Of a stretch of 64,000 nt of DNA, positions 1 to 64,000 are shown piece by piece (position 1 is the first letter of the stretch; every line of letters starts with the position of its first letter). The DNA comes from Phlyctochytrium arcticum. Lineage: Eukaryota; Chytridiomycota; Chytridiomycetes; Chytridiales; Chytridiaceae. A program made the position numbers and the translations under genes. The notes beneath the pieces were generated by a model. The model was not told the DNA's origin. It did no database searches and saw only the letters and a list, made by a program, of their open reading frames with translations. The stretch is from assembly GCA_025602905.1 (NCBI GenBank), contig JAHLKI010000022.1, forward strand, positions 248,001 through 312,000. The letters are read 5' to 3'.

Positions 1-28
1 TTTGGCAGACTAACTAAGCCCGCTACAG

Positions 29-356
29 CTCAATCTTGCTTCCGTTACTGAGGACGTGAACGACAAGCATCTCCAACCATGGTCTGAACTGTGTAAGGCT
101 GCAGGTGTTACGAATACCCCGTTGACGCCCTACCTGGATCAAGAATTGCTCAAAGATAACGCTTTGAGTGTGGATGGATCCAAGGTTTGTCAAACCCGTT
201 TCCGCTGTTACTGGGTGTTATTATTCACAAGCATTATAGATTGAGAATGAGCTGGGTTTCTCGTATACAATCCCAAACGTTACAGAGAAAGGATTGAGGG
301 ATGTTGTTGAAGAGTTTGTTGCGAGTGGGATGTGGCCCAAGGGAACTACTAAGTAA
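29..356 (+). CDS. C-terminal part of an NAD-dependent epimerase/dehydratase-like protein (partial at window start)
   Basis: Two exons are visible: about 29-184 and 240-356. Bases 1-28 look like the end of an intron, with a ctaac branch-point-like motif at 10-14 and an acceptor cag at 26-28. A second intron runs 185-239 (gtttgt to tatag). The joined reading gives residues such as SVTEDVNDKHLQPW and NTPLTPYLDQELL, and ends PKGTTK-stop. From memory this resembles the C-terminal substrate-binding tail of fungal NAD-dependent epimerase/dehydratases of the extended SDR class. The Rossmann part lies outside the window, so the family call rests on the tail only. The sugar or other substrate cannot be told. 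Confidence 0.5.
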
Positions 357-597
357 TTCTTACATTTGCGTTCATATACAATATCTGCCAGACATTATAT
401 CCAACATCATTATGTATGCGTTTTCTGTATCCGCGAGTTGCGACCATAAGTTCCCTTGCCGTCGCCCGTGTCAACTTTCGCCTGTAGACCAGACCCCAGA
501 CCCCAGATGGCCAAAATCACGTGCCCTCTGAGTTGGTGGGCGATTTCGAAGTTTGCAGCAACGTTTTTATTTTTACTTTTGACGAAATTCACGCAGC

Positions 598-3406
598 ATG
601 CCCAAAGGAGCTGCGAGAGGGGGCAACGAAGGCGGGATAGACGTTGAGGACTTTGATGGCTTCCAGTCAAGCTTATTTTCTGCCTTGGCACAGCTTGCCC
701 GAGCCTCACAACCTTTGAAACCAGCCGATCTATCCTTTTACAAGTCATTGTCGCCAACGTTCACGCAGCGGTTGCAGAGTTCAAGTGATAAACTTCTCGG
801 TGTTTGCAACAGAGTCTTCAATCATGCAGCAGCTGCTGGGACTTCGTCATCCTCGACCAAAGAGGCGGCGAACTTTCAAGACTCCGACGACTTGGTTGAC
901 GACTTTGATTTAGTCGTAGATGTCGTTGATAGTTTGTTGGAGAAGGCGGTGCGTCTTCCGCAAAAGTTATTTCACTGCTATCCGACTAATTTTGGTGTTT
1001 ATCACAGGACACATGCATGGATGAGGTCACTGGTAGAATCAAGAAGAATGCTCCAGACAGTGTTCCGGGGCAATCAGCACCAGTAATGTTACAGGTTTCG
1101 GCCGGTGGCCCTGGGTCTGCCAAAGGTGGAAAGAGCAGCTTCAACGTCGTTGCAGCACAAAACATCGTTCGGCCGCAACTAAGGTTCGAGGATAAAGTTG
1201 ACAATTCCAATCGACCCCATGAGCGCAAGATTACCTTCAAACCGAATGCAAAGGTCCCCTTGGAAACTGCAACGCAAAGCATGTCAGACAAGCCTAGTGC
1301 AGAGCTTATAGAGTCCAGGTACAGTTTAACTTCGCAGCTTTAATGGAAGCTTCGTCCTAACGCTGCTTGCAGTCTACCACACGCCTACGAGCATGAAATC
1401 CGCACTATTGAATACCCTGAATCGATGTTTAAGATCCGGCCAGAGCAGCTGTACGCGAGCATGGATCAAACACCGTGCACATGGGTTGACACCGAGGAGA
1501 AGCTTTTACAAATGGCGACTCTGCTTGATTCTGCTGAAGAAATTGCTATCGACACGGAACATCATGATTACCGCTCTTTTCAAGGATTTGTTTGTTTGAT
1601 TCAAGTGTCCACTCGCAACGAAGATTTCTTGATCGACGCTTTAGCCCTTCGAAATCATTTGCATGTCTTGAATTCCTGCTTTACCAATCCGAATATCGTC
1701 AAAGTTCTTCATGGAGCAGAAATGGACATTGTATGGTTGCAAAAGGATTTCGGATTGTATATTGTCAATCTTTTTGACACATATCATGCATCGCATATGC
1801 TGGAAATGTCTCAACATGGATTGGCATTCCTTTTGAAGTATTACTGCAGTGTCGAAACAAACAAGGCTTACCAACTGGCAGACTGGCGGATTCGGCCTCT
1901 ACCAACAGAAATGCTGAAGTACGCGCGAAGTGACACTCACTATCTACTCTATGTATATGATCGGATGCGAAACGAGCTTCTTACATTGTCCAACCCGGAA
2001 ACTCATAATCTGATGCACGCCACATTAGAACGATCACAGCAAACATCCCTCAACAAGTACGAAAAGGACGTTTACGACCTGGAGAATGGACACGGTCCGA
2101 ACGGGTGGAGAAATGCTCTCCGGAAGTTTGGAGGAACGCTTAGCGCCAAGCAATTCGCGGTTTTCCGTGCTATTCATGCTTGGCGTGACCACACAGCCCG
2201 TGAGGAAGACGAATCTCAACGCTATGTTCTTCCAAACCATATGCTTTACACATTAGCTGACCGTATGCCAATTGACGCTCAGGGCGTTCTTGGCTGCTGC
2301 CACCCTGTGCCCCCTTTGGTTCGACTTCACGCAACAGATATTGCTATTATCATAGATAATACGCTTGTGGAAGTGACTCGAGCAAAGGAAACGATGGAGG
2401 CCCAGTTGAAGCAAGTACGGGAAGAGATGGCTCAACGGGAACGAGAATGGCAAGAAAGGAAGCTGAAGGGACCTGTGCACAAGCGCTTTACTGATGGTGA
2501 CGAGGATGAAAACAAAGTACAAGATTCGGATCAATTCTCGTTCCAGGGAAAGCCATCCAGTGCAAAAGTCGCGATTAACACAACATCTTCCTTATTTGGT
2601 TCCACTCCTTTCAACGTTCCTGAGGGGCAATCGACAGCGCCAAAGATAACACGCGTCGCGGTCACCAATCACTCGATTTTCGGTGGTGGCAGGGCAGAAA
2701 AGGTGAACGCGGCAGACGAAGATGCTGCTCGGGAAATGATGGAGCGCATCAGGAGAACATTATACTTGGTAGCACCATCCACCGATTTGCTGAAACGCAA
2801 GCGCCCTGCAGAACCTGAAGCTTCTTCTAATTCTGTCCCCATGGAAGTATCAACAAATGCCCCAGATGAGGATATCAGCGATATCTCCAGCGATAGTCCG
2901 TCAAATGGCAATTCTCCGGAACCAATGCAACAGTCAGATGCTGTTGACCCCGTCGCAGCGGGAACGGATACCATTACCATTGGTGATGAAAACATCTCTA
3001 TTATCAAGACAACAGGTTCCACGCTCAGTAAAAAGCGGAAATCAAAGAAGAAGAAGACCGGTGCATCTGCCGCCTCCGGCACTGCAACTGCAGAGGAGAT
3101 TGCACAAGCCCGTCAGGACGTGGACGACGTCATGGAAGTGATCATGATTGAGAGTGGTGATGAGGACGGCGGCGACAAGCGCAAAAAGCAGCAGGCCTCC
3201 AAACGCTTGGCTGCGAAGGCCAAGAAGAATAACGCCGGGCGCTTTAACCCACATGGACCCCTGGATGAAGATCCACTGGTATGTTGTGTGCTCGAAAAGC
3301 TGTCCTTCTTCTGCATACTAATCCTTCGTCTGATCAGCTCAAGAAAAAGCCACCTCGGCCAACCAACAAGCCCCTTTCAGGGAATAAGAGCGGCACATTC
3401 AAGTAG
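598..3406 (+). CDS. RRP6: Exosome component RRP6/EXOSC10, 3'-5' exoribonuclease
   Basis: Four exons (598-948, 1008-1318, 1373-3278, 3338-3406) join to about 878 residues, close to the size of human EXOSC10. RRP6 is the nuclear DEDD-Y exonuclease of the RNA exosome and trims or degrades rRNA, snRNA and snoRNA precursors and aberrant transcripts. Visible in order: an N-terminal PMC2NT-like region (about residues 15-110), which in the family binds the Rrp47 cofactor; the exonuclease core with AIDTEHH near residue 280, GAEMDIVWLQKDF, and the YARSDTHYLLYVYD motif carrying the catalytic Tyr and Asp; an HRDC domain at about 460-550; then a long charged, lysine-rich tail with an SKKRKSKKKK stretch suited to nuclear localisation. 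All four DEDD acidic positions appear intact. The last exon encodes only LKKKPPRPTNKPLSGNKSG and a few more residues. Confidence 0.95.
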
Positions 3407-3555
3407 AGGGTGTTGCGTTCTGCTGGTCGTCAACTTTTACTTTAATTTATTATCAATCTTTTGTACATTTTATTCACGAAAATCACGTCGAGTTATTACG
3501 TTACCTCGGTCAACCAAGCGCGACCGCATCTATATTTCCCATCCAAGAAAGGAAA

Positions 3556-4118
3556 ATGGGCCAAAAATCTAGCAAAACGCAAAAAGGTGATGCCCCCATC
3601 CGGAAGGAAGCTGTCCCTCCATCCATTCCGGCACCCAATTTTGTATCCCCTTTACCTATGTTACATCTCTCCTCCGACTCCGACACTCCGTTGAAACAAA
3701 ATCTCATCAAATGGTGTAAAACCGACGCCGAGGCTATCTCTCGCCGGCTGGAGGATATTGTTGACTTGCACGATCGCATTAACAAACGAGGGGTAGTTTA
3801 TCGAGCTGGCAAACGGTAAGTTCACTTTTTATTCACTTTCGCAGCTGTGATTGACCCATCAGATTTGTTACGCGTAGTTTGGATGATGATGACGATCTAG
3901 CCCGAGACCGCCTAGAAACTACTGGACAAGACATTATCTCAACATTCTTCTCAAAATCCTCACCGCGGGATCTTACCATCGTAATACTGGGTGCCCCGGA
4001 TGTCGATTTGGGGATAGGGGATTTGAGATATGTGGGCTGTTTTGATCTACTAGCCAAAAAAACAGGGGATATATTCTGCAGTAGGGCATTAGAAGCTGTA
4101 GAGACTGGGAAGAAATGA
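3556..4118 (+). CDS. Unrecognised small protein with an N-myristoylation-type start
   Basis: Two exons (3556-3815 and 3863-4118, intron gtaagt to cag) give about 171 residues. The start MGQKSSK matches the N-myristoylation consensus (Gly2, Ser6, basic residues after), which argues for this ATG and for membrane attachment. The first half is proline-rich and then helical (around WCKTDAEAISRRLEDIVDLHDRI). The second exon begins with an acidic run (LDDDDDLARDRL) and ends in ETGKK. It lies about 150 bp downstream of RRP6 on the same strand. I recognise no family. Coding status is supported by a clean splice that keeps the frame open. Confidence 0.6.
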
Positions 4119-4355
4119 ATTTACTAGATTTGTATCAAAGGACGTAAAGTATCAATAAGACATGCTGTCCGAGGGGGTAAAATTCCCCGGTAAATGTGCC
4201 TGGGAGGCCTATAAATTCAAATAATACCCAGTGGGTAACCCCTAGCCGCGTGGCTGGCTCGAAAAGTAAGCAGGTGCCGCGAAACTCAGATCCGCGAACT
4301 GGCAGGCTGTCATTTCTCATTAGACCTTTGTAGATAGCAACTTCCCAGCACAGAG

Positions 4356-7300
4356 ATGCCTGGGGGACTATATGGTGAATTGGAGTTGGTGTAAGTATAT
4401 TGAGTCAGATGTTCATCAAAAGTGCGGCTCTAACCTTACATGCTCCAGGAAATCAACTGGCCATACCGCGCTTACTTCACCGATCTTTCTTACTTCAACG
4501 ATACTCGCCTATGTTTCTGGCAACCGCATAAACTTTGTCGACTCGGCTCTTCCAGCACAACAACCTACAGATGCATCCGGTACAACCTCAAATCCTCTCA
4601 AATCCATCCAAGCCGCCAACCAAATCAGCTCATTCGCGCTGTGGCGAAAGGAGTCTGTGGTCGCCTATGTCGAACGCGACAGCTCCGTAGTCAGACTTGT
4701 CAAATGGCCCAGTGGTTCCCTTCTTGGACTCGGAAAGCTGGAAGCTGCTCAGGATGTGTACATTCAACATCTTGCGTTCTCGAATGATGGCCAGTATCTA
4801 GCCGCGCTGGGGTCGTTGCCAACGTTTACGATTACTGTCTGGGATTGGCGGAACGGCACAATTGTTTGCCAGGCAAAGAACGATCGTATCGCGTCAATGA
4901 TTTCCTTTTCTCCGATGGACTCGCGATGGCTATGTGCCAGTGGTGAGGAAGGGGTAACGTTTTGGCGGATAGAACATGGACACAAGAGGAATACTATGAA
5001 AGCAATGTGAGCTAGGATTGTCTCGCAAACGGTTACACAAGTTTGGCTAATGCTTATTGTAGTATTGGTCACGCTATCCCAGTGGACGAATCAGTTCCTC
5101 GGCCATTGATTAGCCTTGCGGGCCCAAGACCTACCGATCATACATGGACGATTGACTCGCAGGTGCTTTGTACAACTCATCAGGCCAATGAGCTGGTACA
5201 TTATGACCCAATGACAGGAAATTGTCGCCTGTTTCTTGAGGCGCAGGAGTTAGAAGACGAGGATGACCAGGATGATGGACGGTTGCGAAAAGGACAGCTG
5301 GCTTGTGCCATGATTGCACGGGATGGAATCATGATTGGTGGCAGGGTAGGTGGCGAATCCGAGTGTCCCCTGCTGGGATCTCAAACTCTTTATAGGATGG
5401 CTGTGTCAGGTGGTACTCGTTTGCATCGGATAGCATTACCAAAACCTTCGTTGTGGCGCAAGATACGACCATTACTCGACTGATATTCTCACCCGAGTAT
5501 CGAACACTGGTAGCGGAGTGCGATGATGGGCGTTTGTTTACTCACAAAATGTCATCAGACGAGTTTACTCTGGTAGCTATGCTCTTTTTGTTTATTTCCC
5601 ACACTACAGTTCCCAAACATCTACTGCGCACTACAGGTAGTCGACTCTCCACGAAGTCCAACAAGTTTGGCCTTTTTCCGCAGCAACAATACCTTTGCAG
5701 CCATCTCCTCCCGCCATATCCACTTTTACAGCACTGAAGATCCCCTCAAGCATACCGTAGTTGCTTCTCATCTGCTCCCCACCACTCCAACATCCATTTG
5801 TACATCCCCCCTGCTTCCCATACTCGTCATGGGAACATCATATGGAACAGTCCGTATCTATGACTGCCGTGATATGCAAGCGCCAGCCAAGCTTCTGACC
5901 CAGCACCACGTTCATGACTCGGAAGTATTGCACATGGACTTTGATGCTACTGGACGGTTTCTAGCCACATGCGCCAGAGATGGGCGGGTAACCCTCTTCG
6001 AGACTTTTTCAGAATTTGAGCCTTTCGGGTACCTCAAGGTTGAAAATGATGTCCGGGCATGTGCTTGGTGTTTGGAGGAGGACATTGGAACGGTACGTAT
6101 GTCACTCTTATTGTTCCGTGAATCTGATCTGACGTAGCGTGGTATCGGTGTAGATTCTATTTTTGTACATATTGACGGCGGATGAGTCTCAAAAAACGAG
6201 TTTTATCCATCGGTTTACGCTCCCCCTGGATCGAAAGCGCAAAAAGCATAGCGACGGAAAGATCCGTAAGGCCAACTTACAGGTACGAAGTGGGACGCGT
6301 ACCACAGACTTAACCATACTAAAAAAATTTCTGGCTGTAGTCAGTCGTTTATCGGATTGATGATCTTTTGATTGACATGATTGTTGCTCCAAAGTAAGCA
6401 AACCATGAGTTTCACATTGGAAGCATTCACATATGTTTCTGACATTACTTGTGCATTCAGCCATCTTACTGCTGGCAGAGAAACGTTCTACGTGACTTCA
6501 GTGGACAAGAGACTGAAGGCATACCAAGGCCCTGCAGGAGCCAAGGCGGCCGCCATGGCGACTGCAGCTGCCGGACGTGACGAGAGCCGTGTTAGCCAGG
6601 ACATTGTACATTTGGGCGCGCCTAGCTACGAGGTAACATTGAATACTCCCACTGCTGCTTCATGAATGTAACCTTATCGACGAAATTTTCGTAGACTCTG
6701 GATCATGAAAAACCATTAAACAAAGTTCGGTTGTCAGCAACATCGGAAGTACTACTGACCGCCAGCTCAGACGGCACCATTACGCTACGCACCCTCCTCG
6801 AGCCCGACAAAATCATCCGTCTCTACACCCATGACTCTTATCAGGGCGGCTGCGCAGCCGTGGCCACTACGCGTGACTGTCGAACACTGGTAACGCTGGG
6901 ACGAGATGGTTTGATCAAGTTTTGGGAGTGGAAATACTCGGTGGCGGGACGTCGGGCCGCCACTGAAACGACCACCATGATGGACCGAGTGGTAGAAGGA
7001 AATAAAGCGATTTCGGATGAGTTGGAGGCCAATTTGGCTCGTTTGCCGGTAGGTGATGGGCCAATTTTTCGAACAAGTCTGTCCCAAGCGTTCCTTACAA
7101 GAAGCCGCAGCCTATTGAAGACGGTCCCGATAGCGAGACGCCTGCAGACGTAGTGCTCCCTAGAGCCGATCAGCCCACAGCTGCACCTCCCCCTGGCACG
7201 GCCGCCGGACCTGCACCAGGCACCGCATCGAGCTCCCAGACTGATATTCCCGGTCGTCTACAGACACTCAAAGATCGATTGCTAAAAGCCATTGCCAAGA

Positions 7301-9087
7301 ATGAGTCTTTACCACCGTTGGAGCAATTAGATCGGGAAGAGTTTGTGTTGGACTATGAAGAGCGGGATCGGTTGCTGGGGCAGGCGGATGGTAAAGTAGA
7401 GTTGGTACGCCGGCAGATTGAAGAGCAGAATTCTCGCAAGCGGATTATCGGAATGCGGATCAAGGTAAGATCCCACCCTCTGGATCAAAGAGTGAGCTTA
7501 GGTGGATAACAATTTCTTTTACAACTCATTAGCAAGAGTGCTGGGATTCGATGCAGGTTGTGGGTCAAGCAATCAAGTCCTTCCATCCCGATCCTCTCAC
7601 GGGACGACCAACCACTATCACAAACTACCCTATACGCAAAAGGCATGAGGCGGTTGCCGAAAAGCTCAATCGGGTGATGTTGCTGCGCAAGGTTGGAATG
7701 CTGGTTGCGAGCGCGACTGCCAAGGTATGATTCAACCTTGGTCCACTGATTTGTCAGTTTTTCTGAGAGAGTGTCTACAGGTGGTGCAGAAGAAGGGGAC
7801 TCGCGATGTTGACCTCAGCAATGAACTTGACGTCTCCGAAACCGAAAACGAGGCTACACCCCAATCCAAAGACACAGCTGCCACCAGCCCATCAGCCCCA
7901 GCCACTACACCTCTTCCACCCCTTCTCTTCACCCCCTTTGAACTCACTACCAACGACCGTCGTCGAACCCAGCTCGTGCTACTCGAAGACCACATCCAAA
8001 CGTTGAAGGAAGAATTTAACAAAAAGTTTGGCGAGGTGGCCAAAATGAAGCGCGACGAAATTGGCAAAATTGAGGAGAGGGGAGAGCGGTGTAAAGGGAT
8101 TATGGAGGAGTTGGGAGGTGTGGAGGGAGTAGAGATTTTTAAGCCGGTTTTGGATGAAGAAGAGGAGCCGGAACGCGTTGTCGAGGTGCGCGATGAGGAG
8201 GTCAAATGCGAACGGGTAAGAAGTTAGAACCTCTGGGAACTGTTGCATGGACAATTTTTTTAATTACATTGTGCACTTTGATAGTTTATTACCGCCGAAG
8301 AGCAACAGCGACTAGCCGAAAAGCAGCGCCAAGAAGCAGAACGTGCGCGAGCCGCCGCCGTAGACAACATCCGCGATCGGGCACTCACCCAAATGATGAA
8401 TGGCAAGCTTGACGACCGAAGCGCCGAGGACGAGACCAAGGCCGTCCTAGCCAAACCCGACTGGATGGTCAACAAGCCATCAACTGAATGGTCAGATGAG
8501 GAGCGCAAGCTGGCCAAAGAGTTTGAGAAGAAACTGGCGACGCAAAAGGAAGAGCAGGAAAAGACGCGTAAAGCCCTGGAAACCGAACTCAAAAAGCTGC
8601 TGGCGAGTATTTTTGAAATTTGCGATCAATTTGATGCCGTATCCCTTCGCCAAACGCTGTTTGAAAACAAACTACGCACGGATAATGTTATTTATCAGCA
8701 CGAACTGGTGCTCGTCAAACTTCTTGCGTCAATCTTGTTTGCCTCGGAAGATGAAGCCAAGGAACAGGCCATTACAGCTCGTCTGGAGGCCTGTAAAGCC
8801 GAAAAAATGCACTATCAAGCCGAAATCCCAGAAATCAAAAAGGATCTGGAACGGTGCAAGGAAGAATATGAGGCGGCAGTGCGTCGGGATAAGGAAGTTG
8901 AGCGGGCCTTCCGGAAAGAGTTTGGGGCTCAGGGAATGGATAACTGGTGGGAGGCCTGTTGGCGGTTATTCAAGAAGCGCGATACTCTGGATGATTTGGC
9001 GAATGGGGAGGGAGGGGAAACCGGAGGGCAGGATATGAATACTTATGCGCCGTATCCTACTCATCAGCAGCAGCAACAACAGCAAGC

Positions 9088-9118
<31 letters not shown>

Positions 9119-10254
9119 TCGCAAGGACAACCACAGCAAACATCGCGACCAGCGTCACATCGGGCCACCACACAGTACAGCTTCTTACCTCCACCGACAC
9201 CCGCTCCACTCAACCAGACGGCCGATAATCCAGAGGGTCTTCCACCAGAACTGTTCCAGAGTCTGGTCGCCCACCGTCAACGCAAGATTCAAACGGAGGC
9301 AGACCTTCACTCGGCTTCTCAAATGTTGCAAAATCTGCAGTCGCTCATCAGCAACCTGTTGGAAGCATCGGATCAGATCCGAATGGAAACAGAACAGTTG
9401 ACAAATGAGATGAATGGATTTGTAGAGTACCGGTTTGGCAGTATGTTTGATCTGGAGGTACTGGTGGGCTTGAAGCAAGGGCAGGTGGAAGTACCCCAGG
9501 CGCCGGTTGTCACCGATTACAGTGACGCGGTATTGGTGCATCGGAGTGTCGTAGAGCGACTGAACGAGGCAATCGTTGCACTGGGACAGACCAAGGTTGA
9601 CGCCCTGAAAGAGATGAAGGAATACCGTCGTGGCATACATGCTTTGGAATGGTAAGACCCGTCAATCGCTCGCAAGTCGATTTAAGGAAATGGTATATTG
9701 ACAGATACGATTCTAGGGAGACTAAAATGCTGGATTTCCAGGCTGAGTCCCTCACACAGCGAACGCGAGATATCCAACTACTCCGGGTCACTAAATCTAT
9801 GCAAGAGTTTATTCGCGGTGGAGACGACAAGAAGCATCTTCACGAAATTGCAGCACTCGAGAAACGAGCCGAGCACAGTATCCGCGCTCACCAGCATAAA
9901 TTGTCTGAACTGAAAGCATTGACTGAAAGACTTGGTCGCAAAGTGCGAGATAAGGGTGGCGAGAATCGGAAACTAGAGTCGAAAGTCAATGGACTCATGG
10001 ATGATGTACGCGAGAGGCGGAGGGTGGCAGGCGTCATGGATGACGAAGACACGGATGAGCCGGAACCACCGTTGACTGAGCTTCCTCCCAAACACAGCAA
10101 TCGCAAAAATGTACTTGGATCCATTTACGCGCGGCGAAGGCTGATTGATTTGGCGAAATCACAAGCCCAGGATATTGCCATTCTACGCGAGGAGGTGGAG
10201 CGACTCCGATTACGAACGTACCCTGCATTTCCCGCCCGCAGACCTGAGTTTTAG
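4356..10254 (+). CDS. CFAP43: Cilia- and flagella-associated protein 43-like WD40/coiled-coil protein
   Basis: A long multi-exon gene. The probable start is MPGGLYGELEL at 4356, followed by an intron ending near 4448. The first half encodes a string of WD40-type blades (TITVWDWRNG, EEGVTFWRIE, YGTVRIYDCRD, ARDGRVTLFE, GLIKFWEWKYS). The second half is long coiled coil, interrupted by a glutamine-rich patch at about 9065-9140. In animals and Chlamydomonas, CFAP43 with CFAP44 forms the tether linking the inner-arm dynein I1/f head to the doublet microtubule, so this protein would act in the axoneme. Conserved-looking points from memory are the LPTFTITVWDW blade, YQGG near the last blade, and the C-terminal coiled coil starting LLRVTKSMQEFI. 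CFAP44 is the main alternative. At least seven introns of 50-100 nt are needed, and exact borders near 6100-6420 and 7470-7560 are uncertain. Confidence 0.75.
9062..9141 (+). repeat. CAG/CAA glutamine repeat inside the CFAP43-like gene
   Basis: Mixed CAG and CAA codons encode a run of mostly glutamine broken by Ala and Ser. The tract separates two coiled-coil segments and reads in frame with both. Codon mixing argues against simple recent triplet expansion. Confidence 0.8.
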
Positions 10255-10420
10255 AACGAGGCTAAGCCAATGTACCATAGAGTAGATTTTAATGCATTAT
10301 ATGGCTGACCATTGTTCATATCTTTCGGGGATTGTACCTCGATGGGCCGGGGGCGATGCCATCAGGTTTATGGCTTGTATGCTACAGCGCGGCTGCGCTT
10401 CTCCCACTCGACCCAGCTTT

Positions 10421-11263
10421 CTATAAACAAGGTACTGGTCGGTCAGTATAATCATGGACCCAATCAAGTAGTGGAAACGTACGGGGGCCACTTGACATCC
10501 ACATCAAGGTTTTGTTAAGTTGTTCCTGGTGTTCCTTGGCATGATCTTCAATATATCGACTGGTATCCACGTCGCCTTCTTCTGGCGGTATACGCGTTTT
10601 GAGCTCCTTGCGGATATCACGATCTCGCAGCGTTTCGAGAGCAAATTGGATGAGTCCATCGTGTTCCTCCAGGCGTGTCTAGAGAGTGTGATGAGTAAGC
10701 TGGCTTTATCTAAATATGATGGAAATATTGCCAATGAACCGACCTCCCAGCTTTGAACGGCATTTTTGACTGCCGACTCGTCCAGATAATTGATGTCACC
10801 GGTTTCCGCGGTTTGCTTTTGGAGAGCTCGCTGTTTTTGTTCCTCCCGCAAGACTTCAATCTCTGGAATCATCTTGGTTCGCAGCAGTACATTTGGGACT
10901 ATACGATTCGTTGGGTCAATGACTGTACTTCCTTACTCATATGATTCTGACGTTACCAAAGTCTGGGCGGTCGGGGGGAAGTTGGTGAGGAATCACCAGA
11001 GTCTGTTTCAAAGAGTCTCGGCGCAATTCACCGAGAAGCGATTGGTATCTGGCTACTAAAACATTGTATTGCCCAAGCAGCACAGGCCTGTTATCCGGGG
11101 TGTGAGTATTGGGAGTCAAGACGCGAACTGGCATAGGGCCTCACCAAGGCACATGATTGGGGAGTTGGAGACAGTCGTTAAGGGAGTCCCGCACCTGAAC
11201 AATCCGGTTGCGGAGAGACTCTAGCACAAAAATCCGATCCGCATCAATGCTATCCGACGACAT
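10421..11263 (-). CDS. MED8: Mediator complex subunit 8
   Basis: Minus-strand gene read from MSSDSIDADRIFVLESLRN at 11263 through at least three introns to a stop at 10421. Mediator head subunit Med8 is a helical protein that bridges RNA polymerase II and activators. Visible family features are an N-terminal helix (LRNRIVQVRDSLNDCLQ), the block NRPVLLGQYNVLVARYQSLL followed by LKQTLVIPHQLPPD, then a helix ending in a KMIPEIE-like segment, and a charged C-terminal helix (LEEHDGLIQFALETLRDRD). The intron near 10700 (gtcggt to ctctag) is needed to keep the C-terminal helix in frame. The extreme C-terminus (near 10421-10500) is less certain. It points away from the U2 gene next door, so the 5' ends of the two are within about 250 bp. 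Confidence 0.75.
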
Positions 11264-11470
11264 TGCCTTCCTATCTGGCCTTTCCACTAAGGTAGTAAGG
11301 CTCTTCTGCTTCTGCAAATACGCAGATACGCTCTGAGATACGCTGCAAAGCGCAAGTCTCGTCAAGTTGATTTAATCCTATTGTGGTCAAGAAATGCCCA
11401 GTCAAGAAAGGCCAAGCAGCCAATCAGAGCACTTTTACGTTTTTCCGGCGGCACAGTACGTTTGAAATCC

Positions 11471-11477
11471 TATAAAA
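11471..11477 (+). promoter_or_regulatory. TATA box of the U2 snRNA gene
   Basis: Sequence tataaaa, about 40 bp upstream of the inferred U2 RNA 5' end, in a stretch otherwise very GC-rich just downstream (gggcgccgccccggcc). The distance is close to that expected for RNA polymerase II initiation. Confidence 0.6.
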
Positions 11478-11510
11478 CCGGGCGCCGCCCCGGCCCCCCT
11501 CTGGTTTTCT

Positions 11511-11699
11511 TTAATCCTCTCGGCCTATTGGCTAAGATCAAGTGTAGTATCTGTTCTATTCAGTCTGATAACTGAATCTGTTCACATTGTGGACAATTGT
11601 TATCAAACTAATTTTTGACGCTCGCTGGCTGCTGATGGGCTTGCCCTAGGCGGCCGGCACCGGTGTCCCGCGTATTGCACTATCTCGCGGTGACGCCAA
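11511..11699 (+). ncRNA. U2: U2 spliceosomal small nuclear RNA
   Basis: Recognised from primary sequence and structure. Stem-loop I is present (tctcggcctattggctaaga). It is followed by the invariant branch-point recognition segment gtgtagtatctgttc with its GTAGTA core, which pairs with the intron branch site. Next comes stem-loop II (attcagtctgataactgaat) and an Sm-binding site aatttttga near 11610. The 3' part folds into a stem with the U2-typical tattgca loop (ccgcg ... cgcgg, about 11668-11690). The 3' end is set from that stem and is approximate. This RNA fits the intron-rich genes around it. Confidence 0.93.
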
Positions 11700-11840
11700 G
11701 AATTACTATTTTAAAGGATGAAAAAAATGTGTACACCTTTTGTGAGTGTATTCAGCAATATGTATCGGAGATGTGATGAGTGAAAATGTGTACACTATTC
11801 TTGACATTGGACGACCTGATCTGAATCAAGTGACTGCGAC

Positions 11841-12703
11841 ATGGCCGGCTCAAGACTTCCGGCTGAGATACTAGCGAACATGCGGGCAGGATCGCCAACG
11901 ACGACCGTAAAACATTCTTGGCTCTGAGCTCCGTATCCCATACTTGGCATCAACTTTCCCAACCAATCTTGTACCGCTCCATTTACTTGCTGGACTCTCC
12001 TCGGATTCCCTCTCAACTTCAGCTGCTATTAAAAACCTTCCGAAAAAAACTGCATCTGGCGAGTTTCGTTCGAGAGTTAAAGGTCACAAGTGGGAGGACT
12101 ATCAGGAAGGTGATCAACAACTTTATGCAGAAATAGCGAGCCTAGCAAGTCTGTGTCCAAATCTGTAGGTTTGCCGGCTGTTCACTCGAAAACTTAAGTT
12201 GACCCAATCCTTTTAGTACGAGGCTTGATCTTGCTGGTACTTACTGGATTCAAGGCCCTGATTTGCTGGGTATCCTGGAAAAGTGCAAATCATTAGAAGA
12301 ACTGTCTATAGCCAGTTGCTATAAAATCTGCAAGAGCTTCATCAAGGCCTTGCCCTTCCTGAAAAATTTACGAAAGCTGGATCTCTACGACATGCCCGAT
12401 TTTGACATTGATTGTTATTGTGAGATCGCCAAAATGTGCCCATTACTGGAATACCTAGACTTGGGGCGCATGGGTCGCGGGCAAACCGAAGTACTTGCCA
12501 TCATGGCTCTTGCTACCAACTTGAAGTTCCTCGATCTGTCGGACTGCAGTGAGGAGATAACCCCTTCCGACATGAGAGATATCCTAAAGGAGAGGCCATC
12601 GCATCTCTCAATTGTCGTCTCTGACTGGGAATACAACTACGGGGATCTTTCAAGCGATGGTAGTCCCGTTGAGGGTTTGGTTGGTTCTGCAGAATTGCGA
12701 TGA
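11841..12703 (+). pseudogene. F-box/leucine-rich-repeat protein gene, copy 1, frame-broken
   Basis: The start MAGSRLPAEILANM reads as the beginning of an F-box. The continuation (GRIANDDRKTFLALSSVSHT, then HQLSQPILYRSIYL) is in a different frame, with the shift near 11881. A second shift is needed before YAEIASLASLCPNL near 12120. After an intron (12165-12216, gtaggt to ttttag) a clean LRR exon encodes TRLDLAGTYWIQGPDLLGIL and then repeats KCKSLEELSIASC, MCPLLEYLDLGRM and LATNLKFLDLSDC, with a stop at 12703. F-box/LRR proteins are substrate receptors of SCF ubiquitin ligases. The two frame changes suggest a pseudogene. Sequencing error or unrecognised tiny introns remain possible. Confidence 0.6.
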
Positions 12704-13260
12704 TTGTGGGTCGGGACAGGGCACTGTCTAGTTGTCTTGCCATGGGCATTTAAGGTGTAATTAGGTATAGATAGTATTCATCAATGTGTAAACTTTTAGG
12801 AGCGTGCGATGTATCGGAGATGGCAGGGTTTGTGCCAAAAGCGGATGGACAGATGTATGGGAACACTGTGGGAACATTGTCAAGGAAGGTGTTGCACAGA
12901 TCGTCGGAGATGTATGCAATTTTCTCACGGCAATTGCTACACGGCCTTGTGGTGATCCAGGAAGCTATACAAGATACATCTGCCGTGTGACCAGAACTGG
13001 AAGTTATCTTGGTTGTCTCTACTGCGCTTTGGATGTCTTGGGTAGACACTATAGATATTTATATAAAGGACAGCAATGCCCGACTACGAATTAGAAGTTT
13101 TATCGTCTGTCACCGTGAGCTTGCGACGATCGCGTGGAAGTTTTCGATACTCCGTCTTGAAATGGTCGACTCCAAGACTCCAGTTCGACGTCAAAACCTT
13201 GCTCTCTGTGAGGTCTGCATCTCATTTTTGAAATCAACTTGCCACATTGCCCCTGTATAG
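12704..13260. other. Stretch without a convincing gene
   Basis: Between F-box copies 1 and 2 no conserved protein is seen. Short open frames exist on both strands without recognisable domains or consistent splice sites. The region probably contains the decayed 5' part of F-box copy 2. Confidence 0.5.
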
Positions 13261-13838
13261 GTACCGCTCTCGACTTACGCTGGCACATAAAACGCTCGCA
13301 AACAAATCCAGAACTGGCAAAATTCGTTCATGTGCACGACTTTATCCGCCGCATGATGCGGAAGTTGCTAGGCTAGTAAGCATATTCCCTAATCTGTAAG
13401 TCTACCAGCTCCATATTTGCAAACTTGAGTTGACCCAATCTTTTTAGCACGAGGCTTCATTTGACATGCTGTGGGTCGATGAACGACCAGAATTTGCACG
13501 CCATCGTGGAAAAGTGCAAATCATGAGGAGGACTGTCTATAACCTCTTGCTACAACATCACCAGCACGGGCATCATCAACATCTTGCCCTTCTTGAAAAA
13601 TGTGCGAAAGCTCGATTTTTTTCAGGTCTTCCAACTTCGTGATGATTGTCTTGGGGACATCGCCAAAATGTGCCCACTGCTGGAAGATCTAGAGTTATCG
13701 ACCACAGGCGTCACGCGAGCCGGAGTATCTTCCATCATGAAACTTGCTACCAACTTGACGACTCTTAATATGATGAAAGATAGGGGAATTAGTAGTTCGG
13801 ACATGGGAGCTATTTTGCTGCTATTATAAAAAAAAAAA
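13261..13838 (+). pseudogene. F-box/LRR gene copy 2, degenerate
   Basis: The reading LYPPHDAEVARLVSIFPNL ends at an intron (gtaagt at about 13397 to ttttag near 13446). LRR-like sequence then follows, with a frame break at about 13524 (cattatt-equivalent replaced by tcatgagg). The downstream repeat block (LPFLKNVRKLDFFQVF, MCPLLEDLELS) ends prematurely in a poly-A run at 13828-13840 where copy 3 has EEKPP. It is a near-duplicate of copy 3 at 16.7-17.3 kb but lacks about 45 bp upstream of the shared ACGACTTTATCCGCC point and is more damaged. Probably nonfunctional. Confidence 0.6.
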
Positions 13839-13960
13839 GCCACCGCATGTCACAATTACCCGTCATGACCGTTATGACAGTTTGTAGGATATTCCCGATG
13901 ACTTTTGGTAGTAGCGACGAAGGTTTGGATATATTCTTGCGAACTGCCATGGATGTGGTC
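13330..13960 (+). repeat. Segmental duplication, left copy (partner 16735-17350)
   Basis: From cgactttatccgccgcatga onward the two segments align almost base for base through the intron, the LRR exon and the downstream tail (ggtttggatatattctt). Small indels separate them. The left copy is the more decayed. Confidence 0.75.
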
Positions 13961-14059
13961 GATAATCACCAAAAATGAATGTGTATTTTCAACGTAAAGT
14001 AAAAGTATGAACAGAGACAGAGTCTGAGAGACTCAAAGAGCATTTTATCGTTGTTACCA

Positions 14060-15577
14060 CTAACGCTCACGTTTGCGTCCGCGCTCTACGGGCAGCAAGT
14101 CGTGACGCTTGAAGAGGACGGGTTCGTCTAATTCAGCGTCCCCCAGCGAATCATCCTTCCATCGGTCCCGGATGCTTTGCAGGCTTCGACGCTTCAACGT
14201 AGATGATTGTCTTCCTCTCAGTTCACGAGAATGAACAGTTCCTTCCTTGTGCGTCTCAACCGCTGTGTCAGCGTCGCCAGGTTCGGCCGGTGCTATAGGT
14301 TGCCAAGAGAACTGCCCGGGCATGGATAAACGGGGTGCACTGAGATGGTGTTTTAGCGAACGCATTCGAAGGGCATCACCAACGTTTTTTGCCATTGTGG
14401 CTGCCGGTGTTAGGATGGAATCTGAGGAAGATTTCGGGCCCAAGTCTTTGATGCGGTAGCCATGGGTGTAGAACTCGCCATAAACATTTGTGACCGGTAC
14501 GATTCGGCCCGATGGGCCTGATGCAATTTCAGGGGTTCGGCGACAAGGCTCTTCGCGAGGAGGGAGAAGGAATTTTACAAACCCACTGTGAAGCCGCATC
14601 ATTGCTTCAGCGGTCCAAGCCAATACAATGGGAGGAGCAGATATTCGGAGGGCACTGCGGAGCGCTGGGTCCATGAGAGAGTGGATGAGACGGCGGGCGA
14701 GGGGTAAGATGTAAGGGTGAGCCGATTTGAAGGGGAGTGTGTCGATAAAGAGGTCAATGGCAGCTGCAGCGAGTTCGGCTGATGAAGCGCTGCTCCCAGA
14801 GTGCTTCGCTTCAAATGCCTGTAGATAGCTCGGTTACTTGCACCGTCCATGACATGGCTGGAGATGAGTCCGTACCTGTGCAAACTCTTCCATCTCTTCA
14901 AAACTCGCAGGAATATTTTGTATCCCCATATGCGTGCCAATGGCTTTCCAAACCTCGAAATGGGCCTACCAAAGCAATAGAGATTAGCTGACTTCAGCTT
15001 GCTCGAACCATCACCCAAAGTAATCACCTCCTTCTCTCTCGGTGCCAAGGATCGATAACCCCACCTCTCCACTAATCGACATGGCTCTACTACGAGAACT
15101 GACAAAACGTAGCAGTATTCGTCGTTCGTAAGCCGATACATGCTCCGGATCGCTCGCGCTCGTTCCATTGCTTGTTGAGCACGCGGATGTGTCAGAGGTC
15201 GCTCAGTCATCTCTCGTACAAGCAAATCCGTATCCTCCGTGCCCCTCGCAAAATCCGCATCGTCCTTTTTCGAAGATGCGATAGATTTCGCTATGGAAGG
15301 AATCGCAAATGCCTTGATCATTCCAAAATGAAAGGCCTGTATAAATATAAACTGTCAGTGGGAGCTCATGCAGTGACATTAACGAGGCCAATACCATCCG
15401 TGACAAAAACGGGAATTCATATTCCCAAGTCTTCTCGTAAGTTACAAACGCAGCTTCGGGCGAAGCCTGCGGATCCGGTCCTTGCAGAATCTCTGTGAGG
15501 GTATCATGTCGCTTTCCTCGCACCCAATAAAGGTAGGAGGATGCCGCCCAGCCAAAGGGCATGAGAACAGGAATCAT
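14060..15577 (-). CDS. ER-bound oxygenase mpaB/rubber-oxygenase-type (DUF2236) protein
   Basis: Minus strand, at least four exons, starting MIPVLMPFGWAASSYLYW at 15577. That start fits a membrane-anchored N-terminus. The core matches the mpaB/MpaB' and latex-clearing-protein oxygenase fold: ARGTEDTDLLVREM, then ARAIRSMYRLTNDEYCYVLS, VEPCRLVERWGYRSLAPREK, a helix with MGIQNIPASFEEMEEF-like sequence, and a C-terminal AEAMMRLHSGFVKFLLPP. Characterised members are haem-dependent oxygenases, including the mycophenolic-acid pathway enzyme MpaB'. Here the substrate is unknown and no biosynthetic cluster surrounds the gene. Frame-preserving introns of 50-90 nt lie near 15000-14940, 14860-14800 and 15350. 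A truncated copy of this gene's 5' end sits at about 17.5-17.7 kb. Confidence 0.75.
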
Positions 15578-16620
15578 GGTCAACCAAGCGTGTCACACTG
15601 ATTCCGTGGTTAGTCTGGGAGTTGTTCGAATTGAGCTTTTGAAGTTGGGTGAATATAACAAGGAAGAATAACGGAAAAGAAAATAGTATTTGCTTCGCAG
15701 TTTGGAGCTGAACGAAAAGTGACAGAAAGCGCCCCTTGCAGTGTCACGGCCAGCTGACAAGGGTCGGGCCAGGGCATTTTTCTATAAAAGTTCCAAATTT
15801 TTCAGGCCGAAATCTGAGAGATTGAGTCTCACACCCCAGCGATCACCCAGCAACTCCTCAATAGATCACATCAAAGCAAAAGAAGTTGTCCAAGGTAGCT
15901 AATGGCGAACGCCGCAACATGGCCTGCCGCACACGCGTTGAGCACACTGCGATGAACCTCCACAAACTGGACCACCCTACAGGACGAACAGTGCGACAAT
16001 AGGCCGATACACTCAGTACACTCAAATTCATTGGACATCATGTTTCAGCAGAGTTCAGTGAAATCCTGATTACTGGCGGGCATTCGAGGGGCCATACCAC
16101 CTATCATGAGGTTGCAACACATAGAACAGATAACATCATTGTTCAACCCAATTCAAGGTGAATGGACTGCAGAATACGGCCATTTACAGAGATTGAGTGT
16201 CGTAGCCCGGAACATAGCTCGTCCATCGGCCACCCACCGACCCGAAGTTAGACGAATCGTAGGCCTTTGTAAGTTGCAGCATATCAACATTCCAGTTCGT
16301 TACGTAAATAGCGACCGGCCCTTGCGATATGATCAACCGATCTTCGAGTACAATGGGTCCATGCTCACCCCCGTTGTCCCAACCCAACTAACGTGCAAAC
16401 GAAATCGCACCGAACTCCGGATCTTGTCTGCAAAGTCCTATGCCACAGTCAAGGGAATCCAATGACAAATAATAGAACGTTAGCGTTATCACGGTTGAGT
16501 ATGCGATGCTTTCGCGAGGTTTATCTCTTGAAAGCAAGATCTCTGCGACATGCATACGTCCTCTACGCGAGACCCTTTGCCCTTACGCTGGGGTGAGACC
16601 GCAACATTTGTCACAACACA
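15578..16620. other. About 1 kb with no recognised gene
   Basis: A TATA-like tataaaa lies at about 15784, and a 119-codon plus-strand frame (16106-16465) shows no recognisable domain. Nothing else is supported. It separates the mpaB-like gene from F-box/LRR copy 3. Confidence 0.5.
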
Positions 16621-17302
16621 GATCTGATGGACGTTCTTGGGCGTGTTGTGGGTCCTGTACGAACAACCCTGGCAAGATTCGTTCAGGAGGTGAAGCACAC
16701 AGCTAATGGCAGCTATTTGTCCGTCGGTTGTGGACGACTTTATCCGCCGCATGATGCGGAAGTTGCTAGGCTAGTAAGCATATTCCCTAATCTGTAAGTC
16801 TACCAGCTCCATATTTGAAAACTGGAGTTGACCCAATCCTTTTAGCACGAGGCTTAATTTGACATACTGTGGGTCGATGGAAGACCAGAATTTGCACGCC
16901 ATCGTGGAAAAGTGCAGATCATTAGAAGAACTGTCTATAACAACTTGCGACAACATCACAAGCACGGGTATCATCAACATCTTGCCCTTCTTGAAAAATC
17001 TGCGACAGCTCGATCGTTTTGATGTCCTCAACCTTGGTGATGATTGTCTTGGTGACATCGCCAGAATGTGCCCACTGCTGGAACATCTAGACTTATCAGG
17101 CACACGCGTTACGCGCACCGGAGTATCTTCTATCATGAATCTCGCTACCAACTTGACGACTCTTAATATGATGAAAGATAGGGGAATTAGTAGTTCGGAC
17201 ATGGGAGCTATCATGGAAGAGAAGCCACCGCATGTCACAATTACCCACCATGACCGTTATGACATTTACGCGGATATTGGCCCTGATGCGTTTTTCTGGT
17301 AA
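16621..17302 (+). pseudogene. F-box/LRR gene copy 3, 5'-truncated with intact LRR exon
   Basis: An upstream exon reads RFVQEVKHTANGSYLSVGCG then RLYPPHDAEVARLVSIFPNL up to a donor at about 16795. After the intron (to ttttag, 16844) the frame stays open through LNLTYCGSMEDQNLHAIVEK, RSLEELSITTCDNITSTG, NLRQLDRFDVL, MCPLLEHLDLSGTRVTRTG and NLTTLNMMKDRGISSSDMGA to a stop at 17302. This is an array of LRR units of the F-box/AMN1 type. No F-box start is found upstream, so it is either truncated or its first exon is unrecognised. It is the best preserved of the three copies. Confidence 0.55.
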
Positions 17303-17350
17303 CGACGAAGGTTTGGATATATTCTTACGAACTGCCATGGGTGTGGTGGA
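16735..17350 (+). repeat. Segmental duplication, right copy (partner 13330-13960)
   Basis: Same orientation as the left copy, with the same intron and exon layout. Similarity continues past the LRR stop into shared 3' flank (gtttggatatattctt, cgaactgccatgg). Confidence 0.75.
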
Positions 17351-17384
17351 GACTAGTCATTGTCTTGCGTTGTGGATATTTGTC

Positions 17385-17510
17385 CCTCTCTCGAAACCGC
17401 GAGAAAAAGATGAGCATAAAAAGCTCGCACTGATGCAGAGACAATACCCAGCTCTTGAATAAGGCTGAAAAGAAAGTGACCCGAAAACAATTTCCCGCGC
17501 TACTCGCCAC
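17385..17510 (+). pseudogene. Stray fragment of the neighbouring LRR protein gene
   Basis: The stretch gcagagacaataccca with its flanks matches the coding sequence near 19441-19500 of the LRR gene downstream, including the following agaaag and cccgcgc segments. It carries an in-frame stop relative to that gene. It is a relocated, decayed piece rather than a gene. Confidence 0.55.
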
Positions 17511-17680
17511 GCTACTTCTCCCAAGTTTTCTCACATGTTACAAACACGGAGCCTTCCTTGCAAATCCCTATCTCGTTGCTTACCTCCTACGCAGTAAAGG
17601 AAGGTAAAAGATACCGCCCCATCAGCGGGCATGAGAACAGGAATCGTGGTTCAATCTGCGTGTCACACTGCTCATGGGCA
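17511..17680 (-). pseudogene. Stray fragment of the 5' end of the mpaB-like oxygenase gene
   Basis: The bases gggcatgagaacaggaatc at about 17626, then a cgtgtcacactg block, repeat the region around the mpaB-like start (15558-15600). The upstream bit (cccaagttttctc, gttacaaac) matches 15421-15450. The alignment has internal gaps, and the rest of the gene is absent. Confidence 0.6.
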
Positions 17681-17717
17681 GGCCTTCCCGGCCCATTCAG
17701 TTCTGAGGGTTGTTCAC

Positions 17718-17796
17718 GACACAGTGCATGGACTCGGATTAGATCTGGCTGAGTGTTTAGAACATTCGGATATATACATGGTCCATGCACTGTGTC
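17718..17796. repeat. Hairpin-forming inverted repeat, 16-bp perfect arms
   Basis: Arm gacacagtgcatggac (17718-17733) is exactly complementary to gtccatgcactgtgtc (17781-17796), with a 47-nt spacer. It lies in noncoding sequence between duplicated gene fragments and the LRR gene. It could be a folded transcript, a terminal repeat remnant, or chance. Confidence 0.6.
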
Positions 17797-18305
17797 ACTT
17801 CATACTGTACTTGCTTAAGAAGATTGGAGAAAAGAATGAAGTATAACAAAATGGAAAACGTAAACGTTACTGCCTTGCAAGTTTTCGAGTCGGATAAATG
17901 TGAGACGTGTGAGCGCCGCTGGCGACATCAGAGCCTGCTGAGAAGAGGCGAGCAGGGCAAATCCCGCAATATTACAAGGCTGAAATCCTAGGTGGGGCGC
18001 ATCTCGGATATCCCGGCACATTCATTAGCCAAATATTACCGAACAAAGGAGTACCCCCTCACTTATAACGAGTGTGGAGGCTCTTTAAGCAACTTGTCCA
18101 GAATGAAAGCTCGATCTCATTTTACATGCCGCTCTTGTACGTCCACCGCTTGACTTTTCTGGGTCCTGCTCCCAAATCTTTGCACTAATAAATTTCCCAC
18201 GAACTGAGGTCACATGACATGCATCAGCAAGGCGGAATTTGAAAAGTGCGCGACTCGTTCAAAAAGTGCCAAAAATTCTAAAATTGCCAAAGACCCAAAC
18301 CTACA

Positions 18306-20057
18306 ATGAAGCTCACACCAGCCATCCTAGCGGCTCACCACCCCAGCAAGAGTTTGTACGAGCTAGCCAATGCCAACTGCAGCAAAATGGGTATTGCCCA
18401 TATTGAGGATATTTCCGCCGCGGTCAACCTTCACAAGTTGGACCTGACGGACAATGCCATAAAGAAGGCCGACGCACTCAGTGGACTCAAGTACAACAAA
18501 GAGATCACATGGCTGAATCTCAAAGGAAACGGATTAGAAAGTGCAGATGGAGTTCAGTATTTGGAGAAATTGTTAGGTCAGTTTTGAATTTCCGAAATTT
18601 GTTACGAGATTTGTTTGTAATTGGGCGATGGTAGTGTTGAATTTGAGTCACAACGAGGTCAACAGAATATCCCACCACATCGCGAGCTGCAAGGAACTGA
18701 AGGCATTGATATTGAACCATAACCGCATCAAGAGGATTGAGAATATGACTACTCTGAAGCAATTGAATACTATAGGTGAGAGACGCTTCTCTTAATGGGC
18801 ATATCTGCAGAGCCGACCGATCTAACATTGCCAATTTTGTCTTGTTCAGTTCTATCACACAACCAGATTCCTTCTCTGGAAGGATTAGGAGCTCTGCCGA
18901 ACCTGGTCAAATTGTCCGTCGCGCATAACCAACTCCGCCAATTCCCGGACCTCCGTGCGCTCCCTGCACTGAAGGAACTGCGTCTAAACGACAACAAGAT
19001 CATTTCTATTGCCGATCATGTTCGATTCCTGCCGGCGCTGGAGATCTTGGATGTTGGCAATAACCTGATTAGGTCCTTGGCGGACGTGACCTCTCTGGCA
19101 TCAGTCCACTGTTTGAATAACTTAACTCTGAAAGGCAATCCGCTCATGCCAAAAGATACACCAGAGGATGATGAAGCCAAAAATGCTGCCAAGGCAAAGT
19201 ACAGGCAAAGTATTTTGACTTTGTGCCCAACCCTGCGCGTGCTTGATACCGAACGTTTCGATGCAAAGTTCCTGGAACGACGAACGAAGCGAAAGGCCTT
19301 GGAACAGAAGAAGCAAATCAAAGAGGTCAAAGAAAAGAGGAAGATTGATCAGGCAGAGAAGGTCGAGGTCCGCGAGAAACGAGCGCGCGAATCGGATGGC
19401 CCATCATCACAAACTGCCGATGAGGCAGGACGCAAAAAGACTCGCACAAGTGCAGAGACAATACCCACCTCTGAAACGACGCCAAAAAGAAAGCGACTTG
19501 TGGATGATTCTCCGCGCGAAGCAAGCAAATCATTCAAAAAGGACCATAAAGCAGCTGTGCCCAGAGAAGGCAAGAAGCAGGAGGGTAAAGGGAAGGCTGA
19601 CCTCAAAGCCCGCAAGGATAAAAAGGAGGCCAAAGCCAAGCGAGATGCGCCGTCGTCTGAGAAAAAGCCAGTTGCAGCAACTGATGATTCGTTTTTCTTG
19701 GCCGAAGCTCCCAAACCCGATACCCCCACCGCCGTCTCCCCACCTGCAGCTTCAACTGCACCATCCTCCAAACAGTTGCCCAAGACCTCCAAGCCCGAAA
19801 AGGCAGCACCGGCCACGCCCTCCAAGCCCAACCCCTTCGAGGCCAAATCTGCCGAGCTGCAGAAGTCCCAACCCAGGCCAACCAAAGCAGCCCCAGCACC
19901 ACCACCACAGTCAGGTGTTTTGGCTGTTGTGGAGGTCAAGCAGCGGCCTCAGGGCAAGAAGGTGGTTGTTCCTGATGCCTTCGATCCTTCCGAACTCTTG
20001 AAGCCAGTGGTGGCAAAGGAAGAGGGTAGCGGTCTGATGGTTGGTGGGTGGGACTAG
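18306..20057 (+). CDS. Leucine-rich-repeat protein with basic, lysine-rich tail
   Basis: Three exons (18306 to about 18575, about 18636-18775, about 18850-20057) join cleanly across introns ending in tag or cag. The N-terminal half holds about seven SDS22-like 22-residue repeats (LHKLDLTDNAIKK, ITWLNLKGNGLES, LVLNLSHNEVNR, LVKLSVAHNQLRQFP, LKELRLNDNKI) and an LRR cap (LCPTLRVLDTERFD). The C-terminal half is disordered, rich in Lys, Glu, Pro and Ala, and carries KRKR-type clusters that could act as nuclear signals. The closing segment (VVVPDAFDPSELLKPVV) looks like a short conserved motif. The repeats would mediate protein binding. No catalytic domain is visible, and the partner is unknown. 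Confidence 0.85.
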
Positions 20058-20231
20058 TGCTCTTGCTTCTTGTACTTTTATTTATTCGCCTTTACGGCAC
20101 ATACTTAATTTAAATTTCTGGTGCGCGCTTACCGGGCGAACATCTGTATCTTAGCCGTCTTTCGGAACAATTGTAGCATCGAAGTTGATGTATGATACGC
20201 ATCGTGGACCAGGCGCCAAAAGGTTCAGCAC

Positions 20232-20690
20232 TCAACATGTTAGGCAAAGCAGAGACTCAATGGTACCTGTCGAGTCAACAGATTCTAGGTAAATAACATG
20301 CAACCATAAATTAAAGAATACAGGATATGCGGAGGCACGCAAGGAGGATTTTGGGAGAATATACATCGGGACTGTTGAGTATCTCATGTGAGTTTGGCTG
20401 ATACCGGTGGGAAAGCGGGAGTGATCTGAACAAAAGGAATATGAGAAACACTACAATCTGTACAACGGAATATAAAGCACCCACCGTTTCCAAAACGATC
20501 TCCTCCTCACGGACACGCGGTTCCCATCCTTCAGGAAGAACAGGCTTGCCTCTTATCCGTGGCACGTAATATGCCATCTTGAATGGGACCAAGTAGTTTC
20601 GAGCCTTCTTAACTATATGATGAAATTCGTCATCAGTAATCAAACCATCAAATTTGACTTCATAGTCTTACCATCAACCAGTGTAATCTC
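20232..20690 (-). CDS. Unrecognised hypothetical protein (possible two-exon or longer gene)
   Basis: The minus-strand frame VKFDGLITDDEFHHIVKKAR leads to MAYYVPRIRGKPVLPEGWEP and EEEIVLET. It then splices (gtgggt at about 20485 to ttcag near 20427) to a frame ending at 20232. The dense, low-stop composition around EGWEP suggests real coding sequence. I recognise no family, and the 5' exon is not found with confidence (a GEITLVDG segment upstream may belong to it). Confidence 0.3.
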
Positions 20691-21306
20691 CCCTAAGTTG
20701 CAGCAAATGAAACAACGTGAGTATCGGGTATATCGGAATGGACAGTGGCATGGGGAACATACCCTTTTGACCCAATCCCCTCACATCCTGCAGTAGTATT
20801 ACGTGGGTTGGAGGTTTCTCAAATTTTGTTCGCTAAACTTGCCATGTCAAAATCACAGCTCTCTTCCTTGATCAAGAGGAGCTTAAACTTACAAAGGAGT
20901 TCACCAGCCGTACTGGTTGCGTTCGCAAGCCATTAGTGCTGCGTATTGTCGTCGCTACTGATAGCATTGTCGGAATGTGTATTCGTTATGTGGGTATGGT
21001 TTGTTTATACTCGGTAATGACCGTCTCAACCGATCCCAAAGTTGCCGCGGAAACAGACGAAGTGGCACAGCAGCTCGATTTGTCAGCAAGATTGCTTGCA
21101 ATTTCCGACCCAGTCATGGAATTCAGCATGGAATCCACACAAACGTGGCACTTTGGGAGAGTATAAAAGGAGTTGACATCCTGGGCGCTCGTATCCACAG
21201 AGTCCTCCTTGCATATTCTCCCAAAGGTGCGTTGATGCAATCAAACATCTGCGACTTCGGACTATTTTTGACGCTCATGCTCGTAATCTCTCACCCAGAT
21301 CTCGCA
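20691..21306. other. Intergenic stretch, nothing convincing
   Basis: Upstream region of the short-chain dehydrogenase gene. Open frames exist but show no domain. A tataaaa lies near 21163, about 140 bp before the chosen dehydrogenase start, and may be its promoter. Confidence 0.4.
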
Positions 21307-21984
21307 ATGTCTCAAGTTTGGCTTATTACGGGTAGCACATCTGGTTTCGGGAGCGAGATTGCACAGGCCGCACTTGCGCGCGGAGACAAGGTTATTGCCA
21401 CAGCCCGCCGCACTGATTCGCCGGTGATGGCCGATCTTGTCTCAAAGGGTGCCGTAGCCGTTTCCCTCGATATCAACCATTCGGATGAAGAAGTCGCTGC
21501 TGCAGTGGCTTCCGCCCATGCTGCATTTGGTCGAATTGATATCCTGCTAAACAACGCGGGATTCCTGCTTCAAGGCCCTATCGAGGCGATATCGCACGAA
21601 GAAGCGTTGGGCCAATTCAATACCAATGTTTTTGGGCAGCTTAGAGTTGCCCGAGCTGTCCTGCCCTTTATGCGGGCCAAGCGATCTGGTACTGTTGCCT
21701 TTATGGGCTCAATCGCGGGATGGGCTGGATATGCCAGTGCTGGTATGTACAGTGCTAGCAAGTGGGCATTGACAGGCATCAGCAACAGTCTCAAATTGGA
21801 AGTGAAGCATTTGGGCATTGAAGTCACGGCAATCGAGCCGGGATACTTTCGCACGCAGTTCTTAAAGGACGGGCACCAGTTTGAGGCAAAAAAGGAAATC
21901 GCCGACTATGACCCTGTGGTAAAGCCAATGAAAGAAATGCTTGCAGCCTACAATGGGAAACAGCCTGGTGACGGGCGCAAATGA
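21307..21984 (+). CDS. Short-chain dehydrogenase/reductase (classical SDR), C-terminus out of frame
   Basis: The start MSQVWLITGSTSGFGSEIAQ was chosen because the cofactor-binding strand begins immediately, as in the family. Visible motifs are TGSTSGFG (TGxxxGxG nucleotide binding), the following basic residues ARR suggesting NADP(H), LLNNAGF (NNAG), SIAGWAGYASAGMYSASKWA with the catalytic Ser, Tyr and Lys, and IEPGYFRTQF. The frame ends with GDGRK-stop at 225 residues. The expected family tail (IVDILTHSGTCAGRKDLPER, LLGTDAVKLANERL) continues immediately in another frame, 21981-22154. This indicates a one-base shift, either a real mutation or a base error. The substrate is unknown. Confidence 0.85.
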   Translation: MSQVWLITGSTSGFGSEIAQAALARGDKVIATARRTDSPVMADLVSKGAVAVSLDINHSDEEVAAAVASAHAAFGRIDILLNNAGFLLQGPIEAISHEEALGQFNTNVFGQLRVARAVLPFMRAKRSGTVAFMGSIAGWAGYASAGMYSASKWALTGISNSLKLEVKHLGIEVTAIEPGYFRTQFLKDGHQFEAKKEIADYDPVVKPMKEMLAAYNGKQPGDGRK

Positions 21985-22154
21985 TTGTTGATATTTTGAC
22001 CCACAGTGGAACGTGTGCAGGACGAAAGGATCTGCCAGAACGAATATTGCTGGGGACGGATGCTGTAAAGCTGGCAAATGAGCGGCTAAAGCACCAGCAG
22101 AAAGAGCTCGATGAGTGGTCGGCAATCACCTCCAAAACAGATCTTGAAAATTAG
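21981..22154 (+). pseudogene. Frame-shifted C-terminal 57 codons of the SDR gene
   Basis: Open from MIVDILTHSGTCAG to TSKTDLEN-stop. It fits the C-terminal region of fungal SDRs (LPERILLGTDAV) that normally follows the segment ending at 21980. It has no plausible separate promoter or splice link. Confidence 0.6.
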
Positions 22155-22258
22155 AAAAATGGAGAATCCTATGTACAGTAGTGTAGTAACCATCCCTACG
22201 CGTAAATAAATGCATCCGTGCAACAGAGTATGCGAATGCCTTGCCATCGATATTAACA

Positions 22259-25200
22259 TTAAAATGGCCCGGCACCCATTCTCGTTGTCCGCGCGAATGC
22301 TTGAGGCAGGCCCCGCTGCCATAGAGCTTTTGGAATAGTCGGTAGTTTGGCTCCTGGCAGGGATTCCCAACCAGGTCCCCAATGTGCCTCCATAATAAAC
22401 CGCCAGAGCCTTACAAAAACCTCCTGCCAAGCACCCCCAGCGGAAATTGAGTGATCGGAATCCGTAAACACTTGTACCTGGTAGGTGTGAACTTGAGCGG
22501 CAGTGAGCTTCCAAATGAGGTCGGCAGAGTTCTGAAAGTGGACTGTTATAGAAGCGAAAAAATATTAGAATTTTGGCAGAAGGATGCGAGCGTTCGGTGG
22601 CTTACCATTGTCTAAATAACCATAACGAGTAAAGATGGAATAGAGAATGAACATTCGATAAATAAGCTGCAACAAGTCTAGTGACGCAAAAAAAAACCAC
22701 ATACCGTCAGCAGTCCCGTGCACCAGCAGATATTTGACCTTGTTGAAGCCTTCCATTTCTACCACTGCACTTTTATCGTATCCAGCCCCATTCTGCTCTG
22801 GAGTCCGCATGTACCGCTCCGTATATATCGAATCGTAAAAGCGCCAGTCTGTTACTGGAGCAACCGCCATGGCTGCCGAAAACAAGCCCGAGTCCGCCTC
22901 GACCACCTTGGACGACATATACCCTCCAAACGACCATCCCCAAATGGCTATTCGGTTCTTGTCTACGTAGGGTAACTGGGCTAACCACCGTGCCGCGGCA
23001 ATCTGATCCTCAACTTCAACCGAACCCAAGTGGCCCGCGACACTGCTTCGATAAGCACGTCCCATGTACCCAGTCCCGCGCCCGTCAACAAGAACGGTAA
23101 TGAAACCGCCAGCGGAGGAGGCCGCGGTCATAAAGTCGATCCCATACCCCTCTGTCGCGACCTGGGAGTTGGGTCCTCCATAGACTCGCAGCAGAACAGG
23201 ATAAGCACGTTTTGTGTCTTTGTGGTCAAAGTAGGGTGGAGTTTGCATGATTATGTTGAGCCGCATGGCGTCGCGCGGAATCGGAAGTAAGGAGCCTTCG
23301 ATGCCATCCCGTCGTTCCCGCCCGTCCTCGCCTGACGGTTGCGAACCTATTGGAAGCTGAAAGAATTTCCTTGGCGGGACAGCGTACTTGGGTATGAGCT
23401 CGCGAAGCTTGGCATTAGCATTGTCCTCCTTCATCCATGAGCCGTCCGATTTGACTAGTCGACTCCAAGGTACGTCCGGCCCTTCATACTGTAGGTGGTA
23501 ATACCCGCATCCGGGGGAGAAGAATGCGGCATAAAATCCATGAGCAACTCCCTCCGTTGCATTACCGGCGGGCTCGGTAAAATTTAGCGGGATATCGAGA
23601 ACCGGCATCACCGACTTGTAAGGTATTGATGCTGCGTCAGGGGTAAGATCGCGCTTTTTGGACCCGTCCAAATGAATGCTGAAAACGTGGCGCTGGGAAG
23701 GCCCTCTTTCGGCACTTAGGTAATATACGATGCCTTGATCACTGTCAATGCCCAGAACTCTAGCCACTTCCCATTTCCCTTGAGTGAGCCAGTTGGTAGG
23801 CGAGTCCGCGTCGACCGAGGAGAAGTATGCAAGATGTGCATACCCTTTCTCATTTTCCTTTATTTCTATATAAGATGGATTTTGCCGACCAACAGCCGTC
23901 GACGGCGGAACAAGATGAAGTGGCTGCAAGCGCGTAATCCACCCATCATCCTTTGGTTCTGACATGCGTACTTGCGTGGCATTCCACTGATCGCCTGCGT
24001 CCTCCGCCGCCGTACGGCGGACCACGTAAAGTCGCTCTGTGTTTTGTATCCGGTTGGTGGCTCTGACCAGCAGTGAGTCCTCATCAATCCAGTCCAACTC
24101 GACAAATATACGATCATCATCCAAGAAATAGTGCTCAGGTGGAAACCGCACCGCGATATCCTTGCCAGCAGCGTTAGTCGCCGAGGGTGTTACAATGTGC
24201 AGGGTAACAACTGGATTTGGGGTTCCGGCTTTCGGGTATTTGACCGAGACCTGCTCAGGGTACGGACTTTGTGGTTTCCGCTCATAATACTGCAGAAAGT
24301 ACTCGGCCACAGTCGTCTCATTGAATTTGAGGAAAGCCAACCGCGTAGCTTGCGGGGAAAACCACATGGCGGTATGCGATTCCAAGACTTCCTCTTCATA
24401 TACCCAATCCGAGATCCCATTGATGACATTCTTGGATCCATCATTCGTGATACGAACCTCGCGTTTTGCTTCCAAAGTCACGTAAATGTCGTTGTCACGT
24501 ACCCACGCAACATGGTTTCCAACTGGACTCCACTTTGTGAGAGCCACTTTACCGCTCCCAATCTCGCCCGGAATAGGGTTAGTAGACTTTGTCGATGTTA
24601 GCGGCTGTGCATTGCCGTTCTTTACGTCCCAAACCCAATAGTTTGCGAAAAAGGAGTGCCGCCAGCCCTTTTCATAATCATCTTCAAGCAGGACATAATC
24701 AAGAGATGCGGATATCGAGAATTGGCGGTATCGAATGACATTGCCATTCCGATCGCGCGGTTCAGAGGGAACGAGTACGGTTTGATTGCCCGTCTCAACG
24801 TGATTGAGGACCAACCCGTCTTTGCCCGTAAGCGCGAAAGCCCCATCGATCGCTGAGAAAATTTTGACATTGTGAGTACTTTGAGAAGCGTCATTCCAAT
24901 CATGCGTGGAGTCTCTCACTCACCTGGAACCCAAGAATAAGAGGTCCTTTCAGGATAAAGCGTTCCGGTCAGTACCTCCGCCAGAGTTACATTTGGCAAA
25001 CCTGGTCCATAATCCAAGTCTTCATCTACATAAGGAAGCAGCCGTTAACCTTCCCGACTGAATGAAAAAGTTGACAGTATAGCCTGCATTTCAGCGTACC
25101 TTCGTCTGCCCCATTTGACGCTATTGAAGCAGCAACAATCAAGACCAGTATAAGTGCCAATCCAGTCATCAGCACGCATGGCCGCCGTATGGTTTGGCGC

Positions 25201-25589
25201 AAGACCCGCTATTCCAGACCACCGTTAGTTCAAGCCGACTCACATAACATGCAAATCTGCGTTGCTGATCTCCTCACCTTACCGCTCACCGAGAAATCAT
25301 GCCATACGCCCCTGACCAACGGCCGATTGATGTCGTCAATGTACTCATCCCCATAGTCGGACCCATCTTCTTCGTATGACTGGTTCTGAGGCCGTCTATT
25401 GTCGTCGTCATAGTACCCTTGCGACTGTAACGGTATCCGGTCTGCTTTCCCTTTTCCTCGTGACACTCCTTCGCTATAGTCCACAAAGGCCGGCGCCCAT
25501 GAATCTTCTTCGAACCCCGACTCGGTCAAGTCCACAGCGGCAAAATCGCGGGTAGGGGAGGGCGTTGAGCGGGGCGTAGGATTTGACAT
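22259..25589 (-). CDS. Dipeptidyl-peptidase IV-type serine peptidase (DPP4/STE13 family), type II membrane protein
   Basis: Minus strand, about seven exons. The N-terminus (MSNPTPRSTPSPTRDF) is a cytosolic, acidic, disordered tail. A single membrane span follows (LMTGLALILVLIVAASIAS, coded near 25120-25180), then a beta-propeller domain and the alpha/beta-hydrolase domain. The catalytic Ser lies in GWSFGGYMSS. The catalytic Asp lies in HGTADD, which is assembled across a 6-nt microexon. The catalytic His lies in TDSDHSIS, in the last exon. A DW(V)YEEEVL-type loop (ISDWVYEEEVLESHTAMWF) carries the Glu pair that holds the substrate N-terminus. Family members cleave X-Pro dipeptides from peptide N-termini. 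Fungal ones mature secreted peptides in the late Golgi (Ste13) or act in the vacuole (Dap2). The methionine at 24919 lies within an intron and is not the start. Confidence 0.92.
22606..22611 (-). other. Six-nucleotide microexon of the DPP4-type gene
   Basis: The six bases acaatg are flanked by a 3' splice site (ttatttag) and a 5' splice site (gtaagcc). The 93-nt (22612-22704, gtatgt start) and 63-nt (22543-22605, ending tataacag) introns on its two sides both have good ends. Joining G + ACAATG + TC restores the conserved Asp-Asn-Val-His-Phe after HGTAD, including the catalytic Asp neighbourhood. Confidence 0.8.
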
Positions 25590-25639
25590 GGAGAGGTCGT
25601 GGTCGTGCACAAATGGTGGCATGCGCTACAAAGCTATGG

Positions 25640-26228
25640 AAACTATCGTCGAGTAAACATACTGCGCTTGTTGTTTGAGGTGTATGAAAGGCGTACCAGA
25701 CTTAACAAGATTCCAAAGAGAGAGCCTATGTCGCACTCAACAACGAATCTTGGACTTGCCGAAGCAAAGGATTCGAGCTTATACAGCTCCTTTCACTGGA
25801 TATAGAAGGGCAATGCTGGTGCGGATGCTGTTGACAACTTTGACACATCGCGCAGATGTGCTGCCAATACGGGGTTAGGGTTAATTTGCGGCAACTTTTG
25901 AACTTTGAAATGAATGGACGAAGCGGTTATTGCAAGACTCCCAATTTCTCAGCACTTGATCACCAGCAGTCGTTGAATGCACGCATACTGATATGCTACC
26001 AAAATGGGTAACCAACTCTCGTTGATTGAGATCCTCAAATCGCCAAAAACTCCAGATTGTCTCACGAAACTCAAAAAGAGGCACGAATCATCATTAGCCA
26101 GACTAATCAACATAAAAAAAAGCATGTCAAAATAACACCAAAATCCCAACCCGAGCAAACCGCATCTATCGGGTGTATTTGCCGACTGAAATCAAAAGAG
26201 CAATCAGACAACGATTAAAAGGAAGGTT
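25640..26228. other. Intergenic region between the DPP4-type and Sec61 beta genes
   Basis: AT-rich noncoding sequence. The only notable motif is a short telomere-like ggggttagggttaa near 25870. No gene is supported. Confidence 0.5.
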
Positions 26229-26604
26229 TCACACAAGTCTCTTACCAATGTGAAGAAGGAATACTGAGGCAATAAACGTGAGAGATCCAACCAAAACTAC
26301 GACGGGGTCACTGAAAATGCACCAAGTTTAGCTTTATAGACGTAGATCAAAACTTGACCAAAAGACATACACTTTGATGCCTGGAGAATCATCCGTGTAA
26401 ATCCGCATCATGCCTCCGGGTCCTTGAGCAGGTCGGCCTGAGGCGGAGGAGGAATTTTGGCGGGCGACATTGCCAGTCTGGCGACGGCGCAGACCGGCTG
26501 CGGTGCGGGGGGCCGTTGGGGTAGATGTATCGGACTGTGAGCAATACGCGCAAGGGTTAGTATCAAACCATTTGTGAAGGGGGGAGTATTTGCTACGTTA
26601 CCAT
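26229..26604 (-). CDS. SBH1: Protein transport protein Sec61 subunit beta
   Basis: Three exons on the minus strand: 26604-26602 (only the ATG), 26534-26371 and 26310-26229. They give about 82 residues, the usual size. The family pattern is clear: a disordered N-terminus (SDTSTPTAPRTAAGLRRRQT), the conserved segment GGMMRIYTDDSPGIKVDPVV just before the membrane, and one tail anchor (VVLVGSLTFIASVFLLHIG). Sec61 beta is the tail-anchored small subunit of the ER translocon. The gene was identified by joining exons, because each is short. The second intron splits the codon for Val in GIKVDP. The C-terminal residues (GKRLV) could be extended by another intron, since gtaaga follows the Gly codon. 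Confidence 0.88.
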
Positions 26605-26759
26605 ATTGGTGATCTTTGGATGACAGTGTTGGGCGGTCGAGGTGATCGCCAAGTTCGTCGCTGCAAACTGCCAGCTTGCGGCCCTGCGGTTCGAACCACT
26701 GCTGTTAATTGAGCTCTGACAAAATCACGAAAGTTGGGCAATCCAAAATTCAATTGGCA

Positions 26760-28076
26760 ATGAACGACCAAAGTCAACTATTTAGCAGACGGCCAGAGTG
26801 GCAAGATGTGACCCCCCTGATCCAGCACGATGGACCGAGTCCATTAGTTCCGATCGCATACAGTCCCGACTGTAAGTCTAACGCGCGAGACCATTCTCAT
26901 TTTCAAAGCGTTGATGATTACTTGTTATAATAGACTCTGATGCTATGGATTATTTCCGGGCAATCATCAACAAGAAAGAGTACAGTCCTCGAGTCTTGGA
27001 GCTCACCCAGCATCTTATTCGGTTGAATCCAAGTCATTATACCGTCTGGTACGCCTTCATATGGAAATCTGGCTTTCGGTTATGGACTGACGTAGATATA
27101 GGAAGTACCGATTAGAGACAGTACTTGCGATTGACGCCGACCTGCATCGAGAATTAGCATTTGTGGAAGAAATGGCTGAAGAGCAGCCAAAGAGCTATCA
27201 AACATGGTAAATCTTGCCAGATTTCGAGTACCTACTCGCTATTGATCTCACCTATGTTTTCGCGGGTAGGCACTACCGCCAAGGTATAATAGAGAAGCTC
27301 AATGATGGGACAAATGAGTTGGCCTTTGTCAACCGCATGTTGCGTTCCGACTCCAAAAATTACCACGCGTGGTCATACCGGTTGGTAGTTCTGATTTCGA
27401 CCCTGACTGGGGACTGACATCTCTTCTATCTGCAGGCAATGGGTCGTAGCAAAGTTTGATTTGTGGGATGGCGAGATGCTTGAAATGGCTATGTTTATCG
27501 ACGCTGATCTGAGGAATAACTCGGCGTGGAATCAACGGTATTGGGTCGTGAAAAATAGACCCAAAGGGCATACGGCCGAAGAACTGGATTCGGAAGTTCA
27601 GTATGTATCTGTGATCAAGTATCGCTGCTATACGTGTACAAACGCTAAGATCCTGTGAACCCTATAGATTCGCGGTCGAGATGATTTATCTGGCCCCACG
27701 GAACGAGAGCGCTTGGAGTTACATTCGGGGGTAAGTCTTCATACCATCTTTCCTCCAAGATTCAATTCTGACTCTTTGTCTTATAGAACCGCGACGCTGG
27801 CCAACAAACCGCTACCAGCATACCCGGCGTTGGTGACTGCATGTAAAGACTACGCGGGTACCTGCTGGCAAGTTCCCCACGCGCTTGCCATGCAACTAGA
27901 CATCGAATTGGCCCAGGGACACAAGGCAGAATGCGAAAAGGTTTCTTTGATGCTTGCTCGAATCCAACTCATTGCCACGTCTAATGCAATCTTCACCGTA
28001 GCTGTGCCAAGTGCTGGCCGAGCATGATCCAATTCGGAAAAAGTTTTGGATGTATCGTGCCGAGAGCGTGAAATGA
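26760..28076 (+). CDS. RAM2: Protein farnesyltransferase/geranylgeranyltransferase type-1 subunit alpha
   Basis: About six to seven exons starting [20 protein letters not shown] and ending [14 protein letters not shown]. The alpha subunit pairs with a beta subunit to attach farnesyl or geranylgeranyl groups to CaaX proteins such as Ras and Rho. Diagnostic PFTA tetratrico-like repeats are visible across exons: [70 protein letters not shown] and [14 protein letters not shown]. The W-x-R/Y-R pattern that places catalytic and structural residues is intact in each. Splicing is required between the two halves of most repeats (for example YRQGI joins after an intron near 27210-27270), which supports the gene model. 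The TTG at 26709 was rejected as a start. Confidence 0.92.
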
Positions 28077-28355
28077 GTGTCTTTTTATTTCTTGTACATG
28101 CATCCCTCTCCCATCTCTTCCGATACATTTAGTAGAATTGTCAAAATTGCCCCTAAACCCCAAAAATGACAGCTGTCACTCACGGGAGGTCCCGGCTAAA
28201 GAGTCGTACCGCGTCGTTATCGCGGGCACACGTGGGTCCATCTATTTATATTCGGCAGCGCCCGACTTTTTCCCTGTTCCCATCCCCAAAGGCATCTCCT
28301 CTCCATCCCTCAAGCATCTCCTGACACCGACCTTCCAAAAACCTTACTGTCAACC

Positions 28356-29810
28356 ATGTCTACAAAGTTTGCCAAAGAGATTTACATTGGTGGGTTCAGC
28401 AACCACGCGTTGCAGGCTCTGTTGGCGAATGTTGTGCTAAACTACTTGATTGCATAGTCGCTGCCAAGCGAACTCCATTTGGAGCATTCGGTGGAAAGCT
28501 GACCAACCTGACGGCGACTCAGTTGGGAGGATTGGCGTCTGTTGCTGCGTTGAAGGGCCTTAAGGATGTCAATGTTGACTCTGTCATTTACGGCAATGTG
28601 TTGCAGACTTCTGGTGGTACGCTCTCAAACTGCTGGTGCCGGTTATTTGGGACTAGCATTGAATTTTCTTCTTTCTAGATGCGGCGTTTATGTCTCGTCA
28701 CGTCGGCCACATGGCCAACCTCCCATTAAGCACACCAGCATTGAACGTCAACCGACTGTGTGGATCTGGTTTTCAGTCCGTCATCAGCGCCGCTCAAGAA
28801 ATTTTGACGGGTGAAGCTGAGGTTGTGCTGGCGGGTGGAGCGGAAAACATGAGTCAGGCTCCATACGCCTTGCGCAATGCCCGAGCGGGAACGCGTTACG
28901 GTGTCGAGTAAGTAAACAAATTGAACAAACGACCAAATTTGGGTGATTGATGTGTTTATGTTGCACCGTAGTTTGAAGTTGGAGGACACACTCGCAAATG
29001 GATTGATTGATACCTACCCAACAAAGATCCCAATGGGCATCACCGCCGAAAACCTGTCCAAGAAGTACGACATCTCACGAAAGGAGTGTGACGAGTACGC
29101 ATTACAGAGTCAGCAGCGCTGGAAGAGTGGTATGTGTGGAGCAATCGCTTTTGCCTGTATCTCAAGTGGCTGTCCACTAAAAGACGACATTAGCTCAGGA
29201 AGGAGGACGGTTCAAGGCCGAAATTGCTCCCGTTGACATCAAGACGCGAAAGGGCACCGAGTCCTTTTCCGTTGACGAACACCCCCGTCCACAAACCACC
29301 ATCGAAAGTCTGACCAAGTTGCCCTCAGTCTTCATCAAGGAGACGGGAACCGTAACCGCTGGTAACGCGTCGGGCATCTCAGATGGTGCTGCCTCCCTTG
29401 TGATTGCATCAGGAGAAGCTGTAAAGAAGTACAACCTGAAACCTATTGCTCGTTTGGTCCACTGGTTTTACACGGGTGTCGACCCCAGCATAATGGGAAT
29501 TGGACCCGTCCCAGCCATTCAGGGAGTATTGAAGCGAACCGGTCTGGCCTTGAAGGACATGGATTTGGTGGAAGTCAATGAGGCATTCGCGGCCCAGTAT
29601 TTGGCTGTTGAGAAGGAGCTTGGTCTTGACCGTAGCAAGACCAACACCAACGGAGGTGCTATTGCTGTGGGCCACCCTCTCGGAGCATCCGGAGCACGGA
29701 TTACGGGCCACTTGGCTCACGAACTTCAACGGACCGGCGGCAAGTATGCCCTCGGATCTGCTTGTATCGGTGGAGGCCAAGGTATCGCAGTGTTGCTCGA
29801 GCGTGCCTAG
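28356..29810 (+). CDS. Acetyl-CoA acyltransferase (3-ketoacyl-CoA thiolase, probably mitochondrial type)
   Basis: Five or more exons from MSTKFAKEIYIVAAKRTPFG to IAVLLERA-stop, about 396 residues, the normal thiolase length. Catalytic features: the nucleophile Cys in NVNRLCGSGFQSV, the His in GGAIAVGHPLGASGAR, the Cys in ACIGGGQG, and the VEVNEAFAAQ loop. The enzyme carries out the last step of beta-oxidation or its reverse, releasing acetyl-CoA. No C-terminal SKL and no N-terminal PTS2 is seen, so a peroxisomal location is unlikely and a mitochondrial ACAA2-like enzyme is the better guess. Introns such as 28394-28457 (gtgggt to catag) and near 28612-28678 break conserved blocks and were needed to join VAAKRTPFG. 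Acetoacetyl-CoA thiolase is an alternative assignment. Confidence 0.92.
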
Positions 29811-30935
29811 ATGCGGACTTCCCCTTCTTTTATCTTTTGTTTCTTCTGTGCCTATGTTGATTGGCCTCTCTTCACCTTTATAAATTAAATTTCCATATCT
29901 TGTCCTCATATGATTTCCAGCGCAGCTACGATCGTATTTACTACCAAATTGAGCCAAGCCGATATGAAAGCACGAATGAAAATGCGCACACCCAAAGCGC
30001 GGCAATACTCCCACTGTATACAGTGGGAGCTCGAATTGTGATCTGAGCTATTTCGCCTCCGATGACCCAAAGTGGGGTGGAGCGCATATATGGACCATGA
30101 GATTAAAGTCATCTCGTTCATAACAATAGTTTATGCGAATGTTTACATTGCAAGTAATTTGCCAGCGGCATTTTCTTTGTTCATTCTGATGGTACATGTA
30201 TATATACAGTGGTCGACGTTCATTCTGACTTAGATGATGGTTTGGAACTTTAACTCGTAACCCAGATAACTCAAGTTCTGATTCTTCTGAACCTGCCGAC
30301 GACCTGCTGAGGAATATAATAGGTCTGATATTGATGGAGATCAACAGAACACACGGCAAGAGACAGGGAAAAGTGCACAGAACCGCTTCTTTTTTGTCAC
30401 GAAGGTATATCGCCAATGTTTTTTTCTTCCTTGGGTGTAGAAGAACAAGCTGTTGCTTTACGATATTTCAGACCGTCCCCCTTTGGCACTTTGTTTCCGC
30501 CAACAAAGTCCTCGTCGCAGCAGCTGTTATTCCGGAGTTACGACGCCGCTCTGGCCCGGATAAATAGGATTGATTGAGAATGAGACCAGAGAGCCACCGC
30601 CATTTGATGCATGTTTTTTCCTCTGGGAGACTGGGAGTATATGAGGCCTCATGAGCTGCCTTTGTCTTCCCTTATGATAATTTCCTACTCGAGTTATGGG
30701 CCATCCTCGGCAAAAACCGCAAAAGGCGGGCTCAAAGGCCGCCGCACAGGCAATATCACCGAAAAAGGCGTGCATAAAGCCAGAAACGGGCGAAATTGCT
30801 CAGGTAAGCCAGACTGACCGCAAACGCCGCCGCTGGGACGCGACGCCACAGGCCTGCGTCGCGTTTCATCTGGGCTCGCTGCCTTTTCCGCCGCCGCGCG
30901 TTTGACGCGAAGTTCGCTGGCAGCAACAGGGAGCG
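29811..30935. other. Intergenic region with a 22-bp perfect palindrome
   Basis: About 1.1 kb. The palindrome ctcccactgta/tacagtgggag occupies 30008-30029. A short frame from ATG 30696 (MGHPRQKPQKAGSKAAAQ) ends at a consensus donor gtaagcc and may be a first exon of the next gene. I could not show a matching acceptor. Confidence 0.45.
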
Positions 30936-32846
30936 ATGAAGGAGTTGTATTGCGGGTTTCAGGATGCCGTTGCCTTTCTGCCAAAAGCTGTTTATGATCT
31001 GCTGGGCTCCAAGAGTTTCCTTCCGCAAAGAACATTGGCTTTGGAACGTTTGCATTTTTTAAAAGAGGTCAGTTGGAAGCAAAAACTCCAAGCATCAACG
31101 ATTACTGACTCTCCATCATCATCATCAAGGACATTCGCGACAAACGCAGCAGCAGCAGCAGCAGCAGCAGGCATGGTAGCTACGGCCACTTCCATCTTTA
31201 AAGTTCGAGCGACTGCAGACTTTCTCGCTCCAAAGGACTCGTTCTCAGGCGGATCATCAGGCCAGGCAACAACGACGACGACCAGTGAGGAAAAGCTCCT
31301 GCTCACCACTACATTGGCCGACGAAACCCTCTTGTCCTTTCGTAAATCGCAGGCCTTTTACGTCCTATCCGCGGACAACCCACGCGGACTGTACTTTGTC
31401 AGTACCCAGTATGCGACCCCGTTCTCTCGCACGGCCGTCTCTGGACTGGTCCCTGCCTCGCACTTTGAGATTGTCGATTTGTTGAGCAAGGATCCCTCTC
31501 CCAATGCCAACAATGCTGCCGCGGCGGCGGTTGCAGCTGCGAATCAACAGAAGAACCAGGCGGTTCACAGCAAGGCCCAAGCACATGCGCAAGCTCATGC
31601 CCAGAGCCAGGCACAACAGGCCAAAGCTCAAGCTTCGTCTACCAGTGGCCTTCTCAACCGTCTCTCCCGCAAATCGAGCCACGATGGCCCCATCGACCCC
31701 CCTTCTTCCAAATCTACGTCCCAAAAGATTATTGCAGCCATGACGGGCAGCGGTCGATCCTCAGTGACCTCCAACAACAACACCACGACCACTACAACCA
31801 CCACCTCGCGAAACTGGTTTACCCATCTCCAAAACAACAACGCGGCATCAGCAGCCTCAAGGAGATACTCGGATGGCGCACTCCATGTTCCACCGCATCT
31901 GTCCTCGTCTACCTCTCAGCTTCCAGCTGATCACTCTGATCGCTTGGGAAACCAACGCTCAGGAACTGTGCCCCGAAGTGTCTACAGAGCTGTTCCCTCG
32001 CAACCCACTCAACACCAACCACCCCCCAACGCAGTTACTCATTCCAGGTCAAAATCAAATTCGAGTCTCAATTCTTATGCTCTCGGCCAAGCTCAGGCAC
32101 CCCCCGGCGCACCCCTACGACGCCCTTCTCTGCAACAATATCAACAACCCATTCCGCATTCCCACCATTTCGCCGCGCCCGTGCAGAGCAGTATCAATAA
32201 GCCTTCTTCCTCCATAACAGTCATCTCCACCCGTTTGCCAACATCGACAACGCCCTTGGAATACACTTTACGCTTCTCCAAGCCGGGCCAACAGTCCTAC
32301 GCGTTGACGCGCACATTTCCCCAATTCCAGACCCTTCACAACTCATTACCCATCGCATTCCAAAATCGGACTCGATTACCTCTGCCATTGGCTTTCCCTC
32401 CCACGTCGCAGCGCGTGACAAACCAGCAAGCGGAATTGACACATTATTTGAGCGCGATACTAGAGCAAATCCCTGCGCACATTCTCGCTACCCCTCCCAT
32501 TTCCTTCTTCTTTACCCCACAACCTTACCAGTATGCTCCCGTGAACAAGCCCTTGCCTGACAACCAGACCGTTAGCGTTGCTCCTACCCCCGCGCAACCA
32601 GCAGAACGCGAAGCACAACCAAAGAGTTCATCACCCATGCTCATCTCGGCCAACGCCTTGCGTCGCGACTCTGGATTCTCGGCCGAAAATGATGGTTCAT
32701 CCCCTTCCTCATCGTCGGCTTCCCCAGCCGCCATGCGCGCCCCTCCTCGATCAACTTCACGCATTCGGCCCAGTGTGGGTGTTATGCCCGGCGGTGCTGA
32801 AGAGGAGGATTGGAGGATGGGAGTTGTAGAGGCTTATGGTTGTTGA
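30936..32846 (+). CDS. SH3-PX domain protein, Bem1-like scaffold
   Basis: A single open frame of 636 residues. The first 70 residues are not conserved to my eye, so Met at 31173 (MVATATSIFKVRA) is an alternative start. An SH3-like domain covers about residues 85-185 (IFKVRATADF, LLSFRKSQAFYVLSADN, GLVPASHFEIVDL) with low-complexity insertions. A long Ser/Thr/Asn/Gln-rich disordered region follows, then a PX domain near residues 410-530 (ITVISTRLPTSTTPLEYTLRF, FPQFQTLHNSLP, RLPLPLAFPPTS). This order matches Bem1/Scd2 scaffolds, which bind phosphoinositides and couple Cdc42 to its exchange factor and PAK kinases in polarity. The second SH3 and the C-terminal PB1 domain of Bem1 are not seen, so it may be a divergent relative. 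Runs of Ala and Gln or Ser codons are frequent. Confidence 0.65.
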   Translation: MKELYCGFQDAVAFLPKAVYDLLGSKSFLPQRTLALERLHFLKEVSWKQKLQASTITDSPSSSSRTFATNAAAAAAAAGMVATATSIFKVRATADFLAPKDSFSGGSSGQATTTTTSEEKLLLTTTLADETLLSFRKSQAFYVLSADNPRGLYFVSTQYATPFSRTAVSGLVPASHFEIVDLLSKDPSPNANNAAAAAVAAANQQKNQAVHSKAQAHAQAHAQSQAQQAKAQASSTSGLLNRLSRKSSHDGPIDPPSSKSTSQKIIAAMTGSGRSSVTSNNNTTTTTTTTSRNWFTHLQNNNAASAASRRYSDGALHVPPHLSSSTSQLPADHSDRLGNQRSGTVPRSVYRAVPSQPTQHQPPPNAVTHSRSKSNSSLNSYALGQAQAPPGAPLRRPSLQQYQQPIPHSHHFAAPVQSSINKPSSSITVISTRLPTSTTPLEYTLRFSKPGQQSYALTRTFPQFQTLHNSLPIAFQNRTRLPLPLAFPPTSQRVTNQQAELTHYLSAILEQIPAHILATPPISFFFTPQPYQYAPVNKPLPDNQTVSVAPTPAQPAEREAQPKSSSPMLISANALRRDSGFSAENDGSSPSSSSASPAAMRAPPRSTSRIRPSVGVMPGGAEEEDWRMGVVEAYGC

Positions 32847-33636
32847 GAGACATTAGATCGCCCCCATTCTTCTGATTTAGCTTAGTCTAGACTTGATGTA
32901 TATATTTCTTGTTGCTGGTGTCAGACTGTTTCGTTTTCCTTTTTTTTTCTTTTTCTGTTCAATGTTTTCGAATATACTGGTCTCGTTTGAGGCACCCAAC
33001 CATATCAATCCTGAGGAATACTTCTTTGACTGATCCAAGAAACTTGATGGTAGAGCACAGAGGGTAGTCAATCCGTAATGAAGGTCGAGGCTATGAAGAC
33101 CTCACATGACAGATTAAAGTAGATTTTGATGGGCAAGGCAACCTACCCCTATTCATACCGTAGCACGATTGCTAGACTGTAAAGAGATCATCGTGCGGCC
33201 CGTGCGGCCCGTGCGGGGTGTGTTCAGAGTTTCTCTGATGGCCAGACGATTCCTTCGATCCGCGCGAAGGGCAGCGCGAAGGTATTCACGATTTGGACGG
33301 CGCCGGCCATTTCGGCCGTCACGTGCGCCAGTCTTAAAGTCCTTCTTGGGCATCAAGAAAGTCGCGTCCTTCAGAATTCTATGACTGTGCCGCACCAACC
33401 GTTCAAACAGCATTTCCTGAGCGCCAATTAGAGGTTGTCACCACCCTGGAAGGTATTTCAGAGATCACCAGAGATCCGCCGAATCTGCCTGGTCCGCTGG
33501 TCGGGAAGAAGCCACAGGCTATAAACGCAAGCTCTAGCGACGATGAACGGTCATAGCCTTACTCATTGATACAGCAGAGTAGCTCATTAGGACCTACAAG
33601 CACATACACACCCGGGTGCGTGAAAGGGAAGGAGAA
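32847..33636. other. Intergenic stretch upstream of ALG6
   Basis: Contains a 3x tandem of cgtgcggcc-like units at about 33190-33215 and arginine-rich short frames on both strands (33153-33413) without recognisable domains. No gene is claimed. Confidence 0.4.
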
Positions 33637-35658
33637 ATGGGCAAACCCGACTCGGGATTACGAGCTCGAAAGAGCACACCCAAAAGCCCACTCCGAAATG
33701 CCTACAAAGTGGTACCGGCAGACGATGAAACCCTGGATGAAACCTCTTTGGCCGATGTATCACAATCGCCCCCAAAGTCCAGCATCAACCCTCTGCTCAA
33801 CCCATTGAAAGCTTTGTTTACTGCACTTCCTCCAAACCTCCACCTACCAACAACCCTCCTCTTTGCTCTCTACATCCGGCATACAGTATCGCTCGGCTCC
33901 TATTCTGGTGCGGGTAATCCGCCTCGTCATGGGGACTTTGAAGCGCAACGGCATTGGATGGAACTGACGCGTGGGGTACCTGCGGGAGACTGGTACTGGT
34001 ACGAACTGGATTACTGGGGGTTGGATTATCCGCCATTAACGGCGTTGCATGCATGGATATGTGGGTGGATGTAAGTATATGTGGATGCTGACTCGGGGGC
34101 TCATGGGGTGATCTAACGGGACTAGCGCAGAGAAGATCAATCCCGCGTGGACAGCGCTGGACACCTCAAGAGGGATCGAGGGTGATGGCATCAAGTTGTT
34201 TATGCGATGGACAGCTCTAGTGAGCGAGTTCATCGTTTTTGTTCCTGCCGTTTACGCTTTTGTTCGCACATGGGCCAAAATGTATCGTTTAAGTGTGGTC
34301 AACCAGGTACGCAAACCATGTTGTCCCAATGGCGATAAATAACATTGACACTTATCTGATAGACGGTCTTGATCAACCTCATCCTTTTATCCTCACCCTT
34401 ACTACTCATAGACCACGGCCATTTTCAGTACAATGCCGTCATGCTGGGTTTCATGCTGTGGACCATCGTATTTTACATGCAAGAACGGTATATGCGCTGC
34501 TGCGTGGCATTCGTGGCTGCACTGGGCTTCAAGCAAATGGCCCTGTTTTGGGCTGTACCGGTGTTTATGGGGCTGCTTGGAGCGTGCTGGAAACGCTGGG
34601 AGCGTTCCAGAGGCGCTGGGTACGTTCGCACCCTGCTCTCTTAGAACGTCAACTGACTTTCGATTCAACTTTTTCAAGCATCCGCCTGTTTTGCGGCATT
34701 GCCATGACCACTGTGGCATCCTTTGCCGTTCTCATTGGTACACACCTGGCCCTTGCCACATATTACTCACCTTCATTGACAACCCCCCATGATTGGATTC
34801 AAGAGCTGGGGCAGGTCATTCACCGAATCTTTCCCGTGCAGCGTGGACTGTATGAGGACAAGGTAGCAAATGTCTGGTGTGCCCTATCCGTCATCATCAA
34901 GCTAAAGCAGCGATTTGGCGTTGGGGATCTCATAACGTTAAGGTAAGTCAGAAGGTCCTCTCCCTACCTGCACATTGCGCATTCTAACTTTTCGTAACGT
35001 GTTCAGTACATCCCTCACCCTCCTCACAACATTTATCCCGACGATACCACTCCTGCGAAATCCGTCGATAACTCAATTTCTGATTGCCCTTCTTGGGGGA
35101 TCCCTGTCATTCTTCCTTTTTGCGTTTCAAGTACATGAGAAGAGTATACTGCTGCCGATCTTACCCGCGGTGCTGCTTATGGGGATCGGGATGGCCGATG
35201 ACGATGCTAGTAAAAGTGACACCAAAGTTGGAGATAAACCAACAAAGGTTTGGGCAGATGGGATAGTGTTTGTGATGGGCTTGTTTGTCAGCGTCGCGAC
35301 ATTCAGGTGAGCAAAACCAAAATCAGACTCTTTTACGTGTATGCAGTACTCAAATTTTCGCTTTAGTCTCTTTCCACTCCTCCGACGCGACGGTCTCGTC
35401 CTCGAATACAGTCTAGTCCTCATCCTTTGGCTCTGGATAACAGCTTTCACTTGGCCCCGCGTCAGCCTCCTCCCTCGCGTTGCCGCGGACGGTGTGTTGA
35501 CCGCCTTGGTGTCTTGGCATGCGATGGAGGCCGTCGTGCCACCACCCAAGGCGTGGCCTGACTTATGGGTAGTGGGGAACGTCGTAATGGGTTGCGGCGT
35601 GTTTTTGGCTGTATGGGGCGTCACGTCGTGGGCTGCGTGGAAAATCCGCGCAGTCTGA
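33637..35658 (+). CDS. ALG6: Dolichyl-P-Glc:Man9GlcNAc2-PP-dolichol alpha-1,3-glucosyltransferase
   Basis: Multi-exon gene. The ATG at 33637 ([14 protein letters not shown]) was chosen over an upstream GTG. ALG6 adds the first glucose to the lipid-linked oligosaccharide on the lumenal side of the ER. It is a GT-C fold enzyme with about 11-14 membrane spans. The first lumenal loop carries the signature [20 protein letters not shown], followed by [15 protein letters not shown]. The conserved [16 protein letters not shown] is joined across an intron (34071-34125). Further on are [20 protein letters not shown] and [13 protein letters not shown], also family hallmarks, and hydrophobic spans to the end ([20 protein letters not shown]). 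The catalytic Asp expected in loop 1 is present in GDFEAQ. ALG8 was considered, but the loop-1 wording fits ALG6 better. Confidence 0.92.
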
Positions 35659-35831
35659 TTGCTGTCGTAAGGCATTTTTTCCCCGTGAATAGATGTACAA
35701 TTATTGATTGGACGCTTTCGAAATATATTGACTTCTATGTGAGGAAAACTTGGAGCGCCCCAGTTGATGCCCGGCCAATGATTAGTTCTCAAGCTGCCAA
35801 ACTTGTCTAATTCTACATTGTAACGAGCAGG

Positions 35832-38173
35832 TCAACGCGCAGCCGTAGCTGCACCACCCAGAATCTTGATGACACCCCTATTGATTTCGTCCATCAAGCC
35901 AATTACTTCAGTCTTGACAGGCGCGTAGTCACTTTCAGCCAGTTTAGAGGATATATCTAAAGCAAAGCTTGTTAGTTATCCAAACGGAAAGGACCCATTC
36001 CCGCGCAATTCTATACGTACATTCTTTCAAATGAAAGTTTGTGCCTTCCGCATATCGTATGCGCTGTTCCATACCACTCAGTACCGCCCCAGTTTCGCTT
36101 TCGACCAAATGTGCCCGTTTCGCTTCAGCAGTTAGTCCCACCGCCTCGACTCGGTCGCGCACATTCTTCTTGAATGCGGCCAGATCAGCGGCAGCGGTTT
36201 GAAGCTCTTGTCGTCGTGTTTCCAATTGCGTGCGTACGGTTTCGAGGTCTGAAATGGCCAATAGAGATGTTTGGAGGGTTGACAGTTGGTTGTTCAAGTG
36301 GGGGAGCTCGAGAGACATTTTGGATTCGAGGGCAAGCACTTTTTCGTAATCTTGTAGCCGGCGATCGCGCTCTATACAGGTTCAAGATTCACCTATTAGC
36401 TTCGACTGATGACAGTGGGAAGGTAGTATTGCGTACCTTGTACCAAAGCCTCCATAGTCGTCTCGGCATTTCGCATTTCCTGTTCTTTCATCTTGAGGTC
36501 CCCCTGCAAGTCATTTAATGCCCCCGGGGTGGGCATTTCAGCGCCCGGTGCGCTTGTCGTCATTTCATGCTTGGCTAATCCTTTGATTTCTTCGAGCAGT
36601 TGGACGATTTTCTGTTCTGTTGCAACGTTGCGCGTTTGTGCTGCCGCTTTTTTCGCCTCGGATGCTTCGATAAATGTAGTCATGTCCTTATCGCGCTTGA
36701 CCAGCTCGTCGTATTTAGCCTTCTTGTCGCCTATACAGAGGAGGGTATATTAAGCCAAAGTTGCTTGATTGCGTGAACCAGGAACGGTCAAAATGTCTTA
36801 CTTTGAAGGGAGTCTAAAGAGAGGTCCAGTTGCGAGAGTTGCAGCTTCAAGGAAGAAGACTGCGCCTCCAGATCTGCGATCTTGCGATCCATTGCTGACG
36901 TCTCCTGATTGTCTTGCTTGACCTATCTCATAGTTCAGAACCAAAAGGATCAGTTATGGTACAGCAGCGCGTACCTGCTGCAACAGCCGTCCTCGTTCAT
37001 CACCTTCGGCCTCCCCTCCGTCCAACTTGCGCAGCTCTTCCTCCAACTCTGCTTTTTTCCTCCGAGCCACATCAAGCCGCTGCATGACCCCCACAGCTCG
37101 CACTCGTCGCTCATCTCGTCCAACGTCACGTTTCAAGTCTTCCGTTGTACGGTTTAGAGTCGCTAACGTTGTCTGGTGCTGGGTGATGGTAAGTTGATGA
37201 TTTGAGATGGAAGCGAGGAGGGATGCATGATGCGCTTGTTGAGCAGGTGGGAGGGATGCTAGCAGATGGGATGATTGAGCATGGAGTGCGGTGATTTGGG
37301 CTTGCAGATCGGCCACCGATTGGTCGCGTCTGTAGTGGAGACTCAGAGACTTCGACGCGTTAGCCAGTCAAGAAATACGCGACTTACTGTCGCCGTTCTT
37401 CGAAAACAGATTCTAGAACACTGTTCTCACGTTCATTCTTTCCTTTTACGACCCCAACACGCCGTTCGAGCTCCTCCAAATCAACTTCCGCGTGTATTTG
37501 CTCTACCAACATATTCAAATCCCCGAGATCCCCCTGAAGCGCCTTTAGCTCCTCCACGAGTAGATCTGCGCGCTTTTCAAATTGCGCCGTATGTGCGGAT
37601 TCCTTTGCCAAGGTCGCATGAAGGTTATGGAGGTTGCTGATTTCGCGTTGAAGGAGGGAAAGCCGAGTGCGGAGGAGGTGTTGAAAGTAGGATGGATCGT
37701 GGATTTGGCGGCCAGATGAGAGAGTCGGTGGGGGATGAGGGAGGCCGGTTAGACCTTGATGTGTCATGGGACGATCCGGAATCTGCAGACCTTCACGAAC
37801 GCTCGTTGGTTTCCGTCGCAAATGCACTATCCATTAGAAGTCGTACCTCCTTGTCGCATATTTGTTGTCGGTCGTGCGGTACCCATCCCACCTGCCGCTC
37901 CTGCTCCACCAACACCCATCCCGCGCACCGCTACAGCATGCTTTTAGTAAATGTTGACGCAGCTTGATTCCTGATGCCTCATACCTGTCCTTGGTGGTGC
38001 ACCCGGCCCAGCCGTGACTCCTGGTCGCCCCCATGCTATTTAAGCCAGAAAATTAGCTCCTATCCCTCGGTACTATTTCATCAAGCGCAATCTTTGTTCA
38101 TACAAGTTCCTCCCCCAGCACCTCCTCCTCCTGCAGCACCAGCGCCTGCACGGCTGCTAGGCCTATTAGCCAT
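35832..38173 (-). CDS. IFT74: Intraflagellar transport protein 74 homologue
   Basis: Minus strand, about eight exons, almost wholly coiled coil. IFT74 pairs with IFT81 in the IFT-B core that carries tubulin and other cargo into the growing flagellum. The N-terminal region is low-complexity, rich in Gly, Arg, Pro and Ala (MANRPSSRAGAGAAGGGG, then a second exon coding GRPGVTAGPGAPPRT), as is typical. The conserved block follows: RPMTHQGLTGLP, IHDPSYFQHLLRTRLSLL, FEKRADLLVEELKALQGDLG, DLNMLVEQIHAEVDLEELE and NSVLESVFEERRQ. This matches the IFT74 pattern of TQQGLTG, DKSYY, YEKRAE, DYNMLVDK and a FTER-like ending. It ends GLMDEINRGVIKILGGAA and a few more residues. Several 5' exons were inferred from splice sites, and the start is approximate. 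The MULE complex begins about 250 bp upstream. Confidence 0.88.
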
Positions 38174-38417
38174 AGATCCCGTTGGTGGGCGTCCTATGGA
38201 AGCATCCGATTTTTAGTTAAAAGTCCTCGTATCGAACTGTCAGAACCTTGCTCACGCACCATACATATTTGACATTTTCCCACTATCTAGACCGACTATA
38301 TTGGAACGCGTTGCGATTTCAAGCTGCAAATACGCGGACGCGAGAAGTGGCTTGGAAAATCACCAGAGAATCACGTGTATCGCGTAAGCCGCCACCAACT
38401 CTCCAAGGTCCGTCATC

Positions 38418-38425
38418 GCGCCAGG
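38418..38425. repeat. Left target-site duplication of MULE B / whole composite
   Basis: The 8 bases gcgccagg abut the outer terminus ggcggctgcc and recur directly after the right outer terminus at 45103-45110. A 9-bp version (cgcgccagg) works if the right terminus has lost its last base. Confidence 0.85.
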
Positions 38426-38466
38426 GGCGGCTGCCAAATCTCCACGGGTCTTCATGCCATTTCTCC
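38426..38466 (-). mobile_element. Detached 41-bp 3' terminus of MULE B
   Basis: Begins ggcggctgccaaatctccac and carries the cttcatgcc variant diagnostic of the element's 3' terminal repeat. At its right edge it is interrupted by element A, with catttctcc (38458-38466) duplicated on the other side of A at 41801-41809. Confidence 0.9.
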
Positions 38467-38668
38467 GGCGGCTGCCAAATCTCCACGGGTCTTCTTGCCA
38501 TTTCTCCACCCCCTGTCATGGTGACTCACAAAGCCCCTTTGTAAAGTGGGTTCACAGCCACTTGCCCGGACAAAAGTCCGACAATCTTTGGCTCAGATCC
38601 ATTTTACCCTCCCTTGCTTGCAAATACTCCTTTAGCAAGCAACGTCCCACACAAACTCGATAAAAGAT

Positions 38669-41462
38669 ATGTCCTCCAACAGCACCCAGTCTGAGGATGT
38701 CTATAATGCCATGCTCGCATTAATAGATGAGCATAATGAAGCCAGCAGAAAGCTATCACAGAGGATGACAGACCTGATGGCTTTAACCCCGGTTACTCCA
38801 ACTCTCATGCAAACAGCGTTGCGGGCGGTACAGCCTGTGGGTCATAGGGCTCCTACTTCGTCTGAGGGTAACTTTACACCCTTGAAGCCAATGATGAACC
38901 ATGGAAAATCTCATGCGCCCAATTGTTTACTTACAGCAGAAATCAGTATTGGGTTGAACGCTACCGACGAGGCTCACAACGACTCGACCAATACACAGCC
39001 TAGTGGTCAAATTCAGCTTGGAGGTAAAGTATTCCTCTTCAATGTTTGTTGGTCATCAAGCTCATTTGGCTCATTGTCATCCTAGAACCCCATATCGGCT
39101 TGAACGACGACGGCGAGAATGCCACTTCAAACGATGCGGAAGATGACGGGAGGCTTGATGACCAGTCAGTTTTGAACAGTTCTGGAGATGCCACGACTTC
39201 TGATGGTATGATTGCGCCCAAAGACAGTAAAGGTTCACACGCTTAAATAAACCTTGTTTGCGCAGCATGGACCCCGCCCCTCCCTCCTTCCGGTCCATTT
39301 GCCACCGCAGAGGAAGCAGATCATGCTTTGAAGCAGTTTGCCATCGACAACGGATTTGCTATCGCGAACCTAAGGGAGCAACGCGTTTCTGGGCCAGGAA
39401 GCGCAGTTCACAAAATCTGGCGCCCCTGCGCATGCCACGGCGAGTATAAGCCTAAGGACCAAGGTGTGCCACTGTGCAAAAAGGGGAGCAAAAAGACCGG
39501 TTGCGGCTATATGGCAATTCTGAAGGGTGTAGTGAACAAAGGGGTTGTGGGAGAATGGTCAATCAAATTGTCCGATACCGTGGGCTCAGGAACCCATACG
39601 GGACACATGCAGTTGACAATGGCGGGGTTGAAGACTATGTTTCAAGCTCGGCGTTTTACCCAAAATCCTACTGTGTCCCGGGAAATCCAAAATATGATCG
39701 AGGCGGGCACAAAACCGCGAGAGATCTTGGCTACCATCAACAAGCACACGTCTCGGCCATTGGTGACGATCAAAGAAATCACGAATCAAAACTCGAAAAC
39801 CATGGAAAACATACTGCAGGGACGTTCTCCCTTGACAGCACTGCTCGACACCCTTTCCCAGTCTGTGGAGCAAGGTGTTGTTACAGACGTGGTCCAGAAT
39901 GAAGAGAATGTCTTGACTCACCTTTTCTTTCAAACTGATGTGAGTTCGATGGCTCAAAACCTTGTCTTATTTTCTTTTAATCCTCGTGGCATCTAGCGGG
40001 AGATGGCAAAGCTTTTAGAAAAGTTTGGCGATGTTCTCATAATGGACTGTACGTACCGGACAAACCGGCACAGAATGCCGCTTCTCCACGTCGTGGGAAT
40101 CACCGACACCTTTCATTCCTTTTCCGGCGCGTTTATGCTGATGGCAAACGAAACGACTGAAGATTATAAGATTGCGCTTGATCGTCTGACAGCTTCGCTG
40201 CCAAAGCCACCACACGTCGTTGTCATTGATTGCGACACCGCCTTCATTGCAGCCGTGAAAGCTCAGTGGCCTAATACGAAGATCATCCTGTGCCGATGGC
40301 ACTTGTGGCAGAATATAAAAAAACATTGCCAGAAGAATTTCGTTGACGACGACGAGAAGCATGATGCAGAAGCATTCTCCGAATTCAAAGAGTAGGTTCT
40401 ATATTCCAATGCTCATAACCTGTGATTGCTCAGATATTTCAATATAGGGCATGGATGGAACTGGAAAGCGCTACTACAGAGGAAAGCTTTTTTCAACTCT
40501 GGGAACAGATGGAGAAGGACATTGACAAGGCAACGTTCGCCTATCTGGAAAAGAACAAGATGCCCTTACGCCAACATTGGGCCAGCGTGTTTATCGATAA
40601 ACATCAACATTTGAATGCAACTGTGACTTCGCGCGTCGAAGGAAAGCACTGGGCTTCTATCAAGTCCAACGGCTCTGCCAACTCCACCATCTTCACGTTG
40701 TATCAAACTATCAAAAGAAATTGCGACCAGCAGATGGCGAATTATCAGGCTGCTGTCGTTGCAAACTCGAACACCATCCACCGCTTTCTCACCGAAGATG
40801 ATATACAAGAAAAGCAGAAAAAAAGATTCATAACCCGTGTCAAAGTCAAGCCTTTCTACTCGGAAGTTAATCAACGCCTTTCTTTGCACATACTCACCAT
40901 TCTTGACCAAGAACGAATCAAGGCAGATAGGATTGTCAAAGCCAATGATCCTAACACTGTTTTGAGCGAAGGGTCATTGGTCCTGAAACCATGCACCTCA
41001 TGGCATAGAACAGTCATGGGTATGCCGTGTGCGCATGAGATATTAGCTATGCGGAGAGAGGATCGTGGATTGAAGATGAGTGATTTCACTTCAAGATGGC
41101 ATCTGCAGCCAGTCACCGCCAGCTCGGAGGTGCTTGAACCTCCAGTCGGTCGCTTTACCAATTCTACGCATGGGCGTGGGAATAAAAGGCTGCGGACATC
41201 GGCAGAGATCGCAGAAAGCCAGCTGCAAGCGAGCCAACGACACTGTGGAGTGTGCCAGGCACGTGGGCATGACAGAACGCAATGTCCGTCTGCTCTTGTA
41301 GCTACGCAAGCCGCGCAAACAATTTTCGACGATATTTCCGACTTGAACGTCCCCGCACCTGGAAGCAGCTCAGAGGCACCACGCAAAATTCGGGCTGCAC
41401 CGCGATGCTCCGGTTGTGGGTCGTCGGGCGACACTTACAAGAGTTGTGCAGCAAAAAACTGA
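38669..41462 (+). CDS. MULE transposase of element A (FAR1/MULE domain, SWIM and zinc knuckles)
   Basis: Six exons (38669-38867, 38937-39023, 39086-39205, 39266-39939, 39997-40391, 40448-41462) join in frame to about 829 residues. The N-terminus is helical and acidic. A FAR1/WRKY-GCM1-like DNA-binding zinc domain follows (WRPCACHGEYKP, GCGYMAILKG, GTHTGH). The MULE catalytic domain has DVLIMDCTYRT (first Asp), VVVIDCDTAF (second Asp), the C-x2-H signature ILCRWHLWQNI, and a Glu-rich helix after it (FQLWEQMEKD). A SWIM-like motif appears at CTSWHRTVMGMPCAHEI. The end carries two cysteine motifs, a CCHC knuckle CGVCQARGHDRTQCP and CSGCGSSGDTYKSC. These proteins cut and paste the element by binding its terminal repeats. 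All frames are open. Confidence 0.9.
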
Positions 41463-41769
41463 TTTTTCCTTTTACATCTATCTTTTGTCTACAATTACAT
41501 TTCCGTTCCGGTATCGCCAGTATTCTCCTGGCATTTTCAGCAGTTTTCTTGAAGCATTTGACCCAAGCAAGCATGCTCTATATAGATGGTGAACATGCTA
41601 TGTTTGCTCCGTATACCCGTGTAGTGAGCGGGGGGCAACCAGGCAACTAACCAGGCAATACCGGGCACTGCGCCAGGCCTGGGGCCAGGCAAGCACGGCC
41701 GCAAGTGGCTGTGCACTCCATGAAAAACCATGCCAACAACGGACGTGACTCATAGGGGTGGAGAAATGG

Positions 41770-41799
41770 CATGAAGACCCGTGGAGATTTGGCAGCCGC
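41770..41799. other. 30-nt asymmetric centre of the giant palindrome
   Basis: Left arm 38467-41769 and right arm 41800-45102 (3,303 bp each) are reverse complements. The 30 bases between them are the outer part of element A's 3' terminal repeat, which has no counterpart because B was interrupted there. Confidence 0.85.
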
Positions 41800-41800
41800 C

Positions 41801-44800
41801 CATTTCTCCACCCCTATGAGTCACGTCCGTTGTTGGCATGGTTTTTCATGGAGTGCACAGCCACTTGCGGCCGTGCTTGCCTGGCCCCAGGCCTGGCGCA
41901 GTGCCCGGTATTGCCTGGTTAGTTGCCTGGTTGCCCCCCGCTCACTACACGGGTATACGGAGCAAACATAGCATGTTCACCATCTATATAGAGCATGCTT
42001 GCTTGGGTCAAATGCTTCAAGAAAACTGCTGAAAATGCCAGGAGAATACTGGCGATACCGGAACGGAAATGTAATTGTAGACAAAAGATAGATGTAAAAG
42101 GAAAAATCAGTTTTTTGCTGCACAACTCTTGTAAGTGTCGCCCGACGACCCACAACCGGAGCATCGCGGTGCAGCCCGAATTTTGCGTGGTGCCTCTGAG
42201 CTGCTTCCAGGTGCGGGGACGTTCAAGTCGGAAATATCGTCGAAAATTGTTTGCGCGGCTTGCGTAGCTACAAGAGCAGACGGACATTGCGTTCTGTCAT
42301 GCCCACGTGCCTGGCACACTCCACAGTGTCGTTGGCTCGCTTGCAGCTGGCTTTCTGCGATCTCTGCCGATGTCCGCAGCCTTTTATTCCCACGCCCATG
42401 CGTAGAATTGGTAAAGCGACCGACTGGAGGTTCAAGCACCTCCGAGCTGGCGGTGACTGGCTGCAGATGCCATCTTGAAGTGAAATCACTCATCTTCAAT
42501 CCACGATCCTCTCTCCGCATAGCTAATATCTCATGCGCACACGGCATACCCATGACTGTTCTATGCCATGAGGTGCATGGTTTCAGGACCAATGACCCTT
42601 CGCTCAAAACAGTGTTAGGATCATTGGCTTTGACAATCCTATCTGCCTTGATTCGTTCTTGGTCAAGAATGGTGAGTATGTGCAAAGAAAGGCGTTGATT
42701 AACTTCCGAGTAGAAAGGCTTGACTTTGACACGGGTTATGAATCTTTTTTTCTGCTTTTCTTGTATATCATCTTCGGTGAGAAAGCGGTGGATGGTGTTC
42801 GAGTTTGCAACGACAGCAGCCTGATAATTCGCCATCTGCTGGTCGCAATTTCTTTTGATAGTTTGATACAACGTGAAGATGGTGGAGTTGGCAGAGCCGT
42901 TGGACTTGATAGAAGCCCAGTGCTTTCCTTCGACGCGCGAAGTCACAGTTGCATTCAAATGTTGATGTTTATCGATAAACACGCTGGCCCAATGTTGGCG
43001 TAAGGGCATCTTGTTCTTTTCCAGATAGGCGAACGTTGCCTTGTCAATGTCCTTCTCCATCTGTTCCCAGAGTTGAAAAAAGCTTTCCTCTGTAGTAGCG
43101 CTTTCCAGTTCCATCCATGCCCTATATTGAAATATCTGAGCAATCACAGGTTATGAGCATTGGAATATAGAACCTACTCTTTGAATTCGGAGAATGCTTC
43201 TGCATCATGCTTCTCGTCGTCGTCAACGAAATTCTTCTGGCAATGTTTTTTTATATTCTGCCACAAGTGCCATCGGCACAGGATGATCTTCGTATTAGGC
43301 CACTGAGCTTTCACGGCTGCAATGAAGGCGGTGTCGCAATCAATGACAACGACGTGTGGTGGCTTTGGCAGCGAAGCTGTCAGACGATCAAGCGCAATCT
43401 TATAATCTTCAGTCGTTTCGTTTGCCATCAGCATAAACGCGCCGGAAAAGGAATGAAAGGTGTCGGTGATTCCCACGACGTGGAGAAGCGGCATTCTGTG
43501 CCGGTTTGTCCGGTACGTACAGTCCATTATGAGAACATCGCCAAACTTTTCTAAAAGCTTTGCCATCTCCCGCTAGATGCCACGAGGATTAAAAGAAAAT
43601 AAGACAAGGTTTTGAGCCATCGAACTCACATCAGTTTGAAAGAAAAGGTGAGTCAAGACATTCTCTTCATTCTGGACCACGTCTGTAACAACACCTTGCT
43701 CCACAGACTGGGAAAGGGTGTCGAGCAGTGCTGTCAAGGGAGAACGTCCCTGCAGTATGTTTTCCATGGTTTTCGAGTTTTGATTCGTGATTTCTTTGAT
43801 CGTCACCAATGGCCGAGACGTGTGCTTGTTGATGGTAGCCAAGATCTCTCGCGGTTTTGTGCCCGCCTCGATCATATTTTGGATTTCCCGGGACACAGTA
43901 GGATTTTGGGTAAAACGCCGAGCTTGAAACATAGTCTTCAACCCCGCCATTGTCAACTGCATGTGTCCCGTATGGGTTCCTGAGCCCACGGTATCGGACA
44001 ATTTGATTGACCATTCTCCCACAACCCCTTTGTTCACTACACCCTTCAGAATTGCCATATAGCCGCAACCGGTCTTTTTGCTCCCCTTTTTGCACAGTGG
44101 CACACCTTGGTCCTTAGGCTTATACTCGCCGTGGCATGCGCAGGGGCGCCAGATTTTGTGAACTGCGCTTCCTGGCCCAGAAACGCGTTGCTCCCTTAGG
44201 TTCGCGATAGCAAATCCGTTGTCGATGGCAAACTGCTTCAAAGCATGATCTGCTTCCTCTGCGGTGGCAAATGGACCGGAAGGAGGGAGGGGCGGGGTCC
44301 ATGCTGCGCAAACAAGGTTTATTTAAGCGTGTGAACCTTTACTGTCTTTGGGCGCAATCATACCATCAGAAGTCGTGGCATCTCCAGAACTGTTCAAAAC
44401 TGACTGGTCATCAAGCCTCCCGTCATCTTCCGCATCGTTTGAAGTGGCATTCTCGCCGTCGTCGTTCAAGCCGATATGGGGTTCTAGGATGACAATGAGC
44501 CAAATGAGCTTGATGACCAACAAACATTGAAGAGGAATACTTTACCTCCAAGCTGAATTTGACCACTAGGCTGTGTATTGGTCGAGTCGTTGTGAGCCTC
44601 GTCGGTAGCGTTCAACCCAATACTGATTTCTGCTGTAAGTAAACAATTGGGCGCATGAGATTTTCCATGGTTCATCATTGGCTTCAAGGGTGTAAAGTTA
44701 CCCTCAGACGAAGTAGGAGCCCTATGACCCACAGGCTGTACCGCCCGCAACGCTGTTTGCATGAGAGTTGGAGTAACCGGGGTTAAAGCCATCAGGTCTG

Positions 44801-45102
44801 TCATCCTCTGTGATAGCTTTCTGCTGGCTTCATTATGCTCATCTATTAATGCGAGCATGGCATTATAGACATCCTCAGACTGGGTGCTGTTGGAGGACAT
44901 ATCTTTTATCGAGTTTGTGTGGGACGTTGCTTGCTAAAGGAGTATTTGCAAGCAAGGGAGGGTAAAATGGATCTGAGCCAAAGATTGTCGGACTTTTGTC
45001 CGGGCAAGTGGCTGTGAACCCACTTTACAAAGGGGCTTTGTGAGTCACCATGACAGGGGGTGGAGAAATGGCAAGAAGACCCGTGGAGATTTGGCAGCCG
45101 CC
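41801..45102 (-). mobile_element. MULE element B, main part (3' end split off by element A)
   Basis: Opposite orientation to A. Bases 41810-45102 (3,293 bp) plus the 41-bp piece at 38426-38466 reconstruct exactly 3,334 bp, the length of A. Bases 41801-41809 are the duplicated target. It ends at 45102 with ggcagccgcc and the 5'-type cttcttgcc variant (read on the minus strand). The element is interrupted only in its 3' terminal repeat, so its transposase gene is untouched. Confidence 0.93.
42107..44900 (-). CDS. MULE transposase of element B
   Basis: Mirror image of the element A gene. Every exon translates to the same residues as far as inspected, including the catalytic DVLIMDCTYRT and VVVIDCDTAF, the C-x2-H motif, the SWIM-like segment and both terminal zinc knuckles. 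It has the same six-exon layout, about 829 residues. It is convergent with the copy in A: the two stop codons face each other across 644 bp (41463-42106), so read-through transcription from either side would yield antisense of the other copy. Confidence 0.9.
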
Positions 45103-45110
45103 GCGCCAGG
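45103..45110. repeat. Right target-site duplication of MULE B / composite
   Basis: Direct repeat gcgccagg matching 38418-38425. Confidence 0.85.
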
Positions 45111-45255
45111 CGCAACTTGGAAGGTCTTTACAAACAAAAAAGTTCATTTGGAAAAGAAACCATCTATTGCAATCCAACAGTAAGTGAAACGACCATTGCT
45201 GCCGTACTTTGTGCATTTGACTAATCTCATTTAGTAGCTCGTCTAAGTCTTTAAA

Positions 45256-46608
45256 ATGTCTATCCATCGCTTAGAGTGTCCTACCCAGTCGTATGACTGG
45301 GGAAAGGTTGGCAACGAGTCCAAGGTCGCCCAGCTTGCCCAATCTTCACCGGGGGTACACATCGAGTCTCAGAAGCCATATGCCGAGGTACTTATCCCTC
45401 TAATTCGCGTCAATTTTTCCATCTCCCGTGCACCATCTTGACCATCGCGATCTCTGTAGCTATGGATGGGAACCCACACCAACGCGCCCTCCAAGCTGGT
45501 GGACGGAGGTGAACCTCTCAAGTCTATCCTGAGTCCCGAAACTCTGGGTGCCAAGATCCACGGCGAATATGACGGAGATCTACCCTTCTTGTTCAAGATT
45601 CTTTCCATTCGTAAAGCACTATCCATCCAAGCGCATCCGGACAAGACGCTTGCTCAGAAGTTACATAAGGAGTTCCCGGACGTGTACAAAGACCCAAATC
45701 ACAAGCCAGAGATGGCTATCGCACTCACACCATTCGAAGCCTTCATCAACTTTAAGCCATTGGAAGAAATCAAAGAGCACCTAGCGGCATTCCCAGAATT
45801 TCGGGATTTGGTCGGTGAAGAAGTCGCCACAGAGTTTGATGCGGCCGTGGGCAAGGCGGACGAAGGGAAAGCCGCGCTCAAAAAACTGTTCCAGGCGCTG
45901 CTGGAAGCCGATGCAGGAAAGATCAATCTGAATCTACTCAAGTTGATTACACGACTACGGGCATCTGCAACTCCCGAAACAGGGGGCTCAATCGAGGAGT
46001 TGGTGGATCGTCTCAATATGCAGTTTCCCAAGGATGGTGGCGTTTTCTGTGCGTTCCTGCTCAACCACGTAAAGCTGAGTCCGGGCGAGGCAATCTTTTT
46101 GGCTGCGAATGAACCACATGCCTACTTATCTGGTGGTACGTTTTGTTATTTGCCTCACTTACATTATAAGCCTAATGCTTTGTATATCTCAGACTGCGTC
46201 GAATGCATGGCTGCATCCGACAATGTTATCCGCGCGGGTCTTACCCCAAAGTTCAAGGATGTAAAGACGCTGGTGTCCTCGCTGACCTACAAATATGGTC
46301 CCGCCGATGCTCAAATCCTACGCGGCGAACCGTACCCGGCCACTTCTCATACCACCCTCTATGACCCACCAATCGCTGAATTCTCCATCTTGCAGACAAA
46401 GTTGGCTAAGGGCGTCACGGAGAAGGTGAAGGGTGTTCAAGGGCCAAGTCTGGTGGTTGTTACCGCCGGAAAAGGTGTATTCAAAGCGGGGGAAAAGGAA
46501 GACGAGGTTGACACGGGATTCGTGTATTTTATTCCAGCAGATGTGGATGTGGAGCTGCGGGGCGAGGGTGACGAAGACTTTGTAACTTATCGTGCGTTTT
46601 GTGTTTAA
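45256..46608 (+). CDS. PMI: Mannose-6-phosphate isomerase (type I)
   Basis: Three exons (45256-45387, 45460-46135, 46193-46608) give 407 residues. The enzyme interconverts fructose-6-phosphate and mannose-6-phosphate, feeding GDP-mannose for cell wall, N-glycans and GPI anchors. The start MSIHRLECPTQSYDWGKVG is typical. Zinc-site and active-site elements are visible: SIQAHPDKTLA, NHKPEMAIAL, AANEPHAYLSG and NVIRAGLTPKF with the catalytic Arg. The intron 46136-46192 happens to keep the frame open and could be missed as coding, but removing it restores YLSGDCVECMAAS. The start lies about 150 bp downstream of the MULE composite, so the native promoter is probably shortened or replaced by element sequence. 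ALG6 upstream uses dolichol-linked mannose products, but no operon-like link is implied. Confidence 0.94.
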
Positions 46609-46796
46609 TTTAAAGCTCTAAGATATGATATTCCTTGGGAGCCCACAAATCAAATTACAAAGTACAGTACAATGAATTTAAATCACATAAAGGTCTTGGC
46701 ACGAACTTGTTTAAATACACTAAACACAATTGTTGAGAAAACAAAGAAGGGGGGCGCTATGATTGGACGCACGGCACCATTCCGCAAAGTATGTCC

Positions 46797-48297
46797 TTAA
46801 CGAGCCTTGACGAATTGGGTACGGTCAAAGGAGTTGAGGTTCTTGTGGCAAACCAGCTGGTAAACAGTAGCGCTACCCTGGCGAGCCACAATGGTGGAGT
46901 AGGCAAGGAAGTACTGAAGAGTTTAAATTGATCAGATTATCTGCGTAAGACAACGCATACGTGTGCAAAAAAAACACTCACCTCCCAGACACGGAACCAG
47001 CGGACACCATACTTGCCAACAATCTTGTCCTTGTTCTTCATCCAGTTGGAGTACCAGCGGTAAATGGTGGCAGAGTAGTGAACTCCCAGAGTCTCGCTGC
47101 TGGCAACTTCGAACCCGGCGCGCTCGAGCTGCTCGACGTACCAGTTCAAAGGAGTGGAGGCATCGGCACCAGGGAACACGTATTTGGCCATAAAGAGACC
47201 CCACATCAAATCCTCGTATTGCCACGAGCGGCGAAGACCAGCAATTTGCATGAAGAAAATACCGTCATCTTCAAGCAATTCACGGACTTGCAGTAAGAAG
47301 GTCTGGAAACGAAGTACGCCGACATGCTCGGCCATTTCGAGGCAAGTGATTTTGTCGAACTTTTGTTTGGGGATGTCACGGTAATCAGAGCAGAGGATTT
47401 CAACTTTAGAGCTGACACCGGCTTCCTGGGCCTTGCGGTTACCCCAAGCAGCTTGGTTTTTGCCGAGAGTAACAGCCGTAACTTTGGCGGCTTGCTTAGC
47501 AGCGTGGACAGAGAGAGTTCCCCAACCACAACCAATGTCAAGCATACGATCAGTAGGCTTCAGGTTGATCTTCTTGCAGACAAGGTCCAGCTTGTTCTGT
47601 TGAAGCTCTTCCAATGTCTGACGGTTGTCGTTTGTCGTCATTACTCCAGAGGTGTAAATCATCATTGGGCCAACTGAGTGCAATAGTAGAGTAAGCAGGT
47701 GTATATATCATCAGTATGGGATCTTATAAACTTACGGAATGCCTCGTAAAAGTCATCACCACGGTCATAGTGCTCACGGACTTGATCTTCATCCTGCTTC
47801 TTTGAGTGCCACAATAGTTCAGGGATCCATTGAGTCAGGAAGAATTTGGCTTGCGAAACAGTAAAGATAAATTTGGCCCAGTCGTGACGTGCTTCCAGCA
47901 ATTCAAGCATGTCATGTTTGATGTCAATCTTCTCGTCAAAGTATGCCTCAAAGAAAGCTTCGATAGGAATCTTGTTCTTGCCAAAGTATTTCTTCTGCAG
48001 GTCCTTGTCTTTAACGGTCATGTAGTCCTCGATCGACTTGCCAGACAAGTTGCGCTGAGGACGGATAGGAGCAGCATACTGGCAGTAGAGAACGTTGAAA
48101 GCAGCGAATACAGGCAAAGCCAGAAGAGCGGCAAAGATCGGATACCAGCTTAATGACCAGCCGGTCAGGAAGAGGAGGACTAGGGGAACACCGAGGATAG
48201 CGCCACCAAGGTGCAAGTTGGAAAAGTAGAGGTTACCGGGGCCCTCATTTGAGTACAAAGTCGGGGCGACCTGGTGAACATCGTGATTGGGAGCCAT
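46797..48297 (-). CDS. Sphingolipid C9-methyltransferase
   Basis: Minus strand, three or four exons, about 490-500 residues. Fungal C9-methyltransferase adds the 9-methyl branch to the sphingoid base of glucosylceramide, using S-adenosylmethionine. Visible in order: two N-terminal membrane spans (AILGVPLVLLFLTGW and YPIFAALLALPVFAAFNVLY), a conserved middle part (HDMLELLEARHDWAKF, DQVREHYDRGDDFYEAF), and then the cyclopropane-synthase-like methyltransferase domain. That domain has GPMMIYTSGV, MLDIGCGWGTLSVHAA (SAM-binding), CLEMAEHVGV and FMQIAGLRR. The last exon ends in NSFDRTQFVKAR. Bacterial-type cyclopropane fatty acyl synthase is a relative, but the membrane anchors and length favour the fungal enzyme. 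The intron near 47742-47680 splits FYEAF from LGPMMIY. Confidence 0.92.
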
Positions 48298-49412
48298 CTG
48301 TGAGAAAACAGGAGTGGATATTAGTGAATGTTCAACGTGGGAAATCTTATGATCCCCTGGCTGGCCCGAAGATCAGTGAGATTCCGGGCAAGATCTGAGC
48401 AGGAAAACAAGCAGCCGCACCGGCGGGACGGCTGCTGCCAGTCACAAACCCCCTCTGTCGTCGCATGCATCGACGATAGATCTCCCGGATCTTCCTGTTG
48501 TCGAGCGCCCTGACACCTCCGGGATCGAGATCGCGCGACGATTCCGGTTCCTCCTCCCTCTGAACCGTCTGGCTTACCTTGTTGAGCCCGAAACCGACAG
48601 TCCGCAATGAGTTTGCGGATCGACAGAAGAACGGGGATGGGGAAAGATGATCAGGCCTGGGCTATAGTGTTATAGTTGTTGGGCGGTTGAGCGGCTGGAA
48701 GCGGCGTTGGCAAGACGACGATCTGCATAAATAGCCGCCAGCGCCGTTTGCCCGTTTGCGCAGCACGTTGCGCCGGCTAGGGCGGGCTAGGGCTTGCCTC
48801 TTACAGGTATAAAATCCCTAGGGCTCCCATATCCCCCAGGAAAAGCTTGTACAACTGGCGCTCCTTAACAAAATCATTAATGCCCTTTATGATTACTTGC
48901 AATTTGTGTGAATCTTTCCACGGTCTCCATTGGGTTTACCAAGGTGGTTTTCACTCGAGTTAGTGTGTGCTTTGGATTCATGTTTATCACGACTCGCAGA
49001 TAGGAAAGTAATAGATGTAGTGCAAATAAATGATGGATAGAGTAAGAAATATGCGAAATTAGAAACGGGATAATGCCAATTGTGCATCAATTTGATTATT
49101 TACTACGGAATTCTCACCGGAATTTCTAGATGTACGCAAAAAATGTTGTCGTGAAAATGTGTTGAAATACTCATGTCCTGACTCATGTCAACTTTACAAA
49201 GTGGTTGGCAATGTGTTTATTTACGGGTCAACTGGGGTCAACAGGGATCCCATTACCCAAGACAGAAATGGTTGGGTCCGAGGGTCTTACCCGGACAGCC
49301 AGATAATGTTGATCCTATTCTGACGCGCAGCTGAAAAAGAGTGCTTTATACGACTTAATACGGGAAGGGTACCTCACTACTCGGTGCCTGGTCTACAAAT
49401 TCAATCGTCATC
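48298..49412. other. Divergent intergenic region between C9-methyltransferase and vinculin genes
   Basis: About 1.1 kb without a gene. A GC-rich part lies at 48690-48800 with repeated gggctagggc, followed by tataaaatcc at about 48812. It probably holds both promoters and perhaps a 5' UTR intron of the methyltransferase gene. Confidence 0.4.
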
Positions 49413-52400
49413 ATGCATACAACTACCTCCAAAGCGGTTCTCACTCCTCTTGCCGATGCCGTTTCGGCTTTGATCGTCATTGTTTCTGATGCCGAAACTG
49501 AAGGCACACCAATACCCGACTTGACTGGTCTTGCTAGCGGGGTGCAGGCTCAGATTGCAAATTTGGTCAATGTGGGCAAGAAGATTCAGGCGCAGCCAAG
49601 CGCGGATGGTCGGCTCAAGGCTGAAATGCCTGCTGCCTGTGATGAAGGTATGGTACCGCAGCAGGGGCCCAAGAACACATCAGGTCGCTAACATTGGACT
49701 TTCCAGTCACGAACTCTGCCCAGAATCTGGTAAATGCCACCCACGATCTGGGAAAAGACCCATATTCGCCAAAAGGTCGGCAGCTTTTGTTGGAGGGTGT
49801 AAAGGGGATTCTCTCGGGAACGACAGCGGTGCTAAATGTATTTGATGAGGCCGAAGTTCGCAAAATCCTCTCTGCAGCCTCGGTCATGCGTGCTTTCCTT
49901 GACGCTATCTCACTTGGACCAGCATCACCTAAAGATACCTCTGTTTATGTGCAAACGATTGCGCAGACTTCACAAACCATCGTCGTGTTGACCCAACTAA
50001 CCAACAAACGCGTCAGCGAACTCTTGTATGAAGTGCTGCGCACGCGCTTGAAGGCTGCGCTCGCCACTTTGATGAGGGAGAGTGGAGTGTTGATTGGGGC
50101 CTGCAAAGTTTCACTGGTATACCCTGATAACAAAAACGCGGTGGACGGACGAAAGCAGACCTGTCAACGACTGCTGGACGCTGTCAAGGAAATTGAGATT
50201 GTTGTGCAGTTTCGCACCGAGGAGGAAGGATTGGCTTCTGAGGTACGAGATCCCCGAGTATTTGTCATTCTCAGGCATCACCATTGACCCATGAACTTGT
50301 CCAGACCGTTAGCGAGGCTGGGAAATTGAAGAAGGCTCTGCAAGAGGATTACGTACCGCGAATTGCAAATGCCTTGGCTATCGGCGATACAAACGCAGTG
50401 CGTACCGTGACCATCGAACAGGCCCGGGTTGCGGATGTCCTGGTCGGATTTGCGCAAGGTAAGGATGTCCCCCTGCATAGTTTGCATATTACAAGCTTTA
50501 AAGCTGAAGTAACAGATCAACTCCAACAATCCCGGGATACAAAGCAAACTCAACAAGGACAAGCAATCGTTAATGAAATTGCCCAAGCTCAGGTTAGCCT
50601 CCAAGAAGCAGTTGCCGCTCTCGCGGCCCATCCCACAGATGCCGCACGCCGAGCAGTACAACATGCTGTGGATGTACTGCTAGGTCGGACGGACGCTCTT
50701 CAGACATCCGTAAATCGCTCCGTGATTTCCGAGGCCGGCACTGTGTTGGGATCCGTGGCAAATTCGGAGCAGGAAGGCACACTTTTGAACCGAATCCATG
50801 GCGCTGCACTGCGCGGCGAACAACGTGGCTTCCTCGACGATCTTGAGGCGTTTGGATGTGAGGCGTCGCGGCTGCAGAATGTTGCCAATGCCGCCATCGA
50901 TGCGGTGAGCACATCAAACCCACAGATGGCACAGGATTTACGCGCGGCACGAAACCGAACCTCTGCGCTGGCTTTGGCTTACAGTGGGGCCGCAAGGCTT
51001 TTGGTCAATAATCCAAATGATCCAATGGCCCTGGAGCATTACCAGGCAGTGAAGCAAGCTTGGGAGGAAGGCGTCGCTGAGGTTCAAAAAATGGTGATTG
51101 GACAGGAGGGTATTTACCAAGCCGGAGATTTGGTCGAAGGAACAAGTGGGTGGACTATCATAAAGTATGCGTGCGCCGAAAAAAATTAAATTTATGTTTG
51201 CAGAGTCTAGCTTCCTACAGCACGCCGAGGCCCTGAGAGCGGCCGCTACCGCGGGTGATGCGAAAACATCGGCAAATGAGGCAGCGCTGGTGGCGACGTC
51301 CGCACAGCAGTTCATTGCCATCGCCAAGAAAGAGGCTGATAATACTGACGACCAAGTGTACCGCCGAGAGTTGGAGCTCAAAATTTCTCAAGTCGAGACT
51401 GGTACGTGTTGGTTCAGTTGAGTTATTTTCAAACTGAATGCTAAAATTCCGGTCCAGTTCTGCCTTCTCTTTTGAATGGCGCCCGCTCTCTTCTGGATGA
51501 CCTCACATCTGGAGATCTTGATGCAGCAAGCGAGTTTTCTGCAATTGTTGGCGGTCTCACGTTCCAATTGGCGGGTCTTGGCAACGTTATTCGTCAGCAC
51601 AAGGGAGGGGCTGCTGAAGTCTTGACGCAACCTCCTCCTGCTGCTTCACCTCGCGAGCAAGTCGTCCCGGTAGAGGACGGCGGAGGGATTGGTGCGCGTC
51701 AAAAGGAGGATGAGCTTCATAGCAGTCTTACAAATTTGGCCACCAAAGTCGGAACTGGTATGCTGCGCAAAGCTGGCTCGCAAACCCTGGCAGTTGACAC
51801 TTCGTTGACTGCGCGCCCCCACGCGCCTCAACCTCATTTGCCAGCGTTTGAGCTTCCACCCGCACTAGCGCTTCCCGAGTTCACGCCTCTTTCCGGTTTG
51901 TCGAGCGGATACGGCGATGAGCACGAGTCACTCTCTGCTGAGATGCAGACCCCGAATGCTGACGAACTCCAATCAAGTCAAGAAGAGCTCGCTGCACTCA
52001 CTGAACAGTTTGGAAACGATTTTGTACTTGTTCACAACGAGGCAAAGCCAGTACTGCTGAGCGAGGAGGAGGCAAAAGCGGAACCCATCCGTGCAGCGGG
52101 ACAACAACTAAAAGTAGAAGCCTCCAACTGGAGCCACGAGAGCAATTCTATCGTGGCTGCTGTAGCCAGTATGTCCAATCATCTCTTGGATCTCTCAGCG
52201 ATGCATACAGAGCTGCGCTCACCATCAGCACCCAAAGCGGCCAGCAAAAAGGCCTTTATCGCCTCTGCTCAAGCCATTACATCTGAGGCTAATCAGGTTG
52301 CTCGAGCATCCAGTCCTCTTATTGCTGCGTGTACCGATCGACGACTTCGCTCCCAGTTGGTCTCGCGCACCGACCGAATCCAAACTTTGGGCCAGCAGCT

Positions 52401-52683
52401 CAAAATCGTTGCAGCCGTCAAGGCCTCGGCTCCTCAAGACCGTGATCGCGATGCTCAGATGGTTGCTTGCGCAACCAATTTGATGGGCGCAGTAAAGGAG
52501 TGTCTGCGAGACTGTGAGTCCGCCGCTCTAAGGATTAGTGCCGACAAGTTGAAAGAGATGGGGGTAGAGTTCCGCCGCAAGGTGTACCGTGCTCGGCAGT
52601 TTGGTTCAACCCCCAGGAGCGCACATCGGGATTCTCCAAAGCTACAGCGTTTGCGACAAGACCAAATGGAAAGCGCACAATAG
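49413..52683 (+). CDS. VCL: Vinculin homologue
   Basis: Five exons (49413-49647, 49707-50242, 50305-51145, 51204-51401, 51458-52683) join to about 1,011 residues, near the 1,066 of human vinculin. The N-terminal head has ADAVSALIVIVSDAETEG, IPDLTGLASGVQAQIANLV and GILSGTTAVLNVFDEAEVRK, which closely match the vinculin D1 talin-binding domain wording. Helical bundles follow, including ARLLVNNPNDPMALEHYQAV, a counterpart of the animal segment before the linker. A proline-containing linker (LPPALALPEFTPLSG) precedes the tail bundle, which has KVEASNWSHESNSIVAAVAS, KKAFIASAQAITSEANQVAR and DRIQTLGQQLKIVAAVKA. The tail is the F-actin and lipid-binding part. Vinculin links actin to adhesion sites in animals. 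In fungi it is retained in zoosporic lineages and lost in Dikarya, and its job there is poorly known. Alpha-catenin is the alternative relative, but head and tail match vinculin better. Confidence 0.9.
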
Positions 52684-53086
52684 ATACTTTGGCACCTTGA
52701 CATTTTTCCCTTCATGCAACAGTGTTTATTGAGTTATTTCAGCTATTAGAATGGTATTCTCGTTCCATTAAGTCTTTGAACTTGTTTTTTTCTCCAGCGT
52801 TTGGTCAATCCTGCGCAATTTGCGCAGTGGGCATGACAGTGAGCGATATATGACTGTGCCACTTTCAGGTAATCCATGGACCGCTCTCGCTGGCGAAAAC
52901 GACGTCAACCAAACCAGTGTCAATGTCAAAAACGTGTATAGTTACCCAACAATTTGCCCAAGTTAATCGAGAGATCCTTCACCAAGTTTTCTGATATTCT
53001 CAAGCGTATCTATAGGCACTGATTCACGCCGAGCTTACAGCATAGAAGATCACCTTCTGACGATCCCCCGGACGGATTAGCGCGCG
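52684..53086. other. Short intergenic region upstream of GPC1
   Basis: About 400 bp. Nothing recognised beyond a cca-rich leader just before the next start. Confidence 0.4.
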
Positions 53087-54602
53087 ATGCCACCACCAGA
53101 CTTATTGGGACCTGCTTTCCCAACTCAAATCAACCGGACGGATACGACGGACTCAACCTTTAGTACCAATGCCATCAACGATTCGCCCACATCTTCGGCC
53201 TCTTCAACGGCACCCTCCGTGAGTAGCTCCTCGGCCGACTCCCCACCATCCTCTCCGTACCTCGAGGCCTTGGATTTTGATCTTGATTTCGACGATCTAT
53301 CCATGTTTGACCTGGTAGGGTCAGATTGGATCAATGTTCTCCAGTCCAGTTTCACCTCTCAGCGCTCCAAATTGGAGCAAAGCATGGTTGGCAAGCGGTT
53401 CCTACATTTAGTAGGTAAACAAAAGAAGCTAGTCAATCATCAGATCAAGCAACTGCAGAGCAGTCCGGAGTTGGTCAAAAGTCGGGATAAGGCTGCATTT
53501 GTGGTGGGAGTGACCAATCTTTGGGTGACGGCGCTATTGGTCGGCGTCTGGCCCGAGGTTATACCCTTCTTCTATGTTGCGAAAGCGCTGGTCCTGTTGT
53601 TGATGCGCTTGGTGGTATACCGACGGAAACGTTGGCATTATTTTATGTTTGATATGGTAAGATAGCATCTAGCGGCTTTAAAGTTACAAAATGATAACTA
53701 ATTTCTGCCTTCTTGTAGTGTTACTTTGTCAACCTGTTACTCATCATCTTCCTGGCCATCCCAACATCCCACAAGAATCTGTACGCTGCCACTTGGGGTC
53801 TCGCAAATGGCCCAGTCCTCATGGCAATCACTGCCTGGCGCAACAGTCTTGTCTTTCACTCCCTCGACAAAGTCACGTCTTTGTTGATCCACTTTGACCC
53901 GCCACTCACGCTGTTTATCCTGCGTTGGAAGGCCTCTCCACCAGGCCCATCGTCCTTTCCCCAGATTCTGCCTGACCACCTCCTTACGCTGGGCACAGAC
54001 CCCCCAGCTTTAACGCTATCGCACCTCATGCTCGTTTCTGTAACGACTTACATATTCTGGCAAGCTGCTTATTGGGTATTCGTCTGGACCCTGAAAGCCG
54101 ACAAGATCCAAGCTGGCTACGCAACCTCAACTACCTGGATGCTGGCCAACACGCGCTCCGCAATCTCTCGACTTGTATCCCGCGTGGCAAAACCATATCA
54201 GCCATTCATGTTTATGCTCATTCAACTGGTCTACACCATTGTGACAATCCTGCCGACTTACATTCTGTATTACAACATGTATGTGCATGCTGCGGCCCTG
54301 ATTGCGACCATGTGTGTCGCGACTTGGAACGGAGCGTCGTATTACTTTGAGGTTTTCAGCATGCGATATGTGCAGGAACTCAAGGGGCTAAGGAAAGAGC
54401 TGGATCGGGTGGAAAGTACCGCGTTATTGGGAGAAATCCCCAGCTCAGCGGGGGATGGTGAGAATGGCAGTGGGCAGCACGAAGATGGCTCAAGGGTAAC
54501 GAATGCTGATAAGGCAAGCGACAATGGTACGTAGCGTGCTGTACTAGCAGAGAAATCAACGGACATCTAACGTTTTGTACAGGGCTTCGCAAGAGATCTT
54601 AG
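53087..54602 (+). CDS. GPC1: Glycerophosphocholine acyltransferase 1
   Basis: Three exons (53087-53656, 53719-54526, 54583-54602) give 465 residues. GPC1 (DUF2838) re-acylates glycerophosphocholine to lysophosphatidylcholine in the ER, recycling headgroup lipids. A serine-rich, acidic N-terminal tail precedes about eight membrane spans. Hallmark stretches are KDKAAF-like entry (SRDKAAFVVGVTNLWVTALL), YRRKRWHYFMFDMCYFVN, LYAATWGLANGPVLMAITAW and RNSLVFHSLDKVTSLLIHFD. The last of these contains the conserved His and Asp expected near the active site. FWQAAYWVFVWTLKADKIQ is also typical. The splice at 53657-53718 joins FDM to CYFVN. The final exon adds GLRKRS. It converges on PEX16, whose last exon lies about 210 bp away. 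Confidence 0.9.
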
Positions 54603-54813
54603 TTTGTGGCTTCGAATCGTGTACTTGCGTATACCCCTGCGACCGCTTGCCACGGTTCGTCCACCACCCCGTCTCACCATACGTAAACCAACTGGCCAAG
54701 ACCATGAATGGCATCACCATCACATGTGCGCCATTGTCACAGAATAGAATTTATTGTTTTGGTTGGCGGTTGACTACAGCCAGAGAATCACAGCTCATAG
54801 ATCAAATATGATA

Positions 54814-56285
54814 CTAGTATCCAGAGGTGTAAAAGTGCCATTTTTCCCACAGAGGTTGATAATCGCGCAAAATACCTAATGGAAGGAAGGAATACTTAGA
54901 TGGATGTATGTATGCACGAGAATGAAAGCAAGAACTTACCAGAGAATAATGAAATGAGAGGTTTCTTGCTTGCTGATTCGATGGTGGAGTCCATCTTCGC
55001 CTTGGTCCACAATGAGTAAAACGGATCGCGAAGGAGATAATACAGCAACAGCCAGTGTCGTCGTTTATATTCGTCGCGCTCAAGCTGGGTCAGACCCTGC
55101 GAGCCAGTGGATTCAGCAGAGGCGTTGTTGCCTCGGCCCAAGAGGGAATTGATTGTTGAATGGGAGGATGATGACATTGCAAGCAGAAGACTTATGAGCT
55201 CCATTGCAAGAGAAATTGTGTAGGGTTTGTAGGAGCGGCGTCCATAGCGACGGAGGGCAAGAACTGAGAGATATGAATGAGTCTAGCCGTTAAATGTGAT
55301 TTTGCAACTGGGCACAGTACCATAGATCAATGGGCGCAAGATAAACATCCATTCGGAGACCTTTCTGGCACCACCCAATCGTCCCAGTAGATCAACTGGC
55401 GTTGCGGCACCCTCCGTCAAAGCCTTTGACAAAAGGTACTGCATAGCGTGGTCATATCCCCCTTTTTCTTTGTTTGTAATCAAGTCGACATGCAAGTGTT
55501 CCTTTCCGGTTCGTGTGCCTTTCCAAGTCGCGGCGGGAGGGGTGGAGGGTGGTGGCAATACCGTAGAAGGATCATAATCGCGTTCCGGAACAGGCGAGTG
55601 AAGGATCATGCGATTGGAGTTGAGACGAAGCAGCGCTCCGCGGCATAAGACCCTACAAATTTGAAGTTTAGCGTATGCCACCGGGTATACAAAAGCAATT
55701 AATTCCTCATACTTGATGATCTCAATTCCCAGTACTGCCCGCGACTTTCCTTTCTTTCCGCCCAACTTGGCAGCCGCCATCTCGGCCAGAACTTCCAACA
55801 TCTGTACCACTGCGAGAGAATATGCTACGCGCTTGTACACATTGCCGTTCGGTGAATTGGATCGTAGCATGTATCGGGTATATCGATTAAATTTTCCTGT
55901 GGGAGTCTCAGGCTGTTGTCGGAGGGCCGCTTGAGCGAGGATTGTGTCGTGAAACAAGGACATCAGATTGACCCCCGCGAAAACTAAATATGCCAGCCTG
56001 GTTAAGAGACGTATATACGACATGTGGAATAATGATACTTACTGGCTTCTGACGCCATATCTGCATCCGTGAATCGTCCTGATGAATAACGGTAAGTTAA
56101 TACCACATTCGTAGATTGGTTCGGGGAAGCAAACTCAAAGATAGAGAATCCAATCGAGACAACAACTTACCAGGAAGAATGTAGGTCAAGGACCGCAGCC
56201 CACTCTCGATTCCACCAATCTGTGGAGCATTGTGGAGTACGAATTGCTCATATTTCTTGACAAAGTTCTTTGCAGTCTCGGTCAT
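54814..56285 (-). CDS. PEX16: Peroxisomal membrane protein PEX16
   Basis: Minus strand, at least five exons starting MTETAKNFVKKYEQFVLHNA at 56285. PEX16 is an ER/peroxisome membrane protein that recruits PEX3 for peroxisome biogenesis. Family motifs: YEQFVLHNAPQIGGIESGLR, LTYILPGK joined to RFTDADMASE across an intron, a loop YTRYMLRSNSPNGNVYKRVA, and YEELIAFVYPVAYAKLQICR. RMILHSPVPERDYDPSTV, SEWMFILRPLIYGT and the C-terminal KRRHWLLLYYLLRDPFYSLW follow. The last exon encodes GILRDYQPLWEKWHFYTSGY, ending at 54814. Introns near 55205-55282, 54920-54840 and 56000-56170 are needed. Upstream lies the MULE C insertion, about 290 bp from the start. Confidence 0.9.
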
Positions 56286-56565
56286 GTTGGATATGTTTCG
56301 CCTGTGGGAGTTGCAAAATCGCGTGGAATTTGCAACCTCCAGTTCCGGACCGATTTCAAGCTCGTTTCTTTTGACGATCTGACCACCCTTCTGAGATCTT
56401 CTACGTTTTCCAGCGATTTGTCCAACTTGTTTATGTCGCAATTAATGTCGCTACGGGAAAATCGGAGACGGCATTTTGACCGGCCTTCGACGCACTTGAC
56501 ACGAGGGGGCAAGCGCCCAAAAGCAGCTTAATTGGACATCGTCAGCTTCGCTCCAGCTTCGCTCC

Positions 56566-56574
56566 GCTCTTTGC
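56566..56574. repeat. Left target-site duplication of MULE C
   Basis: gctctttgc, repeated exactly at 59939-59947. Confidence 0.92.
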
Positions 56575-59500
56575 GGCGGCTGCCAAATCTCCACCACCAA
56601 AATCCTATTTCTCCACCCCCTGACTCATACCGGCCTCTCACAAAGTGTTTGCACAGCCACTTGCCCGGACAAAAGTCCGACAATTGTTGCCCCAGATCCA
56701 TTTTTGCCCTTCCTTGCCCACAAACACTCCCCTCACAGTAACGACACTCTTTAGTAGCCCAATATAAAAAATGTCCAGCAGCAACCCTCCATCCGAAAAT
56801 GTCCTCAAGGCCATGCAAGCGCTCATGGAGGAAAATAACAGAATGATGGCCCAGAAGTTCGCGGAATTGATGGCATTGACGCAGGTAACGCCGACTATGA
56901 TGCAGAAGGCCTTGCGAGTAGTACAACCTGTGGATCATGGCAGTCCAGATCTCTCTGATGGTAGCTTGAAATATCGTTCAGTAGTTCATATATCCTTACA
57001 GAAATCTCATAAATCAATTGTTTATGTTCAGCAGAAACTGTTACTGGATTGAGCCCGACCAGTGAAATCCAAAACAATTCTGAGTGTGTGCATCAATTCG
57101 AAGGTATGTATTTTTTACCCTATCACTTTATTTAAGTCTAATGTACCTCATTGCAGGCGCAGATACCAGTATCGGCATTACCGAGGTCGGCTTACATGGC
57201 AATTCCAGCGATGCCGCGGCACACAACGGTCAGTTGGGCAATCAGGTAGTCATGGATGAACTTCAAGATTCCCCAACCTCCGATGGTATGATAATATTGA
57301 AGACGAAATGGTTCATACGATGATAAGACATCTTTTGCGCAGCATGGACTCCCCCACCTCCGCCCTCGGGCCCATTCGCGACATCTGAGGAAGCCGATTT
57401 TGCTTTGAAGCAGTTTGCTATGGACAACGGATTTGCCATTTCAAACTTGAGAGAAAAGCGCGTTGGTGGGCCTAACACCCCAGTGCACAAATTGTGGCGC
57501 CCCTGCGCATGCTATGGGGAGTATAGACCAAAAGACGAAGGCGTTCCACTGCGCAACAAGGGAAGCAAAAAGTCAGGTTGCACGTATATGGCAATTCTGA
57601 AGGGTGCAGTCAAGGACGGCCTTGTGGGAGAGTGGACGATCATTTTCGGCAACGGCTCTGGCGCGGGCACTCACACCGGTCATCCGCAATTGACGAGGGA
57701 GGGTTTGCGATCTATGTTTCAAGCGCGACGCTTTACTCAGAACAGCTCTGTTGCCCACGACATCGATACCATGATCAAAGCAGGAACTAAGCCGCGTAAA
57801 ATCATGGCGACCATCAAGGACCATACGTCGTCTCCCATGATTGTTGTTAAAGAAATCGGCAATCGGAAGGCGAAAAGAATGGACGATATACTGCAAGGTC
57901 GCTCTCCCCTCGCAGCCCTCCTAGATCATCTTGCGGAAATGGTTGACCAAGGGGTTGTAACTGATGTGATTCAAAATGAGGAAAATGTTCTCACGCAGTT
58001 GTTTTTTCAAACGGATGTGAGTTTGTCATGCCAGCAGCTTCATTTGTGCTTGTTGTAACACTCCTCGTCTACAGCAATACATGGCGGAGCTTTTGACAAA
58101 GTTTGGTGATGTGCTTATTATGGATTGCACATACCGGACTTATCGGCACAAGTTACCTCTTCTCCACGTCGCGGGAATAACGAACACGTCCCACACGTTT
58201 TCGGGCGCGTTCATGCTAATGGCAGGCGAAACCACCGAAGACTACCAGCTTGCAATTGACAGGATAACAGCATCACTCCCGAAAGCCCCAGCCGTCGTTG
58301 TCATCGATTGCGATACTGCGTTTGTTGGAGCTGTGAAGAGTCGGTGGCCCAACACAAAAATCATACTTTGCGGATGGCATTTATGGCAAAACATTAAAAA
58401 GAATTGCCAAAAGAACTTTGTTGACGCTGACAAAAAGCATGATGCAGAAGCATTTGCCATCTTCAAAGAGTGAGTTTTACTGCGCTTTGTAATTCTCACA
58501 CCGGTACCTAGGGATAGTTCTAATCTTTTGTTATAGGGCCTGGGAGGAACTGGAAAATGCTACCACCGAAGAAGAGTTCAAGGAACTTTGGGAACAGATG
58601 GAGAGAGACGTGGATAAGGCAACAATTGCCTATTTGGAAAAAAATAAGCTCCCGCTCCGTCAACACTGGTCCAGCATTTATATCGACAAGCATCAGCACT
58701 TGAATACCACTGTGACTTCTCGTGTGGAAGGAGCGCACTGGAATGCCATCAAAGATGATGGTTCTGCTAATGCCACCATCTACACCCTCTATACAACCAT
58801 CAGAGACAAATGCGCCGCACAGATGGCCAATTACCGAACCGAAGCGACCTCTGATGCCCTTATTCAACATCGCTTTCTCCTTCAAGACGATCCCAACCAA
58901 AAGAAAAAGAGCAAGAAGCGAGCGAAACCAACTGTCATGATTAAGCCTTCCTATGCGGATGTCAACAAGCGACTCCCTTTACATATCCTTCACATGGTGG
59001 ATAAAGAGCGGATCAAGGCTGACAGAATTGTCAAAGCAAACGATCCTAACACTATTTTAAGTGAAGGGTCATTGGTTCTGAAACCCTGTACCTCATGGCA
59101 TAGAACTGTCATGGGTGTGCCGTGTTCGCATGAAATATTGGAGATGCAGAAGCAGGATCGTGGACTGAAAATGAGTGACTTCATTGAAAGTTGGCATCTG
59201 CCGCCGGTTGCCGCAGGTTCGGAGGTGCGCGAGCCGGCTCTTGGTCGCTTTGTGAAAAACACGCATAAGCGTGGGAACAAACGCGCGAAGACAACGGCAG
59301 AAATTGCTGAAAGCCAATTGCTTGCGAGTCAGCAGCAATGTGGGGTGTGTCACGAGCGCGGGCATGACCGTTCGCAGTGCCCTATTGCCTTTTTAGAAAC
59401 CCAAGTGTACTCGGATGATTTCCTCTCCGACACGGACATGGCCAGCCCAGCCGCGGCTTTGGAGACTGCAACCCCCAGTAGTTCACCGGAGACATCACTG

Positions 59501-59938
59501 CCCCTAGTTCCACTACCCATAGTCCGAGCCGTAAGGAAATGTAGTGGCTGCGGTTCGGCCTCCCACACTTATTGGAAATGCCCATTGAGAAAGTAATTAT
59601 CGGTTCAAATTTTCACTCTTCTTCCAAGATCTTGCCTATCTTATAAATTTGTTGTTTGCTATCACATAAAGTCCGTTTTATCTTTCCAATATACATGTCT
59701 TCCGCTATTACATGAGATCGTCTGTCGACCTCATCAAAAGCTCCCACAAGGGTCCTGTCTCTATGAGCTTCCTCACAAGTTTGTTCACAAGCTGCTTCAG
59801 AAGCTGTTCACAAGCAGGTTCACAAAAGCTGTCACAAAAGAGGTGAGGACGAGTGGCTGTGCAAACACTTTGTGAGAGGCAGGTATGAGTCAGGGGGTGG
59901 AGAAATAGGATTTTGGTGGTGGAGATTTGGCAGCCGCC
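56575..59938 (+). mobile_element. MULE element C, diverged relative of A/B, 3,364 bp
   Basis: Starts ggcggctgccaaatctccac and ends with the same 10-base terminus as A and B. Its two ends match each other very closely for roughly 95-100 bp, a longer and cleaner terminal repeat than in A. The outer 20 bp are shared with A/B, then the sequence diverges (caccaaaatcctatttctcc against gggtcttcttgccatttctcc). The inner subterminal block cacagccacttgcccggaca is conserved. A perfect 9-bp direct repeat borders it. It encodes a related transposase. Towards the 3' end, short ttcacaagct-type repeats occur at 59770-59840. Confidence 0.93.
56771..59596 (+). CDS. MULE transposase of element C
   Basis: Same domain order as the A/B protein but clearly diverged. 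The start is MSSSNPPSENVLKAMQALME. The zinc domain has WRPCACYGEYRP, GCTYMAILKG and GTHTGH. The catalytic domain has DVLIMDCTYRT, VVVIDCDTAF and ILCGWHLWQNI (C-x2-H retained, Arg to Gly between them). SWIM-like CTSWHRTVMGVPCSHEI and the knuckle CGVCHERGHDRSQCP follow, then CSGCGSASHTYWKCP. At least six exons match the A/B layout. Introns near 56962-57034, 57102-57156, 57285-57343, 58016-58077 and 58470-58537 keep it open to the stop at 59596. No disabling mutation was seen, so the enzyme may be active. Confidence 0.88.
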
Positions 59939-59947
59939 GCTCTTTGC
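59939..59947. repeat. Right target-site duplication of MULE C
   Basis: gctctttgc, identical to 56566-56574. Confidence 0.92.
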
Positions 59948-60150
59948 GAGGTTTTCTCAGGCTGTTTCAGTGATATCTTCCAACATCAAAAAGGTTCAGC
60001 TGCGATAAAATAGGCTATCTGCTTTTATTTATAAGTGATGGAGGCCCGGTCTTCGAAATTTACTTTATATACATGCACATCGGTCCTATGTCGCGAACAT
60101 TCTGCTACAGTGGATCATCCCTCAGGTTCATACGGGACACTCGTCCCGCT

Positions 60151-60470
60151 TCAAAAAATCCGTTTTTGTCTATTCTTTCCTGCCCGCGCTATTCCAGTCC
60201 ATACGACCAGTGCAAACACCAGCGCAACCGCTCCTAGAATCGGAAGTATGCCATTTGTTTGCCCCGGTATCGTGTCCTTCCGGACCAGATGACTTGGCAC
60301 CCTGGTAGGCGCTGCGAAAAGTGCCAGAATCCCTGAAAGATGCCCAAACCCAGGGAAGCGTTAGGAAAAATTGGAAACACATTCTTACAAAGTTCCGAAG
60401 GTACTGTACCTTCGCCATTGACTGCATATGGCTGGCAGGATGCGCAGTGAGGTTCTTTTAGTGGGGGCAT
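60151..60470 (-). CDS. Small single-span membrane protein, unrecognised
   Basis: Two exons on the minus strand (60470 to about 60386 and about 60336-60151), joined over an intron gtaaga to ttcag. The predicted protein has about 89 residues: MPPLKEPHCASCQPYAVNGE with a C-x2-C pair, then ELWILALFAAP, and a membrane span GILPILGAVALVFALVVWTG followed by basic residues ARAGKNRQKR. Positive charges after the span suggest a cytosolic C-terminus. Another upstream exon is possible because a splice acceptor (cttag) lies just before the ATG. I recognise no family. Confidence 0.4.
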
Positions 60471-60755
60471 CTTTGCGCTAAGGTATTCATTCAAAGTGGT
60501 GCAATTTCTTCTTTCAGTTGCCGCTCACCCTTTCTCTGCTTACGAAGTCAGCTTTAGCGGAAGGGCTTCTGTGACGGAGAATATATAGACGGGGGAAATT
60601 CTGTATAAATAAATAGCACTCTGTCTACGCGATCTACGCGATCTACGAGTCTACTTATCCCTATGAATCCTATATAAAAGCTATCCTACGCTATCCTCCC
60701 ACGCCTGACTATACTCTTCGCTCAAATGTTAACCTAAATGCCAAATATGAGCATA

Positions 60756-62682
60756 TCAACTAGCATCGCAAGATGTTTGCCACCTACCACCGACGAGCGA
60801 GCCAATAACATTTGACCTAGTCTGCACAAAAAGAAATCTTTGTGGTGGGGGCAGAACTGTGTCTGCTAGTGGTGAACGCGCCATCCGAACGGCATTGATG
60901 GATATTTTCCTATGAACGATATTTAGCGCAGCACTTGTTGCGTGCAACAAAAATGCAGTATACTTTTGTCTGCCAAACTCCCGTTCACTCCGATTGCTTC
61001 TCGCGCTGGCGGTTCTTTGCGCTCCTGCTGAACGTACACGTCCCTCCGAGTCCGGGATGCCACCTCCAGCCGCCTCTCCTCCCCCATCCCGATCCTCTCC
61101 CCACACTTCCCTCCTTCGTGTACCCCTACCGCTTCCTACGCGTTCCGGGCCTCCTAAAGCCTGCATACTACCAAATGAACCCAAATCGGCCCCAGCAGCG
61201 TCGCCGCTTCCAGAACGTCCTTGCTGCTGTATCAGGAAAGGATTGGCCAGAAAGGGATGGGATGGGTGCATGGATGGTGCAGGTTTTGACATTGAAGTGT
61301 CTCGTGAAAAGAGGGAGGAGCGAAACAAGCGGTCGAGATCCTGGGCGAGAAGGGGGGTGAACGCGGGCTGCGCAACAATGGTGGGAATGAGATCCTTGGA
61401 TAACGTATAGATGTGCTGAAACGAAAGTTTAGGATGGACGGGGTAGACTCAAATCAAGAGTGACACACCTCAAACACTCCTCGCTCTTTAGCTGGCTCTC
61501 GCACATTCCGCGATACGAATAACACAAGAAAGCAATATGCCAAAGCGAATTCCTTTAATCCTAAAGCCCGCTCCTTTCGCGCTTCCTCCAAAGTCATCGT
61601 TGCAGCTGCCTCAGGGGGAACAGTAGGGGGGCTGATAACCGATGCGGCCGGAGTCAAAAGAGTATTTGCTCGCGATCGCGAATTCGCGCTGCCTGGAGAC
61701 AATAAACCATTGGGATTTATAGCGGAGGATGAAGAAAATGTTGTTTCAGGGACCTTGCTCATAGCCGAGTCCAATGCTTTATCATCGTCAAAGCCGGTCC
61801 CTGCTTCCAGCACAAACCCGTCATTCCCAGCTCCCAATCCCCTGTCATCAAGATCCCCCGGCCCGTCAGCCTGCTCCGCTAACCGTTTGAAGGCCCCACC
61901 GCCTCTTACCCTGATCCCTCGCATCCCCCCGCCTTGCCCTGCAACGGCCTTTTCTACAGTGTGCCAGCGGACATGTGCGCGGCCGTATTTGGCTCCTTGA
62001 ATCAGTAATTGATCAAATCGGGATGAGAACAGGATTTTATGAAATGTCGCTGTGCGGGGGGTCGGATGCTTAACAAGTGAATTACGTTTCAGGATCGTCA
62101 GGTCGTGGGTTTTGTTGTTGAAGGTAAAGATGGTACTGCAGATTGGGCTTGGGATAAGAATGTAATGTTCGTAAGATGAATGTATGCCAACGTACTGCTT
62201 TTTTGTTTTCGCAGGTGATTTCCCTAACGTTGGTGACAATTCATCGTCAGCTTCCCGATTCCTAGTTGGTAATTAAACGCCAGATAGATGATATGGGACC
62301 CGCCCAAGACTTACTTCCACGTCCCTGCTCCCACTACGAGTGGTCCCGGTCCTGCACCCGCAGTAAATCCCACCGGAATGGCGGCCACACCCCCGGGATC
62401 TCGACCGGATCCCCCTTTGGTTACAGGCGGTGCCCCGGCAGTCCGCTTTTGTTCTCCGGACCCCGTCAAACCCAATGCAGCTTGCTGTTGCGCCTGTTGC
62501 TGCTGTTGTTGCTGGGCTTGCTGTTGTGCAGAGATCTTGCCAAAAATCGCTTCAAACTCACGCTGCGTGGCCACTATACTGGCCCGACGATTGTTGGCCG
62601 GATGGTGATCTCGCTCAGGGCGATGATGGTCACGATCACGATGATAATCGAGGCGAGGGAAGGTGGGTATGCCAGTTGTCAT
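60756..62682 (-). CDS. Unrecognised multi-exon protein with glutamine-rich N-terminal region
   Basis: About five exons on the minus strand, from MTTGIPTFPRLDYHRDRDHH at 62682 to SLVGGRWQTSCDAS-stop at 60756. The first exon is Arg/Asp/His-rich, then shows REFEAIFGKIS, and then a Gln/Ala-rich stretch (about 62480-62530). A middle exon starts at about 62137 (TIFTFNNKTHDLTILKRNS) and includes HPTPRTATFHKILFSSRFDQ and YGRAHVRWHTVEKA, probably the conserved core. After a Gly-rich linker come helices (EEARKERALGLKEFALAYCF) and, across an intron near 61470-61420, HIYTLSKDLIPTIVAQPAFT and LLAQDLDRLFRSSLFS. The C-terminus is disordered and basic. No known family was recognised. Confidence 0.55.
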
Positions 62683-63067
62683 TTTGAGATGTACTTACTG
62701 CGAAGGTGCTATGTTCGGACGATGCCTTGTCTCCAATGTTCCTTTAGAATTCATTTGATAAATTCTCCGGAATAGCGTTATTCTTGATACCCGTAAACGT
62801 ATCAACTTTCGCGCCTTACTGAAGTTGCTTACTCAGCACATCCCAAGGTATAAAGAGGTGATCTTCCGGTGCTTGCAGTATTGCACAGGACCCACAGTTT
62901 AGAACTGTCCTACTGCGCAATCTATCTCGCGTCTACACGTTACAGTTTATTTCCCACGCTGCGCTACGTATAAAGCCAAATAAATTACTAAGAGCGCCTT
63001 ATGACTAATCTACAAGTCAATGAGTTTTTAGAGCAGGCTAAATGAGTTTGAATCAACTCATTCTTTA
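62683..63067. other. Intergenic region, nothing recognised
   Basis: About 385 bp between two minus-strand genes. No domain, repeat or RNA gene seen. Confidence 0.4.
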
Positions 63068-64000
63068 TTACTGATGGGTAGTTGAAGCGGCCAAATGAGT
63101 TTGAACAGGTATTCCACGCTCTTCAAGTTCCTTTATCGTGTTTTCAAATTCCAAAATAAACCATGCAACTGGGAAGGCGGGGTCCGGCCCACGCCTCCCT
63201 CTAGAATGCAGCGGTGCCCATACAGGTAATACGCCCTGGGCTTGCCTCATCAGAGGTAAAGAGGGATTTTCCGTTGTTGGCTCCGGATCTGGCATTGGCA
63301 AAGGCTCAATCTCCAACACCAGTTCCTGTAGGCGCTCTAATTCCAGCTTGAATACGTCGAGCCAATCGCCGCGCACGTGCGGATCATGCGTGGCCATGAC
63401 TTGGCTTATGAGCCGTCGGACGAGATCGTGAGCCGCCAAAACGAGATAAGGGGAGGGGCTGAGAATGGCCATATTGGCCAGACATCGAACATGTCGCGGG
63501 CGAAATTCGACGCCGGCAGCAAGGAAGTCGTATACTGTAGGTCGAGTGAGCGTGGATCGGCCAATGACCATAATGGTATCCTCAAAACAGTATTGGGTGA
63601 ATCGGTGGTTTGGGCCGTAATATTGGAGCACCCATTTCCATGCGTACCCTGCCAATTTTTGATGGTACGGGTAAGTCAGCGGCTTCAAAATGGGTATGCC
63701 CGCTTTAGGTGCGAAATTTCGGGAGGCGGCCCTTTCCACTTCTTCTGGCCCTGATTGAAAATCGAGCGGTGCTAAAAGGCTACACTCAACTACACTTTCG
63801 GGAATTTCGAAATGGCGCATTAGGAAATCGGCCAGATTTGACGAAAACTCGTACGCCGGAGCCATTTGCTCAGTGAATAATTTGTGTGCCGCATGATCCA
63901 GTCGATTGGCGGGTACATTTTCCCTTAGTACATCCAAGACTTCATCATTGCACATCCGCAAACCCACATCCAGATCTCTTTCATTCAGGGGGAATCCTAG
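63068..64000 (-). CDS. Unrecognised protein, C-terminal part (runs off the window)
   Basis: The minus-strand frame is open from the window edge (GFPLNERDLDVGLRMCNDE) to a stop at 63068, more than 300 residues without an intron. It reads as a helical globular protein: EVLDVLRENVPANRLDHAAH, then FLMRHFEIPESVVECSLLAP. Aromatic-rich YAWKWVLQYYGPNHRFTQYC follows, then LTRPTVYDFLAAGVEFRPRH and helices to EFENTIKELEERGIPVQTHL. I cannot place it in a family. The 5' part lies beyond base 64000. Confidence 0.6.
   Translation of the reverse strand, partial: LGFPLNERDLDVGLRMCNDEVLDVLRENVPANRLDHAAHKLFTEQMAPAYEFSSNLADFLMRHFEIPESVVECSLLAPLDFQSGPEEVERAASRNFAPKAGIPILKPLTYPYHQKLAGYAWKWVLQYYGPNHRFTQYCFEDTIMVIGRSTLTRPTVYDFLAAGVEFRPRHVRCLANMAILSPSPYLVLAAHDLVRRLISQVMATHDPHVRGDWLDVFKLELERLQELVLEIEPLPMPDPEPTTENPSLPLMRQAQGVLPVWAPLHSRGRRGPDPAFPVAWFILEFENTIKELEERGIPVQTHLAASTTHQ

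Follow-up and report, generated by a model that had tools for sequence, protein, structure and literature searches.

How did a 6.7-kb palindrome come to lie in the genome of the chytrid Phlyctochytrium arcticum? The sequence analysed (the window) is a stretch of 64,000 nt on contig C22 (445,938 bases), and the genome searched comprises 31.48 Mb in 91 contigs. As set out below, the palindrome very probably consists of a Mutator-like element inserted into one terminal repeat of an identical, inverted copy, the inserted element having been made from that copy or a recent sibling, with a landing site that would follow an end preference of the family.

Two identical elements in opposite orientation

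Base-by-base comparison revealed two 3303-nt arms (38467-41769 and 41800-45102) that are exact reverse complements around a 30-nt centre, the match extending one further base on each side (38466/45103). The arms resolve into two elements. Element A, a complete Mutator-like element of 3334 bp on the forward strand (38467..41800), lies within element B, which runs on the reverse strand and is severed by A into the terminal 41 bp at its 3′ side (38426..38466, the exact reverse complement of 41760-41800) and the other 3293 bp including its 5′ end (41810..45102, identical to A reversed at 3293/3293 positions). The arm geometry and element coordinates given in the initial annotation all hold on this alignment. 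The same annotation described the palindrome as near-perfect; the palindrome stands and the qualifier falls, as all 3334 of 3334 bases are equal between A and the reverse complement of B.

Element A ends in terminal inverted repeats of 46 bp (5′, 38467..38512, forward strand; 3′, 41755..41800, reverse strand) that agree at 45 of 46 positions (98%), and the 5′ repeat of B occupies 45057..45102 on the reverse strand. At position 29 the 5′ repeat has T and the 3′ repeat has A, in agreement with the earlier report of end-specific variants, and this difference is found in A, B and the near-identical copies L002, L004, L005 and L006. With up to three mismatches allowed, a 28-nt terminal motif occurs at four sites in the window, against a mean of 0 in 100 shuffles. 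A slippage duplication of 41 bp in the window was rejected as an explanation because the extra copy carries the 3′-end variant (A at position 29), unlike the 5′ end that it adjoins.

Two 3.3-kb inverted arms around a 30-nt centre would also be the appearance of a foldback-type element, with the arms as its long terminal repeats. We give this reading hardly any credence: each arm makes up an entire element, with 46-bp ends, a transposase frame and a duplication of its own, and single copies of the ~3.3-kb unit with 46-bp ends lie elsewhere in the genome, on which ground a foldback element was rejected. Further palindromic copies were absent from the matches listed.

Assignment to the Mutator-like elements

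The transposase frame of A (39250..41462, forward strand) contains two predicted GT-AG introns (39940-39996 and 40392-40447), the splicing of which leaves 699 aa open from the putative start at 39250; B carries the mirror image (42107..44319, reverse strand) with identical ORF translations. Within this frame, 40003-40395 matches the MULE transposase domain PF10551 (Pfam; E 1.1e-23, 83.9 bits, cut-off 27.6). Among Pfam zinc-finger domains, neither SWIM nor FAR1 was matched in the A frames, which do match the SWIM-family RNaseH-like model PF21056, and the Pfam scan of the A protein listed no hAT (Ac/Ds) transposase. Searching with the 699-aa protein returned eight matches, the best in the oomycete Peronosclerospora sorghi (57% over 32% of the query) and the second in Rhizophagus irregularis (32% over 43%). 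That the best protein relative lies in P. sorghi may be noted separately as a possible horizontal transfer.

Assignment of A and B to the Mutator-like elements is supported by the MULE domain, the 46-bp terminal inverted repeats and the family's 8-9 bp target duplications, which fall in the 8-11 bp range given for MULEs (PMC6446971). Elements of this superfamily, whose groups are treated in the same paper, share these features with the pair described here, which differs in its chytrid host and in being nested as a perfect palindrome; the word "chytrid" is absent from the main text of PMC6446971.

Target duplications and the order of insertion

The initial annotation placed CATTTCTCC on both sides of A, and this 9-bp duplication is present at 38458..38466, as part of the terminal repeat of B, and at 41801..41809 (both forward strand). 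B in turn is flanked by the 8-bp duplication GCGCCAGG (38418..38425 and 45103..45110, forward strand). Because the inner duplication lies inside the terminal repeat of B and the outer one in host DNA, A was inserted in B; mispairing the ends in the window (the 41 bp with A, or A with the rest of B) yields 0 bp of duplication. Element ends were taken as GGCGGC...GCCGCC and are corroborated by family insertions at unrelated sites. So delimited, 10 of 12 elements compared, with A and B as one entry each, show an exact duplication, of 9 bp for A, element C and those on C3, C5 and C49 and of 8 bp for B and those on C6, C14, C16 and C21; C3b has 9 bp with one mismatch and C10 none. Moving the right edge by one base would give duplications of 10 bp (A) and 9 bp (B).

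A perfect inverted repeat can be an artefact of a well-known type, and the palindrome here is one of assembled sequence. An origin in a fold-back read or a mis-join during assembly is nonetheless very improbable: the two outer flanks differ from each other, and the junctions coincide with element ends, where the inner and the outer duplication are both typical of the family; a fold-back would mirror its flank and yield no such duplications. Between the outer end of B and the likely start codon of a mannose-6-phosphate isomerase gene that follows it are 154 bp; on the left side of B, the adjoining 225 bp match only themselves in the genome. Three frames scanned for a gene left of the nest gave no Pfam family above the cut-off and one sub-threshold match. 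Elsewhere in the window (12125-17350), diverged direct repeats with spacings of 1.2 and 3.4 kb and 72-92% identity perhaps represent a tandemly duplicated gene.

The extra terminal repeat standing in tandem outside the element recalls plant MULEs with tandem ends, in which the outer ends are flanked by a duplication and the inner ends are without one (PMC3310237). For that reason its authors argue against nested insertion, leave nested insertion with loss of the inner duplication as one possible origin, and state that how the tandem ends became duplicated is not clear to them (PMC3310237). The inner element in the window, in contrast, has its own duplication, and nesting is therefore the cause of the tandem end here. 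An outer duplication without an inner one is seen neither in the window, where the inner one is present, nor at the C10 locus described below, where both are missing.

Age of the pair and the proposed history

The genome search listed 72 matches, and 40 of 51 candidates were scored. Among the matches listed, the near-identical full copies are A, B, L002, L004, L005 and L006; L007 is 84% identical, and the remainder are more distant or partial. One related element, element C (56575..59938, forward strand), lies in the window 11 kb away from the nest and outside it, with 69% identity over the first 2844 bases of A and the 9-bp duplication GCTCTTTGC. A disrupted relative on contig C1 (L017, L018) was considered as another self-nest and dismissed, as the stretches examined contain no such junction.

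Four substitutions, at element positions 668, 2878, 2964 and 3205, are common to A and B and absent from L002, L004, L005 and L006. At 668, 2878 and 2964 the outgroup L007 sides with the latter four copies, at 3205 with A and B. By alignment count, L002 has 8 substitutions against the rest, L004 none, L005 7 and L006 15, plus small indels, with one substitution common to L005 and L006 included in their counts. Had A and B been apart as long as the near-identical copies, zero differences between them would have a probability of ~3e-7 by a rough Poisson estimate. The lack of differences, given the divergence among copies, points either to a very recent split, with A derived from B or a sibling, or to later homogenisation of the arms by conversion. 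Conversion could explain the arm identity and would leave the time of insertion unfixed.

Geometry, both duplications, identity and family membership are directly observed; the source of A and the end preference of its family are inferred parts of the following history. B would have come first, duplicating 8 bp of host DNA on entry. An ordinary transposition would then have placed A, in reverse orientation, in the 3′ terminal repeat of B, duplicating 9 bp there and leaving the last 41 bp of B on the far side of A. The source of A may have been B itself, for example a sister-chromatid copy, or a sibling of very recent date; where A landed may reflect a preference of the family for transposon ends. 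The initial annotation had proposed self-insertion of a Mutator-type element; the Mutator type and the insertion of A into B are borne out, and strict self-insertion, with A made from B, is likely, short of proof, since a lost sibling donor or later arm conversion also fits the four shared substitutions. Speaking against one recent self-insertion as the whole account is a 41-bp nest at the same base on C10 that lacks the private substitutions.

Maize double Ds provides a known configuration in which an element lies inverted within a copy of itself. The pair in the window is likewise an element inside a reversed copy of itself; double Ds belongs to the hAT family, whereas the pair here is of Mutator type, with no hAT signature. 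Chromosome breakage is a known feature of maize double Ds; as a sign of breakage, the C10 junction is suggestive only. Double Ds is named in PMC3260210, and among coding-MULEs, 9% in maize and 7% in rice lie inside other elements (PMC3903597). A literature search on P. arcticum transposons listed no paper, and among the titles and abstract openings listed for self-insertion and terminal-repeat insertion no such case was recognised.

A second nested end on contig C10

On contig C10 (892844-896208, L004), a 41-bp 3′ end adjoins a full element of 3324 bp. The junction CATTTCTCCGGCGGCTGCC occurs at exactly two sites in 31.5 Mb, the window and C10:892876-892894; 12 of the 14 matches in the junction search have three mismatches, and a reversed control gave nine matches. 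The right side of the C10 nest is the repeat R1 (described below), beginning 71 bp inward of its end, and the left side is 10 bp followed by a different repeat. There is no target duplication at either the inner or the outer level, and the element is without the four private substitutions of the window.

Plain transposition of a 41-bp end plus element was rejected for C10 because the duplication is absent at both levels, as was descent from A of the window because the four substitutions are missing, although such descent could be masked by a crossover within bases 1-667. To judge from its sequence, C10 may have arisen as a nest of its own and been rearranged, or may be a derivative that moved. 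Its structure would fit recombination between two copies, alternative transposition from a nested pair, or mis-assembly. A comparable choice, between ectopic recombination and aberrant transposition, is weighed in PMC2775673.

C10 also bears on a different history of the palindrome, in which an old nest, formed perhaps elsewhere, later moved as a 6.7-kb composite by means of the outer ends of B, gene conversion keeps its arms identical, and C10 is a co-descendant. Good terminal repeats and an 8-bp duplication also delimit the composite as a whole (38426-45102), and the fact that the 41-bp junction is found exactly twice accords with such a history. We regard it as unlikely: conversion would have had to carry all four private substitutions into each of the arms, with C10 having none of them, and the matches listed (40 of 51 candidates scored) include no further composite. 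Insertion of A into B at the present site remains the preferred reading.

A possible preference for transposon ends

The sequence CTCAGCGCAACCC has 108 sites in the genome, compared with 2 for a reversed control, and is frequently paired ~3.5 kb apart. It marks the ends of a second repeat, R1, a presumed DNA transposon of ~3.5 kb with inverted ends. R1 has a frame of at least 504 aa, a Pfam scan of which gave no match.

Of the 39 termini of the A/B family, four (L005, L007, L002 and C49) are separated from an exact R1 end by 10-24 bp, inside the 75-bp limit applied, and 35 of 39 are not near one (P for at least four termini 5.7e-9, in a post hoc test of a pattern already seen in the flanks). 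Counted per element, with A left out, 4 of 19 are near an R1 end (P 2.7e-10); both tests used sites among 100 of the 108, with three element edges approximate. Among the first 47 match places three touch an R1 end, and the C49 match starts inside its element. L007 lies just outside the end of R1, not within it. The element at C14:584066 is a formal miss: its insertion itself split the R1-end 13-mer, so that AGCGCAACC of R1's end is duplicated around the element and the R1 end continues beyond. C10 is also a formal miss, yet adjoins R1. C3c and C61 each stand 10,005 bp from an R1 end and probably represent a single locus that was duplicated; the elements in the R1 count are thus not all independent. 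At five further sites searched with joined 100-base flanks, those on C5, C6, C14 (at 704374) and of element C match only themselves, and C16 lies in a low-copy repeat, ~37 bp from the start of the shared part.

Several neighbouring observations concern R1. The 10,005-bp R1/MULE spacing shared by C3 near 1.32-1.35 Mb and C61 could represent a segmental duplication or an alternative haplotype, and on C61 the distance between the MULE termini is 4.9 kb, versus 3.3 kb. Two R1 copies on C67 and C39 (L056, L059) contain, 71 bp inward of the end, a stretch of ~2.8 kb that includes a MULE-domain frame; these inserts are apparently bounded by CCGACCTGG and are perhaps another MULE in the R1 end.

Since relatives lie in or at R1 ends, the landing of A in its own family's end may be a target preference rather than chance. 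A sequence motif as the determinant was set aside as weak: by a weight matrix built on four other 9-bp duplications, and thus on four words, CATTTCTCC is not a favourable target, as 34% of positions in B score at least as high. The bacterial IS4321/IS5075 elements target the ends of Tn21-type transposons. They resemble the present family in entering the terminal inverted repeats of another transposon and differ in having an unrelated recombinase; here, moreover, positions within the R1 end vary. A broader reading, which we hold tentatively and at somewhat less than an even chance, is that the family targets transposon ends, its own and those of R1, that 41-bp self-nesting recurs, and that a nested pair, whose ends stand in direct order (38426/38467 and 41800/45102), rearranges by alternative transposition, with C10 as one product.

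Implications

The initial annotation rested on one window, in which neither the C10 nest nor the copies at R1 ends are visible. Comparison across the genome contributes that second nest, shows that A and B have a recent origin in common, and suggests that the family may favour transposon ends. With an exact nested pair, the order of insertion can be read from sequence alone. If the end preference is true, the family would be a eukaryotic case of a transposon that uses the ends of others as targets, and would offer a simple origin for tandem-ended elements and for transposon-made palindromes.
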